This document shows, piece by piece, positions 1 to 64,000 of a stretch of 64,000 bases of DNA. The position numbers were made by a program, and so were the translations under genes. Numbering within the stretch: position 1 is the stretch's first letter; each line of letters opens with the position of its first letter. Source of the DNA: Jiangella endophytica (lineage in GTDB: Bacteria > Actinomycetota > Actinomycetes > Jiangellales > Jiangellaceae); assembly GCF_003427025.1 (NCBI RefSeq), contig NZ_QVAI01000017.1, forward strand, positions 1-64,000, in the 5' to 3' direction. The notes below the pieces were generated by a model. The model ran no database searches. It saw nothing but the letters and a program-made list of their open reading frames with translations, and was not told the DNA's origin.

Positions 1-2
1 CA

Positions 3-257
3 CCAATCCTCATCACGGTCGGCGTCTTCCAGACGATGTGGGTCTGGAACGACTTCATCCTCCCCAACGTGTTCATCTCCTCGCCCGAGAAGCGCACCGT
101 CGTGCTGCAGGTCTACAGCTCGGTCGGCCAGTTCTCGACCGATTGGCCGGCGTTCATGACGCTCTCCGTCATCGTGCTGGTCCCGATGGTGGTCTTCTTC
201 GCCTTCACGCAGCGGCACATCGTCAGCGGGCTGCTCGCCGGGAGCGTCAAGGGATGA
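3..257 (+). CDS. Carbohydrate ABC transporter permease, C-terminal part
   Basis: Open at the left edge of the window; only the last 84 residues are present. The visible part (PILITVGVFQTMWVWNDFI near the start, then a hydrophobic segment SVIVLVPMVVFFAF and the tail QRHIVSGLLAGSVKG) is the typical C-terminus of MalG/UgpE-like inner-membrane permeases of sugar ABC importers. In that family WNDF lies after the EAA loop, and the tail with R-x-x-V-x-G-x-x-x-G-S-V-K-G is strongly conserved. It would form the translocation channel with a second permease encoded to the left. It converges with dnaG, with a 13-bp gap between stop codons. Substrate cannot be inferred. Confidence 0.85.
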   Translation, partial: PILITVGVFQTMWVWNDFILPNVFISSPEKRTVVLQVYSSVGQFSTDWPAFMTLSVIVLVPMVVFFAFTQRHIVSGLLAGSVKG

Positions 258-270
258 CCTGGAGCCCCGG

Positions 271-2199
271 TCAGCCGGTGGGGCCGATGCCTCGCTCGCG
301 CAGGTCGCGGCGGTGCTTCTCCAGCGCCATCAGCTCGCCGAACAGCCGGTTGTAGACGTCGACCTGCGCCGACGGGTCGGTGCGCTGCAGCTTGGCCTTC
401 AACGCGACCAGCTGGCGCGACACCCACACCTCGTGCAGCCGCAGCACCACCGAGTCGGCGTAGCGCTGGACGGCGCTCTCGTCGACCGGCATGGCCTCGA
501 CGGCGAGCTGCGTGACGACGTGCCGGGCGGCGTCGTCGGGCGCCACGGCGAGCAGCGCCTCGACCCACACGTGTCCACCGGCCTGGGTGGCGCAGCCGCC
601 GGCCTTGGCGACGGTCTCGCGGACGGCGCGGTAGGCCGGCGAGAGGAACGCCTCGGGCGCGAGGTCGTCGAAGGTCGGCCCGGCCAGGGCGGGCCGCTGG
701 ACGGCGACGCGCAGCGCGGCCCGTTCCAGCTCGAGCGTCTGCGGGTCGACGTTGCCGTGCACCGGCACGCCGAGCGCCTGCTGCCCGGCCACCGGTGGCG
801 CGGCGGCACGGCCCCGTCCGCCGGCGGCGCGGCGGTCGGGCACGCCGGCGGCCCCGCGCACCCGGGAGACGACGTCGCGTTCCCAGTTCTCCGAGTGGCC
901 CTGCGGCGGGCCGACCCAGCCGGACAGCCGGACGGCGTACTGGTCGCGGATGGCGCGGTCGCGGATGCTGGCGATGAACGGGATCGCCTTGTCCAGCGCG
1001 CGGGCCCGGCCCTCGGCGTTGTCGAGGTCGTACTCGTCGATCATGCTCCGGATGGCGAACTCGAACAGCGGCCGGTGCCGCGCGATCAGCTCGCGCACGC
1101 CGGGGTCGCCGGAGGTCTGCCGGCGTTCGCACGGGTCGAGGCCGTCGGGATCGATGGCCACGTAGGTCTGCCCGACGAAGCGCTGGTCGCCCTCGAACGC
1201 CCGCAGTGCCGCCTTCTGCCCGGCGGCGTCGCCGTCGAAGGTGAAGATGACCTGGCCGCGGTACTCGTCCTGGTCGCGCAGCAGCCGGCGCAGGATCCGC
1301 GCGTGGTCCTCGCCGAACGCCGTCCCGCAGGTGGCGACGGCGGTGGTGACGCCGGCCAGGTGGCAGGCCATGACGTCGGTGTAGCCCTCGACGACGACGG
1401 CCTGCGACGTGCGGGCGATGTCCTTCTTGGCGAGGTCGACGCCGTAGAGGACGTGGCTCTTCTTGTAGATCGGTGTCTCGGGGGTGTTGAGGTACTTGGC
1501 CTCGATGCGGTCGTCATCGAACAGGCGGCGGGCGCCGAACCCGACGACGTCGCCCATGAGGTCGTGGATGGGCCACACCAGCCGGCCGCGGAACCGGTCG
1601 TACGGGGCGTTGCGGCCCTGCGCGACCAGCCCGGCGGTGATGACCTCGTGGTCGCTGAAACCCTTCTGCCGCAGGTGCTTGCGCAACACCTCGCCGCCCT
1701 GCGGCGCGTAGCCGATGCCGAACCGCTCGGCGGCCGCGTGGTCGAACCCGCGCTCGTCGAGGAACTGCCGCCCGGCCACGGCCTCCGGGGAGTCGACCAG
1801 CGCCTGGGCGTAGAACTCGGCCGCCACCCGGTGCGCCTCGACCAGCCGCGTGCGCTGCTCACGGTTCTGCCGCGGCGCAGGGCCGGACCCGGTCTCGTCG
1901 TAGCGCAGCTGCAGCCCGACCTTGTCGGCCAGCCGCTCGATCGCCTCGGTGAACGACAGCTGGTCGATCTTCTGGACGAAGCTGATGACGTCGCCGCCCT
2001 CTGAGCAGCCGAAGCAGTGGAAGAACCCGCGGGCGGGCGTGACGTGGAACGACGGCGACTTCTCGTCGTGGAACGGGCACAGTCCCTTGAGCGACCCGCC
2101 GCCGGCGTTGCGCAGCGCGACGTACTCGCCGACGATGACGTCGATCCTGGCGCGCTCGCGAATGGCTGCGATGTCCTCGTCCCGGATGCGACCTGCCAC
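271..2199 (-). CDS. dnaG: DNA primase DnaG
   Basis: Synthesises RNA primers for chromosome replication in complex with the replicative helicase. The 642-aa product has the usual three-part layout. The N-terminal CHC2 zinc finger uses C41, H44, C62 and C65 (CPFHDEKSPSF then HCFGC). A central RNA-polymerase core follows, with the TOPRIM fold marked by EGYTD at about 271-275 and DGDAAG at 322-327. The C-terminal helicase-binding region extends to the end. Length matches actinobacterial DnaG. The start at 2199 gives MAGRIRDEDI, the standard N-terminus. dgt lies nearby on the same strand, a common actinobacterial pairing, but here a regulator and an MFS gene sit between the two. Confidence 0.97.
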   Translation of the reverse strand: MAGRIRDEDIAAIRERARIDVIVGEYVALRNAGGGSLKGLCPFHDEKSPSFHVTPARGFFHCFGCSEGGDVISFVQKIDQLSFTEAIERLADKVGLQLRYDETGSGPAPRQNREQRTRLVEAHRVAAEFYAQALVDSPEAVAGRQFLDERGFDHAAAERFGIGYAPQGGEVLRKHLRQKGFSDHEVITAGLVAQGRNAPYDRFRGRLVWPIHDLMGDVVGFGARRLFDDDRIEAKYLNTPETPIYKKSHVLYGVDLAKKDIARTSQAVVVEGYTDVMACHLAGVTTAVATCGTAFGEDHARILRRLLRDQDEYRGQVIFTFDGDAAGQKAALRAFEGDQRFVGQTYVAIDPDGLDPCERRQTSGDPGVRELIARHRPLFEFAIRSMIDEYDLDNAEGRARALDKAIPFIASIRDRAIRDQYAVRLSGWVGPPQGHSENWERDVVSRVRGAAGVPDRRAAGGRGRAAAPPVAGQQALGVPVHGNVDPQTLELERAALRVAVQRPALAGPTFDDLAPEAFLSPAYRAVRETVAKAGGCATQAGGHVWVEALLAVAPDDAARHVVTQLAVEAMPVDESAVQRYADSVVLRLHEVWVSRQLVALKAKLQRTDPSAQVDVYNRLFGELMALEKHRRDLRERGIGPTG

Positions 2200-2208
2200 G
2201 CGCTGAGT

Positions 2209-3081
2209 CTACGACCGGGCGACGGCCCGGCGCAGATCCGTCCGGCCGGAGAGCTGGGCCAGCAGTCGCAACGCGACGGCGGAGCCGGCGTCGTTCGGCG
2301 TGTAGATCTCGAGCCGGTGGTCGGGGCTGTCCGGCTGGAGCCAGATCTGGTAGTCCACGTGCACCGCGCCGACGGTCGGATGCCGCAGGCGCATCGTGCC
2401 GACGGTGCAGTCGGCGACGTCGCCGCCGGCCCAGGTCGAGGCGAAGTCGTCGCTGTGCATCGTGAGCTCGCCGATCAGCGCGGCCAGTCGCGCATCGGTC
2501 GGATACCGGCCGGCCGTGAGACGCAGGTAGGCGACGTGGACGCGGGCCAGCTCGAGCCAGTTGCCGTGCAGGTCGCGGGTGAGCGGGTCGAGGAAGAACA
2601 TCCGCGGGATCGACGGCCGCCGCTCGGGGTCCCCCGGCGCGTCGAACGGGACGTGTTCGGCGACGAGCGCGTGCCCGGAACGGTTCCAGGCGAGCACGTC
2701 GCCGCGGCGGCCGAGGACCAGCGCCGGAACGGCGGCGTCCAGCGAGTCCAGCAGGGCGAGCACGCGCGGGTGCGGGTGCTCGCGGCGCGGCTCGGCGAGG
2801 CCGGGCCGTGGCTGTCGCCGGGCGAGGTTGTGGAGGTGGACGGTCTCGATCGGGTCGAGCCGGAGCACGCGGGCGAGCGCGTCGAGCACCTGCTCGGACG
2901 CGGTGCCCGCCTGTCCCTGTTCCAGCCGGGTGTAGTAGCCCGCGCTGACGCCGGCGAGCTGAGCGAGCTCCTCGCGCCGCAGGCCGGGGACCCGCCGCGA
3001 ACCGCCGTAGCTGCGCAGGCCGAGCTCGGCCGGGGTCACCCGGCCCCGACGGCTCTTCAGGAACGTCCCCAGACTCTCCAC
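2209..3081 (-). CDS. Helix-turn-helix regulator, MmyB-like ligand-binding domain
   Basis: 290-aa transcription factor. An XRE-type HTH lies at about residues 5-70, with VPGLRREELAQLAGVS followed by YYTRLEQG, the signature of the MmyB/XRE group common in Actinobacteria. A C-terminal PAS-like MmyB domain (about 100-270) probably binds a small hydrophobic ligand. I chose the GTG at 3081 (VESLGTFLKSRR), because the 81 extra upstream codons of the open frame have no protein character and would run under the divergent MFS gene. The gene is divergent from that transporter with a 103-bp gap, so the regulator probably controls the exporter and itself. The adjacent palindrome is a candidate binding site. 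Confidence 0.88.
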   Translation of the reverse strand: MESLGTFLKSRRGRVTPAELGLRSYGGSRRVPGLRREELAQLAGVSAGYYTRLEQGQAGTASEQVLDALARVLRLDPIETVHLHNLARRQPRPGLAEPRREHPHPRVLALLDSLDAAVPALVLGRRGDVLAWNRSGHALVAEHVPFDAPGDPERRPSIPRMFFLDPLTRDLHGNWLELARVHVAYLRLTAGRYPTDARLAALIGELTMHSDDFASTWAGGDVADCTVGTMRLRHPTVGAVHVDYQIWLQPDSPDHRLEIYTPNDAGSAVALRLLAQLSGRTDLRRAVARS

Positions 3082-3160
3082 GCCGCCGAGCCTAGGCGGC
3101 CGGTGCGACGTCCGCCTGACCCTCTGAGGTGTACCCACGGCAGGTGGCTGGCTGTCCCGG

Positions 3161-3176
3161 CGGTCCGGCCGGACCG
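3161..3176. promoter_or_regulatory. Perfect 16-bp palindrome, probable operator
   Basis: CGGTCCGGCCGGACCG is its own reverse complement. It lies in the intergenic region between the MmyB-like regulator and the MFS gene, ending 8 nt before the MFS ATG at 3185, where it would block transcription or ribosome loading. Assignment to the neighbouring regulator is inference from position. A GC-rich palindrome can arise by chance in this genome. Confidence 0.5.
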
Positions 3177-3184
3177 TCGGGACC

Positions 3185-4678
3185 ATGAATCGACAGCACG
3201 CGCACGACCCGTCCGGCCGGCGAGCGTGGCTGGGACTCCTGGTGCTCCTCGGGCCGGTCCTGCTGGTCTCCATGGACGGGTCGATCCTGTTCCTCGCGAT
3301 GCCGCGGATCAACCAGGCCCTCACCCCGACCGCCGACCAGGCGCTGTGGATCCTGGACGCCTACGGCTTCGCGGTCGGGTCGCTGCTGATCGCGTTCGGC
3401 AGCATCGGCGACCGTCACGGCCGGCTGCGGCTGCTGCTCGCCGGCGCCGCCGTCTTCGGCGCCGGCTCCGTGGGTGCGGCGTTCGCGCCGACCGCGGAGC
3501 TGCTGATCGCCTGCCGGGTGCTCATGGGCGTCGCCGGCGCGACGCTCCTGCCGTCGGCGCTGGCCGTCCTGAGCGAGTTGTTCCCCGACCCTCGGCGGCG
3601 GGCCAGGGCGATCGGCGTCTTCGCCGCCGCATTCGCGGCCGGGTTCGCGCTGGGACCGGTCGTGGGCGGCGTCCTGCTGCAGCGGTACTGGTGGGGCTCG
3701 GTCTTCCTGATCAACCTGCCGGTCATCGCCGGGTTCCTGGTCGCCGCGCCGGGGCTGCTCCGCGAGGTGCGTGCGACGCGGCCGGGCCGGGTCGACGCCG
3801 CCAGCGTGGTGCTCTCGGCCGGTGGCCTGGTGCTCACGATCTACGGCGTCAAGCACGCCGCCGCCGACGGGGTGTCGGCCGGAGCCGTCGCCGCCGCGCT
3901 CACCGGCGCCGGGCTGCTGGCGCGCTTCGCCCGCCGCCAGCGCCTGCTCGACCATCCGTTCGTCGAGTTCGCGCTGTTCCGCGACCGCGTCTTCGCCATC
4001 GCCATCGTCACCGGACTGCTGCCGCTGGCGGCGTGGTCGGCGGCCGCGTACCTGGCCGGCGTCTACCTGCAGTCCGTCCGCGGGCTGACGGTGCTGCAGG
4101 CGGCCGTCCTGGCGCTCCCCGGCGCGACGATGCTCACGCTCATGTGCGTCGTCACGCCCGTGCTCGTCGACCGCATCGGCAGGCGGAACGCGCTCGTGCT
4201 CTGCCACTTCTCGATCGCCGCAGGCCTGTCGCTGTTGCTCCTGACAACGAGCACCGGCGGCGCCGGCTGGTACGTCGCGTCCACGACCATCGCCGGCGTC
4301 GGCTACGGGATCTCGTTCAGCGTCGTCGCCGACACCGCGGTCGCCGCCGTGCCACCGCACCGGGCGGGGTCCGCGGGCGCGATCGCCGAGACCAGCAACG
4401 AGCTCGGCAACGCGCTCGGCATCGCGCTGCTCGGCTCGCTCGCCGCGCTGGTCTTCCGGGTCCAGGGACCGGAGCTCGCCCCGACCCTCGACGAGACGCT
4501 CCAGCTGCAGGGCCTGCCGGGCCTCGCGGCGGCCGAGGCGAAGGCTGCGTTCGTCACGGGCCTGCACGTCACCGCGGCGGTCGCCGGGCTGCTGCACGCC
4601 GCACTCGGCGTGGTCGCGCTGCGCCTGCTCCCACGCGACCGGAAACGGACGATGAGCGGCCGGCCGGTCAGCGGGTGA
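3185..4678 (+). CDS. MFS transporter, DHA2 (14-TMS) drug-exporter type
   Basis: 497-aa proton-driven exporter of the EmrB/QacA type in the cytoplasmic membrane. TM1 carries [17 protein letters not shown], matching the DHA2 motif D1 region. Motif A is present as [13 protein letters not shown] after TM2, and motif C as [11 protein letters not shown] in TM5, the antiporter signature. The length and about 14 hydrophobic segments fit DHA2 rather than the 12-TMS DHA1 group. It is divergent from an HTH regulator, the usual arrangement for a substrate-inducible efflux pump. Its stop overlaps the convergent dgt by 11 bp. The exported compound is unknown. Confidence 0.9.
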
Positions 4679-5894
4679 GGAGGGCGTGCAGGGCGACGGC
4701 GGAGTCGTCGGTCAGGGAGGCGACCTGGTCGACGATCACCCGCAGCCGGGCCGCGTCGCCCGGGGCGTCGGCCCACGCCTCCTGGAAGGCCGGTTCCAGC
4801 GACCCCGGCGCCCGCAGCCGCAGCGCCGCGACCAGCTCCTCGATGAGCTCGCGCTGACGGGCGTAGATCGGCGCGCGGTCCGAAGCCGTCATCACGTAGA
4901 CCGCGGCCAGGCCCTTGAGCACGGCCACCTCGACGCGGGTGTGCCGGGGCACGACGAGGTCCGCGGCGTAGCGGGTGAGCCGCCCGCCGCCGTAGGCCGC
5001 ATGCGTCGCCCGCTCGGCGTCGTCGCAGAAGCGGCCGATCAGCTGGCTGGTCATGTCCTTCAACGCCGCCAGCGAGCGCAGCCGCCCGTCGTAGGAGGCG
5101 ACCCAGTAGGGCAGCGCGCGCAGCCGGTCCAGCGCCTCGGTGATCTCGTCGGACGTGGCGTCCGGCAGGTACCACTCGCGGGTCAGCCCGGCCACGCGCG
5201 AGCGCTCGTCCGGGTCGTCCAGCCGCGGGCCGGGCTGCAGCCAGTCGCTGACGATGGCGTCCTCGACGTCGTGGACGCTGTAGGCGACGTCGTCGGAGAA
5301 GTCCATGACCTGGGCCTCGAGGCAGCGGCGGTCGCCGGCGGCGCCGTCGCGAAGCCAGCCGAACACCTCCGCGTCGTCGTCGTAGACGCCGAACTTGCGG
5401 CCCTCGCGCTCGCCCCGGCGCCACGGGTACTTGGTCGACGCGTCGAGGCTGGCGCGGGTGAGGTTGAGCCCGGCGGAGCGGCCGTCGGGGTGGGCGGCCT
5501 TGGCCTCCAGGCGGGTGAGCAGCCGCAGCGTCTGCGCGTTGCCCTCGAACCCGCCGATACCGGCCGCGATCTCGTCCAGCACCTGCTCGCCGTTGTGCCC
5601 GAACGGCGGGTGCCCGAGGTCGTGCGCGAGACAGGCCGCGTCGACGATGTCGGGGTCGCAGCCCAGTTCCTTGCCGAGCTCGCGGCCGACCTGCGCGACC
5701 TCGAGCGAGTGGGTGAGCCGGTTGCGGACGAAGTCGTCGCTGCCGGGCGCCACGACCTGGGTCTTGGCCGCCAGCCGCCGCAGCGATGCCGAGTGCACGA
5801 CGCGGGCGCGGTCGCGCTCGAACGCCGTGCGGACCGCACGCTTCGGTGGTTCGGCCGCCCACCGCTCGCGGTCCGCGTCGTCGTAGCCGCTCAT
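4668..5894 (-). CDS. dgt: Deoxyguanosinetriphosphate triphosphohydrolase-like protein
   Basis: HD-superfamily enzyme that hydrolyses dNTPs to the deoxynucleoside and tripolyphosphate. The metal-binding pattern is clear: RLTHSLEV with H62, then [14 protein letters not shown] with the H91-D92 pair and downstream His, and [14 protein letters not shown] with a further Asp. About 408 aa, normal for the actinobacterial family. A GTG directly precedes the ATG at 5894; I prefer ATG. The gene is divergent from lhgO (80 bp apart) and converges with the MFS gene. Substrate preference among dNTPs cannot be read from sequence. Confidence 0.93.
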
Positions 5895-5974
5895 CACGGC
5901 CAGAGGTTACGCTGCCCGGCGCGACGGCGTGTTCGGTACCCTGGCGCCACTGTCACCCGGGGGGAAGTGGCCGC

Positions 5975-7177
5975 ATGAGTGGTCCGTCCAGCTTCGCCGT
6001 CGTCGGCGGCGGCATCATCGGCTCGGCCGTCGCCCGCGCGCTGGCCCGTTCCGCCGACGACGCCACCGTCACGGTGCTGGAGAAGGAGCCCGAGCCGGCC
6101 CGCCACCAGACGCGGCGCAACAGCGGCGTCGTCCATGCCGGCATCTACTACGCGCCCGGGTCGGCGAAGGCCCGGTTCTCCCGTCGCGGCGTCGGGCTGC
6201 TGCGCGCGTACTGCGCCGAGAACGGCCTGACCTACGACGAGTGCGGCAAGGTCATCGTCGCGCTGGACGAGTCGCAACGCGACCGGCTCGACGACCTGCA
6301 CGGGCGTGCGGTCGCCAACGGCGTCCCCGGCGTGCGCATGCTCGACGCCGCCGGGCTGGCCGAGCTCGAGCCGCACGTCAGCGGCGTCGCCGGACTGCAC
6401 TCCCCCACGACCGCGATCGTCGACTTCGCCGCCGTCGCCGCGGCGCTGCTGGCCGACGCCGCCGACGCCGGGGCGACGCTGCGGACCGCGTTCGAGGTGA
6501 CCGGGTTCCACCAGTCCGACGACGAGGTGCGGGTCACGGGCTCGTCCGGCGAGACGCTCGCCTTCGACCGCGTCGTCGTGTGCGCCGGGCTGCAGTCCGA
6601 CCGGCTGGCCCGCCTCGCCGGCGACGACCCGTACCCGCGCATCGTGCCGTTCCGCGGCGAGTTCGCGCTGCTGCGGCCCGAGCGCCGGCACCTGGTCAAC
6701 GGCCTGGTCTACCCGGTGCCCGACCCCCGCTACCCGTTCCTCGGCGTGCACCTGACGAAGCGGGTCGACGGCGAGGTGATGGTCGGCCCGAACGCCGTTC
6801 TCGCGCTGGCCCGCGAGGGCTACCGCAAACGCGACGTCGACCCGGCCGAGTTGATGCGGCTGGCCCGCTGGAGCGGCTTCCGCCGGTTCGCCTGGGCCAA
6901 CCGGCGCACGGCGGTGCACGAGCTGTACGGCTCGATGAGCCGGCGTCGCTTCGCCGCGGCCGCCCGGCAGTACCTGCCGACGCTCACGGCCGAGGATCTG
7001 GTGCCCGCCCCGGCCGGCATCCGGGCGCAGGCGATGAACGCCGACGGCACCCTGGTCGACGACTTCCGGTCCAGCCGCCGGGGCAACGTGCTGTGCATCC
7101 GCAACGCGCCCTCCCCCGCGGCCACCGCCTGCCTCGCCATCGCCGACGACGTGGTCGGCGAACTGCTGGCCGACTGA
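5975..7177 (+). CDS. lhgO: L-2-hydroxyglutarate oxidase (LhgO family FAD enzyme)
   Basis: 400-aa DAO-family flavoprotein that oxidises L-2-hydroxyglutarate to 2-oxoglutarate, passing electrons to O2 or quinones. The N-terminal Rossmann motif is VVGGGIIGSAVARAL (from about residue 9). The family-diagnostic RRNSGVVHAGIYYAPGS follows at about 48-64. The central VPFRGEFALL and the C-terminal GIRAQAMNADGTLVDDF are also typical. The ATG at 5975 is preceded by a GGGGGGAAG ribosome binding site; the longer open frame upstream has no FAD-enzyme character. No other 2-hydroxyglutarate gene is adjacent, so the role is metabolite repair or amino-acid catabolism by inference. Confidence 0.92.
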   Translation: MSGPSSFAVVGGGIIGSAVARALARSADDATVTVLEKEPEPARHQTRRNSGVVHAGIYYAPGSAKARFSRRGVGLLRAYCAENGLTYDECGKVIVALDESQRDRLDDLHGRAVANGVPGVRMLDAAGLAELEPHVSGVAGLHSPTTAIVDFAAVAAALLADAADAGATLRTAFEVTGFHQSDDEVRVTGSSGETLAFDRVVVCAGLQSDRLARLAGDDPYPRIVPFRGEFALLRPERRHLVNGLVYPVPDPRYPFLGVHLTKRVDGEVMVGPNAVLALAREGYRKRDVDPAELMRLARWSGFRRFAWANRRTAVHELYGSMSRRRFAAAARQYLPTLTAEDLVPAPAGIRAQAMNADGTLVDDFRSSRRGNVLCIRNAPSPAATACLAIADDVVGELLAD

Positions 7178-7210
7178 CCGCCCGCCGACCCTCGGCGCGG
7201 CCCGGAAACG

Positions 7211-7250
7211 GGTCAGGCGCCCGGCCCCGTGCGGGACCGAGCGCCTGACC
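7211..7250. terminator. Bidirectional hairpin terminator between lhgO and LPXTG gene
   Basis: GGTCAGGCGC at 7211-7220 is exactly complementary to GCGCCTGACC at 7241-7250, with a GC-rich interior that can extend the stem. It sits between two convergent stop codons (7177 and 7264), where it would terminate both transcripts. There is no T-run, as is common in high-GC actinobacteria. Confidence 0.75.
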
Positions 7251-7263
7251 GGACGTGCGGACG

Positions 7264-8055
7264 TTACGGCTTCACGAACCGGTGCCGCAGCGCGACCAGG
7301 CCGGCCGCGACCAGCACACCGGCCGCCATCAGCAGGACGGCCGGGGAGCTACCGGTGTCGGGCAGGTCCTCGCCCGGCGTCTCCGACGGGGACTCGCTCG
7401 GGGTCTCCGACGGCGACTCGCTCGGGGTCTCAGACGGCGACTCCGACGGGGTCTCGCTGGGCGTCTCCGACGGCGACTCACTCGGAGTCTCAGACGGCGA
7501 CTCGCTCGGGGTCTCCGACGGCGACTCCGACGGGGTCTCGGTCGGCTCCTCCGTCGGCGGCTCCGTCGGCTCCTCCGTCGGGGGCTCGGTGGGCTCCTCC
7601 GTCGGCGGCTCCGTCGGCTCCTCCGTCGGCGGCTCGTTGAAGTGGACCTTGCAGATCGTGTAGTTGCTGATCGCGGCGGGACCGCCGGACGCGTTGTCCG
7701 GGGCCTGCAGGTGGGTGAGGTCCGGGCCGAGGTAGACCGCGGTCTGCGGGCCACCCTTGACCAGGACGGCGAGGTCGATGCCGCTGTTCTCACCCTCGGA
7801 GGTGAGGACGACGTCGAGCCACTGGTTGTCGTCGGACAGATCCACGGTGAACCACCCGTGGTGGATGATGTCCGGGACGTCCGCGCTCTCCTCCCAGACG
7901 ACATCGCCGTCGACGATGCCCTCGCAGGACTTGACGTTCCCGTCGAGGATCTGGTCGGGCTCGTTGTGGTCGGCGGCGGCGGGAAGGGTGCCGAGCAGGG
8001 CGGCACCCACGGTTACGGCAGGCAAAACGGCAGCAAAGTACGCAAGACGGCGCAT
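7264..8055 (-). CDS. LPXTG-anchored surface protein with Glu/Ser/Thr/Pro repeats
   Basis: 263-aa probable cell-wall protein. It has an N-terminal signal peptide (LAYFAAVLPAVTVGAALLG, cleavage near AAA-DH) and an ectodomain of about 130 residues of unknown family containing two Cys. A low-complexity stalk follows, built of PPTEEPTE units and then SETPSESP units. The C-terminus is a full sortase signal: LPDTG, a hydrophobic helix (AVLLMAAGVLVAAGLVAL) and a basic tail RHRFVKP. The ATG at 8055 is chosen because GAGGGG lies just upstream; the TTG four codons earlier overlaps this site. The ectodomain (CEGIVDGDVVWEES, HHGWFTVDLSDDNQW) is not one I recognise. No sortase gene is adjacent. Confidence 0.85.
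   Translation of the reverse strand: MRRLAYFAAVLPAVTVGAALLGTLPAAADHNEPDQILDGNVKSCEGIVDGDVVWEESADVPDIIHHGWFTVDLSDDNQWLDVVLTSEGENSGIDLAVLVKGGPQTAVYLGPDLTHLQAPDNASGGPAAISNYTICKVHFNEPPTEEPTEPPTEEPTEPPTEEPTEPPTEEPTETPSESPSETPSESPSETPSESPSETPSETPSESPSETPSESPSETPSESPSETPGEDLPDTGSSPAVLLMAAGVLVAAGLVALRHRFVKP
7380..7640. repeat. Coding tandem repeats in the LPXTG protein stalk
   Basis: Nucleotide repeats of 12-24 bp encode two consecutive repeat classes on the minus strand, SETPSESP (about 7380-7545) and PPTEEPTE (about 7545-7635). Units differ at few bases, suggesting slippage or recent expansion; repeat number is likely to vary between strains. Such stalks hold the surface domain away from the peptidoglycan. 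Confidence 0.8.
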
Positions 8056-8153
8056 GGTGCCCCTCAAGTATTAAAACGCGCTAATTCGACTCAATCGGGC
8101 AGGAGGTTATCGGATCTTCCCACTCGGTCGCAATGTGCCCCGCGGATCCGTTC

Positions 8154-10880
8154 TCAGCGGCTGTCGCTGCCCTCCGTGGCCAACGCCGCACGGCCCGCCT
8201 CGAGCCTCGCGACCGGCACCCGGAACGGCGAGCACGACACGTAGTCGAGCTTGATGGACTCGAAGAAGTGGATCGAGTCAGGGTCGCCGCCGTGCTCCCC
8301 GCAGACGCCCAGCTCAAGATCTTCCCGAGTCTCTTTACCCTCCCACGCGGCGATCGAAACCAGCCGGCCCACCCCGTCGGCGTCGATCGACTCGAACGGG
8401 CTCACGCCGAAGATCCCGCGCTCGAGGTAGGCGGGGAAGAACGTCGCCTCGACATCGTCGCGGGAGAAGCCCCAGGTGGTCTGGGTGAGGTCGTTGGTGC
8501 CGAAGGAGAAGAACTCGGCCGCCTCGGCGATCGCGTGCGCCGTCATCGCCGCGCGCGGCAGCTCGATCATCGTCCCGATCGGGAACCGCAGCGCCGCCCC
8601 GGTCTCGGCGGCGACCTCGGCCACCGCGGCCTCGGCCATGTCGCGGATCGCCTCCAGCTCCTGGACGGCGGCGACCAGCGGCACCATGATCTGCGGCCGC
8701 GGGTCCAGCCCACGGGCCAGCAGCGACGCCGCCGCCTCGGCGATCGCGCGCACCTGCAGCTGGAACAGCCCCGGTACGACCAGCCCGAGCCGCACGCCGC
8801 GCATGCCGAGCATCGGATTCTGCTCGTGCAGCCGCTGCACTTCGGCGAGCAGGGCGGCAGCGTCCGGATCCGGCGCCCCGGTCGCCTCCGCCACCGCCAC
8901 CCGGACGGAGAGGTCGGTGACGTCGGGCAGGAACTCGTGCAGCGGCGGGTCGAGCAGCCGGATCGTCACCGGGTACCCGTTCATCGCCTCCAGGATCTCG
9001 GTGAAGTCGGCGCGCTGCAGCGGCCGCAGCTCGTCCAGGCCGGCGTCGCGCTGCTCCGGGGTGCGGGCGAGGATGACTCGCTCGACGATCTTGCGCCGAG
9101 CGCCGAGGAACATGTGCTCCGTCCGGCACAGCCCGATCCCGGCGGCGCCGAGGTCGCGGGCCCGGCGGGCGTCCTCGCCGGTGTCGGCGTTGGCGCGCAC
9201 CTCCATCCGGCGGCGGTCGTCGGCATGGCGCATGAGCCGCAGGACGGCGTCGACGACCTCTTGCCGGGCGTCGCCCGGCTGGCCTCCATCGGACGAGACC
9301 GGCAGCGCCGGCTCCGGCGTGCCCCCGTACAGCGCGTCCACCACGGCCGACGGCGCCACCGGAACGGCGCCGAGGAACACCTCGCCGGTGCCGCCGTCGA
9401 TGGAGATGACGTCACCTTCGACGACGCGGGCGCCGTCGGGGGTGGTGAACTCCCGCGCCCGCGGGTCGACCCGCAGCGCATCGACCCCGACGACGCAGGT
9501 ACGGCCCATGCCACGGGCGACGACGGCGGCGTGCGACGTCTTGCCGCCGCGCGACGTGAGGACGCCGCGCGAGGCGACCATGCCGCGCAGGTCGTCGGGG
9601 TTGGTCTCGCGCCGGACGAGGATGACGTGGTCGCCGCGCTGGGCCCACTCGACCGCCGTCGCGGAGTCGAACGCGGCCTTCCCGACGGCGGCGCCGGGAC
9701 TGGCGGCCATGCCGCGGGCGATCGGCGTCCGCTCGGCGGCCGGGTCGAACTGCGGGAACATCAGCTGCGCCAGTTGCGCGCCCGTGACCCGCGAGAGCGC
9801 CTCATCCTCGTCGATCAGGCCTTCGTCGACCAGCTGGCCGGCGATGCGGAACGCCGCGGCGGCCGTCCGCTTGCCGACCCGGGTCTGCAGCATCCAGAGT
9901 TTGCCGCGCTCGATGGTGAACTCGATGTCGCAGAGGTCGCGGTAGTGCTTCTCCAGCGTCTCCATGATGTCGAGCAGCTGGTCGTAGGACGTCTTGTCCA
10001 GCCGCTCCAGCTCGGCCAGCGCCAGCGTGTTGCGGATGCCGGCGACGACGTCCTCCCCCTGCGCGTTCGCCAGGTAGTCGCCGTAGACGCCCTGCTCGCC
10101 GGTGGCGGGGTCGCGGGTGAACGCGACGCCGGTGCCGGAGTCGGGCCCCAGGTTCCCGAACACCATGGCGACGATGTTGACCGCCGTGCCGAGGTCGTCG
10201 GGGATGCGCTCCTGACGGCGGTAGATGCGCGCCCGCTCGGTGTTCCACGACTCGAAGACGGCGCGGACGGCGAGGTCGAGCTGTGTGCGCGGGTCCTGCG
10301 GGAACTCGGTCCCGGCCTCGGCGCGCACAAGCTCCTTGAACTCGGCGACGAGGTCGCGCAGGTCGTCGACGGTGAGGTCGACGTCGGACTCGGCGCCGCG
10401 GTCCTTCTTGCGCGCCTCGAGCGCGTGGTCGAAGCGCTCGCCGTCGACGCCGAGCACGGTCTTGCCGAACATCTGGACCAGCCGCCGGTAGGAGTCCCAG
10501 GCGAACCGCTCGTCGCCGGCGACCGCCGCGAGGCCGGACACCGAGATGTCGGTGAGGCCGACGTTGAGGACGGTGTCCATCATGCCGGGCATCGAGAACT
10601 TGGCTCCGGAGCGCACCGACACCAGCAGCGGGTCGGTCGCGTCGCCGAGCCGCTTGCCCATCCGCGACTCCAGGCCGGACAGGTGCCGGTCCACCTCGTC
10701 GGCGAGGCCGTCGGGCTCGCGTCCGGTCGCCAGGTACGTGCGGCATGCCTCGGTGCTGATCGTGAAGCCCGGTGGGACGGGAAGTCCCAGAGAGGTCATC
10801 TCGGCGAGATTGGCACCCTTGCCGCCGAGTAGGTCGCGTTGGTCCTTGCTGCCCTCGGTGAAGTCGAAAACGTACTGCAC
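8154..10880 (-). CDS. ppdK: Pyruvate, phosphate dikinase
   Basis: 908-aa enzyme interconverting pyruvate + ATP + Pi with phosphoenolpyruvate + AMP + PPi, at the pyruvate/PEP node. Domains in order: ATP-grasp nucleotide-binding domain (GGKGANLAEM at about 19-28, MPGMMDTVLNVG at 98-108); the phospho-histidine swivel domain with TSRGGKTSHAAVVARGMG, catalytic His at about 450; and the C-terminal PEP/pyruvate TIM barrel ending with LGVCGEHGGDP, whose Cys is the barrel acid/base. GTG at 10880 is chosen since GGAGGG lies about 8 nt upstream and the product begins QYVFDFTEG, the family N-terminus. The longer open frame to 11549 is not part of the protein. Confidence 0.97.
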   Translation of the reverse strand: MQYVFDFTEGSKDQRDLLGGKGANLAEMTSLGLPVPPGFTISTEACRTYLATGREPDGLADEVDRHLSGLESRMGKRLGDATDPLLVSVRSGAKFSMPGMMDTVLNVGLTDISVSGLAAVAGDERFAWDSYRRLVQMFGKTVLGVDGERFDHALEARKKDRGAESDVDLTVDDLRDLVAEFKELVRAEAGTEFPQDPRTQLDLAVRAVFESWNTERARIYRRQERIPDDLGTAVNIVAMVFGNLGPDSGTGVAFTRDPATGEQGVYGDYLANAQGEDVVAGIRNTLALAELERLDKTSYDQLLDIMETLEKHYRDLCDIEFTIERGKLWMLQTRVGKRTAAAAFRIAGQLVDEGLIDEDEALSRVTGAQLAQLMFPQFDPAAERTPIARGMAASPGAAVGKAAFDSATAVEWAQRGDHVILVRRETNPDDLRGMVASRGVLTSRGGKTSHAAVVARGMGRTCVVGVDALRVDPRAREFTTPDGARVVEGDVISIDGGTGEVFLGAVPVAPSAVVDALYGGTPEPALPVSSDGGQPGDARQEVVDAVLRLMRHADDRRRMEVRANADTGEDARRARDLGAAGIGLCRTEHMFLGARRKIVERVILARTPEQRDAGLDELRPLQRADFTEILEAMNGYPVTIRLLDPPLHEFLPDVTDLSVRVAVAEATGAPDPDAAALLAEVQRLHEQNPMLGMRGVRLGLVVPGLFQLQVRAIAEAAASLLARGLDPRPQIMVPLVAAVQELEAIRDMAEAAVAEVAAETGAALRFPIGTMIELPRAAMTAHAIAEAAEFFSFGTNDLTQTTWGFSRDDVEATFFPAYLERGIFGVSPFESIDADGVGRLVSIAAWEGKETREDLELGVCGEHGGDPDSIHFFESIKLDYVSCSPFRVPVARLEAGRAALATEGSDSR

Positions 10881-11124
10881 AGGCCGGCCCTCCGTGTCGC
10901 GTACGGCATCCAACGTGCGAAGTTGCGCGGAGCCTAACGACGCGCACCGAGCGGTCGCCTGGACCACTTCAGGACCAATTTCACGGAACGCGAGCGCGCG
11001 AGCGACCCGTGCCCCCATTGACCGCGTCCGACCCCACAGCCATGGTGGGCGGCGCGTGACGCACGGCACACGCACTGGTACGGACCTCCCCCTACCAGTC
11101 GGCAGCTCCAGGTTCGAGGTGACG

Positions 11125-12121
11125 TCAGACCAGGAGGCGCGAGCGCGGACCGGCCGACTGCCACCACGGGAACGGCTCCCGGCGCACCGGGCACCGCTCG
11201 ATCGCGGCCGCGAACCGCGCCGCCAGCTGCTTCCGGTCGTGGCGCGCCGGCTCCCAGCCGTAACGCACCACCCCCAGCCCGGCCTCGCGGAGCCGCCACT
11301 CGCGTTCTCGCTGGTCGGCCACCACTCGCCCCGCGTCCAGACGGTTGTCGTACTCGAGCGATCCGTCGCCCTCGAACGCCAGCCACCGGTCCGCGAGCAG
11401 GTGGCCGACGCGGTAGCGGCCGGCGGCGGTATCGACCCACGCGTTGGTGACCGGCACCGGCAGGCCGTGCTCGATGAAGGCCAGCCGTCCCCACGACTCC
11501 AGCGGGCTCTCGGCGTACGGATCGCCATGCTCGACCACCCAGACGGCATCGCGGCTGCCTCGCCACCCCGCCTGCGTACCCAGCACGGACCGCAGCTCTG
11601 GCTGCGTCATCGACGTGGACAGAGCGGCGTCGGCGATGACCAAAGCGTCGGCACGATGCGCCGTCCGCGCGATGTCGACGACGGTGCGAGGCAGCGAGGT
11701 CACCCGGCAACCATCGTGGAACCCGCACTGGTCCGCGGCAACGCCGCCACCCGCACCGTGCCGTAGCGCTGTTCACCGCCGATCCCGCGCCGCCGGCCAG
11801 GTGGACCAGGGGCTGGTCGGGCGGCGGGCCGATGGCGGGCAGGCCGTGCACGACGGCCGCGGACCACCCCGCCGCGAACGCGCGCGGGCCGCAGGCCACT
11901 GTGAACGCCCGCGACCTCAGGCCGAACGCGGTCCACACGTCGGCGCCGAGGTAGGTGGCCGCACCCGCATAGACTCCGCGCGCGAGCCGCACCACCAGCC
12001 CGGATCGCTCCAGTCGCCCCACGCGATGCCTGGTGATCCGCCGCGACTCCGCTTCGGCGACGCTGAAGACACCGTGACCGGCACGCAGCAGGCGGGCGAC
12101 GTCGTCAGGCACGATGCGCAC
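11125..12121 (-). pseudogene. Frameshifted AbiEi/DUF559-like protein
   Basis: Coding similarity runs through three reading frames. From the GTG at 12121 to about 11760 one frame encodes an N-terminal AbiEi-antitoxin-like winged helix (DDVARLLRAGHGVFSVAEAE, then GRLERSGLVVRLARGVYAG). A short middle piece (GTVRVAALP) is in a second frame. From about 11730 the third frame reads CRVTSLPRTVVDIARTAHR and continues into a DUF559/Vsr-like endonuclease-fold domain (SPLESWGRLAFIEHGLPVP ... WLAFEGDGSLEYDNRLD ... GLGVVRYGW). Intact relatives are single proteins of about 300 aa. Two 1-nt shifts in the same direction within about 40 bp break it. The usual Asp in the RVDF-type motif of the nuclease domain is also replaced (RVGHLL). 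No AbiEii-type toxin lies next to it. A sequencing error is possible. Confidence 0.65.
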
Positions 12122-12150
12122 GCCATCGACGACAGCAGGGCCTGCCGAGC

Positions 12151-12399
12151 TCAGCCGGTCGAGGACGACCCGCCGGGGAGGTCCTCGCCGATGGTGTCGC
12201 TGAGCTGGTCGACGTTGAAGACCAGCCAGATGAAGATGCCGGCCGCGAGCGCGGACACGATGATCGTGCCGAGCGAGAACTTCGAGTGCACGGCCTTGTA
12301 GATGACGAACACGATGGCGACGGTGACGGCCACCGTCCGCAGCACCGGCTGCAGGTCCACGGCGGTGGTCGACGCCCAGTCGAGGATCCCTGCCTGCAT
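12151..12399 (-). CDS. Small two-helix membrane protein, unknown function
   Basis: 82 residues from the ATG at 12399 (98 if an upstream TTG at 12447 is used). It contains two hydrophobic helices, VLRTVAVTVAIVFVIYKAV and LGTIIVSALAAGIFIWLVF, separated by a short basic hinge, and an acidic/Gly-Ser tail (DTIGEDLPGGSSSTG). Shape and size resemble small TrbC/VirB2-like or holin-like proteins, but I see no signal peptide cleavage motif and no transfer genes nearby, so no function is claimed. It lies 29 bp upstream of the frameshifted AbiEi-like gene on the same strand and may once have been cotranscribed with it. Confidence 0.55.
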   Translation of the reverse strand: MQAGILDWASTTAVDLQPVLRTVAVTVAIVFVIYKAVHSKFSLGTIIVSALAAGIFIWLVFNVDQLSDTIGEDLPGGSSSTG

Positions 12400-12548
12400 G
12401 CCTTGGAGGATACGGACGGCCGGCCGAACGCGCTCCCCTTCGCCCAATTCGCGGACGTCGGGCGAGGCTGGGCGGCAGGGGTAGGCGCGGGCGTCCGAGC
12501 GAGGCGGGCGGAGCCGGCATCCCCGCCCGGCCCCGCCCGCTCCACCCG

Positions 12549-14057
12549 TCAGCGGTAGTTGGTGAACTCCTCCATGGCGATGACCGGCTTCACCCGCGAC
12601 TGGAACCGCGGCGTGACGAACGCGTCGCGCAGCAGGTCGTCGGCCAGGGCGTTGCCGATCGCGCCCATGATCATGCCCTGGTCGAGGGAGAGGAAGTACT
12701 CGTCGACGGCGCCGGTGTCGACGTTGACGGCGTCGCGGAAGCCCCAGCCGGAGTAGATGTCGAAGTCGCGCTCCAGGTTCGCGAGGTTCTCCATCGCCTC
12801 CTCGGGGGCGTAGCGCAGCGCCAGGAACGTCGCGTGCGGCGTGACGACGCCGTTCGTGTACTCCTCCGGGCCGGGCAGCGGCCGGCCCTCACGGCAGCCC
12901 TCGAAGCCGGGGTCGGGCCGGGTGTCGTCGTTGTTGGACGGATAGCCGTTCGGGTCCATGCCGATCAGCGGGACACCGTAGACGTTGTAGCCGCCCTCGG
13001 TGTTGTTCGACGGCGAGAAGCCCCAATAGCCGTACTGCGCCTCCTCCATGCCGTGCTCGATGTGCGCCTGGACGGTGTTGGGGTGGTTGACCGCCCAGCT
13101 GCGCCGGCCCCACTCCTCCTCGGGCACGAACAGCGACGGCATGAGCGCCTCGAACATGCTGCCGCCCCAGCCGGGCACGACCTCCAGTCCGCGGTACTGG
13201 TAGGCGCCTTCCCAGACGTCCTGCCGCAGGTAGGTACGCCATTCACCGACCGGCTTCGACTGCTGCCAGCTCCAGTCGCAGGTGTCGGGGAAGCTGCGCC
13301 AGGTGCCGAAGTAGGTCTCGCGCGGCAGCTCGCCCTTCGCGATGCCGATGTAGGTGGCGATGCGGCTCTCGCTGACGAGCGTGTCGTAGCAGCACGGCGC
13401 GGCGCCGGTGCTGGGCGCGTAGTGGAACAGGATCCGGTTGACCTCGGGCCGGTAGTAGAACCCGAAGTCCATGCTGTCGAACAGCTCGCCGGCGGGCTGC
13501 GCCAGCTCCGGCACCGCCTCGCGGACGACCTGCAGGCCGGTCGCCAGCCAGCCGTTGTCGACCGACGACAGGTGCGGCACGATCGTGCTGCCGTCGTCGG
13601 GCCAGGTGGTGATCACCTCGCCGGTGCGGTGGTCGTACCAGTTGAAGAACTGGCCGCTCTCCTCGTGCCGTTCCAGCCCGGCCAGCGTGTCGAGGGTGAC
13701 GGCGAGCCGGTCGACCAGTTCGTCGCGGCCGATGATGCCGAGCTCCTCGGCCACGACGGCGCTCCACAGGTAGGCGCCGATGTTCGTGGTCGACGTCTGC
13801 GCGCTGGCGGTGCCGTCGGCCTTCAACTTGTCCGCGGGCATGCCGCTGGCCTCGTCGGTCATCGCGACGAACGACGCCCAGGTGCCCTCGGCGTAGCGCT
13901 GCAGCGTGGCGCGGTCGTCCTGCGACAGGCCGTCGCCCGGCCGGTTCGCGGCCGTGGGCGCCTGCGGCGCGGCCTGGGTCGGCACCGCCAGGCCGGCGAC
14001 CAGCACCGTCGCGGCGGCTCCCAGGACCAGTGCCTTCGCTCTCGATCGAATCTGCAT
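12549..14057 (-). CDS. Secreted glycoamylase-like (GH144-type) protein
   Basis: 502 aa with a Sec signal peptide (RSRAKALVLGAAATVLVAGLA, cleavage near AQA/AAP). The body is an (alpha/alpha)6-barrel glycoamylase-like domain: SSVDNGWLATGLQVVREAVP, GFYYRPEVNRILFHYAP, SMFEALMPSLFVPEEEWG, YGYWGFSPSNNTEGGYNVYG, VTPHATFLALRYAPEEAMENL and SLDQGMIMGAIGNAL are landmarks of that family. It includes the Glu in the E-A-L-M-P segment usually assigned a catalytic role. Known members of GH144 and related families act on beta-1,2-glucans; substrate here is inference. The start ATG at 14057 has GGAGAGG 7 nt upstream. The large ThuA/GSDH gene ends 28 bp before it on the same strand, so the two are likely one operon and may attack the same glycan. 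Confidence 0.82.
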   Translation of the reverse strand: MQIRSRAKALVLGAAATVLVAGLAVPTQAAPQAPTAANRPGDGLSQDDRATLQRYAEGTWASFVAMTDEASGMPADKLKADGTASAQTSTTNIGAYLWSAVVAEELGIIGRDELVDRLAVTLDTLAGLERHEESGQFFNWYDHRTGEVITTWPDDGSTIVPHLSSVDNGWLATGLQVVREAVPELAQPAGELFDSMDFGFYYRPEVNRILFHYAPSTGAAPCCYDTLVSESRIATYIGIAKGELPRETYFGTWRSFPDTCDWSWQQSKPVGEWRTYLRQDVWEGAYQYRGLEVVPGWGGSMFEALMPSLFVPEEEWGRRSWAVNHPNTVQAHIEHGMEEAQYGYWGFSPSNNTEGGYNVYGVPLIGMDPNGYPSNNDDTRPDPGFEGCREGRPLPGPEEYTNGVVTPHATFLALRYAPEEAMENLANLERDFDIYSGWGFRDAVNVDTGAVDEYFLSLDQGMIMGAIGNALADDLLRDAFVTPRFQSRVKPVIAMEEFTNYR

Positions 14058-14085
14058 CGACAATCCTCTCCGGGGGTGGACGGGG

Positions 14086-17000
14086 TCAGCTGCGGCCGGC
14101 GGCGGCGATGATGGCGCCCCGTTCGGCGCGGGTCAGCACGCCGTCGTGGACCAGGTGCTGGGTGACGCTGCGGACGTGCATGAGGAACCGGCCCTCGTTC
14201 GGCCACTCGATCTCGTCCTCGATGAGGTCCTCGACGGTGCAGCCGTCGTCGCGCTCGTAGTTCGGCACGCCGGAGTCGACGTCGCGGATGACGACCGTCG
14301 GGCTCTCGTCGGAGTCCGGGCAGGCGTCCGGCGGCTCGGACTCGAGCACGTGGAACCAGTCGAACGCGACGGTGGTCGCCTGCGTCTGTTCCTGGCCGAA
14401 CGCGTAGAGCCCGACGTCGGCCGTGGCCAGGCGGTCGTTCTCGATGACGCCCACCGGCTCGAAGGTCACGCCGTCGGAGCTGTAGTAGCCGGTGTAGGTC
14501 GTGCCGGTCTTCTCCAGCCGCAGCCACCAGGTCGTGACGCCATCGGGCAGGGTGACCTCGGGGAACGCGGGCTGGAAGATGTCGTCGATCTCGTGGCGCA
14601 TCTCGATCTTGCGCTCGCACGGCTCTCCGACCGGCGACGTACCGACGTAGTCGAGCTTGAGGAAGGTCCGGTCGCTCTCGTAGACCAGCAGGCCGCCCTG
14701 CTGCCAGCGCTCGCAGACCGGGCCGGACACCTTCGTCTCGATCACCCAGTCGCCCGCCGGCAGCGTCTGCAGCATGAGGTTCGGCGCGTTGTTGTGCTGG
14801 TCGAACAGGTTGGTCGGGGTGGTGTCGATCTTCAGCTGGCCGCCCTCGACCCGGAACCGGTTGAGGTCGGGCCGGACCACCTGGTCCCAGCGGCAGCCGT
14901 CCAGGCGGTCACCGTCGAACTCGTCGTCGGGCGCGGGGTCGCTGCCCGGGTCGGCGCACTCGATCGGCGGCGACGCCTCCGGCACGGCCTCGACGCGGAC
15001 GGAGTCGTGCGCCTGCGAGCCGGCGGCATCGGTGACGGTGACCGTCGGCCGGTACACGCCGGACAGCTCGTACGTGTGCGTGACCTGGGCCCCGGTGGCC
15101 GTCGTGCCGTCTCCGAAGTCCCAGGCGTAGGTGAGTTCCTGGCCCTCCGGGTCGGTGGCCTCGGCGCTCAGCGTCACCTCGTACGGCAGCTCGCCGGACG
15201 GCGGCGTCGCCTCGACCGACCAGATCTCCGGCCGCGCGTCGACGGAGACGCCCTTGCCGCGGAACTTCAGGTAGTTGAGGTTGAACAGGCCGGTCGACCC
15301 GGGCTCGTGCCGGAACACGAAGAACAGCTCGTGCGTGCCGCCGGGGTCCTCGACCGGGACCGTCACGTCGGTCCAGGACTGCCAGCCGCCGGTCGGCGGG
15401 ATGAACCCGCTGTCTCCGACGAGCGGGCCGTCCGGCGCGCCGGAGCGGATCTCGATGCGCCCGCCGCTGCCGCCGGACGCGAGACGGTAGGTGATGGCGT
15501 CGATCCCCGCGAGGTTCATCGGGTCGTAGGAGATGTAGTCGCCGTCGTCGATGAAGCCGATGTTCTGCCGGCCGCCGCGCGGGTCGCTGGTCGCCTCCAG
15601 CTGGACGCCGCTCTGCGTCTGGTAGTGCTCGGCCTCCTTGAGCTTGGGCTGCAGGACGTGCAGGTCGCGGCCGGTCAGCGCGCCGACACCGGCGCCGCCG
15701 CGGTCGGTGTAGCGGGCCTCCAGCACCCAGAACAGGTCCTCGCCGGCCGGGTGGCCGGCGTCGGTGCTGGTGGCGACGGTGCCCTCGCAGCCGGGCAGCA
15801 CCTCGACGGGGTGCGCGTGGCCCGCGTGCCCGAACAGCACCTGCAGGTCGACGCCGTCGCAGCCGATGCCGCTGCCGGTGGAGCCGTCCTCGGCGTCGGT
15901 GACGTCGATGCCGTACGCGATGTCGTCGCCGAAGTCGAAGAAGCCGCCGTCGGCCGGCGGGTCGAGCGTCACCTCCGGTGCGGTGTTGCCGGCGGTGATC
16001 TGGACGGTCTGCGAGCGGGTCGCGCCGTCCTCCGCCGTCACCGTCAGCCGGGCGGAGTACTGGCCGGCGACGGTGTAGGTGTGCTCCGGGTCGGGGTCGG
16101 CCGACTCGGCGCCGTCGCCGAACGCCCAGTGGTACGTGACCGGCAGGCCGCTCGGATGGCCGGAGCCCTCGCTGCTGAACCGCACCGTCAGCGGCAGCGC
16201 GCCGGACGTCGGGTCGGCGCTCACCTGCGCGACCGGCCGGGTGCCGACGCCGGTGTACTCGACCCGGTAGATGCCGGAGTCGGCGTTGTTGCCGCCGAAC
16301 CCGGTCCCCCACTCGATCAGGTACAGCGCACCGTCCGGCCCGAACGTCATGTCCATCGGGCGCAGGAACTCCATGCTGCTGAGCAGCGGGTTGACGTCGT
16401 GCACCGAATCGCCGTCGAGCCGGAACTCCCAGACGTCGTTGTCGAACGGCCGCACGTAGCCGTCCTCGGTGTTCGTCCACTCGTAGAACAGCGCGGCGCC
16501 GTCGTAGTAGGCCGGCCACTTGACGTCGGAGTCCAGCGACTCGTCGTAGCGGTAGACGGGGCCGGCCATCGCGCCGCCGCCGGTGCCCAGCTCCGGCCGG
16601 TTGGTACCGGTCTCGGAGCGGCCGTAGTAGACGTCCGGCGCGACCACCGGCGGGAGTTCGGCCAGTCCGGTGTTGTTCGGCGAGTCGTTGACCGGGTTCG
16701 CGCAGTCGAACGCCGGGCCGGCGGTGCGGGTGGCGAAGTCCCAGTCGCGGAACGGGCCGGCGCCGTGGCAGTAGGGCCAGCCGTAGTTGCCGGCCGCGGT
16801 GATGCGGTTCCACTCGACCTGGCCCTCGGTGCCCCGGTCCGGGTTCGCCTGCGGCGCGTCCGGGCCGTAGTCGCCGACCAGCAGCGCGCCGGTGGCACCG
16901 TCGACCTCGATGCGGAACGGGTTGCGAAAGCCCATCGCGTAGATCTCCGGCCGGGTCTGCGCGGTGCCGGACGCGAACAGGTTGCCGGCCGGCACGGTGT

Positions 17001-18405
17001 AGGTGCCGTCGGGCTCGGGGTGGATGCGCAGCACCTTGCCGCGCAGGTCGTTAGTGTTGCCGGAGCTGCGCTGGGCGTCGAACGAGCCCCGGCCGGGCCG
17101 CTCGTCGATCGGCGCGTAGCCCTCGGACTCGAACGGGTTGGTGTCGTCGCCGGTCGCGAGGTACAGGTTGCCGGCCGCGTCGAAGCTCAGGGAGCCGCCG
17201 GCGTGGCCCGAGACGGCCCGGTCGACCGGGACCTCGAGCAGCTGCACCTCACTGGCGAGGTCGAGCGTCGTGCCGGTGAGCGTGAACCGCGACAGCCGCT
17301 GCTCGGCCTGTGTCCCGTCGGGCGAGTAGTAGAGGTAGATCCAGCCGTTGCTGACGAAGTCGGGGTCCAGCGCGACGCCGAGCAGGCCGTCCTCGCGCTG
17401 CGTGTAGACGTCGAGCGTGCCGACGACGGTCGTCTGGCTGCTCTCCGGGTCGATCACCCGGACCTCTCCGGCCCGCTCGACGTAGACCACCCGGCCGTCC
17501 GCCGCGACGTCCAGCTCCATCGGGTTCGCCGTGCCGGTGTCGAGCGGGACCTTGTCGAAGCTGTCCCAGACGGTGCCGCCGCAGTCGGCCGCTGTCGCGC
17601 CGGCCGCGGTCTCGATGCCGCCGAGCAGGTGCTGCAGGAACTCCGGCTCGGCGTAGCTCTCGGTCGTGTGGCCGCCGGCGGTGTACCAGGCGCGGCCGCC
17701 GTCGTAGGTCTGGCACCAGGCGATCGGGTGGTCCAGGCCCATCGGGTTCGCCTCGGGGTCGTACGTGGACTCGTCCAGGCTGGCCAGCACGTGCACGTCG
17801 CCGCGCGGGTTGGTGCGGAAGCTGTACCACTCGTCGAACCGCTCCCAGCCGGCGTCCAGGTGAGCGGTCGAGGGGTGGGTGCGGTCGGCGACCTGGATGG
17901 TGGCGTCCTGGTTGCGCGGGTGACCCTGGAAGTAGGCGCCGACCAGCTCGCCGTACCACGGCCAGTCGTACTCGGTGTCGGACGCGGCATGGACCCCGGC
18001 GTAGCCGCCGCCGGCCTGGATGTAGCGCTCGAACGCCGCCTGCTGGTCGTCGTTCAGGACGTCGCCGGTGGTGGACAGCCAGACGACGGCGTCGTACTGG
18101 GCGAGGTTCTCGTCGGTGAACGCGGTGGCGTCCTCGGTGGCGGTGACGGTGAACTCGTGCTCGGCGGCCAGTTGCTGGATCGCGGCGATGCCGGCCGGGA
18201 TCGAGTCATGCCGGAACGCGGCCGTCTTCGAGAACACGAGGATCGAGTAGCCGCCGTGTCCGGGGTGGGCAGCGGCCTCGGGCGCCTGCGCTGCCTGCGC
18301 GCCGAGCGCGGCCAGCAGCCCGGCGATCAAGGCGACGACCGCGACCAAAGCGGCCGGTCTGCGCGGGTGTCGGGCGCGTCTGCGGCGCGGTCCGGGCTGA
18401 GCCAT
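14086..18405 (-). CDS. Secreted ThuA / PQQ-type sugar dehydrogenase / PKD / CBM6 / DUF1080-like protein
   Basis: 1439 aa with a twin-Arg-rich N-terminus and signal helix (PAALVAVVALIAGLLAAL). Domains in order, approximate residues: ThuA class-I-amidotransferase-like (50-245; ILVFSKTAAFRHDSI, GGGYAGVHAASDTEYDWPWY, GGRAWYTAGGHTTESYAEPE); glucose/sorbosone dehydrogenase beta-propeller (265-685; GLLGVALDPDF, SGHAGGSLSFDAAGNLYLATGD, AMGFRNPFRI, PDGALYLIEWGTGF); PKD (695-775); a Cys-containing linker domain; CBM6-like (EAEHYQTQSGV, DDGDYISYDPMNL); second PKD (TYAWDFGDGTTATG); a DUF1080/LamG-like domain (DEFDGDRLDGCRWDQVVRP); and a short acidic tail. ATG at 18405 has GGAGAGG 8 nt upstream. It probably binds and oxidises or trims extracellular polysaccharide. 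Its promoter carries two operator-like sites. Confidence 0.88.
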   Translation of the reverse strand: MAQPGPRRRRARHPRRPAALVAVVALIAGLLAALGAQAAQAPEAAAHPGHGGYSILVFSKTAAFRHDSIPAGIAAIQQLAAEHEFTVTATEDATAFTDENLAQYDAVVWLSTTGDVLNDDQQAAFERYIQAGGGYAGVHAASDTEYDWPWYGELVGAYFQGHPRNQDATIQVADRTHPSTAHLDAGWERFDEWYSFRTNPRGDVHVLASLDESTYDPEANPMGLDHPIAWCQTYDGGRAWYTAGGHTTESYAEPEFLQHLLGGIETAAGATAADCGGTVWDSFDKVPLDTGTANPMELDVAADGRVVYVERAGEVRVIDPESSQTTVVGTLDVYTQREDGLLGVALDPDFVSNGWIYLYYSPDGTQAEQRLSRFTLTGTTLDLASEVQLLEVPVDRAVSGHAGGSLSFDAAGNLYLATGDDTNPFESEGYAPIDERPGRGSFDAQRSSGNTNDLRGKVLRIHPEPDGTYTVPAGNLFASGTAQTRPEIYAMGFRNPFRIEVDGATGALLVGDYGPDAPQANPDRGTEGQVEWNRITAAGNYGWPYCHGAGPFRDWDFATRTAGPAFDCANPVNDSPNNTGLAELPPVVAPDVYYGRSETGTNRPELGTGGGAMAGPVYRYDESLDSDVKWPAYYDGAALFYEWTNTEDGYVRPFDNDVWEFRLDGDSVHDVNPLLSSMEFLRPMDMTFGPDGALYLIEWGTGFGGNNADSGIYRVEYTGVGTRPVAQVSADPTSGALPLTVRFSSEGSGHPSGLPVTYHWAFGDGAESADPDPEHTYTVAGQYSARLTVTAEDGATRSQTVQITAGNTAPEVTLDPPADGGFFDFGDDIAYGIDVTDAEDGSTGSGIGCDGVDLQVLFGHAGHAHPVEVLPGCEGTVATSTDAGHPAGEDLFWVLEARYTDRGGAGVGALTGRDLHVLQPKLKEAEHYQTQSGVQLEATSDPRGGRQNIGFIDDGDYISYDPMNLAGIDAITYRLASGGSGGRIEIRSGAPDGPLVGDSGFIPPTGGWQSWTDVTVPVEDPGGTHELFFVFRHEPGSTGLFNLNYLKFRGKGVSVDARPEIWSVEATPPSGELPYEVTLSAEATDPEGQELTYAWDFGDGTTATGAQVTHTYELSGVYRPTVTVTDAAGSQAHDSVRVEAVPEASPPIECADPGSDPAPDDEFDGDRLDGCRWDQVVRPDLNRFRVEGGQLKIDTTPTNLFDQHNNAPNLMLQTLPAGDWVIETKVSGPVCERWQQGGLLVYESDRTFLKLDYVGTSPVGEPCERKIEMRHEIDDIFQPAFPEVTLPDGVTTWWLRLEKTGTTYTGYYSSDGVTFEPVGVIENDRLATADVGLYAFGQEQTQATTVAFDWFHVLESEPPDACPDSDESPTVVIRDVDSGVPNYERDDGCTVEDLIEDEIEWPNEGRFLMHVRSVTQHLVHDGVLTRAERGAIIAAAGRS

Positions 18406-18495
18406 GAGCGGTTCCTCTCCGTTGAGTCCCCCTGCCCCACTGCCCCCCGTGCCTTGCCCGGCCTGGCTGCGCATTCGTCTGGGCGCCCGCCGAAT

Positions 18496-18520
18496 GTAAC
18501 CGGTATCAGTAACCGGTTAC
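18496..18520. promoter_or_regulatory. Doubled LacI-type operator upstream of the ThuA/GSDH operon
   Basis: GTAACCGGTTAC at 18509-18520 is a perfect 12-bp palindrome. GTAACCGGTATC at 18496-18507 is a near copy in direct orientation, 13 bp away. A central CCGG flanked by A/T-rich arms in an otherwise very GC-rich region is characteristic of LacI/GalR-family operators controlling sugar genes. The site lies about 90-110 bp upstream of the ATG at 18405. No LacI gene is in the window, so the regulator would act from elsewhere. Confidence 0.7.
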
Positions 18521-19121
18521 GAGGAGAGAGTTCCGTACCGAATGTCCGGTGTCAAGAGGTCGGCCGCGGGTGGCGACGTCGACCGGCGCCCGATGCGCTC
18601 CAAGATCATCCACGATTCGTTGCGTGATAGCGCCGCAGATCCTGGATGATCATGGCGACGGCGTCGTTCGGTGTCGTCGGCCGGCACAGGGCGCGTCGGC
18701 GCGCGTACGCAGGCCGGACAGGCGGACGTTGTCGGTGCCCGCCCGTAGAGTGACCAGCCCACCCAGCCGGGAGGGGACCGTTCCCGGGCAGAACGCGACC
18801 GCACCCGGACAGTCGGGGACTACGACCGCCGATCTGAAAGACCCGCGCGACCGCAGCTGCCGAAACGGACCAACCCCAGCCCCGACCCGCCGCGGAGCCC
18901 GACCCGCCCGCGAAGCCCCACCGACCCGCCGGCTCCGACCAGCCCGTCAGCCCGCGAAGCCCCACCGACCCGCCGGGCCCGACCAGCCCGTCAGCCCGCG
19001 AAGCCCGACCAGCCCGCCGCGGAGCCCACCAGCCCGCCGCAGGGCCAGCCCGCCACGGAGCCCACCAGCCCGCCACGAGCCCGAACCCGGGCACCAGAGC
19101 CGACTGCCACGGGCCTGGGTG
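18521..19121. other. Gene-free intergenic region with imperfect inverted and tandem repeats
   Basis: About 600 bp between the ThuA-gene promoter and the dusB stop contain no convincing gene. At 18601-18656, CCAAGATCATCCA and TGGATGATCATGG form a 13-bp inverted repeat with one mismatch and a loop of about 28 nt. Downstream is a C-rich, Pro-codon-like tract with tandem repeats (listed separately). A 162-codon open frame on the minus strand (18606-19094) is low-complexity and crosses the repeats, so it is not annotated. Confidence 0.7.
18907..19019. repeat. 44-bp tandem repeat, 2.6 copies
   Basis: Unit 1 (18907-18950) and unit 2 (18951-18994) begin CCCGCGAAGCCCCACCGACC and differ at two bases only; a third copy starts at 18995 and degenerates into shorter CCAGCCCGCC units up to about 19080. 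The period is not a multiple of 3, so the repeat is not coding. It ends some 40-100 bp beyond the dusB stop and may mark a recombination or slippage site. Confidence 0.8.
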
Positions 19122-20276
19122 TCAGCCGCCGGAGATGTCGAGCTCGGCGTCGGCGAGGTCGCCGGTGACGCCGTCGGCGTCGTCGAGCCAGCCGGCCGGG
19201 AGCGCCACCTTGCGCGGGCTGCCCTGCCGGCCGCGCGGCTGGCCCAACTCGGCCTCCGGGTAGGGCTGCGCCGGGTCGAGGTCGGCCAGCAGGGTGTCGA
19301 GCTCGGCCAGCGTCGACACCATGCCCAGTGACGCGCGGACCTGCTGCCCGGCGACGAACCCCTTGAGGTACCAGGCCATGTGCTTGCGCATGTCGCGCAG
19401 GCCGCGATCTTCGCCCATGAGGTCGGCGAGCAGCTCGGCGTGCCGGCGCATCATCGCGGCCACCTCGCCGAGCGTCGGCAGCGACGGCGGCGGCGAGCCG
19501 CTCAGCACGGCCGCGAGGTCGCGGAACAGCCACGGCCGGCCGAGGCAGCCGCGGCCGACGACGACGCCGTCGGCGCCGGTGGCCTCGAGCATGCGGACGG
19601 CGTCGGCGGCCTCCCAGATGTCGCCGTTGCCGAGCACCGGGATCGACACGTGCTCCTTGAGCCGCGCGATGGACGTCCAGTCGGCGGTGCCGGAGTAGTG
19701 CTGGACGGCGGTGCGCCCGTGCAGCGCGATGGCGGCGCAGCCGGTGTCCTCGGCGATGCGGCCGGCGTCGAGGTAGGTGAGGTGGTCGTCGTCGATGCCC
19801 TTGCGGGTCTTCATCGTGACGGGGATGCCGTACGGCTGCGCGGCACCGACGGCCGAGCGCAGGATCTGCTCGAGCAGCCCGCGCTTGAACGGCAGTGCCG
19901 CGCCGCCGCCCTTGCGGGTGACCTTGGGCACCGGGCAACCGAAGTTGAGGTCGACGTGGGCGACGCCGTACTCGCCGGCGAGCACCTTCACGGCCTCGCC
20001 GACGTAATAGGGGTCGACGCCGTAGAGCTGGACCGAGCGGACGTCCTCGACGTCGGCGAAGACCAGCATGTTCAGCGTCTTCTCGTCGCGCTCGACGACG
20101 CCGCGGGAGGTGATCATCTCGCACACGTAGAGTCCGGCGCCCTGCTCGGCGCAGAGGCGGCGGAAGGCGGCGTTGGTGACGCCCGCCATCGGCGCGAGCA
20201 CGACGGGCGGGTCGATCTGCAACGAGCCCAGGCGCAGGGGGGCAACAGAGAGCACGGTGGTCATGGCGTCGCCCAT
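19122..20276 (-). CDS. dusB: tRNA-dihydrouridine synthase
   Basis: 384-aa FMN enzyme reducing specific uridines in tRNA to dihydrouridine. The TIM barrel starts with PPVVLAPMAGVTNAAFRRLC (about 24-43). The catalytic cysteine lies in LNFGCPVPKVTRKGGGAAL, the FMN/tRNA-binding His in IALHGRTAVQHYSG, and the phosphate-binding end is NGDIWEAADAVRMLE ... GVVVGRGCLGRPWLF. This is the DusB/NifR3 group used by most actinobacteria. The start could be 20276 (MGDAMTTV, GAGGGACA upstream) or 20264. The divergent ABC exporter begins 53 bp away. The C-terminal extension (PRKVALPAGWLDDADG) is typical of actinobacterial members. Confidence 0.95.
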   Translation of the reverse strand: MGDAMTTVLSVAPLRLGSLQIDPPVVLAPMAGVTNAAFRRLCAEQGAGLYVCEMITSRGVVERDEKTLNMLVFADVEDVRSVQLYGVDPYYVGEAVKVLAGEYGVAHVDLNFGCPVPKVTRKGGGAALPFKRGLLEQILRSAVGAAQPYGIPVTMKTRKGIDDDHLTYLDAGRIAEDTGCAAIALHGRTAVQHYSGTADWTSIARLKEHVSIPVLGNGDIWEAADAVRMLEATGADGVVVGRGCLGRPWLFRDLAAVLSGSPPPSLPTLGEVAAMMRRHAELLADLMGEDRGLRDMRKHMAWYLKGFVAGQQVRASLGMVSTLAELDTLLADLDPAQPYPEAELGQPRGRQGSPRKVALPAGWLDDADGVTGDLADAELDISGG

Positions 20277-20329
20277 TGTCCCTCATCCCGCCCCCACCCG
20301 GCTAACGTCGGCGGTGACGGGAGGCGAGC

Positions 20330-21232
20330 ATGGCCGACGACGCTGCGCTCATCGACATCACCGGACTCACCAAACGCTTCGGCACACTGACGGCGGTCGA
20401 CTCGCTCGACCTGCAGGTACGAGCCGGCGAGATCTACGGTCTGCTCGGGCCGAACGGCGCGGGCAAGTCCACGACCATCCGCACGCTGATGGGGTTTCTC
20501 CGCCCCACCGGCGGCCGTGCGGGACTGCTGGGCGGCACGGCCGACGATCTCACCATCCGCGCCAGGGTCGGCTACGTGGGCGGCGACGTCGTCCTCGATC
20601 GCGGGCTGCGTGCCGGAGACCTGCTGCGCTGGTACGCGGGCCTGCGGGGTGGCATCGACCCCGCGCGAGTGGACCGGCTGTGCGCGCTGCTGTCGCTGGA
20701 TCCCACACGGCGGATCGGCGAGTTGTCCAGCGGCAATCGGCAGAAAGTCGCCATCGTCCAGGCGTTCATGCACGAGCCCGGCGTGCTGGTGCTCGACGAG
20801 CCGACGGCCGGTCTGGACCCGCTGCTGCAACGCGGCGTGCTCCGCCTGGTCCGCGAGCGGCGCGACGCCGGAGCCGCCGTGCTGTTCTCGTCCCACCTGC
20901 TGCCGGAGGTCGAGGACGTCGCGGACCGGGTCGGCATCCTCCGGGCCGGCCGGCTGGTGCGCGAGGACACCATCGCCAACCTGCGCGAGATCGCCCGCCA
21001 CCGGCTGGAGCTGCGCTTCGCCACGGAGGTGCCGTCCGGCCTGTTCGACGCCATCCCCGGCGTCACCTCCGCCGAGACCGATGGGCGCACGGCCCGGGTG
21101 GTCGTCGACGGCAGCGTCGCGGACCTGATGCGGCGCGTCGCCGGCTACGGCGTCGACCGGATCGTCAGCCGCGACGAGGACCTCGAGGACATCTTCTTCG
21201 CCTACTACCAGGACGAGGACGGTGGCCGATGA
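20330..21232 (+). CDS. ABC-2 exporter ATP-binding protein
   Basis: 300-aa ATPase. Walker A is GPNGAGKST (about residues 43-51), the signature is ELSSGNRQKVAIVQAF, Walker B is VLVLDEPTAGLDP, and the switch His is in VLFSSHLLPEVEDVADR. The C-terminal 80 residues are the small beta domain found in CcmA/DrrA-like exporters. The ATG follows GGGAGGCGAGC. It is coupled by an ATGA overlap to the permease that follows, so the two form one half-transporter each of an ABC-2 efflux complex. Substrate is unknown; such pairs export antibiotics or lipids, or act as self-protection. Confidence 0.92.
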   Translation: MADDAALIDITGLTKRFGTLTAVDSLDLQVRAGEIYGLLGPNGAGKSTTIRTLMGFLRPTGGRAGLLGGTADDLTIRARVGYVGGDVVLDRGLRAGDLLRWYAGLRGGIDPARVDRLCALLSLDPTRRIGELSSGNRQKVAIVQAFMHEPGVLVLDEPTAGLDPLLQRGVLRLVRERRDAGAAVLFSSHLLPEVEDVADRVGILRAGRLVREDTIANLREIARHRLELRFATEVPSGLFDAIPGVTSAETDGRTARVVVDGSVADLMRRVAGYGVDRIVSRDEDLEDIFFAYYQDEDGGR

Positions 21233-22056
21233 GCACGGCGACGGGGTCGTCGGCGCGGCGCGGTGGCGTCCTGCGCCAGATGCTGGCGGAGCGCGTACGC
21301 ACCCTGCTCTGGTGGTCCGTCGCGATCGCCGCGCTCGCCGCCGTCGTCGGTGCCAGCTACCCGGCCGTGCGCAGCGTCGGCGGGCAGATCGACCAGCTGA
21401 TGCGCCGGCTGCCCGAGGGCGTGCTCGAGCTGATGGCCGCGAGCGGCGGGCTGGTGAGTCCGGCCGGCTATCTGAACAGCCGCTTCTACTCCGGCTTGTT
21501 CCCGGTCCTGCTGCTGGTCTTCGGGATCATGGTCGCGGCGTGGACGATCGCCGGCGCCGAGCGGGAGGGAACGCTGGAACCCCTCCTCGCCAACCCGGTC
21601 AGCCGCACCCGGGTCGCGCTGGAGCGCTACGCGGGCGCCATCGTCATGGTGGCCGTCCTGGCGGGCGTCGGGACCGCGGTATTCGTGCTGCTGCGCGGCC
21701 CGTTCGAGCTCACCGAGCTGAGCCTCGGCCGGCTGGCGGCGGCGGGCGTCGGCGTGTTCCTCCTGGTGTCGGTGTTCACCAGCCTGACCTTCGCCGCCGG
21801 CGCCGCGGGCGCCGGCAAGGGCGGGGCGATCGCCGCCGGGGCGGGCACGGCGGCCGTCACCTACCTCGTCTTCGCCCTGTCCGCGTTCGTCCCGTTCTTC
21901 CGGAACCTGCGCTGGCTGTCGCCGTGGTACTGGTTCCTGTCGCCGTCGCCGCTGACCGACGGCTGGACCGCCCAGGCGCTCTGGCCGCCGCTGGTGGTCA
22001 TCGTCCCGGCGGTGGTCGTGGGGACGATCTGGTTCGCCCGCCGAGACCTGCGGTGA
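21229..22056 (+). CDS. ABC-2 type exporter permease
   Basis: 275-aa membrane protein starting at the ATG that overlaps the ATPase stop (ATGA). Six hydrophobic segments are visible: WWSVAIAALAAVVGASYP near the N-terminus, then FPVLLLVFGIMVAAWTIAG, the ABC-2 landmark GAEREGTLEPLLANPVSRTR, MVAVLAGVGTAVFVLL, GVGVFLLVSVFTSLTFAAG, AVTYLVFALSAFVPFF, and LVVIVPAVVVGTIWFARRD at the end. It pairs with the preceding ATPase. It converges with glyS 9 bp downstream. Confidence 0.9.
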   Translation: MSTATGSSARRGGVLRQMLAERVRTLLWWSVAIAALAAVVGASYPAVRSVGGQIDQLMRRLPEGVLELMAASGGLVSPAGYLNSRFYSGLFPVLLLVFGIMVAAWTIAGAEREGTLEPLLANPVSRTRVALERYAGAIVMVAVLAGVGTAVFVLLRGPFELTELSLGRLAAAGVGVFLLVSVFTSLTFAAGAAGAGKGGAIAAGAGTAAVTYLVFALSAFVPFFRNLRWLSPWYWFLSPSPLTDGWTAQALWPPLVVIVPAVVVGTIWFARRDLR

Positions 22057-22065
22057 CGGGCCCGT

Positions 22066-23454
<1,389 letters not shown>

Positions 23455-23479
23455 TCCATTCGGGGTCTCGGCGTCCAGG

Positions 23480-24706
23480 TCAAGCTTCGAGGGTAGACGA
23501 CACCGGCTTGCGGCGTCGGCCAGCGGGCCGGGCCGATCGTCCCCGTACCGCCAGGACCGCCAGCGCCGTCGTGACCGGCACCGCCGCGATGATGCCGAGG
23601 CCGCCGACCAGCGCACGGACGATCTCCTGCGCGACCGCCTCGGTCGTGATGACGTCGGTCACACTCTGCCCGACGACGCTGAACAGCATCAGCAGCGGCA
23701 GTGAGGCACCGACATAGGCGAGGACCAGCGTGTTCACCGTGGCCGCGACGTGCTCGCGGCCGATGCGCAGCCCGGCGCCCAGCAGCGACCGGCGCGACGA
23801 CGTCGGGTCGGCCGCGGCCAGCTCCCACACCGCGGCGCTCTGCGTGACGGTGACGTCGTCGAGCACGCCGAGGGCGCCGATGACCAACCCGGCGAGCAGC
23901 AGCCCGCGCAGGTCGATCTCGGTGTTGACGGTGCCGATGTACGACGACGCCTCGCCCGCCAGCCCGGTGAAGTGCGCCACCGACGTGAACAGCGAGCCGA
24001 GCAGCCCGGTGAGAGCGAGACTGACCAGCGTGCCGATCAGGGCGACGGACGTGCGGATGGACACCCCGTGCGCGAGGTACAGCGTCACGATCATGATCAG
24101 CGACGCCCCGACCACCGCGACCGGCAGCGGCGACTCCCCCGTGAGCAGCGCCGGCAGGACGAACACCAGCAGCACCACCAGCGAGACGCCCAGCCCGCCC
24201 AGCGCCGCCAGCCCCTTCCAGCCGGACAGCACGACGACGGCGACGGAGAACAGGCCGGCCAGCCAGAGCAGCGGCACGTCGCGCTGGAAGTCGAGCACCT
24301 CGTAGCGGCTCTCCAGCGGGGCGTCGGGCAGCGCGCTGAGCACGACCGCGTCGCCCTCGTGGAACTCCGGCGCCCCGACGCCGAACGGCAGCGGCACGAC
24401 GGTCTCGACACCCTCGTCCGGACCCGCGTCGACGCGGACCTGTGCCTGCAGGCACTGGGCGGCGGTGTCCTCACCCTCCGGCGTCGGCGGGGTGTCGACG
24501 ACGTCCTCGCACGGTTCGACGGACAGGATCGTGCCGTCGGTGCGCACGCCGGCCTCGATGCTGGGCGGATCGCCGTCGGGCCAGAGCGCGATGAGACCCG
24601 CGATGGTGGCCAGGACCAGCGGTATCAGCACCGCCAGCACCAGCCGGCGCACCTGCGGCCCGGCCGGCGGCGCGGGTTCGCCGCCGTGCAGGTGGACGGC
24701 GCTCAC
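23480..24706 (-). CDS. YibE/F family membrane protein
   Basis: 408 aa. One N-terminal helix ([22 protein letters not shown]), an extracytoplasmic beta-rich segment with two Cys ([24 protein letters not shown]) and seven to eight further helices. The conserved YibE/F motifs are [55 protein letters not shown] and [21 protein letters not shown]. Physiological role of the family is not established. GTG start at 24706 overlaps the stop of the upstream ABM gene as GTGA, so the two are translationally coupled. Confidence 0.88.
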
Positions 24707-25131
24707 TCGTGGTCGCCGCGGTCGGAACCGGCCGAGGCACGCGTCTCAGCCGAGGCCGCATCGAAATCCGTCGGGACGGTGGGCGCGGCGGCCTGGCCGA
24801 GCCCCACCTCGTCGGCGTCGGAGGCCCGGACGCTGGCGCCGGAGCTGTGCACCGTCGCGATGATCTCGAACGCCGTCGGCTCGTCGATGGCCAGCGACAG
24901 CAGCGGCACCGCCTCGAGCTTGGCCTCGTACGACGACAGCGCGCGGCGGTAGGAGCCGACGTTCCGCCACTCGCTGCTGACCACCCACAGCTCCGGATCG
25001 TCGGCGGCTCGGCCGACGTGGCCGCCGAGCCAGCCAGGCTTGGTCGCGAGCACCTCGAGGGCGCGCCGCGCGCGATCGCGGAACGGGACCGCGTCCGCGG
25101 GCGGGACGCGGTACCGGGTGACGACGAGCAT
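24703..25131 (-). CDS. Antibiotic biosynthesis monooxygenase (ABM) domain protein
   Basis: 142 aa, with a dimeric ferredoxin-like ABM fold over about residues 1-95: [62 protein letters not shown] proteins act as cofactor-free oxygenases, haem-degrading enzymes or simple stress proteins; no haem-ligand set is evident. The C-terminal 45 residues are low-complexity (ASDADEVGLGQ, ASAETRASAGSD). ATG at 25131 has AAGGA 5 nt upstream. The following YibE/F gene starts inside its stop codon. Confidence 0.8.
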   Translation of the reverse strand: MLVVTRYRVPPADAVPFRDRARRALEVLATKPGWLGGHVGRAADDPELWVVSSEWRNVGSYRRALSSYEAKLEAVPLLSLAIDEPTAFEIIATVHSSGASVRASDADEVGLGQAAAPTVPTDFDAASAETRASAGSDRGDHE

Positions 25132-25241
25132 CGTGATCCTTTCGAGGCTGGCGGCCGGCTCGACTCTGTCCGAGCCATGCAGCAGTATGTCGACCAACCA
25201 CCGTACGATGCTCGGTCGTCACCCGTCCCGAAGGATCTCCC

Positions 25242-25652
25242 GTGCCGCAGAACCGCCAGCCACGCCGCAACCCGAACCGCCGGCCCGCCGCGCCGGGCGC
25301 CGGGTCGCGCGCGCCGCGGTCCGGCGGCAGCCGCCGCCCCGCCCCGGCCGGTCCGCCGCCCAAGTCGAGCCTGCGCGCCCGCATCGAGTCCGTCAGCTAC
25401 CCGGTGCTGGTCAAGCTCACGGCGGCGCCCAAATGGCTGCTCGGCGCCGTCACGGCGGCGGTGCTGCTCGGCGGCCTGCTCGCCCCGCCGCCCATCGGGC
25501 CGGCGCTGCTCGGGCTGGTGGTGCTGTTCCTCGCCTGGCTGCTGGTGCTGGCCTGGCCGCGGCTGTCCGCCGGTCAGCGGCTGAGCCGCGGCTTCATCGT
25601 CGTGGCGCTCGGTGCACTGGTCGTCGCCCGCGCCGGCGGCTGGCTGGCCTGA
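25242..25652 (+). CDS. Small Pro/Arg-rich membrane protein (DUF6703-like)
   Basis: 136 aa. The first 45 residues are Arg/Pro-rich and disordered (RQPRRNPNRRPAAPG, SSLRARIESVSYPVLVKL). Three hydrophobic segments follow (WLLGAVTAAVLLGGLLAPPP, ALLGLVVLFLAWLLVLAWP, GFIVVALGALVVARAGG). Small proteins of this build beside glyS are common in actinomycetes (DUF6703); function is unknown. GTG at 25242 follows AAGGATCTCCC. It is divergent from the ABM gene, 110 bp away. Confidence 0.75.
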   Translation: MPQNRQPRRNPNRRPAAPGAGSRAPRSGGSRRPAPAGPPPKSSLRARIESVSYPVLVKLTAAPKWLLGAVTAAVLLGGLLAPPPIGPALLGLVVLFLAWLLVLAWPRLSAGQRLSRGFIVVALGALVVARAGGWLA

Positions 25653-25743
25653 CGCCGCAGCCGTCCCGCTCACCGCACCCGGCCGGCGCGCGAGTCGTTC
25701 TTCGCCGCCCTGGCGTGACCCCATTGATGGCGAAATGTCCTAG

Positions 25744-25762
25744 TTAGGTTAGGCTATTCTCG
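25744..25762 (+). promoter_or_regulatory. DtxR/IdeR-like iron box upstream of fbpABC
   Basis: TTAGGTTAGGCTATTCTCG matches the first 13 of 19 positions of the DtxR/IdeR consensus TTAGGTTAGGCTAACCTAA without a mismatch. It lies 34 bp upstream of the SBP start in an A/T-enriched patch. The metal-loaded repressor would shut off the iron importer when iron is plentiful. Confidence 0.85.
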
Positions 25763-25795
25763 CCCGTCAACGACCGCACGCCTTCCGGGGATCCC

Positions 25796-26836
25796 ATGAC
25801 CCGCCGCCCACGGGCCGCGCTCGCCGCCGGCCTCGTCGCCGCCGCTCTCGGCCTCACCGCCTGTTCCGGCGACGGCACCGAGCCCGACGCCGTCGCCGCC
25901 GCCTCCGACGACACCCTGGTCGTCTACAACGCGCAGCACGAGCAACTCACCCAGGAGTGGGCCGACGCGTTCACCGAGGAGACCGGCATCGAGGTCGTCC
26001 TGCGCAACGGGTCCGACGCCGAGCTGGGCAACCAGCTGGTCCAGGAGGGCGACCGGTCGAGGGCGGACGTGTTCCTCACCGAGAACTCGCCCGCGATGTC
26101 ACTGGTCGAGAACGCGGGCCTGCTGGCGCCCGTCGACCAGGCGACGCTGGACCAGGTGCCGGAGCAGTACCGGCCGTCGTCGGGGCTGTGGACGGGCATC
26201 GCCGCGCGCTCCACCGTGTTCGTCTACAACCCGGACGAGCTGTCCGAGGCCGAGCTGCCGGCGTCGATCATGGACCTCGCGGGGCCCGCCTGGAAGGGCC
26301 GCTGGGGCGCGGCGCCGGGCGGCGCTGACTTCCAGGCCATCGTGTCCGCGATCCTCGAGCTGGAGGGCACCGACGCGACCAGCGCCTGGCTGGACGGGAT
26401 GAAGGAGAACGTCACCGTCTACCAGAACAACATCGCGACCATGAAGGCCGTCAACGCCGGCGAGGTACCGGGCGGGATCATCTACCACTACTACTGGTTC
26501 CGCGACCAGGACGGCACCAAGGAGAACAGCGGCAACACCGAGCTGCACTACTTCCGCAACCAGGACCCGGGCGCTTTCGTCAGCGTCTCCGGCGGCGGCG
26601 TGCTCGCGTCGAGCCGGAACCAGGACGAGGCGCAGCAGTTCCTCGCGTTCCTCACCGGCAGCACCGGCCAGGAGATCCTCGGCACCGGCTACAGCATGGA
26701 GTACCCGGTGGCCGGCGGCGTCCCGGCCAACCCGGCACTGCCTCCGCTGGACACGCTGCAGGCGCCCGCCGTCGACCCGTCGAACCTCAACAGCGTCGAG
26801 GTCACCGATCTGATGACGGACGCAGGGCTGCTCTAG
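25796..26836 (+). CDS. Fe(III) ABC transporter substrate-binding lipoprotein (FbpA-like)
   Basis: 346 aa. Lipoprotein signal with lipobox LTAC-SG at about residue 22-23. The mature part is a type II periplasmic-binding-protein fold: DTLVVYNAQHEQLTQEWADAF, RADVFLTENSPAMSLVENAGLL, GIAARSTVFVYNPDELSEAELP. In the C-terminal lobe GGIIYHYYWFRDQDG supplies the adjacent Tyr pair typical of the iron-ligating site of FbpA proteins. First gene of a three-gene importer operon preceded by an iron box. It delivers ferric iron, free or from weak chelators, to the permease. Confidence 0.92.
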   Translation: MTRRPRAALAAGLVAAALGLTACSGDGTEPDAVAAASDDTLVVYNAQHEQLTQEWADAFTEETGIEVVLRNGSDAELGNQLVQEGDRSRADVFLTENSPAMSLVENAGLLAPVDQATLDQVPEQYRPSSGLWTGIAARSTVFVYNPDELSEAELPASIMDLAGPAWKGRWGAAPGGADFQAIVSAILELEGTDATSAWLDGMKENVTVYQNNIATMKAVNAGEVPGGIIYHYYWFRDQDGTKENSGNTELHYFRNQDPGAFVSVSGGGVLASSRNQDEAQQFLAFLTGSTGQEILGTGYSMEYPVAGGVPANPALPPLDTLQAPAVDPSNLNSVEVTDLMTDAGLL

Positions 26837-26846
26837 GAGTCACGCC

Positions 26847-28418
26847 GTGTCCGTCACCTCCGTTCAGACACCGCGGCGCGCGGGCCGCGACGCCGGCCCC
26901 CGCCCGCCCGTCGCACTGGTCGTCGTCTGCGCCGCGCTGGCGATCGTGCTGCTGGTGCCGCTCGGCTACGTCGTCTCCGTGGTCGCCGACGTCGGCTGGG
27001 CGACACTGGAGCCGCTGATCTTCCGGCCGCGGGTCGGCGAGCTGCTGGTCAACACCGTCCTGCTGGTGGTGCTGGGGGTGCCGCTGACGGTGCTGCTGGG
27101 CGTCGGCGGGGCGTGGCTGGTGGAGCGGACGACGCTGCCGGCGCGGCGGTTCTGGGCGGTCGTCCTGGTGGCGCCGCTGGCGATCCCGGCGTTCGTGAGC
27201 AGCTACGGGTGGGCCAGTGTGGTGCCGTCGATCCACGGGCTCAGCGGCGGGCTGCTGGTGTCGGTGCTGGCGTACTACCCGCTGGTGTACCTGCCGGCGA
27301 TGGCGGCGATCCGCGGGCTGGACCCGGCGCTGGAGGAGTCGGCGCGGTCGCTGGGCTCGAGTTCGTGGGCGGTGTTCGGCCGGGTCGTGCTGCCGCAGCT
27401 GCGCCTGGCGGTCCTGGGCGGCGGGCTGATCGTCGCGCTGCACCTGCTGGCGGAGTACGGCGCGTTCGCGTTCATCCGGTTCGACACGTTCACGACGGCG
27501 ATCGTCGTGCAGTACCAGTCGACGTTCGCCGGCCCCGCGGCCGGCGCCCTGGGCGTCGTCCTGTCAGCACTGTGCCTGACGTTGCTGATCGCGGAGGCGG
27601 GTGCGCGTGGCCGGGCGCGGTACGCGCGCATCGGGTCGGGGGCGCCACGGGCGGCGGTGCCGCAGCGGCTCGGCGCCTTCACACCGCTGGTACTGCTGGC
27701 GCTCGCCGCGCTGGGCGTCGCCGCCGTCGCCGTCCCGCTGGCGAGCGTGGTGCGATGGCTGGGGCGGGGCGGCGGGGGCGGTGCGTGGTCGCAGCCCGAG
27801 CTGCCGGCGGCCTTGACGCAGACGGTGCTGCTGGCCGGCGGCGGCGCGGTGGCGGCCGTGCTCGTGGCGCTGCCGCTGGCCTGGCTGACGGCGCGGCACC
27901 CCGGCCCGCTCGCCCGGCTGCTGGAGGGCACGTCGTACGTCGCCGCCAGCCTGCCGGCGATCATCGTCGCGCTCGCGCTGGTGACGGTGACCCTGCGGGT
28001 GCTGCCGGGGCTCTACCAGACGGCGTTCACCGTCGTGCTCGCCTACGTCATGATCTTCCTGCCGCGGGCGTTGGTGCCGCTGCGGTCCGGGATCGCGCAG
28101 GCGCCGGTCGCGCTGGAGGAGACGGCACGGTCACTCGGCTACACGCCGCTGGTCGCGCGGCTGCGGGTCACGCTGCCGCTGCTGGTGCCGTCGCTCGCCG
28201 CCGGTGCCGCGCTGGTCGGGCTCGGCGCCGCCAACGAGCTGACGGCGACGCTGCTGCTCGCGCCGACCGGCACCCGGACCCTCGCGACCCAGTTCTGGTC
28301 GCAGGCGTCGGCGATCGACTACCCGGCCGCGGCGCCGTACGCGCTGCTGCTGATCCTGCTGTCGGTGCCGGCGGTCGCGCTCATGTTCGCCCAGTCACGG
28401 AGGTGGGGTGTCCGATGA
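26847..28418 (+). CDS. Fe(III) ABC transporter permease (FbpB-like, duplicated)
   Basis: 523 aa with about twelve membrane helices in two halves, as in FbpB/SfuB. Each half carries an EAA coupling loop: EESARSLGSSSWAVFGRVVLP and EETARSLGYTPLVARLRVTLP. The N-terminal 25 residues are basic and cytoplasmic. GTG start 11 bp after the SBP stop; its stop overlaps the ATPase ATG (ATGA). Forms the membrane pore of the iron importer. Confidence 0.92.
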   Translation: MSVTSVQTPRRAGRDAGPRPPVALVVVCAALAIVLLVPLGYVVSVVADVGWATLEPLIFRPRVGELLVNTVLLVVLGVPLTVLLGVGGAWLVERTTLPARRFWAVVLVAPLAIPAFVSSYGWASVVPSIHGLSGGLLVSVLAYYPLVYLPAMAAIRGLDPALEESARSLGSSSWAVFGRVVLPQLRLAVLGGGLIVALHLLAEYGAFAFIRFDTFTTAIVVQYQSTFAGPAAGALGVVLSALCLTLLIAEAGARGRARYARIGSGAPRAAVPQRLGAFTPLVLLALAALGVAAVAVPLASVVRWLGRGGGGGAWSQPELPAALTQTVLLAGGGAVAAVLVALPLAWLTARHPGPLARLLEGTSYVAASLPAIIVALALVTVTLRVLPGLYQTAFTVVLAYVMIFLPRALVPLRSGIAQAPVALEETARSLGYTPLVARLRVTLPLLVPSLAAGAALVGLGAANELTATLLLAPTGTRTLATQFWSQASAIDYPAAAPYALLLILLSVPAVALMFAQSRRWGVR

Positions 28419-29464
28419 CCACGCTGTCTCTCGCCGGCGTCGCCAAGTCGTTCGGCCGGGTCGAGGTCCTGCGGGACGTGTCGCTGACGGTGCCCGCCGG
28501 GACCCGCACCGCCGTCGTCGGGGCGTCCGGGAGCGGGAAGAGCACGCTGCTGCGGCTGATCGCCGGGTTCGAGCGGGCCGACGAGGGCTCCATCACGCTG
28601 GGATCGACGACCCTGGCCGGGCCGGGCCGGTTCGTCGCGGCCCACCGCCGCGGCATCGGCTACGTCGCCCAGGACGGCGCGCTGTTCCCGCACCTCACCG
28701 TCGAGCAGAACGTCCGGTTCGGGTTGCCGCGGCGGCACCGCGACCCCGCCCGCGTCCGCGAGGTCATGGAGCTGGCCTCGCTCGACCCCGCGCTGGCCGG
28801 CCGATACCCGCACCAGCTCTCGGGCGGGCAGCAGCAGCGGGTCGCGCTGGCCCGCGCCCTCGCCCCGCGGCCCGCCGTCGTCCTCCTCGACGAGCCGTTC
28901 AGCGCCCTCGACACCGGGCTGCGCGACCAGACCCGGCAGGCCGTCATCGACGCCCTCGAGGCGAGCGACGTCACCACCGTGCTCGTCACCCACGACCACG
29001 ACGAGGCGCTCTCGTTCGGCCGGCAGATCGCGGTCATCGCCGCCGGCCGGCTGGTGCAGTCCGGCCCGCCGTCGGCGGTCTTCGACAACCCCGTCAGCAC
29101 CGAGATCGCCGCCTTCCTCGGCGCGGCGATCGTGCTGCCCGCATCGACGTCCGGCGCGGACGGCGTGGAGTGCGCGCTCGGCCGGGTCCCCGTCCGGCAC
29201 GACCGCACCGGCGGCGGCCCGGCCGCCCGGCTCCTCCTCCGGCCGGCGCAACTGGGGCTGAGCCCCGCGAACGGCACCCACAACGCCGTCGTCGAGGACG
29301 TCCGCCCACGCGGGTCGCACGCGGAGCTGCTGCTGCGGACCGCGGGGGCGGCGCCGGTGCTGATCCCGCTGCGCGTGCCGGCCCACGAAGGCCCCTCCTA
29401 CCACGCCGGGATGACCGTCTCGGTCACCGTCACCGGCGGCGGGGTGCTCTACCCGGCAGACTGA
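28415..29464 (+). CDS. Fe(III) ABC transporter ATP-binding protein (FbpC-like)
   Basis: 349 aa. Walker A GASGSGKST, Q-loop GYVAQDGALFPHLTV (the FbpC/CysA-type AQDGALFPH), signature LSGGQQQRVALARAL, Walker B VVLLDEPFSALD, and switch THDHDEALSFGRQ. A C-terminal TOBE-like regulatory domain (about 240-349) is present (RLLLRPAQLGLSP). It starts at 28415 in an ATGA overlap with the permease. Its last 35 bp overlap the 3' end of the convergent adenylation/acyltransferase gene. Confidence 0.93.
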   Translation: MTTLSLAGVAKSFGRVEVLRDVSLTVPAGTRTAVVGASGSGKSTLLRLIAGFERADEGSITLGSTTLAGPGRFVAAHRRGIGYVAQDGALFPHLTVEQNVRFGLPRRHRDPARVREVMELASLDPALAGRYPHQLSGGQQQRVALARALAPRPAVVLLDEPFSALDTGLRDQTRQAVIDALEASDVTTVLVTHDHDEALSFGRQIAVIAAGRLVQSGPPSAVFDNPVSTEIAAFLGAAIVLPASTSGADGVECALGRVPVRHDRTGGGPAARLLLRPAQLGLSPANGTHNAVVEDVRPRGSHAELLLRTAGAAPVLIPLRVPAHEGPSYHAGMTVSVTVTGGGVLYPAD

Positions 29465-31964
29465 CCAGCGTCGTCACCCGGCCGGCGAACCACCGGACGG
29501 CGACGCCGGCGGCGAGGGAGGCGGCCAGGGCGAGGCCCGGGTGGATGTCGTCCAGCCAGGGGTAGACCTGCCAGTGGACCAGGTAGACGTAGAGCGAGCT
29601 GCCGGCCAGCACGGCCACCACCCGGTGCAGCGGCGCCGGGCAGGGCACGGTCGCCAGCCACACCAGCAGCGCCACTCCGCCGACGATCGCCAGATCGCGC
29701 GCGGAGTCGCCGAAGAAGCCGGGCACGGTCGCCGCCAGCACGACCGTCAGCCCGAGCCGCTGCCACCACCGCGACGCCCGCGCCGCCGCCCAGCCGAACG
29801 CGAACAGCCAGAACACCGGCATGGTGTGCGGGACGCCGAGGTCGACCAGCTCGTAGCGGCCGAGCAGCCCGAGCCCGAGCAGCACGACCGGGAACGCGAA
29901 CGGGAACCGCCGCTCCAGCCGGTCGACGAACGGGACGGCGAGCAGGGCGGCCAGGACGACGAGGATGTAGAGGAGCACCTCGACGAACCAGAAGTGCCAG
30001 GCCGGCGTCCATGACGGCGGCCCCAGCAGGCCGTTGAGCAGCAGCACGTTGAGCGGCCCGTACTGGTCGGTCAGCAGCACCACGCCACCGATCCAGACGA
30101 CGGCGGGCACGGCGATCCGCGCGATGCTGACCGCCTGCTGCCGCAGCCGCGTCACCCGGCCGGCGGCGGTCAGCCGGAACCGGGCGAACCCGAAGCCGGC
30201 CACCGCTATCAGCACGTGCGCGCCTCCGAGCAGCGTGAACAGGCCGGCGTGGGTGCCGACGACGCAGACGATCGCCAGCGCCCGCAGCGCCGCACCGGTC
30301 TCGACCCGGCGCATCCGCCACCGACCGCGACGGGCGACGGCGGGCGCGGCGGCCAGCTCGCGGATCGGCGTCAGGTGCCAGTTCGCGGGGACGGTACCGA
30401 GCTCGTCCTCCAGCCGGATCGACACCTCGACGTAGGAGAGCGAGTCGCCGCCGAGGCCGGCGAACGTGCTGTCGAGCGACGCGTCGGGGCGGCCGAGCAG
30501 CTCGGCGTACAGGGCCCGCAGGCGCTCCGGCAGCGGCCCGCCGTCGTCCGCGGGAGCGGTGGACGAGGACGCGGCCGCCGCCGTCACCAGCGCACCCAGC
30601 GCCGGGTAGTCGACCTTCCCGCTGGCCAGCCGCGGCGTCTCCGCGACGGCGGCGACGGTGACCGCCCCGGCGGGCAGGCCGAACCGGCCGGCGATCTCCT
30701 GACGGACGTCGTCAGGCGCGGCTCCCTCGACGGCGACCAGCAGCGCACCATCCGCACCGGTGCACCGGACGGAGACGCCCGGCCCCGTCAGCGCCGCCTC
30801 GACGTGGTCGAGGTCGACCCGCAGCCCGGCGATCTTCACGAACCGGCTGCGCCGCCCGACGATCTCGTACAGCCCACCGGCCGTGCGCCGGGCGAGGTCG
30901 CCGGTGCGCAGCGCCGTCACCGTCCGGCCGAGCGCGAGATCGGCGGGCGACGTCGCATACCCGAGCATGACGTTCGGCCCGCGGTAGACCAGCTCGCCGA
31001 CGTCCCGCGTCGTCGCCTCGGGCGCCGGCTCGAGGGTGAACGAGCCGCCCGGGATCGGCACGCCCACCGCCTCCGGATGGGCCGCTGCGAGCGCCGGCGG
31101 CAGGTACGCCATCCGCGCGGTCGCCTCGGTCTGCCCGTACATGACGACGAAGTCCCAGCCGTCGCGCCGCCCCAGCCCGGCGTAGCGGCGCACGTGCTCC
31201 GGGTCGAGCCGCCCGCCGGCCTGGGTGACGTAGCGCAGCCGCGGCAGCCGCCGGCCGGCGAACCCGACGCGGTCGAGCAGGTCGAACGTGTGCGGGACGC
31301 CGGCCAGCGCCGTCGCGCCCTCGGCCCGGAACAGGTCCCAGAAGCAGGCGTCCGCGACGGACAGGTCGGTGAGCACCACCGCCGCCCCGCGCAGGAGGTG
31401 GGTGTTCACGACGGACAGCCCGTACACGTAGTGCATCGGCAGCGTCGTGACCGCTCGGTCGGTGTCGCGGATGCCGAGGAACGTCACGATCGACTCCGCG
31501 TTGGCCTGCACGTTCTCGTGCGACAGCCGGGCCAGCTTCGGAGACCCGGTCGACCCGGACGTCGGCATCAGCAGCGCCAACTCCGGGTGAAGGTCGTGCG
31601 CGGACGCCGCCCGGCGCACGTCCAGCTCGCCGCCGGGCAGCAGCACGGCGTCCGGGTCGTACGCGGCCGCGACGGCGCCGGCCTGCGCGGGCGGCACCAG
31701 CAGCGCGACGTGCCCGGCGGCCAGCGCGGCGAGGTACGTGACCAGCTGGCCGGCGTCGTTGGCACCGCTGACGAGCACCAGCTTCCGGCCGGCGCCGAGC
31801 CGGTCCGCCGTCGCGCCGACCCGCTGGGCCAGCTCGCGGTGGGTCCAGCGCTGCGTGCCGGCGACGACGGCGAGCCGGTCCCCGTGGCGGGCGAGGTCGC
31901 GCGCGAACGGGACGGCGGCAGGAGTGGCGGCCGAGGGCTGGGACAGCGGCGACACCAGCGTCAT
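29430..31964 (-). CDS. Adenylation-carrier-membrane acyltransferase fusion protein
   Basis: 844 aa. Residues about 20-455 are an ANL-family adenylation domain: P-loop PTSGSTGSPK (134-143), YGQTEATARMAY (276-287), TGDLAR (354-359), and catalytic Lys450 in ASGKVDYPAL. Residues about 480-540 are a carrier protein with phosphopantetheine Ser508 in FAGLGGDSLSYVEV. Residues about 555-844 are an acyltransferase-3 membrane domain with some ten helices; TM1 has the conserved Arg561 and His572 (RALAIVCVVGTHAG). The expected reaction is acid activation, loading on the carrier, and transfer to an acceptor at or across the membrane, like DltA, DltC and DltB in one chain. The acyl substrate is unknown. The ATG at 31964 has GGAG upstream, and an IdeR-like box lies 22 bp further. 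Convergent with fbpC. Confidence 0.85.
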   Translation of the reverse strand: MTLVSPLSQPSAATPAAVPFARDLARHGDRLAVVAGTQRWTHRELAQRVGATADRLGAGRKLVLVSGANDAGQLVTYLAALAAGHVALLVPPAQAGAVAAAYDPDAVLLPGGELDVRRAASAHDLHPELALLMPTSGSTGSPKLARLSHENVQANAESIVTFLGIRDTDRAVTTLPMHYVYGLSVVNTHLLRGAAVVLTDLSVADACFWDLFRAEGATALAGVPHTFDLLDRVGFAGRRLPRLRYVTQAGGRLDPEHVRRYAGLGRRDGWDFVVMYGQTEATARMAYLPPALAAAHPEAVGVPIPGGSFTLEPAPEATTRDVGELVYRGPNVMLGYATSPADLALGRTVTALRTGDLARRTAGGLYEIVGRRSRFVKIAGLRVDLDHVEAALTGPGVSVRCTGADGALLVAVEGAAPDDVRQEIAGRFGLPAGAVTVAAVAETPRLASGKVDYPALGALVTAAAASSSTAPADDGGPLPERLRALYAELLGRPDASLDSTFAGLGGDSLSYVEVSIRLEDELGTVPANWHLTPIRELAAAPAVARRGRWRMRRVETGAALRALAIVCVVGTHAGLFTLLGGAHVLIAVAGFGFARFRLTAAGRVTRLRQQAVSIARIAVPAVVWIGGVVLLTDQYGPLNVLLLNGLLGPPSWTPAWHFWFVEVLLYILVVLAALLAVPFVDRLERRFPFAFPVVLLGLGLLGRYELVDLGVPHTMPVFWLFAFGWAAARASRWWQRLGLTVVLAATVPGFFGDSARDLAIVGGVALLVWLATVPCPAPLHRVVAVLAGSSLYVYLVHWQVYPWLDDIHPGLALAASLAAGVAVRWFAGRVTTLVSLPGRAPRRR

Positions 31965-31986
31965 GACCTACTCCAGCACGTCCGTC

Positions 31987-32005
31987 TAAGGCGAGCCTTA
32001 CCTTA
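31987..32005 (-). promoter_or_regulatory. DtxR/IdeR-like iron box upstream of the adenylation-acyltransferase gene
   Basis: TAAGGCGAGCCTTACCTTA is a 19-bp interrupted palindrome (seven of nine arm pairs) with about 14/19 matches to TTAGGTTAGGCTAACCTAA. On the minus strand it overlaps a TAAGGT-type -10 element. With the box before fbpABC it suggests that both transcription units flanking this locus are iron-repressed. Confidence 0.72.
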
Positions 32006-32073
32006 GATGGACGTGCGGGGCATTTCAACACCAGTGGGGCAAGGCATCCCCCGACGCCGGCCGTGGCCGCGGC

Positions 32074-35000
32074 TCAGAACCGCAGCCACGTCCCGGCCAG
32101 CGGCTGCTGCTCGACGCCGGGCCGGGTGTAGTCGCAGACTCCGCCGTCGAACACGGTCGTGAGGCGTTCCCACTGCGCGTCGGTCCAGTCCACGGCGTAG
32201 TCCGAGCGCAGTGGCTCCCGCAGCGCACACTTGACGACGTCGGCGGCGACGGACTCGCCGGCCACCTCGCGCGGGAACGACGCCGTCGGGTACAGCTGCT
32301 CGCAGGCGCTGGACGGATCGCGGGCCAGCCGCTCGGCGATGAAGACCGGCTCGGCGTCGCGGGTCATGCATCCCTCGACCAGCGCGGCGGGCCGGGCCGC
32401 GGCCACCCGCTCGACGCCCGGCTCACCCGGCGACACCGCCAGCGTCCGCAGCCATGCGTCCATGCCGTCGACGGCATGACGCAGCAGCGGGCTGTCGGTG
32501 CTGAAGCCGGCGTAGCGCATGTCCTCGACCAGCCCCACGACGTTCGCGGCGGACCCGTTGGCCTTCTCCAGCCGGGCGAGCATCGAGAACGAGTGGTAGC
32601 GCACGTGCAGCTCACCGTTCGGGTTGTCGTCGCGGTAGGTGCGGTAGTCGATGATCGGGATCTCGGCCAGTCCGCCACCGCCGCTGGTCAGCCGGCCGGT
32701 GCGGTAGGCGGCCCGGATGGCCACCGGGTCGCCTGTCGTCCGCGACGGCACCAGGTTGGCGTCGTGGTCGAACCCGCCGACGTGCTCGTTGAGGTCGAGG
32801 AACTGGTCCGGAGTGATCGTCGCGTCGTTCAACGCGGCCAGGCCGTACTGGACGCCGACGTTGTCGAGCGGGCGACGGGCGAATCCCGTCGCCGGGTCGC
32901 GGCCGTAGACGTTGGCGGCGTGGTCGTAGACACCGCACCGGACGCCGCCGGGGTTGGCCGACGGGTCGTAGCGCTGCGCCTCCGGCACCATCGCGCAGTA
33001 GGAGCGCGGATCGATCCTGCGGGCGCCCTCCGCGACGGTGGCCGCGGTGGCGTCCGTGGCGAACCCGGTGACGGCCATCCGCTCCGCCTCGGTCCACGCC
33101 GCACCGCGGCCGGTGAAGTAGGCGTCCAGCAGCCAGGCGTCGGAGATCATGTTGACGGTCGCGAAGCCGACGTCGGGGAACGAGCAGCCGACGATGATGC
33201 CGTCGAGGATCCCCGGGTAGTTGTCCGCGATCTGGTAGGCCTGGTACGAGCCACCGGAGCAGCCGAAGCCGATCACGTGGTCGACCGGCCCGTACCGCTC
33301 GACGAACCGCTCCTTCACCATCGACGCGGTCTCGGCCGCCGTCACGTCGTTGCAGTTCGAGCCGAACACGTTGAGCGACGACGACATCAGCCCGTACCCC
33401 TGCCCGAGCAGGTACGGTTCGACCACACCTCCGGTGTTGCGGCCCTGCCGGTACCAGCCGTTGGTGCATCCGCCGCCGAAGGTGAACACGGTCGCGCCGT
33501 TCCAGGCCGGTGGCGGCGCGGACGGGCCGGGCGCGGCGTCGGAGAGCGGGTCGTGCAGCACGGTGGTCTGGTAGACGGCGCGGTTGACGGTGCCGGTCTC
33601 CATGCGCACGACGAACGGCACCCGCACGCCGCCGCTGGTGGTCGTGGTGACCAGGTCGGCCGGGTACTCGGTGGCACCGGCCGGCCACGGCGCGAACGTG
33701 TCGCCCGTCGTGCGGTAGAAGTGGTCGACGCGGCCCGCGATCGAGCAGTTCTCGTCCAGCGGGGCGCCGAGCGTGCCGCCGATGACCGGCACCGTGAACT
33801 GCGCGGTCTCGCAGCGGAACGGCTGCTGGTGCGGCCCGGAGAAGACCGGCCCCTCGATCGGGTGACCCGCCAGCCTGGCGGTGGTGCGCGACGCCGCCGT
33901 CCCGGCCTGCGCGGCCAGGACGTTGGCGCCGTCGCGCAGCCCGGCGACCAGGCCGGTCAGTGAACGACCGGCCTCGTCCGGAACGAGTGACGCGGTGACG
34001 TCGACGTCGTTGACGCTGACCGCGACGGCGTCCAGCGGCACCGCGTCGTCCGCGACGTCGACCCGTACCAGAGCGTCGTCGCCGGTCACCGCGTCGGGCC
34101 GGCTCGACAGCACGCTCAGCGCGAGCGTGCCGTCGCCCTCGGAGTCACCGGCCTCCGGTGTGGTGACGGTGACCGTGCCGGACGCGCGTCCGGCCCGCGC
34201 CGGGCGGCCGGGGTCGGGCTCGGCGAACGCGTAAACGCGGACCTCGTACGCCGTCTCCGGCGCCAGCCCGGTGACGTCGAGCGAGGTCTCCCCCGCGCCG
34301 ACCCGGCCGGCCAGCTCCCACAGCTCGGTGCCGGCGACGCGCAGCTCGACGTCGTAGCCGTCCGCTCCGCCGGTGGCGTCCCACGAGACCCGCGCCGCCG
34401 ACGGCGACGACGCGCTCGCCGTCACGCCGGTGACCTCGCCGGGTACCGGGTCGCGGGTGACCATGACCGCGTCGGCGATCACGAACCCGTCCGCGGCGTT
34501 GGACAGCTCCACCCGCCCGGCCGCGCCCGCCTCGAACCGGTACGCCCCGAGGTCCACCCAGACCCCCGGCCGCGTGTCGCCGACGACCCGGGCCTGACCG
34601 CGTTGGTCGACCCGCACCGTGGTCGCGCCGTCGGCGTGGTGCACGGTGAACGGCGCGTCGGAGGCGCGGTTGGCGTGCGCGACGGCCCAGGCCAGCACGT
34701 GGTACTCCCCCGTGACCGGCACGTCGACCTGCCAGCCGGCAGTCCGGTCGCCGGTGCCGGCCGGCGCGGACCGGTAGCTGACGCCGTAGTACGGGTGGCC
34801 GGCCTGCCCGGTGGACCGGCTCCACGTGCCGGTCATCCGGAACGCGCCGACCGACTCGTCGTCGAGGACGATGTCGCGGTGCGCCTCGTCGGACGGGTGC
34901 TCGGCGGTGATCAGCGTGAGCTCGTCGGGCGCGATCGTCGTGCCGCCGAGCCGGCCGGGCTCCAGCAGCGTGAACCGGATGCGGTGCAGTCCGCGCTCCA

Positions 35001-37278
35001 GGTCGACGGTGCCGTGCTGATAGGTCTGGTAGGCGGCGCCGACGTCCAGGCTCGGGTCGAACACGCCGTCGGGCAGCACCTGCCCGTCGACGCTCACCTG
35101 GATCCGGCCCGCGTCCTGGCCGCGGGCGTACCGGACGGCGACCTCGAAGGCACCGTCGTCGCGGGTCAGCCGGAACGGCAGCTCCAGGTAGTCGCCCGGG
35201 CCCGTGGCGGCGTAGCGGAGCGCGGCGCCGCCGCGGGCGTTCTCATCGGCGACGGCCTCCGGACGCGGCTCGGGCACCCGCTCGCGGACGGTCCGGTCCA
35301 GCGGCAGGTGGACGACGGGGTCGGCGGCGCCGTCGGCGTCCCGCGAGCCGGCGAGCGCCGCGACCTCGTCCGCCGTCAGCACCCGGTCGTAGAGCCGGAC
35401 CTCGTCGACGCCGCCGACGAGCCGGTTCGCGCCGTCGGGCCGCTGCCCGACGTGGATGCCCTCGCGGGCGCTGAACGCGAGGTCACCGGTCGGCGTGGCC
35501 GCCTGAGCGACCGGCACGCCGTCGACGTACAGCTCGATCGAGCCGCCGCCACGGGTCAGCGCGACGTGGTGCCACCGTCCGTCGGCGTACGCGCCGGGCG
35601 CGGTGAGCGAGGCGGTCGCCTGACCGGTGTCGACGAGCGCCTGGATCCGGTCGCTGCCCGGCTCGGCGCGCAACCACCACTGCGCGGTGGCCGAGCCCCA
35701 GCCGTAGGCCCACAGGACCGACTGGGAGTCCTGGCCACTGGTCCGGAACCAGGCCGACGCGGTGAACGTGTCGCCGGCGCCGCGGACCGCGGCGGTCGCC
35801 GGGACCTCCAGGTGGTCCTCGCCGCCGAGGGCGAGCCCGCCGTCGGCCGCGACCGGCGCGCCGGTGACGACCGCGTCGTTCCCGCCGGCGACGTCATGGG
35901 TGATGGTCCGCGTGGCCGGCGGGCCGGTGGGCGGCCGGGTCTTCGCGCCGGCGGCGTCGCCGAGCTCGACGGCGTGCTCCGTCAGGCCGGTGGCGCCGGT
36001 GTCGCGGCCGCCGGTCAGCCAGGTGAGATCGAACCGGGCGACGGCCAGCCGCGCGGGCGAGCCGAGGATCTCGCCGTCGCGGCCGTAGAACAGCAGGATC
36101 GTGCCGTCGGACAGCACCGCGAGATCGGAGTAGTACGACGGACCCGGGTTGACGATCGTGTCGTAGCGGTAGGTCGCGCCGTCGTCATAGCTGACGGAGA
36201 CGGTGAGCGCCTCGCGGCGAGCGGAGTCGGGCCGGGCGTGCAGCAGGCGGCCGACGCCGTCGGGACCCTCGAAGCGCAGGAACCCGGCGTCGACGGCGGG
36301 GTAGCGGCCGGTCGCGGGCTCGATCACCGGGTCGGACCACGTCTCGCCGCCGTCGGTGCTGACGGCGCTGATCCGCTGCCGGTGCCCGCCCGCCGCCGAC
36401 CGCCCGTTGACGACGATCGCGCCGTCGGCGCGCTCGTAGATGCGGCTCTCGTTGATCGGGTAGTTGACGTCGACCGGGATCGGCTCGCCGGTCTGCCAGC
36501 TGGCGCCGTGGTCGTCGCTGTAGATCATCGAGACGCCGTAGAGCCGCTCCGGGGTCGTGTGGCCGACGACCTCGCGGCGGTGCAGCACCTGCATGACCAG
36601 GCGGCCGTCCTCCAGCTGGATGCCGTGGCCGGGGCCGGGGCCGTGCAGCGTCCAGTCATAGGGGTTGCCGGCGAACAGCTCGTCCAGCTCGACCGGGGCG
36701 CTCCAGGTGACGCCGTCGTCGGTACTGCGGCTCAGGTAGATCTCCTGGCGGTCGCCGGAGCAGCCGGTGTTGCCCGGGTCGAGCAGCGACAGGCCGAAGA
36801 ACAGGAAGATCTCACCGGTGTCGCCGTCGACGACCGGCGTCGGGTTGCCCCACGACTGCCCGTCGTCCGACGGGACGACGATGCGGCTCGGCTCCCACGT
36901 GTCGCCGGCGTCGGTGCTACGGCGCAGGACGATGTCGCGCGGCCCGGCGTCGCAGACCTCGTGCCGGCCCTCGGTGAACGCCAGGATCGTGTCCGCCTGC
37001 GTCACCGCCAGGCCCTGCACGTGATAGCTCTCGTGCGGGCCCTCGGCGGAGTCCCACAGGACGGTCTCGTCGAACTCCCCCGGCCGGTCGGCGGTGGCGC
37101 CCGCGGTCTCCGTGCCCGCCTGGCCGGCCGTGCCCGCCTGGCCGGCCGTGGCCGCCTGGCCGGCCGTGCCCGCCTGGCCGGCCGTCGCCGCCGGGGCCAG
37201 TCCCGCCACCACCACGGCGGCCAACGCCACGCCCATCGCCCGCCACCGCCGCCGAGTTCGCCACGTCCGTCGTCGCAC
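32074..37278 (-). CDS. Secreted BNR/sialidase-like, LamG, Fn3 and DUF6351 hydrolase fusion
   Basis: 1734 aa, exported (basic N-terminus, GVALAAVVVAGLAPAATA). Then AGQAGT-type repeats. About 45-410: six-bladed BNR propeller with Asp boxes STDAGDTW, STDDGVTW, SDDHGASW, STDGGETW, SYDDGATY, and CDAGPRDIVLRRSTDAG as in exo-sialidases. About 450-660: LamG. About 680-830: carbohydrate-binding-like domain. About 830-985: golvesin/CBM-like domain. About 990-1085: Fn3. About 1095-1734: DUF6351 alpha/beta hydrolase with nucleophile elbow GFGCSGGSY. The sialidase FRIP Arg is absent (SYHVQGLAV) and the Glu partner of the nucleophile Tyr (PSYYSDLA) is replaced, so classic sialidase activity is doubtful. 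GTG at 37278 follows AGGAGGCGGC, which partly overlaps a palindromic operator. Confidence 0.85.
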   Translation of the reverse strand: MRRRTWRTRRRWRAMGVALAAVVVAGLAPAATAGQAGTAGQAATAGQAGTAGQAGTETAGATADRPGEFDETVLWDSAEGPHESYHVQGLAVTQADTILAFTEGRHEVCDAGPRDIVLRRSTDAGDTWEPSRIVVPSDDGQSWGNPTPVVDGDTGEIFLFFGLSLLDPGNTGCSGDRQEIYLSRSTDDGVTWSAPVELDELFAGNPYDWTLHGPGPGHGIQLEDGRLVMQVLHRREVVGHTTPERLYGVSMIYSDDHGASWQTGEPIPVDVNYPINESRIYERADGAIVVNGRSAAGGHRQRISAVSTDGGETWSDPVIEPATGRYPAVDAGFLRFEGPDGVGRLLHARPDSARREALTVSVSYDDGATYRYDTIVNPGPSYYSDLAVLSDGTILLFYGRDGEILGSPARLAVARFDLTWLTGGRDTGATGLTEHAVELGDAAGAKTRPPTGPPATRTITHDVAGGNDAVVTGAPVAADGGLALGGEDHLEVPATAAVRGAGDTFTASAWFRTSGQDSQSVLWAYGWGSATAQWWLRAEPGSDRIQALVDTGQATASLTAPGAYADGRWHHVALTRGGGSIELYVDGVPVAQAATPTGDLAFSAREGIHVGQRPDGANRLVGGVDEVRLYDRVLTADEVAALAGSRDADGAADPVVHLPLDRTVRERVPEPRPEAVADENARGGAALRYAATGPGDYLELPFRLTRDDGAFEVAVRYARGQDAGRIQVSVDGQVLPDGVFDPSLDVGAAYQTYQHGTVDLERGLHRIRFTLLEPGRLGGTTIAPDELTLITAEHPSDEAHRDIVLDDESVGAFRMTGTWSRSTGQAGHPYYGVSYRSAPAGTGDRTAGWQVDVPVTGEYHVLAWAVAHANRASDAPFTVHHADGATTVRVDQRGQARVVGDTRPGVWVDLGAYRFEAGAAGRVELSNAADGFVIADAVMVTRDPVPGEVTGVTASASSPSAARVSWDATGGADGYDVELRVAGTELWELAGRVGAGETSLDVTGLAPETAYEVRVYAFAEPDPGRPARAGRASGTVTVTTPEAGDSEGDGTLALSVLSSRPDAVTGDDALVRVDVADDAVPLDAVAVSVNDVDVTASLVPDEAGRSLTGLVAGLRDGANVLAAQAGTAASRTTARLAGHPIEGPVFSGPHQQPFRCETAQFTVPVIGGTLGAPLDENCSIAGRVDHFYRTTGDTFAPWPAGATEYPADLVTTTTSGGVRVPFVVRMETGTVNRAVYQTTVLHDPLSDAAPGPSAPPPAWNGATVFTFGGGCTNGWYRQGRNTGGVVEPYLLGQGYGLMSSSLNVFGSNCNDVTAAETASMVKERFVERYGPVDHVIGFGCSGGSYQAYQIADNYPGILDGIIVGCSFPDVGFATVNMISDAWLLDAYFTGRGAAWTEAERMAVTGFATDATAATVAEGARRIDPRSYCAMVPEAQRYDPSANPGGVRCGVYDHAANVYGRDPATGFARRPLDNVGVQYGLAALNDATITPDQFLDLNEHVGGFDHDANLVPSRTTGDPVAIRAAYRTGRLTSGGGGLAEIPIIDYRTYRDDNPNGELHVRYHSFSMLARLEKANGSAANVVGLVEDMRYAGFSTDSPLLRHAVDGMDAWLRTLAVSPGEPGVERVAAARPAALVEGCMTRDAEPVFIAERLARDPSSACEQLYPTASFPREVAGESVAADVVKCALREPLRSDYAVDWTDAQWERLTTVFDGGVCDYTRPGVEQQPLAGTWLRF
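37121..37195. repeat. 18-bp coding tandem repeat after the signal peptide
   Basis: Repeats of a GCCTGGCCGGCCGTGCCC-type unit, some with GTGGCC/GTCGCC variants, encode the AGQAGT/AGQAAT stretch between the signal peptide and the first blade of the BNR domain. Near-identity of the units suggests a length-variable linker. Confidence 0.7.
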
Positions 37279-37285
37279 GCCGCCT

Positions 37286-37301
37286 CCTAATACGTATTAG
37301 G
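37286..37301. promoter_or_regulatory. Perfect 16-bp palindromic operator at the ribosome binding site of the BNR/DUF6351 gene
   Basis: CCTAATACGTATTAGG is a perfect palindrome. It is A/T-rich in a very GC-rich context and directly adjoins and partly overlaps the AGGAGG ribosome binding site, 8 nt before the GTG at 37278. Shape (TACGTA core with inverted arms) fits a GntR-, TetR- or LacI-class repressor. No obvious cognate regulator is adjacent. Confidence 0.75.
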
Positions 37302-37399
37302 CAGATGCGGACGACGTTACCGGGACGTTTCGGATGGGGGCAATGGCTCGCTCACGCACCGGACGACGCCACGAGGCGCCACCACCACCGCCGCCCCGC

Positions 37400-37485
37400 G
37401 GTAAAGTTGATCTTGGAGTTCTTCGGCCATCTACCGGACATTCCGGACTCGAGCGGCGAACAACTCCAAGATCAACTTCAGGTGG
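37400..37485. repeat. Long inverted repeat, probable dispersed palindromic element
   Basis: AAGTTGATCTTGGAGTT near 37403 and AACTCCAAGATCAACTT near 37465 are a perfect 17-bp inverted repeat, with further partial pairing inside (TTCTTCGGCC against GGCGAACAA). The loop holds about 45 nt. It sits between the BNR gene promoter and the end of zur. A/T-rich palindromes of this look recur between genes of several actinobacteria; here it may also serve as a terminator for zur. Confidence 0.75.
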
Positions 37486-37531
37486 GTGGCGAGTTGGACG
37501 GGCTGAGCGCGGCGCCGCGCCGGAGCGGGCG

Positions 37532-37945
37532 TCAGGCGGCGGCGCAGCGGGGGCAGGTGCCGAAGATCTCCAGCGTGTGCGACACGTCGGAGTAGCCGTG
37601 CTGGTCGGCGACGGACTTGGCCCAGCGCTCGACCGCCGGACCGGCGATCTCGACCGTGGCGCCACAGGACCGGCAGACCAGATGGTGGTGGTGCTCCTCG
37701 CGGACGCAGCGCCGGTAGACCGCCTCACCCGCGTCGGAGCGGAGCACGTCGACCCGGCCGTCGTCGGCGAGGGTCTGCAGGGTTCGGTAGACCGTGGCCA
37801 GACCGACGCCGGCACCGCGGGCGCGCAGCAGGGCGTGCAGTTCCTGGGCGCTGATGAAGTCCTCGGTCTCGTCGAGCACGTCGTCGACCGCGGCGCGCTG
37901 CCGTGTCCGGCGGTGTTCCTTGGCCGGCTGTTCGCGTACCGTCAC
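37532..37945 (-). CDS. zur: Zinc uptake regulator Zur (Fur family)
   Basis: 137 aa. N-terminal winged helix with ISAQELHALLRARGAGVGLATVYRTLQTLADDG, the recognition helix of Fur proteins. The C-terminal metal/dimerisation domain has EEHHHHLVCRSCGATVEI and the paired CxxC of CPRCAAA. Placement divergent from znuACB identifies it as Zur rather than Fur. GTG at 37945 follows AGGGAGCG. With zinc bound it would repress znuACB and probably itself through the Zur-box-like sites in the 218-bp spacer. Confidence 0.93.
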   Translation of the reverse strand: MTVREQPAKEHRRTRQRAAVDDVLDETEDFISAQELHALLRARGAGVGLATVYRTLQTLADDGRVDVLRSDAGEAVYRRCVREEHHHHLVCRSCGATVEIAGPAVERWAKSVADQHGYSDVSHTLEIFGTCPRCAAA

Positions 37946-37961
37946 CTGAGTCGCTCCCTGT

Positions 37962-37976
37962 CGATTCTCATTACCA
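37962..37976. promoter_or_regulatory. Zur-box-like site in front of zur
   Basis: CGATTCTCATTACCA (reverse strand TGGTAATGAGAATCG) resembles the actinobacterial Zur box TGNNAATGANNNTCA, and shares the AATGAGAATC core with GATGAGAATG just ahead of znuA. It lies 17 bp upstream of the zur start, so autoregulation is likely. Confidence 0.5.
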
Positions 37977-38127
37977 ACGAGAGTCTATCTCCGAAGACCC
38001 ATCGGAGACGAGCGCCGCACGGACCCGCCGCAGTGAACCCGCCCGGCGAACGGGACCGCACACCGGGCGGGCGACACCCCACCTCCCAACGACTGGACAC
38101 CGCGAACCCGTTCCGTCCGGGTGGTTT

Positions 38128-38142
38128 TGACAATGGTTGTCA
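38128..38142. promoter_or_regulatory. Zur box overlapping the znuA promoter
   Basis: TGACAATGGTTGTCA is an inverted repeat (TGACAA-TGG-TTGTCA). It overlaps a good -35 element TTGACA at 38127-38132; GAGAAT at 38151-38156 is a plausible -10 at 18-bp spacing. Bound Zur would exclude RNA polymerase. Confidence 0.75.
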
Positions 38143-38163
38143 GTCTTGATGAGAATGTGTCCC

Positions 38164-39114
38164 ATGAAGAACCGTCGTGCGGCCGCGGCCGCGCTGAGCT
38201 CCGTCGCCCTCGCCGGACTGGCCCTCACGGCCTGTGGCTCCGACGACGACCCCGCCGCGGGCGGCGACGGGCTCACCGTCGCAGCATCGTTCTACCCGCT
38301 GGCGTTCGTGACCCAACGGGTCGCGGGCGACCACGCCACCGTCGACAACCTCACCCAGGCCGGCGGGGAGCCGCACGACCTCGAGCTGACCGCCCGCCAG
38401 GTCGGCGAGATCTCCGACGCCGACCTGGTCGTGTACCTGGCCGGGTTCCAGCCGTCCGTCGACGAAGCGGTCGAGCAGAACGCCGAGGACCGCGCCGTCG
38501 ACGTCGCGGGTCTGGTCGAGCTGCTCGACGAGCCGGAGCACGACGAGCACGGCGAGGAGGAGGACCACGAGGGGCACGACCACGGCGACCTCGCGGGCGA
38601 CCCCCACATCTGGCTCGACCCGACCAACCTGGAGCCGATCGCGGCGGCCGTCGCCGACCGGCTGGCCGAGGCCGACCCTGACAACGCCGACGCCTACCAC
38701 GCCAACGCCGACGCGCTGACCGCCGAACTGCGCGAGCTCGACCAGGAGTTCGAGACCGGCCTGGCCCAGTGCCCGCAGCGGGTGTTCGTCGTCGCGCACG
38801 AGGCCTTCGGCTACCTCGCGCACCGTTACGACCTCGAACAGGTCGGCATCTCCGGCATCGACCCGGAGGCGGAACCGTCGCCGGAGCGGCTGGCCGAGGT
38901 GCATGACGTCGTCCGCGAGGAGGGCGTCACGACGATCTTCTACGAGCGCCTCGTCAGCCCGGACGTCGCCGAGACGCTGGCCGGCGACCTCGGCGTCCAG
39001 GCCGCCGTCCTCGACCCGATCGAGGGACTCACCGACGACACCGCCGACCAGGACTACTTCAGCCTGATGCGGGCCGACCTGGAGGCACTGCGAACCGCCA
39101 ACGGCTGCTCGTGA
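38164..39114 (+). CDS. znuA: Zinc ABC transporter substrate-binding lipoprotein
   Basis: 316 aa cluster A-I metal-binding protein. Lipobox LTAC-GS at about residues 22-25. Zinc ligands of the family are visible: His in GGEPHDLELT, His in DPHIWLDPTN, His in FVVAHEAFGYLAHRYDL, and Asp/Glu near the C-terminus. A His/Glu-rich flexible loop (EHDEHGEEEDHEGHDHG) precedes the second ligand, as in zinc rather than manganese binders. ATG at 38164 is preferred over the open-frame start at 38137, which lies within the promoter region. First gene of znuACB. Confidence 0.93.
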   Translation: MKNRRAAAAALSSVALAGLALTACGSDDDPAAGGDGLTVAASFYPLAFVTQRVAGDHATVDNLTQAGGEPHDLELTARQVGEISDADLVVYLAGFQPSVDEAVEQNAEDRAVDVAGLVELLDEPEHDEHGEEEDHEGHDHGDLAGDPHIWLDPTNLEPIAAAVADRLAEADPDNADAYHANADALTAELRELDQEFETGLAQCPQRVFVVAHEAFGYLAHRYDLEQVGISGIDPEAEPSPERLAEVHDVVREEGVTTIFYERLVSPDVAETLAGDLGVQAAVLDPIEGLTDDTADQDYFSLMRADLEALRTANGCS

Positions 39115-39127
39115 GTACGGTGACCCC

Positions 39128-39883
39128 ATGAGATCCGCCGTCGTCGACGTCCGCAGGCTGCGGGTCGACCTCGACGACCGCCCGGTGCTGCACAGCGTCG
39201 ACCTCAAGGTCGTCGAGGGCGAGGTCGTCACCCTGCTGGGCGCCAACGGATCGGGCAAGTCGACGCTGGTCCGGGCGACGGTCGGCCTGGTGCCGGCCGC
39301 CGACGGCGAGGTGCGGCTGTTCGACACGCCGTTGAAGTCCTTCCACGACTGGTGGCGGGTCGGCTACGTGCCGCAGCGCACGACGGCGGCGGGCGGGGTC
39401 CCGGCGACGGTCCGCGAGGTCGTCGCCGCCGGACGGCTCTCCCGGCGAGCGCTGTTCCGGCCGGCCGGCAAGGCCGACCGCGCCGCCGTCGACCACGCCA
39501 TCGAGCTGGTCGGACTCACCGATCACGCCACTCGAAGCGTCGCCAGTCTGTCCGGCGGGCAGCAGCAGCGGGTGCTCATCGCCCGGGCCGCCGCCTCGGA
39601 GCCGGACCTGCTGGTGCTCGACGAACCCAACGCCGGCGTCGACCACCGCAGCCAGGAGGCGTTCGCCCGTGCGCTGCGCACGTTCGTGGCGTCCGGCCGG
39701 ACGGTGCTGCTGGTGCTGCACGAGATGGGCCCGCTGGCGCCGCTGGTCGACCGCGGCGTCGTGCTCGACGGCGGCCGCATCGTCCACGACGGCCCGCTGC
39801 CGACACCGCCGATGACGCTGACCGGCCCGCCGGACCACCACGACGACCACCGCGAGGACTACGGGGCGGGCCTGTTCGGATGA
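39128..39883 (+). CDS. znuC: Zinc ABC transporter ATP-binding protein
   Basis: 251 aa. Walker A GANGSGKST, Q-loop GYVPQRTTAAGGVPATV, signature SLSGGQQQRVLIARA, Walker B LLVLDEPNAGVD, and switch LVLHEMGPLAP. His-rich C-terminus (DHHDDHRED) is consistent with zinc handling. Overlaps znuB by ATGA. Powers zinc import with ZnuB. Confidence 0.93.
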   Translation: MRSAVVDVRRLRVDLDDRPVLHSVDLKVVEGEVVTLLGANGSGKSTLVRATVGLVPAADGEVRLFDTPLKSFHDWWRVGYVPQRTTAAGGVPATVREVVAAGRLSRRALFRPAGKADRAAVDHAIELVGLTDHATRSVASLSGGQQQRVLIARAAASEPDLLVLDEPNAGVDHRSQEAFARALRTFVASGRTVLLVLHEMGPLAPLVDRGVVLDGGRIVHDGPLPTPPMTLTGPPDHHDDHREDYGAGLFG

Positions 39884-40869
39884 GCTTCCTCGACTACGAC
39901 TTCATGCACCGGGCCCTGATCGCGGCCGTCCTGACCGGCCTGGCGGCGCCCGCCGTCGGCACCTACCTGGTGCAGCGGCGGCTGGCGCTGATGGGCGACG
40001 GCCTCGGGCACGTCGCGCTGACCGGTGTCGCCGTCGGCCTGCTGACCGGCTGGGCGCCGGTATGGACGTCAGTGGCGGTGGCCGTGCTCGGCGCGCTGGC
40101 CATCGACGTCGTGCGGGCCAAGGGCCGGGCGTCGGCCGACGTCGCGCTGGCGATGCTGTTCTACGGCGGGATCGCCGGCGGCGTGCTGATCACCGGCCTG
40201 GCCGGCAGCACGGCGGCGACGCTGAACACCTACCTGTTCGGCTCGATCACGACGGTCTCCCAGGACGATCTCTGGGTGGTCGCGATCCTGGCGGCCGTGG
40301 TCATCGCGCTGGCCGTGGGGCTGGCGCCGCAGCTGTTCGCCGTCTGCCAGGACGAGGAGTTCGCCCGGGTCAGCGGCCTGCCGGTGCGGCTGTACAGCAT
40401 GCTGATCGCCGTCATGGCCGCGGTCACCGTCACCGTGGCCATGCGGACGGTGGGCCTGCTGCTGGTCAGCGCGCTGATGGTGGTGCCGGTGGCGACGGCG
40501 CAGCAGCTCACCCGCAGCTTCCGGACCACCTTCGCGTTGGCCATGCTGCTCGGCGTGGTGCCGTCGCTGGGCGGCGTGGTGTTCTCGTACTACGTCGACG
40601 TCGCGCCGGGCGCCAGCATCGTCGTCGCGTCGCTGATCGGCTTCGTGCTGGCCTGGCCGGCCGGTTCGCTGCTGCGCCGGCGGCGGGCCAGGCGCTCCGT
40701 CAACGGCGAGGACCCGCGGGTCACCGGCGCGCACGTCCCCACCGAGCAGCACCCGCACCAGCACGAGCCCGAGTGCGGCCACCCCACCGTCGAGCACGGC
40801 GACCACACCGACTACCTGCACGACGGCCACCTGCACGCCGCGCACGGGCGCCACTACGACGAGCACTGA
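39880..40869 (+). CDS. znuB: Zinc ABC transporter permease
   Basis: 329 aa ABC-3 family permease with eight or nine helices: MHRALIAAVLTGLAAPAVGTYLVQRRLALMGDGLGH is the family N-terminus, and RTVGLLLVSALMVVPVATAQ a conserved late motif. An unusual 45-residue cytoplasmic tail is His-rich (HPHQHEPECGHPTVEHGDHT, then HDGHLHAAHGRHYDEH) and probably binds zinc, perhaps as a buffer or feedback sensor. Starts at the ATG overlapping the znuC stop. Confidence 0.93.
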   Translation: MSFLDYDFMHRALIAAVLTGLAAPAVGTYLVQRRLALMGDGLGHVALTGVAVGLLTGWAPVWTSVAVAVLGALAIDVVRAKGRASADVALAMLFYGGIAGGVLITGLAGSTAATLNTYLFGSITTVSQDDLWVVAILAAVVIALAVGLAPQLFAVCQDEEFARVSGLPVRLYSMLIAVMAAVTVTVAMRTVGLLLVSALMVVPVATAQQLTRSFRTTFALAMLLGVVPSLGGVVFSYYVDVAPGASIVVASLIGFVLAWPAGSLLRRRRARRSVNGEDPRVTGAHVPTEQHPHQHEPECGHPTVEHGDHTDYLHDGHLHAAHGRHYDEH

Positions 40870-40922
40870 CCACCCGCGGGTGGGGCGAGAGCCTGTCGGT
40901 GGCATGCCTCACAATGGGGCGA

Positions 40923-42167
40923 ATGGACGGGGGAATCGACGACCTGCTGCGCGAGCAGGCGCCGCAGGTGCTGGGTGCGCTGGTGCGCCGCTACGGCCAT
41001 TTCGACGCCGCCGAGGACGCCGTCCAGGACGCGCTGCTGGCGGCCGCGGTGCAGTGGCCCGACGACGGCGTGCCCGACAACCCGCGGGCGTGGCTCATCA
41101 CCGTCGCGTCGCGCCGGCTGACCGACCAGCTGCGCAGCGAGTCGGCCCGGCGCCGGCGCGAGGAGTCGGCCGCGGCGCTGACGCCGTCCGACGCCCAGTT
41201 CACCGCCCCGCCCGCCGACGAGCAGCCGCCCGACACCGACGACACACTGACGCTGCTGTTCATGTGCTGCCACCCGGCGCTGTCCGCGCCGTCGCAGGTG
41301 TCGCTGACACTGCGCGCCGTCGGCGGTCTCACGACGACGCAGATCGCGCGGGCGTTCATGGTGCCCGAGACCACCATGGGGCAGCGCATCAGCCGCGCGA
41401 AGCAGAGCATCAAGACCGCCGGCGCGCGGTTCGACCTGCCGCCCGAGGAGGACCGCGCCGACCGCCTCCGCGCCGTCCTGCACGTGCTCTACCTGATCTT
41501 CAACGAGGGCTACACGGCGACGTCCGGAGCCGACCTGCAGCGCGTCGAGCTGGCCGCCGAGGCGATCCGGCTGACCCGTCAGGTGCACCGTCTGCTGCCC
41601 CACGACGGCGAGGTCACCGGGCTGCTGGCGCTCATGCTGCTCACCGACGCCCGGCGGCCGGCCCGCACCGGCCCCGACGGCAGCCTGGTGCCGCTGGCCG
41701 AGCAGGACCGCGGCCGCTGGGACAAGGCCGCCATCGACGAGGGCGTCGTGCTGGTCACCGGCGCGCTGCGGCACGGCGAGCTGGGTCCGTACCAGGTGCA
41801 GGCGGCCATCGCGGCCGTGCACGACGAGGCGCCGGCGTCCGAGGACACCGACTGGCCGCAGATCGTCGCGCTGTACGAGGTGCTGGAGCGGCTCTCCCCC
41901 AACCCCATGGTGACGCTCAACCATGCCGTCGCGGTCGCCATGGCCGACGGACCACGGGCCGGGCTGGCGCTGCTCGAGACACTGGCCGGCGACAGCCGGC
42001 TGGCCGAGCACCACCGGCTCGAGGCGGTCCGCGCACACCTGCTCGAGATGGCCGGCGACGACGATGCCGCGCGGGCCGCCTACCGGCTGGCCGCACAGCG
42101 CACCACGAGCCTGCCGGAACAGCGCTACCTGGAAGACAAGGCCGCTCGGCTCACCCCGCCGAAATGA
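40923..42167 (+). CDS. ECF sigma factor, ECF42-like with C-terminal TPR-like extension
   Basis: 414 aa. Residues about 1-80 are sigma region 2 (LVRRYGHFDAAEDAVQDALL, NPRAWLITVASRRLTDQLR), about 110-170 region 4 (LTTTQIARAFMVPETTMGQR). The C-terminal 220 residues are the helical DUF6596/TPR-like extension of the ECF41/42 class (LHVLYLIFNEGYTAT, LLALMLLTDARR, ALYEVLERLSPNPMVTLNHA). In this class the extension replaces a classical anti-sigma factor. Members are usually next to a DGPF/YCII gene; none is seen here. Starts 53 bp after znuB; an upstream in-frame ATG at 40914 is possible. Confidence 0.9.
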   Translation: MDGGIDDLLREQAPQVLGALVRRYGHFDAAEDAVQDALLAAAVQWPDDGVPDNPRAWLITVASRRLTDQLRSESARRRREESAAALTPSDAQFTAPPADEQPPDTDDTLTLLFMCCHPALSAPSQVSLTLRAVGGLTTTQIARAFMVPETTMGQRISRAKQSIKTAGARFDLPPEEDRADRLRAVLHVLYLIFNEGYTATSGADLQRVELAAEAIRLTRQVHRLLPHDGEVTGLLALMLLTDARRPARTGPDGSLVPLAEQDRGRWDKAAIDEGVVLVTGALRHGELGPYQVQAAIAAVHDEAPASEDTDWPQIVALYEVLERLSPNPMVTLNHAVAVAMADGPRAGLALLETLAGDSRLAEHHRLEAVRAHLLEMAGDDDAARAAYRLAAQRTTSLPEQRYLEDKAARLTPPK

Positions 42168-42202
42168 TCAGAACGTCACCACCAGAAATGAGGTCACCGA
42201 TT

Positions 42203-42421
42203 TCAGCCTGTGGTTTCCCGCCGGCGCTCGACGAATGCGCACAGCAGTCGCGCGAACGTCCGCCGCCGTTGCGCCGCGGCCGTCACCAGCCGCGATCCGT
42301 CGCCGCTCAGCATCAGCACACTGCGCCGGTCATCAGCGGCGTCGGCCGCGACGAGGCGCCGTTCGGCGAATGTCTCGTCAATCATGGCGACAACCGCATA
42401 CAGAGCAGGCCGAGCCCACAT
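42203..42421 (-). pseudogene. MarR-family regulator remnant
   Basis: 72 codons read MWARPALYAVVAMIDETFAER and then LVAADAADDRRSVLMLSGDG. This is the end of the recognition helix, the wing (DDRRSVLMLS) and the dimerisation helix of a MarR protein. The first half (about 70 residues including most of the HTH) is missing and the preceding sequence is A/T-richer than the genome. It lies head-to-head with an intact MarR gene, but the two are not close in sequence. I read it as a decayed or truncated regulator; expression as a mini-protein is not excluded. Confidence 0.55.
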
Positions 42422-42596
42422 AATCTGATGAAGAGGAATGCCGCGGTCGCCGGCGAGAATGTGCCCGCAGGAGCGCTATCATGACGCGTTCGATCGTGGC
42501 GAGTGAATCATTCTCCGGTGTGCTGGCGGACATGCCTGTTAATTTGCACGTGGTTGTACGCATACAGGTGAGTTTTCGGTGCTCAGAGGAGCTGTC

Positions 42597-43055
42597 ATGA
42601 ACGCGTCGGAAGGGCCCGCGGAGCGGCACCCCATCGGGTACTGGCTCAAGCTGGTCGATCGTCTGATCGACCAGGGGTTCGACGCTGTCCTGGGCAGCGC
42701 GGCGGTCACGCCGCGGCACTGGCAGATCCTCAACCTGCTCGAGGACGGCCCGGCCAGCTACGCCCAGATCGACGACGAAGCGGCGCTGTACCTCGCGCCG
42801 CACATGCCCACCGTCCGCCCCGTGGTCGACGACCTCTGCAACCGCGGCTGGGCCATGCCCGTCGGTCCCGACCGCGTCACCCTGACCGAGACCGGCGTGA
42901 AGGCGCTCAGCGACATCCAGTCCCGGGTCGCCGCCGACCGGCAGCGCGTCACCGAGGGCATCACCGACGCCGAGTACCGCGCCGCCGTCGAGGTGCTGGC
43001 GCGCATGGCGACCAACCTGGGCTGGCGCGAAGAGCGCGACATGGGCCCGGTCTGA
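42597..43055 (+). CDS. MarR-family transcriptional regulator
   Basis: 152 aa with the MarR helical-winged-helix outline: AVTPRHWQILNLLEDGPASYAQIDDEAAL, then LAPHMPTVRPVVDDLCNRGWAMP and PDRVTLTETGVKALSDIQ for wing and terminal dimerisation helix. The wing is short and lacks the usual DDRR pattern. ATG at 42597 has AGAGGAG 6 nt upstream, better than the earlier start at 42579. It is isolated, ends 7 bp before the convergent uppS stop, and its target is unknown. The upstream 180 bp is unusually A/T-rich. Confidence 0.82.
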   Translation: MNASEGPAERHPIGYWLKLVDRLIDQGFDAVLGSAAVTPRHWQILNLLEDGPASYAQIDDEAALYLAPHMPTVRPVVDDLCNRGWAMPVGPDRVTLTETGVKALSDIQSRVAADRQRVTEGITDAEYRAAVEVLARMATNLGWREERDMGPV

Positions 43056-43062
43056 CGGCGGC

Positions 43063-43848
43063 TCAGACGGCGGGCGCGGCGGGATCCGCTCCCCCGTACC
43101 GGCGGTCGCGCCGGGCGTACTGCTCGATGGCCGCCCACAGCCGGCGCCGGTCGAAGTCGGGCCACAGCGTGTCCATGAACACCATCTCGGCGTACGCCGA
43201 CTGCCAGAGCATGAAGTTCGACGTCCGCTGCTCCCCCGACGGCCGGACGAACAGGTCGACGTCGGGAAGATCGGGGTTGTAGAGGTAGCGGCCGAGGGTC
43301 CGCTCGTTCACCTTGTCCGGACGCAGCCGCCCGGCTGCGACGTCGGCGGCCATGGCCGCGGCCGCGTCGCCCAGCTCGGCCCGGCCGCCGTAGTTGACGC
43401 AGAACTGCAACGTGATGACGTCGTTGTCGCGCGTGCGCTGCTCGGCGTCCTGCAGCTCGCTGATGACGCTCTTCCACAGTCGCGGCCGCCGCCCGGCCCA
43501 CCGGATGCGGACGCCGAGCCCGTCGAGCTCGTCGCGGCGGCGCCGGATGACCGTGCGGTTGAAGCCCATGAGGAAGCGCACCTCCTCCGGCGACCGGCGC
43601 CAGTTCTCCGTCGAGAACGCGTACACCGACAGGCAGCGCACGCCGATCTCGATGGCCCCGTGAATGACGTCGAGCAGGACCGCCTCGCCGGCCTCGTGGC
43701 CCTTGGTGCGCGGCAGCCCGCGGGCGCCGGCCCAGCGGCCGTTGCCGTCCATGACGAGGGCGACGTGGGCCGGCACCAGTTCCGGCGGGACGGGCGGCGG
43801 GACGGCTCCGGACGGGTGCGGGGTGGGCGGGGTGTAGGTGCGCTTCAC
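43063..43848 (-). CDS. uppS: Isoprenyl (undecaprenyl/decaprenyl) diphosphate synthase
   Basis: 261-aa cis-prenyltransferase making the polyprenyl carrier of cell-wall synthesis. Motifs: [13 protein letters not shown] with catalytic Asp, [26 protein letters not shown], and near the C-terminus [19 protein letters not shown] followed by AYAEM. GTG at 43848 ([10 protein letters not shown]) overlaps the recO stop as GTGA, so it is coupled to recO, the usual actinobacterial arrangement. Confidence 0.95.
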
Positions 43849-44573
43849 CGCTCCACCAGGCCGAGCGAGCGCAGCCCGCGTTCCAGGTGCCACTGCAGGA
43901 ACGCCGCGGTGATGCCGCTGGCGTCGCGCCGGGCCCGCGGCTGGCTGGCGTCGGCGACCGGCCAGTCGCCGCTGAGCAGCGCCGCCAGCAGCGCGACGGT
44001 CTCGGCGGAGGGAGCGACGGTGCCGGCCGGCCGGCACGACCCGCACACCATGCCGCCGGCCTGGACGGAGAACAGCCGGTGCGGCCCGCGGGCGTCGCAG
44101 CGGGCGCAGTCCTCGAAGCTGGGCGCGAACCCGGCGATGGACAGCCCCCGCAGCAGGAACGCGTCGAGCACCAGCCCGGGGTCGTGCGCGGCGCCGGCCA
44201 GCGTGCGCAGCGCGCCGACCAGCAGCAGGTACAGCTGGACGGCCGGCTCGCGCTCCTCGGCGGTGAGTCGTTCGGCGGTCTCGAGCATGGCGGTGCCGGC
44301 GGTGTAGCGGCCGTAGTCGTCGGTGATGCTCATGCCGTACGGCGCGATGGTCTCGGCCTGCGTGACGATGTCGAGCGTGCGGCCGGTGGCGAACTGGCAG
44401 TCGACGTGCATGAACGGCTCGAGCCGCGCGCCGAACCGGCTGGTGGTGCGCCGCACACCCTTGCCGACCGCGCGGATGCGGCCGTTGCCCCTGGTGAGCA
44501 GCGTGACGATGCGGTCGGCCTCGCCCAGCTTCTGGGTGCGCAGCACGACCCCTTCGTCACGATAGAGCGGCAC
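43845..44573 (-). CDS. recO: DNA repair protein RecO
   Basis: 242 aa. N-terminal OB fold ([36 protein letters not shown]) and a helical C-terminal domain with a four-cysteine zinc site (CARCDARG ... VCGSCRP). RecO mediates RecA loading onto SSB-coated ssDNA in the RecFOR pathway. GTG at 44573 follows AGGAGGTCGC. Operon partner uppS follows with a 4-nt overlap. Confidence 0.95.
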
Positions 44574-44743
44574 GCGACCTCCTGACCTGCATTCACGTCG
44601 CCACTACTTTAGTCCGTTCCCTCCCCGTCCTGTCGGACGCCCGGCCGGTACGGGCTCCCTCCCAGATGCCCGCGAAGCATGATCATGGTTCTCACGGCAC
44701 GCCGCCGTACCCGGTGCGGAACGCCGTCCGCCGCCGCCGAGCA

Positions 44744-45523
44744 TCAGTCCAGCAGCTCGTGGCCCAGCGACACGACGGCGACCACGATGATGAGACCGCG
44801 CAGCACCCAGTCGGGCAGCGCCTTGGCCAGCCGGCCGCCGCTGTAGCCGCCGATCGTGGCGCCGACGGCCATGACGGCGACGGCGAGCCATTCGACGTCG
44901 GCGTGGCCCATGAAGTAGGCGATCGTGAACCCGGTCGCGGCGGTGACGTTGACCGTCAGCGTGAGCAGGTTCTTGATGCCGTTGGACGTGCTCAGCGGCC
45001 GGCCGCTGAACGCGCTCAACGCGCCCAGCAGCAGGATGCCCTGCGCGGCCGCGAAGTAGCCGCCGTAGATGGAGCAGCCGAGGATCGAGAGGCGCAGGCC
45101 TCTGCTGCCGAACGGGTTGTCGCCGGCCCTCGACGCCACGCGGGCGCGCGCCATCGCCGCGAGCCTCGGCTGGACGATCACCAGGACCAGCGCGAACCCG
45201 ATGAGGATCGGCACGATGACGTCGAGGGCGTCGGAGCTGGTGGTGAGCAGCAGGACGGAGCCGATGACGCCACCGCCGACCGAGATGTAGCGCAGGGCAC
45301 GGATGTGCCGGCGATCCTCGCGCAGCTCCTTGCGGTAGGCGAGGGTGCCGCCGAGCGCCGAGGTCACCATCGCGATGGTGTTGGTCGTGACGGCCGCGGC
45401 GGGGTCCAGTCCCAGCGCCAGCAGGACCGGGAGGGTGACGAGCGACCCGGAGCCGACGGCCCCGTTGATCGATCCGGCTGCCAGGGCGGCGAGCAGGAGC
45501 AGGCAGAGCTCGATGACGGACAT
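44744..45523 (-). CDS. TSUP (TauE/SafE) family anion transporter
   Basis: 259 aa, eight helices in two repeats. Family motifs: AGSINGAVGSGSLVTLPVLLALGLDPAAA at the N-terminus and SNGIKNLLTLTVNVTAATGF in the second half. TSUP proteins move sulfite, sulfonates or other small organic anions. It lies downstream of the PTS-nagA-gntR operon on the same strand, but a hairpin separates it, so cotranscription is uncertain. Substrate not determined. Confidence 0.87.
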   Translation of the reverse strand: MSVIELCLLLLAALAAGSINGAVGSGSLVTLPVLLALGLDPAAAVTTNTIAMVTSALGGTLAYRKELREDRRHIRALRYISVGGGVIGSVLLLTTSSDALDVIVPILIGFALVLVIVQPRLAAMARARVASRAGDNPFGSRGLRLSILGCSIYGGYFAAAQGILLLGALSAFSGRPLSTSNGIKNLLTLTVNVTAATGFTIAYFMGHADVEWLAVAVMAVGATIGGYSGGRLAKALPDWVLRGLIIVVAVVSLGHELLD

Positions 45524-45571
45524 GGCACTCTTTCTCAGCCGGCTCTCGCCCGGCTGCGGCTCTGGCGAGGG

Positions 45572-45591
45572 GAGCGGCGCCCGTGCCGCTC
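45572..45591 (-). terminator. Hairpin between gntR and the TSUP gene
   Basis: GAGCGGC at 45572-45578 pairs with GCCGCTC at 45585-45591 over a 6-nt loop. It lies 15-34 bp past the gntR stop and about 50 bp before the TSUP start, so it probably ends or attenuates the PTS operon transcript. Confidence 0.6.
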
Positions 45592-45605
45592 ACCCGGCGG
45601 AGCGG

Positions 45606-46313
45606 CTACTGACCGGTGAACTCCAGCAGCTCCCTGGAGTGGTCGATGTGGTTCAGCATGAGATCGCCGGCGAGGTCCGCGTCGCGGGCCGCGATGGCGT
45701 CGAGGATGGCCCGGTGCTCGGCCCACGAGGACGGCGCCCGGTTGGTGATGATGGTGGCGAGGTACCAGCCGGCCCGGCGCTCGAGGTCGGCCAGCAGTGC
45801 CAGCGACACCCGGTTGGCGCCGATCTCGGTGATGGCCCGGTGGAAGGCGCGGTTGAGCTCGATCAGCCGCCGCGGGTCCTCGTTGCGCTGGGACGCCTCG
45901 TGCCCCTGCGTGTAGATGGCCTCCAGCCGCCGCACACCGTCGTCGTCGACGTTCTGGGCGGCCAACCGGCAGCTGTCGGACTCGAGCAGGGCCCGGACGT
46001 GGAACACCTCGCGCGCCTCGCGGGCGGTCGGCTCGTGGACGAACGCGCCGCGCCCGGCGCGCAGGTCGACGAAGCCCGCGACGGACAGCGACTGCAGTGC
46101 CTCACGGACCGGTTGCCGGCTGACGCCCAGCAGCTCGGCCAGCGACTCCTCGGCGAGGTGTTCGCCGGGCGCCAGCTTGCCGAACACGATCAGCTCCTCC
46201 ACGGCCTGGCGCACCTGCTCGCGCAGGCTGGCCCGGCGCATGACCGGGATGTCGCCCCGGGACAGCTGCCCGGCCGTGCCGGCCGGGGCGTCGAGGGAGT
46301 CGGAGGCGGCCAT
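45606..46313 (-). CDS. GntR-family regulator (FCD domain) of the PTS operon
   Basis: 235 aa. Winged helix at about 25-95 (LREQVRQAVEELIVFGKLAPGEHLAEESLAELLGVSRQPVREALQSL) and a FadR-type FCD ligand domain (about 100-230) with the metal/ligand residues D and H in NRAFHRAI, EHRAILDAI and LNHIDHSREL. It starts 3 nt after the IIB stop and is the last gene of the operon. By position it most likely binds the palindrome at 50021-50040 and responds to an amino-sugar phosphate or a related acid. Confidence 0.88.
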   Translation of the reverse strand: MAASDSLDAPAGTAGQLSRGDIPVMRRASLREQVRQAVEELIVFGKLAPGEHLAEESLAELLGVSRQPVREALQSLSVAGFVDLRAGRGAFVHEPTAREAREVFHVRALLESDSCRLAAQNVDDDGVRRLEAIYTQGHEASQRNEDPRRLIELNRAFHRAITEIGANRVSLALLADLERRAGWYLATIITNRAPSSWAEHRAILDAIAARDADLAGDLMLNHIDHSRELLEFTGQ

Positions 46314-46316
46314 GGC

Positions 46317-46796
46317 TCAGAGCTCGGCGACGAGCTTGCCGAGGTCGGTGCGGGCGGTCCCGGGTAGCCACTGGGCCTCGAGGCGGACGCCCTCGCGCGA
46401 CAGCTCGCGCCAGATGGCGATCTCGTCGTCGGTGGCGTGCACCTCCTTCGTCAGCCGCTTGCGGCCCGGCCCGGTGTGCACGTTGCCGACGTTGACCTCG
46501 CTCATCTTCAGGCCGGCGTCGTAGAGCGCCTTGAGCTCGGTCGGCCCTTTCACCACGATGATCGTCGGAACGTCGGACGTGGACTGCTCGACGATGCGCG
46601 CGGAGTCGGCGATCGTCAGGATGTCGGCGCGAACTCCGGCCGGCACCGCGAGGAGCATCAGGTTCTTCTGCGTGGGGTTGGCCGCCGTGGCGTCGTCGGC
46701 CACCAGGATCTGCTGGATGCCCAGCGCCTGCGTCCATCCCATGACGACCTGGCCGTGGATCAGCCGGTCGTCGACGCGGATCAGAGCGATGTCCAT
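46317..46796 (-). CDS. PTS mannose-family IIB component
   Basis: 159 aa. The phosphorylation site is His14 in IRVDDRLIHGQVVMGW, the signature of ManX/AgaB-type IIB. Core motifs ILVADDATAANPTQKNLM and NVGNVHTGPGRKRL agree. ATG at 46796 follows AGAGGATCG. It receives phosphate from IIA and passes it to the incoming sugar. It is separated from the other PTS genes by nagA, which is unusual but still within the operon. Confidence 0.92.
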   Translation of the reverse strand: MDIALIRVDDRLIHGQVVMGWTQALGIQQILVADDATAANPTQKNLMLLAVPAGVRADILTIADSARIVEQSTSDVPTIIVVKGPTELKALYDAGLKMSEVNVGNVHTGPGRKRLTKEVHATDDEIAIWRELSREGVRLEAQWLPGTARTDLGKLVAEL

Positions 46797-46807
46797 ATCG
46801 ATCCTCT

Positions 46808-47974
46808 CTAGGGCCTTTCCCATTGTCCATGCACGATCGTGTGGATGATCGCCGCCTCGTCGTCGACGACGATCAGGTCGGCCCGCAGCCCGGCGGCGAC
46901 GGCGCCCCGATCGGTGAGGCCGAGCGAGCGGGCCGGGTTGCGGCCCGCCGCGGTGAGCGCCACCGGCAGCGGCACACCGGCCGCGAGCAGCACCCGGACG
47001 CCGTCGATCAGGGTCGACGTGCTGCCGGCGATGCCGCCGGACGGGGTGAACGCGCGGCCGCCGGTGACCCGCACCGCCGTGCCGTCCCAGCGGTGGTGGT
47101 CGCCGTCGGGCCGGCCGGCGACGTCGGTGCCGTCGCTGACGAGCATCAGCCGGTCCCGGACGCCGGGCAGCGCGGCGAGCGCGCCGATCAGCTCCGGCGC
47201 GACGTGCAGGCCGTCGGCGACGATCTCGAGGTACACCGACTCGTCGGCGAGCAGCGCGGGCACCGGGCCGGGGTCGCGGTGGTGGATCGGCGGCATCGCG
47301 TTGAACAGGTGGGTGGCCCGCCGGGCCCCCCAGCCGATCGCCGCCCTGGCCTGCTCGAACGTCGCCGCGGTGTGCCCGACCGAGACCCGCACGCCGGCCG
47401 CCGCGAGGGTGCGGACGGCGGACTCGGCGTGCGGCAGCTCCGGCGCGATGGTGCAGATGCGCAGTGCCCCGCCCGCGGCGGCGAGCAGTTCGGCGATGCG
47501 GGCCGGTTCCGGGTCGACGAGGTTCTCCCGCTGATGCACACCGCGGAAGTCCGGGCTCAGGAACGGCCCTTCCAGGTGGACGCCCAGCAGATCGGCGCCG
47601 CCGGGCCGGGCCGGCCCGGTCGCCGCCGCCAGCCCGCGCACCGCGTGCAGGATCCGGTCGAAGGAGACGGACGCCGTGGTGGCGACGAACGAGGTGACGC
47701 CGGCGGCGCGCAGCCGGCGCCCGATCGCCCGCAGCGCCGGCTCGTCGGCGCTCATGACGTTGTACCCGAGGCCGCCGTGCACGTGTGTGTCGACGAAGCC
47801 GGGCGCGACGATGCGCCCGCCGAGGTCGATCCGCTCGGCGCCGGGCGCGGCGTCGTCGTCGGGGCCGACGCCGGCGATCAGGCCGGCCCGGACGTGGACG
47901 GCGCCCGGCTCCAGCCGGCCGTCGGGAAGCAGCACCCGTGCGCCGGTCAGCACGTACTCGTCGGTCGCGGGCAT
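46808..47974 (-). CDS. nagA: N-acetylglucosamine-6-phosphate deacetylase
   Basis: 388 aa amidohydrolase removing acetate from N-acetylhexosamine 6-phosphate. Metal and catalytic sites: VDTHVHGGLGYN, GVHLEGPFLSPDFRGVH (Glu), VSVGHTAATFEQA (His), THLFNAMPP (His), and the general base Asp in MLVSDGTDVAG. Position between PTS IID and IIB in one operon shows that the sugar imported is probably N-acetylated (GlcNAc, GalNAc or a relative). GalNAc-type AgaA cannot be ruled out from sequence. No nagB or agaS isomerase is in the window. Confidence 0.92.
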   Translation of the reverse strand: MPATDEYVLTGARVLLPDGRLEPGAVHVRAGLIAGVGPDDDAAPGAERIDLGGRIVAPGFVDTHVHGGLGYNVMSADEPALRAIGRRLRAAGVTSFVATTASVSFDRILHAVRGLAAATGPARPGGADLLGVHLEGPFLSPDFRGVHQRENLVDPEPARIAELLAAAGGALRICTIAPELPHAESAVRTLAAAGVRVSVGHTAATFEQARAAIGWGARRATHLFNAMPPIHHRDPGPVPALLADESVYLEIVADGLHVAPELIGALAALPGVRDRLMLVSDGTDVAGRPDGDHHRWDGTAVRVTGGRAFTPSGGIAGSTSTLIDGVRVLLAAGVPLPVALTAAGRNPARSLGLTDRGAVAAGLRADLIVVDDEAAIIHTIVHGQWERP

Positions 47975-47977
47975 GGC

Positions 47978-48823
47978 TCAGCCCAGGATGCCGAAGTAGC
48001 CGAGCACCAGTCCGACGACCAGGGTGCCCAGGAGCACCCAGACCGGCGAGACCCGGCGGCGGATCAGCGAGTAGACGATCAGTGTCGCGATCAGCGGCAG
48101 CAGCGCCGGCAGCACGAGATCGAGCTGGTCCTGCAGCGCGATGGTCTGCTCGCCGCTGGTGTAGGTCCAGGGCGTGGTGACCTTGAGCATGGTCGCCACC
48201 AGCGCACCGGTGACCGCGAGCCCGACGATCGTCGCGCCCCGCTTGATCTGGTCGATCTGCGCGGGCGAGAGCTTCTCGAAGAACTGCATGCCGGTGCGGT
48301 AGCCGGTCGCCGTGCCACCGACCCGCATGAGCACCTGGATGGCCAGCAGGGCCAGGAAGAAGATGATCGGCCCGGCGATGTTGCCGTCGATGGCCAGCCC
48401 GGCGCAGACCGCGGCCAGGATGGGCCGGATCGTGCCGAAGATCAGCGAGTCGCCGATGCCGGCCAGCGGGGCCATGAGGCCGACCTTGACGGAGTTGATC
48501 GCCTCGTCGTTCAGGTCGGTGGCGCCCTTGGCGCGCTGCTCCTCCATCGAGGCGGTGACGCCGGCGATGGGGCCGACCACCCACGGGTTGGTGTTGAAGT
48601 ACACCATGTGCCGCTGGTAGGCGGCCGCCCGGTCGACCGGGTCGGGGTAGAGCCGGTCCAGCGTCGGGCGCATCATCCACCAGAACCCGAGGTTCTGGAA
48701 CCGCTCGTAGTTGAACCCGCCCTGCAGGAGCAGGCCGCGAATCGTCAGCCGCCGGATCTCCCGGTTCTGCTCGTCTGGCCGCTCGAGGACCGCGGTGGCG
48801 GTGTTGCTGCTGTTCTCGGTCAT
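47978..48823 (-). CDS. PTS mannose-family IID component
   Basis: 281 aa. Cytoplasmic N-terminus with the family motif SYNYERFQ-like GGFNYERFQNLGF, HMVYFNTNPWVVGPI, GLMAPLAGIGDSLIFGTIRPI (the loop conserved in ManZ), and hydrophobic helices toward the C-terminus. Forms the sugar channel with IIC. ATG at 48823. Three bp separate its stop from nagA. Confidence 0.92.
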   Translation of the reverse strand: MTENSSNTATAVLERPDEQNREIRRLTIRGLLLQGGFNYERFQNLGFWWMMRPTLDRLYPDPVDRAAAYQRHMVYFNTNPWVVGPIAGVTASMEEQRAKGATDLNDEAINSVKVGLMAPLAGIGDSLIFGTIRPILAAVCAGLAIDGNIAGPIIFFLALLAIQVLMRVGGTATGYRTGMQFFEKLSPAQIDQIKRGATIVGLAVTGALVATMLKVTTPWTYTSGEQTIALQDQLDLVLPALLPLIATLIVYSLIRRRVSPVWVLLGTLVVGLVLGYFGILG

Positions 48824-48836
48824 GTCTCTTCTCCGC

Positions 48837-49601
48837 TCAGATCAGCGCCGACGACTGCGGGCTGGACGGCGTCTGCGGCGTGCGGTTGCGCAGGATGGTG
48901 ACGACCAGCGCGGTCGCGATGATGGCGACGCCGATCACCGTGAAGTCGGTGAACGCGGCGACGGCGAACCCGGCGAAGAAGACCGGGAACAGTGCCTTGT
49001 TGTAGAGCACCGACAGCAGGATCCCGAAGCCGACCGCGGGCAGCAGCGCCGCCGACGTGTTCAGCGCGTTCTGGACGTCGTCGCTGAGTGCGTTGAGCAC
49101 GCCCTCCAGCGCGTTGGCGCCGAACTGCAGCACCAGGAAGGTCGGCACGAAGTAGGCGAGGAAGTGGATCGCGTTGCCGATCCAGATGATGCCCAGGATC
49201 GTCCGTCCTCGTGCTTGTGCCGCTGCCGCGTCGGCGCGGTGCACCAGGAAGGAGCAGACGGTCTTCGCGAACAGCTCGCAGAACGTGCCGAGCACCGCTG
49301 CGGGGACCGCCGCCACCAGCGCCGTCTCGGCGCCCTGACCGGCGGAGATGGCCAGCGCCGTGCCGACGGCCGCGCCGATGGCGACGTTGGGCGGCGCGGT
49401 GCCGCCGAACGTCGCGGCGCCGATGAAGATCAGCTCCAGGGTGCCGCCGACGATCAGCCCGGTCTCGAGGTCGCCGGCGATCAGGCCGACGGCGGGACCG
49501 AGGATGATCGGCCGCTCCAGCTGCGGGTCGCCGAGGATCCGGCGCGCCAGGTAGGCCAGAGCGACCACCAGCGCGATGAGGAACGCCTGCCAGAGCGTCA
49601 T
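48837..49601 (-). CDS. PTS mannose-family IIC component
   Basis: 254 aa, about seven helices, typical IIC-Man sequence: AYLARRILGDPQLERPIILGPAVGLIAGDLETGLIVGGTLELIFIG, then GGTAPPNVAIGAAVGTALAI. ATG at 49601 overlaps the IIA stop. The C-terminal half (FTDFTVIGVAIIATALVVTIL) is well formed. Membrane component of the importer. Confidence 0.92.
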   Translation of the reverse strand: MTLWQAFLIALVVALAYLARRILGDPQLERPIILGPAVGLIAGDLETGLIVGGTLELIFIGAATFGGTAPPNVAIGAAVGTALAISAGQGAETALVAAVPAAVLGTFCELFAKTVCSFLVHRADAAAAQARGRTILGIIWIGNAIHFLAYFVPTFLVLQFGANALEGVLNALSDDVQNALNTSAALLPAVGFGILLSVLYNKALFPVFFAGFAVAAFTDFTVIGVAIIATALVVTILRNRTPQTPSSPQSSALI

Positions 49602-50020
49602 GACACTCCTTCTTCCGGCCGGACGAGGGCTCCGGCGTCACGAATACCGTCTTGTCCCGCGGTGACGGCCCGGGCGGCGAGCTCCGCGGCCGACGCGGCG
49701 CCCGCGCTCAGCGCGAGGTCGATGACCATGGGCAGGTTGACGCCGGTGACGGCCTCCGCCCGGCCGGCCGCCGCCTCGGCGAGCGCGACGCGGGCCGGCG
49801 AGCCGCCGAGGACGTCGGCCAGGATCAGCACCCCGCCCGGCTCACCGGCGGGGTTCACCTGGTCGATCACCGCGGCCACCCGTGCGGTCAGGTCATCGAC
49901 GCCGGTCCCCACCGGGAAGTCGACGGGGTGCACATGCTCGGTCGGGCCGACGATCATCTGCGCCGTCTCGACCAACGACGTAGCGAACGAACCGTGGCCC
50001 GTCACGACGATTGTTGTCAT
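49598..50020 (-). CDS. PTS mannose-family IIA component
   Basis: 140 aa. Active-site His9 in TIVVTGHGSFATSLVETA, then GGVLILADVLGGSPARVALA and VTGVNLPMVIDLAL, the ManX-IIA fold. ATG at 50020 is the correct N-terminus; 47 extra upstream codons of the open frame cross the operator and have no family similarity. No ribosome binding site is visible: the ATG directly follows a 20-bp palindrome, so translation may start on a leaderless or very short-leader transcript. First gene of the operon. Confidence 0.9.
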   Translation of the reverse strand: MTTIVVTGHGSFATSLVETAQMIVGPTEHVHPVDFPVGTGVDDLTARVAAVIDQVNPAGEPGGVLILADVLGGSPARVALAEAAAGRAEAVTGVNLPMVIDLALSAGAASAAELAARAVTAGQDGIRDAGALVRPEEGVS

Positions 50021-50040
50021 CCATACTGCATACAGTATGG
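50021..50040. promoter_or_regulatory. 20-bp palindromic operator/promoter of the PTS-nagA operon
   Basis: CCATACTG-cata-CAGTATGG is a perfect 8-bp inverted repeat around 4 nt, adjoining the IIA start codon. On the minus strand it contains TACTGT, fitting a TANNNT -10 element that would put the transcript start within a few nt of the ATG. It is the best candidate binding site for the operon's own GntR protein. Confidence 0.8.
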
Positions 50041-50141
50041 AGCGAGACCGTCGCAACTCGGGAGACGTGGGGTGACGGCACGACCGGGCGCCGGGCCGAA
50101 TCCGCCGGAATCGATTGTGCGACCACCGCTCACCAGGCAAG

Positions 50142-52145
50142 ATGGCATCCGTGACTGCCACGCGTCAGCGGGGGCTGGTAACGCTCGTCGTAGTCGCGTT
50201 CACCACGTTCCTCGCCGCCGGCTCGGCGGTGGCCGAGCCGCCGTTCAACGTCCCGGGGCCCATCACGGACCGGGCCGGTGCCCTGTCGGGCGACGACGAG
50301 CAGCGCGTCCAGGCGTCCTTCGACCGTCTGACCGACGACGCCGGGCTGCAGATGTTCGTCGTCTACGTCGACAGCTTCGACGGCGTCGACGGCCAGGCCT
50401 GGGCGAACGAGACCGCTACGGCGTCGGGGCTGGGCACCGACGACATCCTGCTGGCGGTCGCGCTCCAGGACCGCTCGTTCGGCATCTCGGTCGCCGACGA
50501 GCTGGACCTGACCGACGAGCAGCTGGACGAGGTCCGGCAGAACGACATCCGCCCGCGGCTCAGCATCGAGGACTGGGCCGGCGCGGCCATCGCCGGCGCC
50601 GACGGGTACCGCGAGGCCGCCACCGGCTCCGGCTCCGGCGGCTCGGCCACGCCCTGGGTGGTCGGCGGCGTCGTGGTGGCCGGCGCGGGCGCTGCCGGCT
50701 GGTGGGTCCTGCGCCGCCGGCGGCGCGACCAGGCCGGTGCACCGGTCGGTCCGGACGGGCAGCCACTGGACGAGCTGGCCGGGCTGTCGCTGGACGAGCT
50801 GGACAAGCGCGCCAGCGCGGCGCTGGTCGACATCGACGACGCGCTCAAGACCTCGGAGCAGGAGCTCGGGTTCGCCCAGGCGCAGTTCGGCATCGAGGCG
50901 ACCACCGAGTTCGGCGAGCTGCTGACCACCGCGAAGACCCAGGTCGCCGGCGCCTTCGCGCTGCGACAGCGGCTCGACGACTCCGAGCCCGAGACCGAGC
51001 AGCAGGCACGCGCCATGACGACGCAGATCATCGTGACCTGCCGCGAGGTCAGCGACGCCCTCGACGCCCAGGTCGACGCGTTCGACCAGCTCCGCGACCT
51101 GCAGGCGCGCGCACCGGAGGTGCTGGTCGAGACCGCGCAGCGCGCCGCCGAGGTCGAAGGACGGCTGCCCGCCGCCCGGGCCCAGCTCGAGCAGCTCGCT
51201 CTCCGCTATCAGCCGGCCGCGCTGGCCTCGGTGAGCGGCAATCCCGACCAGGCCGCCCGGCTGCTGACGGCGGCCAAGGAGGCCGTCGCGGCCGGGCAGC
51301 GGTCCATGCAGACCGACGACCGCGCGACCGCCGTCGCCCAGGCGCGGGCCGCCGAGGACGCCGTCGGGCAGGCGGCCAAGCTGCTCGACGCCGTCGCGAG
51401 CGCCAGGGACGAGCTGGAGACCGCCGGTGAGCGCATCGGCAAGGCGATCGAGTCGGTGTCGCTGGACATCGCCGACGCCGCGCGGCTGGCGCCGTCAGAT
51501 CCGGCCGTCTCCGCGGCGAGCGCGACCGCCCAGCAGGCCGTCGCAGCGGGACGGGCCGCCGACCAGGGCGACCCACTGGCCGCATTGCGGCAGCTGGCCG
51601 AGGCCGAGACGAAGCTCGACGACCTGCTCGCCCCGGTGCGCGCGGCGGCCGAGGAATCCGAGCGCGCCCGGACCGCCCTGGCCGAGACCGCCGGACGAGT
51701 GACGTCGCAGGTCAAGGCCGTCAACGACTTCATCGAGACGAGGCGCGGCGCGGTCGGCACCGAGGCACGGACCCGGTGGTCCGAGGCGGCGCGCCATCTG
51801 GAGCAGGGCCGGTCGCTCGCGGCGTCGGACCCGGCGGCCGCCCTCGAGGCCGTCAACCGGGCGGACCAGCTGTCACGGCAGGCCCAGCAGCTCGCCGAGC
51901 AGGACGTCGGGCAGTGGGAGCGGCAGCAGAGCGCCGGGCGCGGCGGCGGCACCGACCTCACCTCGATGATCCTCGGCGGCATCCTGATCAACTCGATGGG
52001 CCGCGGCGGCGGGATCTTCGGCGGCGGCTCCGGGGGTGGGTTCGGCGGCGGCGGGCGCGGCTCCGGTGGCGGTGGCCGTCGGTCGCCGGGCAGTTTCGGA
52101 GGGGGCGGCACCCGGGGTCGCCGGGGAGGCGGTGGCCGGTTCTGA
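50142..52145 (+). CDS. TPM-domain membrane protein with long coiled coil and Gly-rich tail
   Basis: 667 aa from the ATG at 50142 (676 from an earlier start). Signal-like helix (GLVTLVVVAFTTFLAAGSAVA), then a TPM domain (about 40-160: PITDRAGALSGDDEQRVQASF, MFVVYVDSFDG, NDIRPRLSIEDWAGAAIAGADGY). A transmembrane helix follows (TPWVVGGVVVAGAGAAGWWVLRR), then about 400 residues of Ala/Glu/Gln-rich coiled coil. The tail is almost pure Gly/Arg (GGGIFGGGSGGGFGGGG). TPM domains occur in membrane-quality-control proteins. It is 64 bp ahead of pspA, a common actinobacterial pairing, suggesting a joint role in membrane stress. Confidence 0.85.
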   Translation: MASVTATRQRGLVTLVVVAFTTFLAAGSAVAEPPFNVPGPITDRAGALSGDDEQRVQASFDRLTDDAGLQMFVVYVDSFDGVDGQAWANETATASGLGTDDILLAVALQDRSFGISVADELDLTDEQLDEVRQNDIRPRLSIEDWAGAAIAGADGYREAATGSGSGGSATPWVVGGVVVAGAGAAGWWVLRRRRRDQAGAPVGPDGQPLDELAGLSLDELDKRASAALVDIDDALKTSEQELGFAQAQFGIEATTEFGELLTTAKTQVAGAFALRQRLDDSEPETEQQARAMTTQIIVTCREVSDALDAQVDAFDQLRDLQARAPEVLVETAQRAAEVEGRLPAARAQLEQLALRYQPAALASVSGNPDQAARLLTAAKEAVAAGQRSMQTDDRATAVAQARAAEDAVGQAAKLLDAVASARDELETAGERIGKAIESVSLDIADAARLAPSDPAVSAASATAQQAVAAGRAADQGDPLAALRQLAEAETKLDDLLAPVRAAAEESERARTALAETAGRVTSQVKAVNDFIETRRGAVGTEARTRWSEAARHLEQGRSLAASDPAAALEAVNRADQLSRQAQQLAEQDVGQWERQQSAGRGGGTDLTSMILGGILINSMGRGGGIFGGGSGGGFGGGGRGSGGGGRRSPGSFGGGGTRGRRGGGGRF

Positions 52146-52209
52146 CACTGCGTTGTGACTCTCATCCGATTCGCGGCTCCACGGGGGGCCAGGAACGAAG
52201 GACGACACC

Positions 52210-52944
52210 ATGGCTGAGAAGCAATCGATCCTCGGGCGCATCTCCCAACTGGCCAAGGCCAACATCAACTCGCTGCTGGACCGGGCCGAGGACCCTGAGC
52301 TCATGCTCGACCAGATGGTCCGCGACTACACCGCGAACATCGCCGAGGCCGAGCAGGCCGTCGCGCAGACCATCGGCAACCTCCGGCTGGCCGAGCAGGA
52401 CCACGCCGAGGACGTCCGCGCCGCCACCGAGTGGGGCAACAAGGCACTGGCCGCCTCGCAGCGCGCCGACCAGCTGCGCGCCAGCGGCGACACCGCCGAC
52501 GCCGACAAGTTCGACAACCTCGCCAAGGTCGCCATCGGCAAGCAGATGGGGTTCGAGACCGAGGCCAGGACCGCCGAGCCGATGATCGCCTCGCAGCGCG
52601 AGGTCGTCGAGAAGCTCAAGGCCGGGCTGACCGGCATGAAGGACAAGCTCGGCGACCTCAAGAACAAGCGCGACGAGCTGGTCGCACGGGCCAAGAGCGC
52701 CCAGGCGCAGGCCCAGGTGCAGGACGCGGTGAAGTCCATCGACATCTTCGACCCCACCAGCGAGGTCTCCCGGTTCGAGGAGAAGGTGCGGCGGCAGGAG
52801 GCGCAGGTCGCCGGCGCCGCCGAGGTCGCCGCGTCGTCGATCGACATGCAGTTCGAGGAGCTCGAGGACAGCGCGAAGTCGGTCGAGGTCGAGGCGCGGC
52901 TGGCCGAGTTGAAGAGCGGCCGGGCGCCGGCCATCGGCAGCTGA
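52210..52944 (+). CDS. pspA: Phage shock protein A (PspA/IM30 family)
   Basis: 244 aa, almost wholly coiled coil. KQSILGRISQLAKANINSLL (amphipathic N-terminal helix), DPELMLDQMVRDY and the later RFEEKVRRQEAQVAG are family hallmarks. PspA/Vipp1 proteins form ESCRT-III-like membrane scaffolds that maintain the cytoplasmic membrane under stress. ATG at 52210 follows GAAGGACG. Adjacent TPM protein is the likely partner. A hairpin follows the gene. Confidence 0.93.
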   Translation: MAEKQSILGRISQLAKANINSLLDRAEDPELMLDQMVRDYTANIAEAEQAVAQTIGNLRLAEQDHAEDVRAATEWGNKALAASQRADQLRASGDTADADKFDNLAKVAIGKQMGFETEARTAEPMIASQREVVEKLKAGLTGMKDKLGDLKNKRDELVARAKSAQAQAQVQDAVKSIDIFDPTSEVSRFEEKVRRQEAQVAGAAEVAASSIDMQFEELEDSAKSVEVEARLAELKSGRAPAIGS

Positions 52945-52975
52945 CCGGGCCCGCCGGCCGGGAGGACGGTTACCG

Positions 52976-52996
52976 CGGAGTGCCCGACGCACTCCG
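52976..52996 (+). terminator. Hairpin downstream of pspA
   Basis: CGGAGTGC (52976-52983) and GCACTCCG (52989-52996) form a perfect 8-bp stem over loop CCGAC, 31 bp after the pspA stop. No T-run. Likely terminator of the TPM-pspA unit. Confidence 0.7.
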
Positions 52997-53041
52997 AAGT
53001 GCCGTCTTCCGCTCCGGCCCGTCGCGTTCGACGATGACGAT

Positions 53042-53536
53042 GTGAGCACCGCGTTCGCCGAGCTCCGGCCCGACGCCGAGCGGATCCTCGGCAGCATCGT
53101 CTACGCCACCATGACCACCGTCGACCAGCTGCACCGGCCGCGCTCGCGGGTGCTGATCGCCGTCTGGGAGGTGGCCGACGGCGCCCCGCTCGGCTGGCTC
53201 GCGACGTTCCCGACGCCGGTCAAGGTCGCTCACCTGGCCGCGAACCCGCACGCGACGTTCTCGTACTGGAGCGCCGCCCAGGACACCGTCGCCTTCGACA
53301 CGGTCGCGACCTGGGTCGACGACGCCGAGACGAAGCGGCGGGTGTGGCGGCTGTACGAGCAGGGCAGCCCGCGCGGCGTCGGCTACCCGCCGGGCCGGTT
53401 CTGGCCGTCGCCGGAGCACGCGTCGTTCGGGGTGCTGCGGCTGGAGCCGTACCGGGTCCAGGTGCTGCTCGGCCGCGATCTGGCCGCCGGCCGGCCCTCG
53501 CGGATCTGGACCCCGGCACCGGCCGCCAGCGCCTGA
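53042..53536 (+). CDS. Pyridoxamine 5'-phosphate oxidase-like (PNPOx-fold) flavoprotein
   Basis: 164 aa beta-barrel. VYATMTTVDQLHRPRSRVLI is the first strand pair and FPTPVKVAHLAANPHATFSYWS the usual FMN/F420-contacting segment. ETKRRVWRLYEQGSPRGVGY and FGVLRLEPYRVQVLLG close the fold. These proteins bind FMN or F420; the physiological substrate is unknown. GTG at 53042. Isolated from neighbours by the pspA hairpin and a gene-free region. Confidence 0.82.
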   Translation: MSTAFAELRPDAERILGSIVYATMTTVDQLHRPRSRVLIAVWEVADGAPLGWLATFPTPVKVAHLAANPHATFSYWSAAQDTVAFDTVATWVDDAETKRRVWRLYEQGSPRGVGYPPGRFWPSPEHASFGVLRLEPYRVQVLLGRDLAAGRPSRIWTPAPAASA

Positions 53537-54124
53537 CTCACACCGGCCTCGGGCCGCTGTCGTGCGACAGTTCGCCGATGCGGGCCGCGTTGGCCGTCCC
53601 CGGCTGGTCGCGGCTGAATGCTCGCCCCGTTACCCATTCGCCGTGGTCGTCGGCCTCGTCGCTGCCGCGCGTTGACCTGCGCCCGTTGCCCGGCGCCTGG
53701 TGCGCGTTGTCCGGTCTTTGATAGCCGGAGAGCTGGTTCCGGTGCCGTTGGTGGGCTGTTCGCGTGGTTCCGGCTATCGAGGTCGGCCCGGGGCGGCGGC
53801 GTCACTCGTCTCGTGGGCACGTCACCCGCCGTATCGCCGCGTGGGCGTCGTCGGAGGCGGGGGTGCGGTGCTGGCGCGGGTGAGGTGCTCCCGGCCTGAG
53901 AGATCGGGCGCCAGGGGACGGCCAACCTGCGGCCCCGGCGAACGCGGCGGCCAAGCCACGAGAACCCCGGCCCGACCCCCACACCGCGCGGACGTCAACA
54001 CCCCGAAACCACGCGCGCGGCAACCGAAAACGTGCCAGCACAACACACCGCCGCACGCGCCACCACCCCGCGACCACCGGCCCATCCACGGCTGCGGCGA
54101 CCGAAACGCGGCAGGACGCACGCG
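53537..54124. other. Gene-free region with a 10-bp inverted repeat
   Basis: About 590 bp. No open frame here has credible protein composition; those present are Arg/Pro/Gly-rich shadows with no start context. GATAGCCGGA (53720-53729) and TCCGGCTATC (53769-53778) form a perfect inverted repeat with a 39-nt loop, perhaps a dispersed repeat element. The distal 150 bp is C/A-rich. I see no tRNA, ncRNA or promoter I can support. Confidence 0.6.
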
Positions 54125-54970
54125 TCAGGGACCCCTGACCACCTGCGCGACCGCCTCGGCGGCGACGGAGGCCAGCGACGCGGGCGCCCCGGCGCGAACC
54201 CGCAGGCGCAACGCCGCCGGCTCGATCGGCGGCAGCCCGGCCAGCGGCACCAGTCCCTCCGGCCGTCCGCCCACCCCGGCCAGCACCGCCACCCCGAGGC
54301 CGGCCCGCGCCGCCGCCAGGATGCCCGCGAGGTAGGCCGCCTCGCAGGCGATCGCCGGCTCCCGCCCGGCCGCCCCGAGCGCGTCGACCGCCCGCCGCCG
54401 CAGCGCGCACGGTTCGTCGAACACCACCAGCGGCAGCGGCTCGCCGGGCGGCGGCAGCCGGAACGTCGGCGCGGCGTACCAGCGCAGCGGCAGCATGCCG
54501 GCGAACTCGCCGCGGTCCGCGCTCAGCACGACCGCGACGTCGACGCTGCCGTTGTCGACGGCCTGGGCGAGCCGGCCGCTGCGGTCCAGCCGGAACCGGA
54601 CCTGGCGTCGCGGGAAGACCGCCCGCAGCGCCGTCGCGATCTCCGGCAGCAGCTGGTCGGCGGCGTGCTCGGAGGAGCCGACCACGATGACGCCGTCGGA
54701 GGTCTCGACGCCGAGCCGGCGCAGCGCCTCGTCGTGCGCGGTGAGGATGCGCCGGGCCTCGGCCAGCAGCGCCTCGCCCTCAGGGGTGAACCGGCCGCGG
54801 CGCCCGTCGCGCACGACGAGCGGCCGGTCGAGTACCTTCTCCAGCTTGCGGACGTGCTGGCTGACCGCGCTCTGGGTGATGTGCAGGGCGGCCGCGGCGC
54901 GGTGGAACCCGCCGCACTCGGCGACGGCGACGAGGCTGCGCAGCGGCACGATGTCGAGCACGGCGCTCAT
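54125..54970 (-). CDS. LysR-family regulator of the organosulfur operon
   Basis: 281 aa. N-terminal winged helix (LRSLVAVAECGGFHRAAAALHITQSAVSQHVRKLEKVL, residues about 10-48) and a two-lobed effector domain (VIVVGSSEHAADQLLPEIA; AACEAAYLAGILAAARAGLGVAVLAGVG-like end). Divergent from the leader peptide/ABC operon with a 93-bp spacer rich in GATC repeats, the expected layout for a LysR activator of the adjacent operon. Cys and sulfur regulators of the CysB/Cbl type are LysR proteins, but the effector here is not known. Confidence 0.88.
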   Translation of the reverse strand: MSAVLDIVPLRSLVAVAECGGFHRAAAALHITQSAVSQHVRKLEKVLDRPLVVRDGRRGRFTPEGEALLAEARRILTAHDEALRRLGVETSDGVIVVGSSEHAADQLLPEIATALRAVFPRRQVRFRLDRSGRLAQAVDNGSVDVAVVLSADRGEFAGMLPLRWYAAPTFRLPPPGEPLPLVVFDEPCALRRRAVDALGAAGREPAIACEAAYLAGILAAARAGLGVAVLAGVGGRPEGLVPLAGLPPIEPAALRLRVRAGAPASLASVAAEAVAQVVRGP

Positions 54971-55063
54971 GCCACGACCACCGGACCGATCAGCGATCGC
55001 GATCGATCACGATCAGTATTCGATGTTGGACAGAACGGGGCCGATCCCCCCAGAATCGTTGGC

Positions 55064-55201
55064 ATGACCCCACTCCAGGACACCGCCACCGGCGAGCGGC
55101 TCGCTCGCACGGCACTGCGGTGCGCCCTGGAGCCGGCCCGCATCCTGACGGTCCGTCGCAGCGTCGACCTGCTGCGCACGGCCAGCGCGCTCTGTCGCTG
55201 A
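55064..55201 (+). CDS. Putative attenuation leader peptide (CR-ending)
   Basis: 45 codons beginning MTPLQDTATGERLARTALRC and ending TVRRSVDLLRTASALCR. Its end fits the pattern of actinobacterial leader peptides (Arg-rich turn, VDLLR, AS-x-LC-R) found upstream of sulfur and cysteine uptake operons, where ribosome stalling at Cys codons is thought to alter downstream hairpins. Cys codons are TGC and TGT, the latter next to the stop. No strong ribosome binding site is visible at the ATG. It lies between the LysR gene and the ABC operon on the operon's strand. Confidence 0.7.
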   Translation: MTPLQDTATGERLARTALRCALEPARILTVRRSVDLLRTASALCR

Positions 55202-55232
55202 TCTCCCACTCCGGCACCACCTCGCTCGCCTG

Positions 55233-55298
55233 ACGGCGGGCGGCCGCCTGCCGCCATCACGACCTAAAGCCTACTAAATCGATCGGCTTAGAGTTTTT
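55233..55298 (+). promoter_or_regulatory. Attenuator-like region between leader peptide and ABC operon
   Basis: Two structures follow the leader. A GC-rich hairpin GGCGG...CCGCC lies at 55235-55255. At 55264-55291, CTAAAGCC and GGCTTAG form a bulged stem, immediately followed by TTTTT at 55294-55298, a rare T-run in this genome. The second resembles a Rho-independent terminator placed 18 nt before the SBP start. CTAAATCGATCGGCTTAG (55274-55291) is also a partial palindrome and could be a repressor site instead. Confidence 0.6.
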
Positions 55299-55315
55299 CA
55301 ATCGACGGAGCGCCC

Positions 55316-56836
55316 ATGAAGAGCACTCGCATCCTGACCGCCCTCGCCGCCGCCCTGCTCCTGCTGGCCGGCTGCGCGGGCGGCGACACCGCGCCGACCA
55401 GCCAGGACGGCGACCAGACCAGCGGTGGCAGCCTCACCTGGGGCTGGCACCTCCCGTCCACCTGGGACCCGGTGACGTCCACCGTCGGGCAGGACGTGCA
55501 CGTGCTGTCGCTCGCCTACGCGGCGCTGACCAAGCAGGACGTCGACGGCAACGCGGTACCGGCGCTCGCGGAGTCGTGGGAGTACAACGAGACCGGCGAC
55601 GAGGTCACCTTCACGCTGCGCGAGGGGCTGACGTTCACCGACGGCACGCCGCTGGACGCGGAGGCCGTGAAGTCCAGCCTGCTGCGCGGCCGTGACGCAC
55701 CGGACTCCACCATCGGGGCGCAGCTCGCCGTCGTCACGGACGTCCGGGTGGACAGCCCGACCGAGGTGACGCTGCTGCTCAACCAGCCCGACTACCAGAT
55801 CCCGCTGCTGCTGTCGGGCAAGACCGGGATGATCGTCAGCCCGGCCGCGGTCGAGGCCGACGTCGAAGCGCTCGCGACGAAGCCGGTCGGCGCCGGACCG
55901 TTCGCGCTGGACGAGTACGTGCCGGCGTCGCACGCCACGCTGCACAAGAACGAGGACTACTGGGACGCCGACGCCATCCTGGTCGACGACTTCGAGCTGC
56001 GGGTGCCGCCGGACCCGACCGTCGCCGTCGCCGGCATCCAGTCCGGCCAGTTCGACGTCGCCGTCATCCCGCCGGCGCAGATCGAGGCGGCCCGTGCCGC
56101 CGGGCTCGAGGTCGAGGTCATCGACGTGTTCACGGTGCGCGTGCTGGACGTGAACAACACCGTCGAGCCGTTCGACGACCCGCGGGTCACGCAGGCGATC
56201 AGCCACGCCATCAACCGGCAGGAGCTGGTCGACGTCGCGTTCTTCGGCGAGGGCGACCCGAACTGGCAGCCGTTCCCGCGCGACTACCTCGCCTGGAACG
56301 AGGAGCTGGACGAGCTGTACACGTTCGACCAGGACCGCGCCCGCGAGCTGCTCGCCGAGGCCGGCTACGCCGACGGCGTCGCTGTCACGCTCACCACGCA
56401 GGCCGAGAACGACCCGCTCGCCGAGCTGCTCCAGCAGCAGCTCCAAGCGGTCGGCATCGACGTGACGCTGGAGGTCGCGACGCCCGGCGCGAACAACTAC
56501 GTGACCCGGCAGTACCCGTTCGTCGTCGACAGCTTCTCCGGCCGCGAGTCGCCGCTGCAGGCACTGGAGGTGCTGTTCGGGCCGGAAGGGCTGATGAACC
56601 TGGGCCGCAACGCGCCGCCGGAGATCCAGCAGGCCATCGACGTCGCTCGATCCACCCCGCTGGACGACCCCGGCTACGACCAGGCGGTCCAGGACGCGGT
56701 CGCCGCCGCCGTCACGACGATGCCGAACACGTTCCTGTTCACCTGGCCGCGGATCTTCGCCCGCGACCCGTCCGCGCAGGGCCTCGAGCACTACATCGGC
56801 ACCCAGCGGTTCGAGGGCGTCACGGTGGGGCGGTGA
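55316..56836 (+). CDS. Peptide/organic-sulfur type ABC substrate-binding lipoprotein
   Basis: 506 aa, SBP_bac_5 family. Lipobox LLAG-CAG at about residues 17-21. Conserved features: [79 protein letters not shown], and the C-terminal [18 protein letters not shown]. Such proteins bind oligopeptides, nickel chelates, or small organic molecules such as glutathione. With an LLM monooxygenase and flavin reductase in the same operon, an organosulfur compound is the likely ligand (inference). First structural gene, 18 nt after the attenuator-like T-run. Confidence 0.9.
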
Positions 56837-56840
56837 CGGT

Positions 56841-57794
56841 GTGCGGGCACTGCACGCGGTGGGCCGGGCCGCGCTGATCGCCGTCCCGGTGCTGCTGATC
56901 TCGACGTTCATCACGTTCGGGCTGGGCGCGCTGAGCGATCAGAACCCGGCCGCGGCGGCGATGGGCGAGACCGCGACCCAGGCCGACATCGACCGGCTCA
57001 ACCACGAGTTCGGGCTGGACCGGCCGTTCCTGGAGCGGTACGTGACCTGGATCGCCGACGCCTTCACCGGCAACCTCGGCCGGTCCTGGTTCACGCACAT
57101 CCCGGTGGCCGAGAGCATCGGGCAGCGACTGCCGGTCAGCCTGTCGATCGCGGCGCTGGCGCTGCTGCTGGCGGTCGTGCTGGGCGCGGCCGCCGGCATC
57201 GGGGCGGCGCTGAACGCGGGCGGCTGGTTCGACCGCGCGGTGACGGCGGTGTGCGCGGCGCTGTCGACGATCCCGGCGTTCGTGGCCGGCATCGCGCTGA
57301 TCGTGGTGTTCGCGGTGCTGGTCCCGGTCTTCCCGGCCGGCGGGTACGTGCCGCCGTCGCAGGGCGTCGGACCGTGGCTGACCTATCTGATCCTGCCCGC
57401 CGTCGCGCTCAGCCTGGACAGCGCGGCCGACCTCGCCCGCCAGCTGCGCACCGGCCTGGTCGGGACGCTGCGGGAGAACTACGTGACCGGCGCGGTGGTC
57501 CGCGGCCTCGGCCCGCGCCGGGTGGTGTTCGGCCACGCGCTGCGCAACGGCGCCGGCCCGGCCGTCGCGGTGCTCGGGTTGCACGTGCCGCGGCTGATCG
57601 GCGGCGCCGTCATCACCGAGACGGTGTTCGCGATGCCGGGGCTCGGGCAGCTGGCGACGACCGGCGCGCTGCAGGGCGACGTGCCCGTGGTGCAGGGGAC
57701 GCTGCTGGTGGCGATCGCGCTGGTGCTGGTCTCCAGCGTGCTGGTCAACGTGGCACTGGCGCGGCTGCGGCCGGGATCGGGGCGGACGGTATGA
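56841..57794 (+). CDS. ABC transporter permease, DppB-like
   Basis: 317 aa. GTG start 4 nt after the SBP stop. Six helices; the Dpp/Opp landmark NHEFGLDRPFLERYVTWIADAF follows the first helix, then GQRLPVSLSIAALALLLAVV, and an EAA loop REN YVTGAVVRGLGPRRVVFGHAL-like segment (VRGLGPRRVVFGHALRN). GAVITETVFAMPGLGQLA completes the family signature. Forms the pore with the next gene; they overlap by ATGA. Confidence 0.9.
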   Translation: MRALHAVGRAALIAVPVLLISTFITFGLGALSDQNPAAAAMGETATQADIDRLNHEFGLDRPFLERYVTWIADAFTGNLGRSWFTHIPVAESIGQRLPVSLSIAALALLLAVVLGAAAGIGAALNAGGWFDRAVTAVCAALSTIPAFVAGIALIVVFAVLVPVFPAGGYVPPSQGVGPWLTYLILPAVALSLDSAADLARQLRTGLVGTLRENYVTGAVVRGLGPRRVVFGHALRNGAGPAVAVLGLHVPRLIGGAVITETVFAMPGLGQLATTGALQGDVPVVQGTLLVAIALVLVSSVLVNVALARLRPGSGRTV

Positions 57795-58672
57795 GGGCGC
57801 TGCGGTCGGCCGTCCGGTTGCGGGCGGCGAAGATCGCGCTGGCGGTGCTCGGCGTCGTCGTCGTGCTCATGGTCGCCGGCGAGTGGCTGGCGCCGTACGA
57901 CCCGCTGCACCAGGACACGACGGCGATCCTGGCCGGTCCCAGCGCGGAGCACTGGCTGGGCACCGACTACGTGGGCCGCGACGTGCTCAGCCGGTTGCTG
58001 GCCGGGTCGCGACTGTCGGTGATCGCGGCGGCCGAGGCGGTCGGGCTGGGGCTGCTGCTCGGCGTGCTGCCGGGGCTGGCCTCGGTGTACTTCGGCCCGG
58101 TCTTCGAGTGGCTGTCGCTGCGGGTGATGGACGGGCTGATGGCGCTGCCGTTCATCATCTTCGCGATCGCCGTGGCCGCCCTGCTGGGCAACGGGCTGCA
58201 CCAGGCCATGTTCGCCGTCGGGGTGCTCATGGCGCCGTCCTTCTACCGGGTCACCCGGGCCGCGGCGATCGGGCTGCGGCAGGCGCAGTACGTCGAGGCG
58301 GCGACGCTGTTCGGCGCGACCCGCTGGCGCGTCGTGCGCACCCACGTCTGGCAGAAGGTGCTGCCGACGGTCGTCGTGACGACGGCGACGGCGATGGCCG
58401 GCGCGCTGCTGGTGGTGTCGTCGCTGACGTTCCTCGGCATCGGTGTGCAGCCGCCCGCGCCGACGTGGGGCGGGATGCTGGCCAGCGACCTCGGCTACCT
58501 CACCCAGCGCCCGTTCGGCCCGGTCGCGCCGGCGCTGCTGATCATCGTGACCGTCGCGGCGCTCAACGCGCTGGCCGACGCCATCCGCGACGCCACCGGC
58601 GACGGTGCCCCGGCGTCCTCCGTCCCCGCCCCGCAGGAGGTCCTCGATGACGTCCCCGCTGCTCGCGTCTGA
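57791..58672 (+). CDS. ABC transporter permease, DppC-like
   Basis: 293 aa from the ATG overlapping the previous stop. N-terminal helix LAVLGVVVVLMVAGEWLAPYDPL, then HWLGTDYVGRDVLSRLLAGSR, the DppC hallmark, DGLMALPFIIFAIAVAALLG, and EAA loop VEAATLFGATRWRVVRTHV. SSLTFLGIGVQPPAPTWGGML is the conserved end. Cytoplasmic membrane partner of the DppB-like protein. Confidence 0.92.
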   Translation: MRALRSAVRLRAAKIALAVLGVVVVLMVAGEWLAPYDPLHQDTTAILAGPSAEHWLGTDYVGRDVLSRLLAGSRLSVIAAAEAVGLGLLLGVLPGLASVYFGPVFEWLSLRVMDGLMALPFIIFAIAVAALLGNGLHQAMFAVGVLMAPSFYRVTRAAAIGLRQAQYVEAATLFGATRWRVVRTHVWQKVLPTVVVTTATAMAGALLVVSSLTFLGIGVQPPAPTWGGMLASDLGYLTQRPFGPVAPALLIIVTVAALNALADAIRDATGDGAPASSVPAPQEVLDDVPAARV

Positions 58673-59492
58673 CCCGGCGGCGGCCGCGTCCGCCGCCGCT
58701 CCCCTGCTCCGCGTCGACGACCTGCACCTCACCGCCGGAGCCCGCGAGCTGGTGCACGGTGTGAGCTTCGGCCTCGCGCCCGGCGAGGCGATCGGCCTGG
58801 TCGGCGAGTCCGGCAGCGGCAAGACGCTGACCTGCCGGGCGATCCTCGGCGTCCCGCCGCCCGGCGTCACCGTCAGCGGCGGGACGATCCGGCTGGCCGG
58901 CGAGGATGTCGCGGCGTACACGCGTCGGCAGTGGGACCGGGTGCGCGGGCCGCGGATCGCCGCGGTGTTCCAGGACCCGGCGTCCTACCTGAACCCGTCG
59001 CTGACCGTGGGCCGGCAGCTCACCGAGGTGCTGCGGGTGAAGAACGGCCTGCACCGCCGCGTCGCCAGGGCGCGCGCCGTCGAGCTGCTCGCGTCGATGG
59101 GGCTGCACCGGCCCGAGCACGTGCACGACCAGTACCCGTACGAGCTGTCCGGCGGCATGCTGCAGCGGGTCCTCATCGCGATCGCGGTCTCCGGCGACCC
59201 GGACCTGCTGGTCGCCGACGAGGCGACGACGGCGCTCGACGTCACCGTCCAGGCCGAGGTGCTGGACCTGATCGCGACGCTGCGCGCGGAACGGCAGCTG
59301 TCGCTGCTGCTGGTCTCGCACGACCTCGCCGTCGTGGCGCAGCTGTGCGACCGGGTCGTCGTGCTGCGCCACGGGCGGGTGGTCGAGTCCGGCCCGACCC
59401 GCCAGGTGCTCGACGAGCCCGCCGACCCGTACACCCGCGCGCTGGTCGCCGACCACCGCGAGTACGGCCTGGACCGGCTGGCGACGCGGTGA
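58647..59492 (+). CDS. ABC transporter ATP-binding protein, DppD-like
   Basis: 281 aa. Starts at 58647 with AGGAGG 6 nt upstream, overlapping the DppC-like gene end by 26 bp. Walker A GESGSGKTL, Q-loop FQDPASYLNPSLTV, signature ELSGGMLQRVLIAIA, Walker B LLVADEATTALDV, switch VSHDLAVVAQLC. Lacks most of the usual C-terminal Cys-rich/oligopeptide extension of DppD, so it is shorter than average (about 280 against 320). Confidence 0.92.
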   Translation: MTSPLLASDPAAAASAAAPLLRVDDLHLTAGARELVHGVSFGLAPGEAIGLVGESGSGKTLTCRAILGVPPPGVTVSGGTIRLAGEDVAAYTRRQWDRVRGPRIAAVFQDPASYLNPSLTVGRQLTEVLRVKNGLHRRVARARAVELLASMGLHRPEHVHDQYPYELSGGMLQRVLIAIAVSGDPDLLVADEATTALDVTVQAEVLDLIATLRAERQLSLLLVSHDLAVVAQLCDRVVVLRHGRVVESGPTRQVLDEPADPYTRALVADHREYGLDRLATR

Positions 59493-60292
59493 CGGCCGCG
59501 TTGGAGGCGGACGGCGTCGAGGTCTGGCTCGGCCGCCGGGCGAAGTCGCGGATCCTCGACGGCGTCGGTCTGACGGCTCGATCCGGCGAGATCGTCGGGC
59601 TGATCGGCGAGACCGGCTCCGGCAAGACGACGCTGGCCCGGGCGATCGTCGGGCTGGCGCCGCTGCACGCCGGCACCGTGCGCGTCGACGGCACGCCGGT
59701 GTCCGGGCTGCGCGGCGCCGAGCTGCGGCGGTTCCGGCGCACCGGCCGCGTGCAGTACGTGTTCCAGGACCCGCTGCGCTCGCTCGATCCCGATGTGACC
59801 GTGCTCGACTCCGTCGCCGAAGGGCCGGCGATCCGCGGCGACGGCCGGGCCGCGGACCGGCGGGCGCGCGCCGTCGCCGCGCTGGAGCAGGTCGGACTGG
59901 ATCCGGCGCTGGGCGACCGGCTGCCCGGCCGGCTCTCCGGCGGCCAGCGCCAGCGGGTCACGATCGCCCGCGCGCTCGCCGTCGACCCCCGGGTGCTGCT
60001 CCTGGACGAGCCGGTCAGCGCGCTGGACGCGGCCAACCGCAACCACGTGCTGCGGGTGCTGGACCGGCTGCGGCGCGAGCGCGAGGTCGCGATCGTGATG
60101 ATCTCGCACGACCTCGGCTCGCTGGCCGGCATCGCCGACCGGATCGTCGTCCTCTACCGCGGCCGAGTGGTCGAGGAGGGCCCGGCGGCCCGGGTGCTGC
60201 TGGAGCCCGAGGACCCCTACACGCAGCGGCTCATCGCGTCCGTCCCCAGCATCGACGGGCCCCGTCCCACCTACGCAAGGAGCACGAGATGA
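59489..60292 (+). CDS. ABC transporter ATP-binding protein, DppF-like
   Basis: 267 aa from GTG at 59489 in a GTGA overlap. Walker A GETGSGKTT, Q-loop YVFQDPLRSLDPDVTV, signature RLSGGQRQRVTIARAL, Walker B LLLDEPVSALD, switch ISHDLGSLAGIA, and the late motif YRGRVVEEGPAARVLLEPEDPYTQ. Second ATPase of the importer. Its stop overlaps the LLM monooxygenase start. Confidence 0.92.
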   Translation: MTAALEADGVEVWLGRRAKSRILDGVGLTARSGEIVGLIGETGSGKTTLARAIVGLAPLHAGTVRVDGTPVSGLRGAELRRFRRTGRVQYVFQDPLRSLDPDVTVLDSVAEGPAIRGDGRAADRRARAVAALEQVGLDPALGDRLPGRLSGGQRQRVTIARALAVDPRVLLLDEPVSALDAANRNHVLRVLDRLRREREVAIVMISHDLGSLAGIADRIVVLYRGRVVEEGPAARVLLEPEDPYTQRLIASVPSIDGPRPTYARSTR

Positions 60293-61401
60293 CAGTGGAA
60301 GTTCTCGGCATGGTCGGCACGAAGGAGGGTTCGGAGAGCCTCGGCTGGCGCCCCGGGCCCGTGGTCGACGCCGCCTACCTGCGCCGGTTCGCGCAGGCGC
60401 ACGAGCTGGCCGGGTTCGACCGGGTGCTGATCGGCTACAGCGCGTCGTCGCCGGACGGGTTCGCCGTCGCCGCGAGCGTGCTGCACCAGACCGAGCGGCT
60501 CAAGGTGCTCATCGCGCACCGGCCCGGGTTCGTCCAGCCGACGCTGGTGGCCCGCAAGCTGGCCACGCTGGACCACCTGACCGGCGGCGGCCGCGTCGCG
60601 ATCCACCACATCACCGGCGGCAGCGAGCAGGACCAGCAGCGCGACGGCGACTACGCCGAGAAGGACGCGCGGTACCGGCGCACCGGCGAGTTCATCGAGG
60701 TGCTGCGCCGCACGCTCAGCTCCGACGAGCCGTTCGACCACGAGGGCGAGTTCTACCGGTACACCGGCGCGTTCAGCACGGTGAAGCCCGCGACGCCGGC
60801 CGGCATCCCGGTGTTCTTCGGCGGCCAGTCCGACGCCGCCGTCGAGACCGGGGCTCGGCACACCGACGTCTACATGCTGTTCGGCGAGCCGCTGGCGGCG
60901 ACGGCGGAGCGCATCGCGTTGGTCCGGGCGCGCGCCGCCGAGCTGGGCCGGACGGTCGAGTTCAGCCTGTCGACCCGGCCGATCGTCGCCGACACCGAGG
61001 AGGCCGCCTGGGCCAAGGCGCGGCAGATCTACGCCGACGCCGTCGAGGTGAAGGAGAAGGCCGGCACCGAGGACGGCTGGTGGGGCCCGCGCCGCCGCTC
61101 GGCCGAGCGAAACGCCGTCTCGTCGAACCGGCTGCAGGAGCACGCCGCGGTCAGCGACGTGCACGACGAGCGGCTCTGGTTCGGCATCACCAAGCTGTTC
61201 GGCCCGGCCGGCAACTCGACCGCGCCGGTCGGCACGCCGGAGCAGGTGGCCGAGGCGTTGCTGAAGTACTACGACCTGGGCGTCACCAAGTTCCTGATCC
61301 GTGGCTTCGACCCGGTCACCGACGTGCTGCGCTGGGGCGAGGACCTGGTGCCGCTGCTGCGGACCGGCGCCGAGGCGCGGGCGGAGACGGAGGCGGCATG
61401 A
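60289..61401 (+). CDS. LLM-class flavin-dependent monooxygenase (alkanesulfonate monooxygenase-like)
   Basis: 370-aa TIM-barrel bacterial-luciferase-family enzyme, SsuD branch: FDRVLIGYSASSPDGFAVAA, KVLIAHRPGFVQPTLVARKLATLD, RVAIHHITGGSEQDQQRDGD, YRRTGEFIEVLR, and GIPVFFGGQSDAAVETGARH. SsuD-type enzymes use FMNH2 from a partner reductase and O2 to split a C-S bond and release sulfite. The partner flavin reductase is the last gene of the operon. Substrate unknown. Overlaps neighbours by ATGA on both sides. Confidence 0.9.
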   Translation: MTVEVLGMVGTKEGSESLGWRPGPVVDAAYLRRFAQAHELAGFDRVLIGYSASSPDGFAVAASVLHQTERLKVLIAHRPGFVQPTLVARKLATLDHLTGGGRVAIHHITGGSEQDQQRDGDYAEKDARYRRTGEFIEVLRRTLSSDEPFDHEGEFYRYTGAFSTVKPATPAGIPVFFGGQSDAAVETGARHTDVYMLFGEPLAATAERIALVRARAAELGRTVEFSLSTRPIVADTEEAAWAKARQIYADAVEVKEKAGTEDGWWGPRRRSAERNAVSSNRLQEHAAVSDVHDERLWFGITKLFGPAGNSTAPVGTPEQVAEALLKYYDLGVTKFLIRGFDPVTDVLRWGEDLVPLLRTGAEARAETEAA

Positions 61402-61871
61402 GCGTCGAGGACGCCAACCGGGTCTGGCACGGGCGGCTCGAGCACATCCGCGGCGCCGGGCTGTCCACCGACACCGCGCAGACCGCCGGGATGCGGCGGT
61501 TCGAGGCGATCTCCGGCGCGACCGTGGGGTCGTCGAAGCTGTGGATGGGCCGCACCGACGTCGCGCCCGCCACGAACTCCGGCGACCACCACCACGGCGA
61601 GGCCGAGACCGCCATCTACGTGAAGTCCGGGCACCCGGTGTTCGTCTTCGCCGACGGCGACCAGGAGATCCGGATCGAGACCGAGCCGGGCGACTTCGTC
61701 TTCGTGCCGCCGTACGTGCCGCACCGCGAGGAGAACCCGTCACCGGACGAGGAGGCGGTCGTGGTGATCGCCCGCAGCACCCAGGAGGGAATCGTGGTCA
61801 ACCTGCCCAGTCTCTGGGCCACCGACGGCGTCGCCGCCGACGCCGAGTGCGCGCCGGAGGCCGAATCGTGA
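61398..61871 (+). CDS. Cupin-domain protein
   Basis: 157 aa. Cupin motif 1 has SGDHHHGEAETAIYVKSG, with three His and a Glu as likely metal ligands; motif 2 is EPGDFVFVPPYVPHREENP. The N-terminal 40 residues are helical (RVWHGRLEHIRGAGLSTDTA). Cupins of this type act as dioxygenases, isomerases or sensors; the role in the operon is not determined. Coupled by ATGA to the monooxygenase and by GTGA to the hydrolase. Confidence 0.85.
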   Translation: MSVEDANRVWHGRLEHIRGAGLSTDTAQTAGMRRFEAISGATVGSSKLWMGRTDVAPATNSGDHHHGEAETAIYVKSGHPVFVFADGDQEIRIETEPGDFVFVPPYVPHREENPSPDEEAVVVIARSTQEGIVVNLPSLWATDGVAADAECAPEAES

Positions 61872-62584
61872 GCGTCGTCGAGACGGCGCCGGGCGCCGTC
61901 GCCTTCGATCCGCCGGCCGGGGTGACGGCGCGCGGCACCGTCGTGGTGCTGCCCGGCCGCGGCGAGCACGGCGGCGTGTACGAGCGGTTCGGCCGGCGGC
62001 TGGCCGCCGACGGGTACGTGGTGCGGGCGCTGGACCAGGCGCCGTCGACGGCGGACGCGGCCGGCGCCGCCGTGGCCGCGGTGCTCACCGACACCGGGCT
62101 GCCGCGGCCCTACGTGCTGGCCGGGTCCGACACCGGCGCGGTGCTCGCGCTGGCGGTGGCCGGGCCGGTCGGCGCCGACGCCGTCATCGTGGCCGGATAT
62201 CCGGTGATCGCGGGGTTCGACGCGGCCTCGGTGGACGCCGAGATCGAGGCGCGCACGTCCTGCCCGGTGCACGCCGGCCGGTTGCGCGACGACCCCCGGT
62301 TCACCGCCGACGCGCTGGACGGCCCGGTGCCCGACGGCGCCGTCCTGGGCGACGTGGCGATCCCGGTGCTCGCGCTGCACGGCGACGCCGACGCCGTCAG
62401 CCCCTACCCCGCCGCCCGGGACGCGCTGTCCGCCGTCGCCGGCCTCGTCCTGGTGACCCTGGCGGGCGGCCGGCACGACGCGTTCAACGACCGGTCACAT
62501 CGCACCGCCGCCGCCCACGTCGTGCTGTTCCTCGAAGACCTGCGCGCCGGCGCCGCCGTCGCAGCCTCCGAGCGCCTGGACTGA
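61868..62584 (+). CDS. Alpha/beta hydrolase
   Basis: 238 aa. GTVVVLPGRGEHGGVYERFG carries the oxyanion region, VLAGSDTGAVLALAVAG is the elbow (G-S-D-T-G), with Asp in place of the usual catalytic Ser. The downstream Asp (ALHGDADAVSPYP) and His (GGRHDAFND) complete a dienelactone-hydrolase or haloalkane-dehalogenase-like arrangement. With Asp as nucleophile it may act as a dehalogenase/epoxide hydrolase-like enzyme rather than an esterase (inference). GTG start in overlap with the cupin stop. Confidence 0.8.
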   Translation: MSVVETAPGAVAFDPPAGVTARGTVVVLPGRGEHGGVYERFGRRLAADGYVVRALDQAPSTADAAGAAVAAVLTDTGLPRPYVLAGSDTGAVLALAVAGPVGADAVIVAGYPVIAGFDAASVDAEIEARTSCPVHAGRLRDDPRFTADALDGPVPDGAVLGDVAIPVLALHGDADAVSPYPAARDALSAVAGLVLVTLAGGRHDAFNDRSHRTAAAHVVLFLEDLRAGAAVAASERLD

Positions 62585-62603
62585 ACCACCCCGAGGAGGA
62601 CCC

Positions 62604-63113
62604 ATGTCCGTCAGCACCGACACCTTCCGCAGCGTCTTCCGCCGGTACGCGACCGGGGTCGTGGTCATCACGGCCTCGGCCGGTGGACGGCCCGCCGGGC
62701 TGACCGCGACCTCACTGGCGTCGGTGTCGCTCGACCCGCCGCTGCTGTCGTTCGCGGTGTCGGCGACGGCGTCGGCCTGGCCGGCGTTCGCGGCGGCCGG
62801 CTCGATCGTGGTCAACTTCCTCGACGCCGGCCAGGATCACATCGCGACGCGGTTCGCCACCAGCGGCATCGACCGGTTCGCCGCGCCGACGGCATGGTCG
62901 CGGCTGGCGTCGGGCGAGCCGGTACTCGACGACGCGCCCAGCCACGTGCGGGCGCAGGTGACGCACCGGCTGCCGGTGGGCGACCACGTCATCGTCGTGG
63001 CGCGGGTGGTCGACGCGGCAGTGACGGCCGCGCCGGCCGCCGCCCCGCTGGTCTACCACGCCGGCGCGTACGGCACCGTGGCCAGTCAGGCGGCGGCCAG
63101 CACCCGGACGTGA
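62604..63113 (+). CDS. Flavin reductase family protein
   Basis: 169 aa split-barrel FMN reductase: FRRYATGVVVITASAGGRPAGLTATSLASVSLDPPLLSFAV is the family N-terminus, then AGSIVVNFLDAGQDHIATRFA, and GDHVIVVARVVDA. It supplies reduced flavin to the LLM monooxygenase, completing a two-component system. ATG follows AGGAGG, 19 nt after the hydrolase stop. Its last 28 bp overlap the convergent vapC gene. Confidence 0.92.
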   Translation: MSVSTDTFRSVFRRYATGVVVITASAGGRPAGLTATSLASVSLDPPLLSFAVSATASAWPAFAAAGSIVVNFLDAGQDHIATRFATSGIDRFAAPTAWSRLASGEPVLDDAPSHVRAQVTHRLPVGDHVIVVARVVDAAVTAAPAAAPLVYHAGAYGTVASQAAASTRT

Positions 63114-63517
63114 CCCTGGGCGCCGTAGTCGAGCAGCGCGCGATCGGCGGTGATCAGGGTGGCGTTCAGGCCGCGTGCGGTGGCGACGATCATCCGGTCG
63201 GCGGGATCGCGCGGGAGCTCGCCGGGCAGCCGGGTACTGGCGACGGAGATCTCCGGCGCCAGCGGGACGATGTGCAGCGCGGGATGGGTGGCGACGAGCT
63301 CGACCCAGGTGCCGATGTCGCGGTAGAGCTGCAGCCGCCCCTTCGCCGCAAGCATGGACACCTCCCACAGGCTGATCGCCGAGAGCTCGGCGCCGTGCTC
63401 GTACGACGCATTGGTGATGACCTGCCGGATCTCGCGGGACAGCCGCTCGTCACCGGCGAGCATCCACACCAGCACGTGCGTGTCGAGCACGACGTGGGTC
63501 TTGCCCTCCTCGATCAC
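63086..63517 (-). CDS. vapC: PIN-domain toxin, VapC family
   Basis: 143 aa probable Mg2+-dependent RNase. Acidic residues of the PIN fold are visible: HVVLDTHVLVWMLAGDE (first Asp), SAISLWEVSMLAAKG (Glu), RDPADRMIVATARGLNATLITAD (second Asp pair). GTG at 63517 overlaps the antitoxin stop as GTGA; the longer open frame upstream is the antitoxin region in another frame. Overlaps the end of the flavin reductase gene by 28 bp. Confidence 0.9.
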   Translation of the reverse strand: MIEEGKTHVVLDTHVLVWMLAGDERLSREIRQVITNASYEHGAELSAISLWEVSMLAAKGRLQLYRDIGTWVELVATHPALHIVPLAPEISVASTRLPGELPRDPADRMIVATARGLNATLITADRALLDYGAQGHVRVLAAA

Positions 63518-63762
63518 CGCCCGGCGTCCCACTCCTCGTCGACGGGCGCGACGAGATCGTCGTAGCGGCCGATCGACCCGGCCAGAGCGCCGAACAGCGG
63601 CGCCGGCGGGGCGACCGGGACCAGCATGGCCACCGGGTGGCCCCGCTTGGTGACCGTGATCGGCTGCCGGGTCCGCGCGACCTCGTCGAGCAGTTGCAGG
63701 CACACCGCCTTGAACCGTCCGGCGGCGATCTCAGTACCCGAGGGCTCCGTGGTCATCGACAT
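63514..63762 (-). CDS. Phd/YefM-family antitoxin for VapC
   Basis: 82 aa from the ATG at 63762 (80 from 63756). The Phd/YefM fold is visible in FKAVCLQLLDEVARTRQPITVTKRGHPVAMLVPV, the DNA-binding and dimerising part; the C-terminal GSIGRYDDLVAPVDEEWDA would wrap the toxin. It is translationally coupled to vapC and expected to autorepress the pair. Strain-variable pairs of this type are frequent in actinobacteria. Confidence 0.85.
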   Translation of the reverse strand: MSMTTEPSGTEIAAGRFKAVCLQLLDEVARTRQPITVTKRGHPVAMLVPVAPPAPLFGALAGSIGRYDDLVAPVDEEWDAGR

Positions 63763-63806
63763 GCCGTCATGGTCACACGACCTGGTCATCTGGTCAAAGC
63801 GACGCG

Positions 63807-64000
63807 TCAGCAGGCCTTGACCCACGAGCACTCGACGTCGTCGGGCAGCTCGACGGCGGGGATGTCCGCGCTGGTCACGCGGGCAGCAGCGTCCGCCGAG
63901 TGCGCGGCCAGCCGGACGGCGACGCGGTCCTCCAGGTCGCTCGGCTTGCCGCTGAGGTAGTCGTTGAACACGACCGAGAAGACCAGCCGCCGGCCGTCGG
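63807..64000 (-). CDS. dacB: D-alanyl-D-alanine carboxypeptidase/endopeptidase (PBP4), C-terminal end
   Basis: Only the last 64 codons are in the window; the gene continues past the right edge. The tail reads DGRRLVFSVVFNDYLSGKP followed by DLEDRVAVRLAAHS. This matches the C-terminus of S13-family DacB/PBP4, where the KTG-containing transpeptidase fold ends with GRxLxFSVxxN and a final helix. A closing Cys pair (VECSWVKAC) suggests a disulfide. It trims peptidoglycan stem peptides outside the membrane. The catalytic motifs lie beyond the window. Confidence 0.75.
   Translation of the reverse strand, partial: DGRRLVFSVVFNDYLSGKPSDLEDRVAVRLAAHSADAAARVTSADIPAVELPDDVECSWVKAC

Follow-up and report, generated by a model that had tools for sequence, protein, structure and literature searches.

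A ThuA-sugar dehydrogenase megaprotein in a probable LacI-controlled beta-1,2-glucan regulon of Jiangella

The window, a stretch of 64,000 nucleotides of Jiangella endophytica DNA, carries the gene for a large multidomain protein (the megaprotein) and, 28 nt downstream of it, the gene for a GH193-type enzyme (P0002). Together with a second operon elsewhere in the genome, this locus probably makes up a beta-1,2-glucan regulon under LacI control in the soil bacterium Jiangella, of which the megaprotein would be a new member. In the mechanism that we propose, P0002, from operon 1, would cut beta-1,2-glucan endolytically, and the products of operon 2 would import and process the oligosaccharides. 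At each operon LacI would occupy a pair of neighbouring palindromes, spaced 13 bp and preceded by a -35-like TTGACA, and would block transcription until released by an oligosaccharide. The megaprotein would most likely dock on the glucan through its CBM6; its propeller might then oxidise a sugar hydroxyl and its ThuA domain act on the resulting keto-sugar. Of this explanation, the chemistry ascribed to the megaprotein is the least secure part. The parts are known ones in a new combination, for which a likely regulator has been found. The coordinates are collected in Table 1.

Table 1. Features of the megaprotein locus, in positions of the window
Feature	Positions	Strand	Basis and remarks
-35-like TTGACA	18550..18555	-	within conserved block upstream of operator
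Doubled LacI-type operator, GTAACCGGTTAC-T-GATACCGGTTAC, 13-bp period	18496..18520	-	about 91-115 bp before start codon
CDS, 1439-aa ThuA-GSDH-PKD-CBM6-PKD-ConA-like-CTD protein	14086..18405	-	frame open up to 18474; start by ribosome site
ThuA domain, P0001 78-288	17611..18243	-	Pfam PF06283, 4.6e-84; PDB 4jqs, 4.9e-17
GSDH propeller, P0001 301-745	16240..17574	-	Pfam PF07995, alignments, AlphaFold2 model, VIA
PKD domain 1, P0001 about 754-826	15997..16215	-	Pfam
CBM6, P0001 947-1072	15259..15636	-	Pfam; nearest solved relative BH0236 (1w9s, 1.8e-26)
PKD domain 2, P0001 about 1087-1160	14995..15216	-	Pfam
Concanavalin-A-like domain GH43_C2/DUF1349, P0001 1184-1376	14347..14925	-	Pfam
Unnamed C-terminal module, P0001 1382-1462	14089..14331	-	beta-hairpin and helices; ~80 aa
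CDS, GH193-type endo-beta-1,2-glucanase candidate P0002	12549..14057	-	Pfam and alignments

Domains of the megaprotein and the possible chemistry of its propeller

The open frame of the megaprotein on the minus strand spans 14086-18474 and encodes 1462 residues from its first ATG (the long reading, P0001). The initial annotation had described a 1439-residue protein with a doubled operator at 14086-18520, and this length is obtained if the ATG at 18405 is taken as the start. That start was chosen because the ribosome site before it, GGAGAGG, is conserved across the genus in an alignment of the 12 genes. Residue numbers of the megaprotein follow P0001; subtraction of 23 gives the numbering of the 1439-residue protein. 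The N termini of the megaprotein and of P0002, judged by eye, both resemble signal peptides. The ThuA, GSDH, CBM6 and two PKD domains that had been proposed to share one chain were all found by Pfam, with the GSDH match spanning residues 317-570. The DUF1080-like domain proposed with them was not: PF06439 (DUF1080, 3-keto-disaccharide hydrolase) had no Pfam match in P0001 at 1e-3, and its place is taken by a concanavalin-A-like domain (GH43_C2, 1.3e-12; DUF1349, 2.3e-10). BH0236, the nearest solved relative of the CBM6, is presumably a binder of beta-1,3-glucan.

The AlphaFold2 model of the propeller (pLDDT 88.3) matched the PQQ sugar dehydrogenase 3a9g with a VIA Z score of 39.5 (2.5 A over 330 residues), and the propeller fold is common to the PQQ-dependent aldose sugar dehydrogenases compared (sGDH, 3a9g and S. 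coelicolor 3das; PF07995), with Z scores of 36 to 39.5. Hedgehog-interacting protein (HHIP), a non-enzyme with the same propeller, also reached a Z score of 31.8, and therefore the fold alone proves no activity. The catalytic residues of sGDH are His144, Arg228-Asn229 and Gly247-Pro248, and their aligned counterparts in the megaprotein are H424, R517-N518 and G537-P538. H424, R517, N518 and P538 are invariant in 23/23 sequences, down to 39% identity, and G537 is present in at least 90%. Of the presumed PQQ clamp of sGDH (Lys377, Arg406 and Arg408), all 12 orthologs retain one arginine and have Met (11) or Ile (1) at the position of the other, and a lysine was not seen in their aligned stretch, the alignment being weak in this part. 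PqqE was above the cut-off in 0/12 genus genomes and equally in 0/14 controls, a search hence without a positive control. The earlier description of a PQQ-type propeller thus holds for the fold and for the catalytic His, Arg and Asn, which are shared with the aldose sugar dehydrogenases; the clamp lysine and second arginine were not seen, nor was it backed by a PqqE; judged from the alignments, the site for PQQ appears only half kept. The megaprotein also differs from these dehydrogenases in that its propeller is fused behind a ThuA domain in a 1439-residue chain.

A serious rival, although on balance an improbable one, is that the megaprotein is a non-enzymatic surface scaffold, whose propeller has lost PQQ and only binds, analogous to HHIP, while the CBM6, the PKD domains and the C-terminal module hold glucan near the GH193 enzyme. 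The clamp residues that were not seen, the PqqE result and the score of HHIP are all compatible with such a role, as is the presence of several binding-type modules in the chain. A pure scaffold, however, need not keep the four residues that are invariant across the 23 sequences, and PQQ can be taken from outside the cell, so that an external supply is possible.

Eleven GSDH proteins of the genome were scanned with Pfam (L046:3-1553, which is cut by the locus edge, and weaker matches were left out). ThuA and GSDH lie in one chain in eight of them, four of which also carry a 3-keto-disaccharide hydrolase; one protein combines GSDH with the hydrolase but lacks ThuA, and two have neither. PF06439 is accordingly found in 5 of the 10 GSDH proteins other than P0001. 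Proteins of the ThuA-GSDH-PKD-CBM6 kind are widespread in this group of bacteria: 38 of 148 relatives matched P0001 at E 1e-100. The ThuA protein of the rhizobial thuEFGKAB operon is a single-domain protein, whereas the megaprotein is a secreted multidomain fusion. The two have the ThuA domain in common, and the available part of one source ties ThuA, including that of the rhizobial operon, to a 3-keto sugar route, citing Ampomah et al. 2013 (PMC7404187); likewise, the accessible text of another (PMC9007349) connects DUF1080 proteins with 3-keto-sugars. In the literature searched, no tested function was found for any ThuA-GSDH-PKD-CBM6-like protein, and the open-licence literature held nothing describing the megaprotein type or a sophorose LacI regulator, which is weak evidence of absence.

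Because a sugar-oxidase fold is fused with 3-keto-sugar enzymes in this family, it is conceivable, if rather unlikely, that the ThuA-GSDH megaproteins are single-chain machines that oxidise and then cleave polysaccharides, each paralog serving one polymer, here beta-1,2-glucan, beside a GH193 enzyme and under one LacI switch. Speculatively, the propeller would oxidise a ring hydroxyl, probably that at C3, and ThuA would process the keto-sugar, with the 3-keto-disaccharide hydrolase fused in the sister proteins. An oxidative role of the megaprotein as such is put forward tentatively, the balance leaning slightly against it.

The C-terminal module

The last 80 residues of the megaprotein, overlooked in the initial annotation, had no family match in Pfam, NCBIfam or PDB. 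The genome holds 17 copies of this module in 16 proteins, the megaprotein included. The carriers comprise ThuA-GSDH and 3-keto-hydrolase proteins, M14 and S15 peptidases, GH127, Sde182-like and Ig-rich proteins, and a polysaccharide deacetylase that carries the module twice. When 84,980 species genomes were scanned, 264 relatives of the module came up. The 77 loci that were kept bear actinomycete record titles, and in 66 of these the module is followed by no more than 30 residues. Among the 60 of the 77 carriers that were scanned with Pfam, Big_13 Ig-like repeats were found in 39, the 3-keto hydrolase in 11, GSDH in nine and ThuA in four. The placement of the module at the extreme end of unrelated secreted proteins suggests a role in attachment or targeting.

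The structure model of the module (pLDDT 92) found no match in the PDB by Foldseek at E 0.001, and its best VIA match (Z 4.7, 2.9 A over 55 residues) settles neither a new nor a known fold. FIMAH (PF22888) is likewise a C-terminal module of ~80 residues and ends sister ThuA-GSDH or GSDH proteins, but the two are without profile similarity: 0/17 members matched at E 1, the hhalign probability was 3.7%, and the assignment was rejected.

The GH193-type enzyme and the sugar of the proposed regulon

The glycoamylase-like enzyme that had been noted next to the megaprotein is P0002, which matches Glycoamylase (PF10091) and DUF3131 in Pfam; its residue numbering starts 2 residues before the ATG at 14057. 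The cyclic glucan synthases gave the top PDB scores, but an identity as a GH189 transglycosylase was rejected. The position of the GH189 nucleophile, E1442 of TiCGS in the available text of PMC10834661, is Pro351 in P0002 (WGISEA aligned to WGFSPS), and at the long GH189 insert described in the accessible part of PMC12102758 the 8wy1 chain runs for ~200 residues (142 to 342), against ~35 in P0002. For GH193, the same part of PMC12102758 gives E246 of SkSGL as the general acid and D160 as the candidate base, together with a clan Phe and Tyr. The acid position (SkSGL E246, TiCGS E1356) is aligned with E232 of P0002. The candidate base is D169, which lies in SSVDN, aligned with VDNGNLA of EeSGL1, at the position of SkSGL D160. 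The clan residues (F286 and Y367 of XcSGL) correspond to F304 and Y359, or Y362, both tyrosines being invariant. E232, D169, F304 and Y359 are invariant in the 20 homologs scored (21 were aligned, and the truncated L090 was left out).

P0002 fits the GH193 endo-beta-1,2-glucanases by these alignments, in which SkSGL was compared via its published residues. With SkSGL of Sanguibacter keddieii (GH193, Group 2 of the SGL clan) it shares PF10091, the acid Glu, the base Asp, the clan Phe and Tyr and a Gram-positive host, and both are without the GH189 nucleophile or insert. Unlike SkSGL, which is set beside it here by description, P0002 is without the extra Ig-like domain, and its activity is a predicted one. 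A 528-residue ORF with an AbiEi_4 match (10934-12520) was considered as a third gene of the operon and rejected, as it is not kept as a single gene in the genus.

Operon 2 (L121 in this genome) begins with the LacI gene and includes genes for a solute-binding protein, two permeases and a GH39 enzyme. The best PDB match of the binding protein is Lin1841 (2.5e-66, 228 bits), which binds beta-1,2-glucooligosaccharides according to the available text of PMC12369401. The second match, 3uor, is almost equal (3e-63, 217 bits), and the ligand of the binding protein is therefore not fixed. Because of the GH193-type enzyme and this binding protein, the substrate is very probably beta-1,2-glucan, and the initial annotation was sensible in suggesting that polymer.

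It is quite unlikely that the regulon serves some other sugar, such as maltose-, trehalose- or xylose-type oligosaccharides, with the specificity of GH193 and of the binding protein shifted and ThuA hinting at keto-trehalose-like chemistry. Besides the 3uor score, such a reading can draw on the GH39 gene of operon 2, on a GH15-like gene that diverges from the LacI promoter region, beside the operator, and on a ThuA-GSDH gene that adjoins a xylose isomerase-like gene in a non-genus genome, G139. Every clan residue of the beta-1,2-glucanases is, however, retained in the 20 scored homologs; beta-1,2-glucan is essentially the sole substrate of the tested members of clan groups 1-3 (PMC12102758, Table 1), and the equivalent S. 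griseus cluster of binding protein and GH193 has been assigned to beta-1,2-glucan sugar (PMC12369401), as far as the available parts of these sources go. The G139 gene was also rejected as a link between ThuA and beta-1,2-glucan: it lies 24 kb from the GH193 gene on the same contig, follows the xylose isomerase-like gene and is without the operator.

In the available text of PMC12369401, the clusters of S. griseus (SGR_2422-2427) and Listeria innocua (lin1839-1841) have a Lin1841-like binding protein and permeases, as here, and that of S. griseus also has the pairing of binding protein and GH193. In Jiangella, by comparison, the genes are divided between two operons that share the doubled operator, GH39 is found where S. 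griseus has GH1, and the ThuA-GSDH megaprotein is added. A regulator and an operator are proposed here for Jiangella; the available main text of the S. griseus paper never uses the word "regulator".

Two operons with one doubled operator

The element GTAACCGGTTAC lies at 18509-18520, and the near copy reported 13 bp from it is indeed present at 18496-18507, with 2 mismatches. The site has the form of a LacI-type operator, a palindrome with a central CG. In an alignment around the start of the 12 genes (475 bases, 400 of them upstream; this genome and 11 others of the genus), the 28-base block GTAACCGGTTACTGATACCGGTTACATT is invariant in 12/12 genomes, unlike the bulk of the alignment, which diverges. 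On the other strand the block contains GTAACCGGT-NNNN-GTAACCGGT; another conserved block, which includes TTGACA, is situated on its 5' side, and no clear -10 box was seen near the operator. Loss of the operator in relatives that have the operon was looked for, and the operator was found in all 12.

A search of the genome for further sites and for the LacI gene, as the initial annotation had advised, failed with the exact 12-mer and succeeded with the doublet. GTAACCGGTTAC occurs once in the 7.85-Mb genome (about 0.11 expected by composition), and with at most 1 mismatch at four sites, none of which leads to a regulator. The exact 12-mer was rejected as a regulon finder: the second site misses the full palindrome and matches the 13-bp tandem only. 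The other TAACCGGTTA site (C22:8355) was also set aside; it immediately precedes a small ORF whose translation shows no visible link to sugar use. The 13-bp tandem GTAACCGGTNNNNGTAACCGGT, in turn, has exactly two sites, without mismatch, in each of the 12 genus genomes, where base composition predicts 7e-5 per genome. The second precedes a LacI-family gene in 12/12 genomes, beginning 41-43 bp ahead of the gene start, so that the candidate regulator gene has a site in its own promoter. This gene lies at C67:195012-196061 in the present genome, or L121:9013-10062 in locus coordinates, and its orthologs in the genus are 84-100% identical to it. The LacI of a GH193 operon from another genus has its best match in this genome at 60% and the next at 39%. 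Of 25 tandem matches in the 148 relatives, 24 are the two genus sites; the remaining one, on contig 55 of G014, lies in a short tandem duplication between ftsQ-like and ftsZ-like genes and was treated as chance.

The gene pair is conserved as well: the megaprotein and P0002 genes are adjacent and in the same order in 12/12 genus genomes. The earlier proposal of a two-gene extracellular polysaccharide unit with LacI-class sites is supported. Identities within the genus (tblastn) are 83-93% for P0001 and 80-87% for P0002. Matches to P0001 of at least 85% are confined to the genus, and the next best in the 148 relatives are at 54-56%.

Ten GH193 loci outside the genus were examined (L089-L097 and L233; matches in G021, G053, G067, G070 and G144 were left out of the neighbour check). 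LacI, the binding protein, two permeases, GH39 and GH193 occur together in five of them (G123, G019, G020, G014 and G139), and G059 has the binding protein, permeases and GH193 together. In the other four (G082, G096, G133 and G065), GH193 was without operon 2 genes within the DNA stretches examined, two of which are short. These four hold the closest non-genus relatives of P0002 (60-65%), and in a tree of 22 GH193 proteins the Jiangella enzymes group with these stand-alone enzymes (fork 100/100) and not with the operon-borne ones. Replacement of the GH193 gene is therefore as possible as relocation, and the Jiangella enzyme may have been replaced, not moved. The LacI promoter of G139 carries a 13-bp doublet, GTAACCGGTTTCTGAAACCGCTTAC, identical to the Jiangella operator at 22/25 positions; that of G014 has a single copy, GTAACCGGTTGC, and the G123 promoter a related but different site, AAAGCGCTTAC. 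Upstream of the G019, G020 and G059 operons the search turned up no motif of this type. GH193 thus belongs to the LacI operon in other families, whereas in Jiangella it is set apart, beside the ThuA gene, under the same operator. ThuA-GSDH adjoining GH193 was not seen in the non-genus loci examined.

It is very unlikely that the doubled site belongs to promoters in general or binds another regulator, the nearby LacI being a coincidence. Such a reading can draw on the TTGACA ahead of the operator at both operons, on the 72 LacI-like matches of the genome and on the stray G014 tandem between ftsQ-like and ftsZ-like genes. Against it, there are only two sites per genome in 12/12, therefore no general promoter element; one of them stands in the LacI gene's own promoter, and G139 and G014 carry the motif before the corresponding LacI. 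The regulatory half of the LacI regulon explanation is well supported by comparison of the genomes; binding of LacI to both sites, and its ligand, are predicted from sequence.

The locus ties one ThuA-GSDH-PKD-CBM6-like protein to a defined regulon, and thereby to a probable substrate. It also names a likely regulator and its 25-bp operator, which makes the question testable with a few proteins and one polymer, and it brings out an unnamed C-terminal module common to many secreted actinomycete proteins.

C-terminal modules of P0001 and its sisters

P0001, the ThuA-GSDH-PKD-CBM6 megaprotein, ends in an unnamed 80-aa module (consensus TVV.G.VDSGV.N....GCT.NDLI.D..W..HG.FVRHV.EV..QL.A.G.IT.RER..I.RAA..S), which occurs in 17 copies in its own genome and is carried at the C-terminus by many unrelated secreted actinomycete proteins. 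In three sister ThuA-GSDH or GSDH proteins, a FIMAH domain occupies this position, and profile comparison found no similarity between the two. In four proteins, a single chain joins ThuA, GSDH, and a 3-keto-disaccharide hydrolase.

Surroundings of the gene pair

The 528-aa ORF behind the GH193 gene is not conserved as a single gene across the genus. Minus-strand GGGCTGGTGGGCTCCG-like repeat units were observed upstream of the promoter (window 18900-19100).

GH39 and the second operator

A GH39 enzyme recurs beside GH193 or beside its LacI-transporter operon; no function for GH39 in β-1,2-glucan use was found in the portions of the literature consulted. The second doubled operator lies between the LacI gene and the GH15-like gene (L121) and may control both.

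Coordinates of the features
Feature	Location	Strand	Remark
Unnamed module	window 14089-14331	-	17 genomic copies at L015-L031
528-aa ORF	window 10934-12520	-	AbiEi_4 antitoxin-type match; directly behind GH193 gene
FIMAH-ending sisters	L045:859-8415, L046:11407-17268, L047:3599-6976		
Triple fusions	L035:2740-7530, L032:2189-6721, L045:859-8415, L046:6594-11465		
GH39	L093:30-1880, L094, L096, L097, L233, L121:4000-5850		
GH15-like gene	L121:10125-11537		divergent from LacI gene

Follow-up and report, generated by a model that had tools for sequence, protein, structure and literature searches.

Sialidases and Tannase-Like Hydrolases

The sialidase of Micromonospora viridifaciens (1EUR/2BER) and the fungal KDNases of Aspergillus and Trichophyton (7p1f, 7p1q) are the closest described counterparts of the propeller considered here, and both belong to GH33. 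Members of this family combine the sialidase propeller fold with Asp boxes, an acid/base Asp, a Tyr/Glu nucleophile pair, and a complete Arg triad with its Y/FRIP motif. The FRIP Arg is regarded as a hallmark of sialidases, and E386 of 1EUR is presumably the Glu that buttresses it in GH33 structures. The KDNases share the fold and keep the Arg triad, and they represent a GH33 specificity other than Neu5Ac. In T. forsythia NanH, the Tyr/Glu nucleophile pair consists of Y518 and E407, and mutation of the FRIP Arg inactivates the enzyme (PMC9472817).

The other domain involved is DUF6351 (PF19878), which carries the Pfam label “Tannase-like family of unknown function.” A literature search found no functional study of DUF6351, and the protein described below could assign a first function to it. 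PF19878 members in other classes are mostly short frames in which no fused module was seen, whereas here a sialidase-type propeller is fused to the domain.

Gene and Modular Architecture

The gene occupies positions 32074..37278 (reverse strand) of the window, i.e., the whole 64,000-nucleotide stretch of DNA that was analyzed from the soil actinobacterium Jiangella endophytica, whose genome measures 7.85 Mb. The window is part of contig C9 (171,504 bases). The gene starts with GTG, has an AGGAGG-type ribosome site immediately 5′, and encodes a multidomain protein of 1734 residues which is predicted to be secreted. All the features of this protein listed below are on the same strand.

The chain begins with a signal-peptide-like N-terminus, Arg-rich and then hydrophobic (residues 1-34; 37177..37278), followed by a short GQAGTA repeat tract (37081-37176). 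The sialidase-fold propeller comes next (residues 70-430; 35989..37071), as identified by Pfam BNR_2/BNR_3, an AF2 model, and structure overlay. It is followed by a Laminin_G_3/concanavalin-like module, LamG (residues 485-640; 35359..35826; Pfam E 3e-26), a CBM35-like module with a weak Pfam match (residues about 668-795; 34894..35277), a Golvesin_C module (residues 803-942; 34453..34872; Pfam E 5e-33), and a fibronectin type III (fn3) module (residues 948-1021; 34216..34437; Pfam E 5e-10). The solved Paenibacillus xanthan lyase 6f2p matches the CBM35-like region together with Golvesin_C. The C-terminus is formed by DUF6351, a tannase-like domain of the alpha/beta-hydrolase type (residues 1054-1726; 32101..34119), supported by Pfam (E 7e-235) and by hhalign to tannase. 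BNR_2 (E 3e-32) and DUF6351 thus stand in one open reading frame, as the first-pass annotation had proposed. Its picture of two joined domains holds for both ends of the protein, but it overlooked the four modules between them.

Propeller Fold and Active Site

The AF2 model of the propeller (pLDDT 93) superposes on the Micromonospora sialidase (VIA) with a Z of 45 and about 2.0 Å over 330 residues, i.e., it is a standard sialidase propeller. The five Asp boxes noticed earlier were located at residues 121, 185, 254, 307, and 363, and the EGR-type block was found as EGRHEVCDAGPRDIVLRRSTDAG.

Alignment with 1EUR indicates that most of the catalytic residues are retained. Asp110 (36949..36951) corresponds to the acid/base D92, Tyr383 (36130..36132) to the nucleophile Y370, and Glu277 (36448..36450) to E260, the partner of the nucleophile, whereas Arg293 (36400..36402) and Arg355 (36214..36216) correspond to R276 and R342. 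Conversely, the FRIP Arg (R68) is replaced by His86 in SYHVQ (37021..37023), as had been suspected, and E386, the Glu adjoining the FRIP Arg, is replaced by Gly399 (36082..36084). Of the sequence and fold features that define GH33, only the E386-type Glu and the complete Arg triad with its Y/FRIP motif have no match, two of the three Args being present. No Arg triad elsewhere in the propeller is evident, judged by the overall overlay of the predicted model. Beyond these two substitutions, the Jiangella protein differs from the M. viridifaciens sialidase in its accessory modules and in the C-terminal DUF6351.

The first-pass annotation had also claimed that the nucleophile Tyr lacks its Glu partner. 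That Glu is present as Glu277 (in PINESR), aligned with Micromonospora E260 and found in 77/77 propellers. Since the GH33 Tyr/Glu pair uses the E260-type Glu, the claim was a misassignment: LLFYGRDG lacks the equivalent of E386 in 1EUR, a Glu which adjoins the FRIP Arg.

A Branch with an Altered Sugar-Binding Pocket

Across the 77 aligned propellers the positions of E260 and R276 are invariant, those of the Tyr and of R342 are nearly so, and the acid/base Asp is conserved. The FRIP Arg and its adjacent Glu vary together: after de-replication at 80%, 13 propellers have both (R/E), one has the Arg without the Glu, one has the Glu without the Arg, and 18 have neither. Fisher's test for this covariation gives p 3e-7, a value which ignores phylogeny and includes a few distant non-R rows of doubtful alignment. 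The covariation is best supported by the presence of both R/E and H/G paralogues within a single genome.

The H/G state is present in Jiangella, Phytoactinopolyspora, Streptomyces, and Nonomuraea and in some Verrucomicrobia and Phycisphaerae, whose propellers show 38-40% identity; a Kribbella propeller has F/G in its place. The branch occurs mostly without DUF6351, and the other two triad Args are retained in essentially all of its members. A hallmark of sialidases is therefore lost together with its neighboring Glu while the catalytic machinery stays intact. The altered pocket marks a conserved and apparently uncharacterized branch of the sialidase family, and its members probably act on some sugar acid that is not ordinary sialic acid. 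This would be a specificity that sequence annotation now labels “sialidase.” Tentatively, the H/G propellers of Actinomycetota, Verrucomicrobia, and Phycisphaerae may be taken as a separate, uncharacterized class of specificity within the sialidase superfamily. The actinobacterial ones would then free an unassigned sugar acid for a dedicated catabolic operon, and in Jiangellaceae the joined esterase would make a one-protein remover of acylated sugars.

The DUF6351 Domain

DUF6351 matches its profile over the full length (782 bits against a cut-off of 22.4). The motif GFGCSGGSY reported earlier lies at residues 1337-1345; within it, Ser1341 (33256..33258) is the presumed nucleophile, and His1558 (32605..32607) is presumed to be catalytic. 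Both are invariant in 36/36 aligned DUF6351 sequences. The AF2 model of the domain, built from a four-sequence alignment, reached a pLDDT of 33, so the assignment of these residues rests on sequence.

The relation to tannases and feruloyl esterases (PF07519) is partial. The profile comparison by hhalign (Prob 82, E 1e-5 at the nucleophile elbow; about 100 residues, two-sequence profile) agrees with the Pfam label, the elbow is similar (GCSGGS in DUF6351, GCSNGGR in tannases), and the subsequent IAD.YPGILDGI segment is alike. The elbow Cys, i.e., the CS of the CS-D-HC motif, is present in 16/36 DUF6351 members including the Jiangella fusion protein, but the HC part is absent, His1558 being followed by Val and not Cys. 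PF07519 gave no match to the fusion protein at E up to 10 and none in the window's genome. As both the profile and the HC motif fail, the domain is not filed as a tannase. A PDB search with the DUF6351 profile returned weak matches at the nucleophile elbow, to oligopeptidase B (E 0.003) and to a feruloyl esterase (E 0.05).

Other DUF6351 fusions occur in the order. Two have a long N-terminal region with weak similarity to DUF6923 (L164:4411-9114 and L165:6947-11509), and one begins with F5/8C and cadherin-like modules (L166:8099-11035). In the window's genome, a copy on contig C7 is followed, after 33 bp, by a BNR-LamG gene with the classical R/E pair, and one copy on C9 adjoins FAD_oxidored and GH2 genes. 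Without being proof, these contexts support a carbohydrate-linked esterase role.

Conservation and Loss of the Fusion

The same architecture recurs in four other Jiangella genomes (G002, G006, G007, and G009, J. rhizosphaerae) with 62-94% identity per module, the final part of DUF6351 being frame shifted in G009. It is also found in Phytoactinopolyspora G016 (P. alkaliphila), G018, and G019 (P. limicola), and G017 of this genus has an interrupted copy. Among 394 sampled genomes of the class, from 137 genera, close relatives of the propeller (E ≤ 1e-85) are confined to Jiangella and Phytoactinopolyspora, so the fusion appears to be specific to their family; a search found no relatives in viral contigs. 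Purifying selection maintains both halves, whose median dN/dS is about 0.2 (propeller, 0.21; DUF6351, 0.23). An assembly error, which the first-pass annotation had kept in mind, or an annotation error is excluded for practical purposes by this selection and by the recurrence in several assemblies of two genera, and nothing was found in its support.

Conversely, the Jiangella orthologues in G001, G005, and G010 end just past fn3, and their flanks hold no convincing trace of DUF6351. On a tree built from the part common to all, the DUF6351 module must have changed at least three times. With the fusion present in both genera, these changes can be read as two Jiangella losses plus a single Phytoactinopolyspora change; an ancestral fusion would imply that the three Jiangella orthologues reflect two or more independent losses. 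The module is dispensable, and these three orthologues make an obligatory tandem action unlikely. The contribution of the esterase-like domain could be read directly from a comparison of natural orthologues that have or lack DUF6351.

The Propeller Operon and Sialic Acid Catabolism

Many actinobacterial H/G propellers are the last genes of a conserved operon which encodes, in order, an MGH1-like glycoside hydrolase, a FAD_oxidored protein (PF12831), a DHDPS-family enzyme (the keto-acid-aldolase family), and the propeller. The operon was found at five Jiangella paralogue loci and in four Phytoactinopolyspora, three Streptomyces, and one Nonomuraea genome (L070, L072-L074, L076, L079, L082-L085, L088, and L065-L068), often with a family-5 ABC transporter; in a second Nonomuraea, the DHDPS gene adjoins the propeller. 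In Phytoactinopolyspora, the operon has a family-5 solute-binding protein before the MGH1-like glycosidase and ends with the fusion itself or its tandem copy without DUF6351, and in two of these genomes PhyH and an AraC-type regulator follow the propeller. In Jiangella, the operon propeller is a paralogue of the H/G type, 50% identical to the fusion, and the copy of the window's own genome lies on C22. No description of this gene combination was found in a literature search, and the operon opens a direct way to find the substrate.

The DHDPS-family enzymes are related to class I keto-acid aldolases but are not NanA equivalogs, scoring far below the NanA cut-off. In the window's genome, none of the 16 family relatives exceeds the 382-bit cut-off of the NanA equivalog. 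It has been reported that the nan cluster for sialic acid catabolism is present in 0/17 Jiangellales genomes surveyed (PMC8754123). A galactose-Kdn polymer is a component of Streptomyces walls (PMC11481543) and may be suggested as one plausible natural substrate.

Function of the Fusion Protein and Rival Explanations

The reading preferred here, to which we assign a probability of about one half, is that a predicted secreted, modular protein that attacks glycans combines a retaining exo-glycosidase, specific for an anionic sugar different from Neu5Ac, with an ester-removing module; its activity, its substrate, and the order of action we infer from the features above. The propeller would be a catalytically competent enzyme of the GH33 fold, in which Tyr383 and Glu277 form the nucleophile pair and Asp110 serves as acid/base. 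Its carboxylate pocket would be remodeled, with His and Gly in place of the FRIP Arg and its Glu and the other two Args in place, which makes an anionic ulosonic-acid-type sugar (Kdn, Kdo, or another 2-keto-3-deoxy acid), and not ordinary Neu5Ac, the most likely preferred substrate. LamG, the CBM35-like module, Golvesin_C, and fn3 may keep the propeller on or near a polysaccharide, while DUF6351 would act as a Ser-His hydrolase of the tannase/feruloyl-esterase type, removing esters from the same or a neighboring glycan, a step that would be helpful and not required. In related genomes, where the H/G propeller is part of an operon for uptake and catabolism, the aldolase-family enzyme would process the released keto acid. 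Several points count against this reading: with the R276 and R342 equivalents kept, ordinary sialosides could still be cleaved; several orthologues have lost DUF6351, which speaks against a strict coupling; the fusion stands outside the operon in Jiangella itself; and the DHDPS-family enzymes score far below the NanA cut-off and come from a family which also holds non-sugar enzymes. The first-pass annotation, which proposed a tandem attack on an acylated glycan as a possible mode of action, had likewise joined a propeller glycosidase of nonclassic specificity to an esterase-like domain. This agrees with the joint loss of the FRIP Arg and Glu across the branch and with the 0/17 nan clusters (PMC8754123), but the reason it gave, loss of the nucleophile's Glu partner, was wrong.

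Alternatively, the propeller could be a retaining glycosidase that acts on a neutral sugar, and the lack of a C1 carboxylate in its substrate would account for the partial dismantling of the Arg pocket. The joint loss of Arg and Glu over the whole branch, the co-occurrence of its members with an MGH1/trehalase-type glycosidase, and the absence of a nan cluster in Jiangellales (PMC8754123) are in its favor; yet essentially all members preserve the two remaining triad Args and an aldolase-family enzyme adjoins the propeller, and this alternative is considered unlikely. Less likely still is an ordinary sialidase or KDNase in which His86 substitutes for the FRIP Arg. The fold and all the other catalytic residues are those of GH33, and the Kdn polymer of Streptomyces walls (PMC11481543) would offer a substrate, but mutation of the FRIP Arg inactivates T. 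forsythia NanH (PMC9472817), the adjacent Glu is lost as well, and Jiangellales have no nan cluster. The altered binding pocket and the several binding-type modules of the chain would also suit a noncatalytic lectin that targets DUF6351 as the only enzyme. This appears improbable, given that acid/base, nucleophile, and the nucleophile's Glu are conserved, that three orthologues retain the propeller without DUF6351, and that the H/G branch is mostly without it.

Genomic Surroundings in Jiangella

In Jiangella, the fusion gene lies away from the operon, between an AMP-ligase gene and a ZnuA-type zinc locus, and an ABC-transporter locus (25796-29404 in the window) is found beyond the AMP-ligase gene. 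The latter, downstream of the fusion (29430-31964, reverse strand), encodes an AMP-binding domain, a phosphopantetheine site, and a membrane acyltransferase_3 in one protein, an unusual fusion. A 19-base palindromic iron-box-like motif, TAAGGTAAGGCTCGCCTTA, stands just before it (31987-32005), and a near-identical motif occupies the same place in G001, G005, and G010. The idea that this AMP-ligase/acyltransferase acylates the target of DUF6351 was set aside, as the palindrome lies before its gene, the gap to the fusion gene is 109 bases, and the gene calls for Phytoactinopolyspora show no comparable gene next to the fusion.

Elsewhere in the window, 14086-18474 (reverse strand) encodes a 1462-residue protein with ThuA, GSDH, CBM6, two PKD, and GH43_C2-type modules. 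Contig C7 of the same genome (G000) carries, at about 52-140 kb (L012, L014-L016), a large region for glycan degradation that includes several BNR genes, GH106 and GH78-type rhamnosidases, a sulfatase, DUF2264, a SASA-type gene (the sialic-acid acetylesterase family), and NanA-like DHDPS-family genes.
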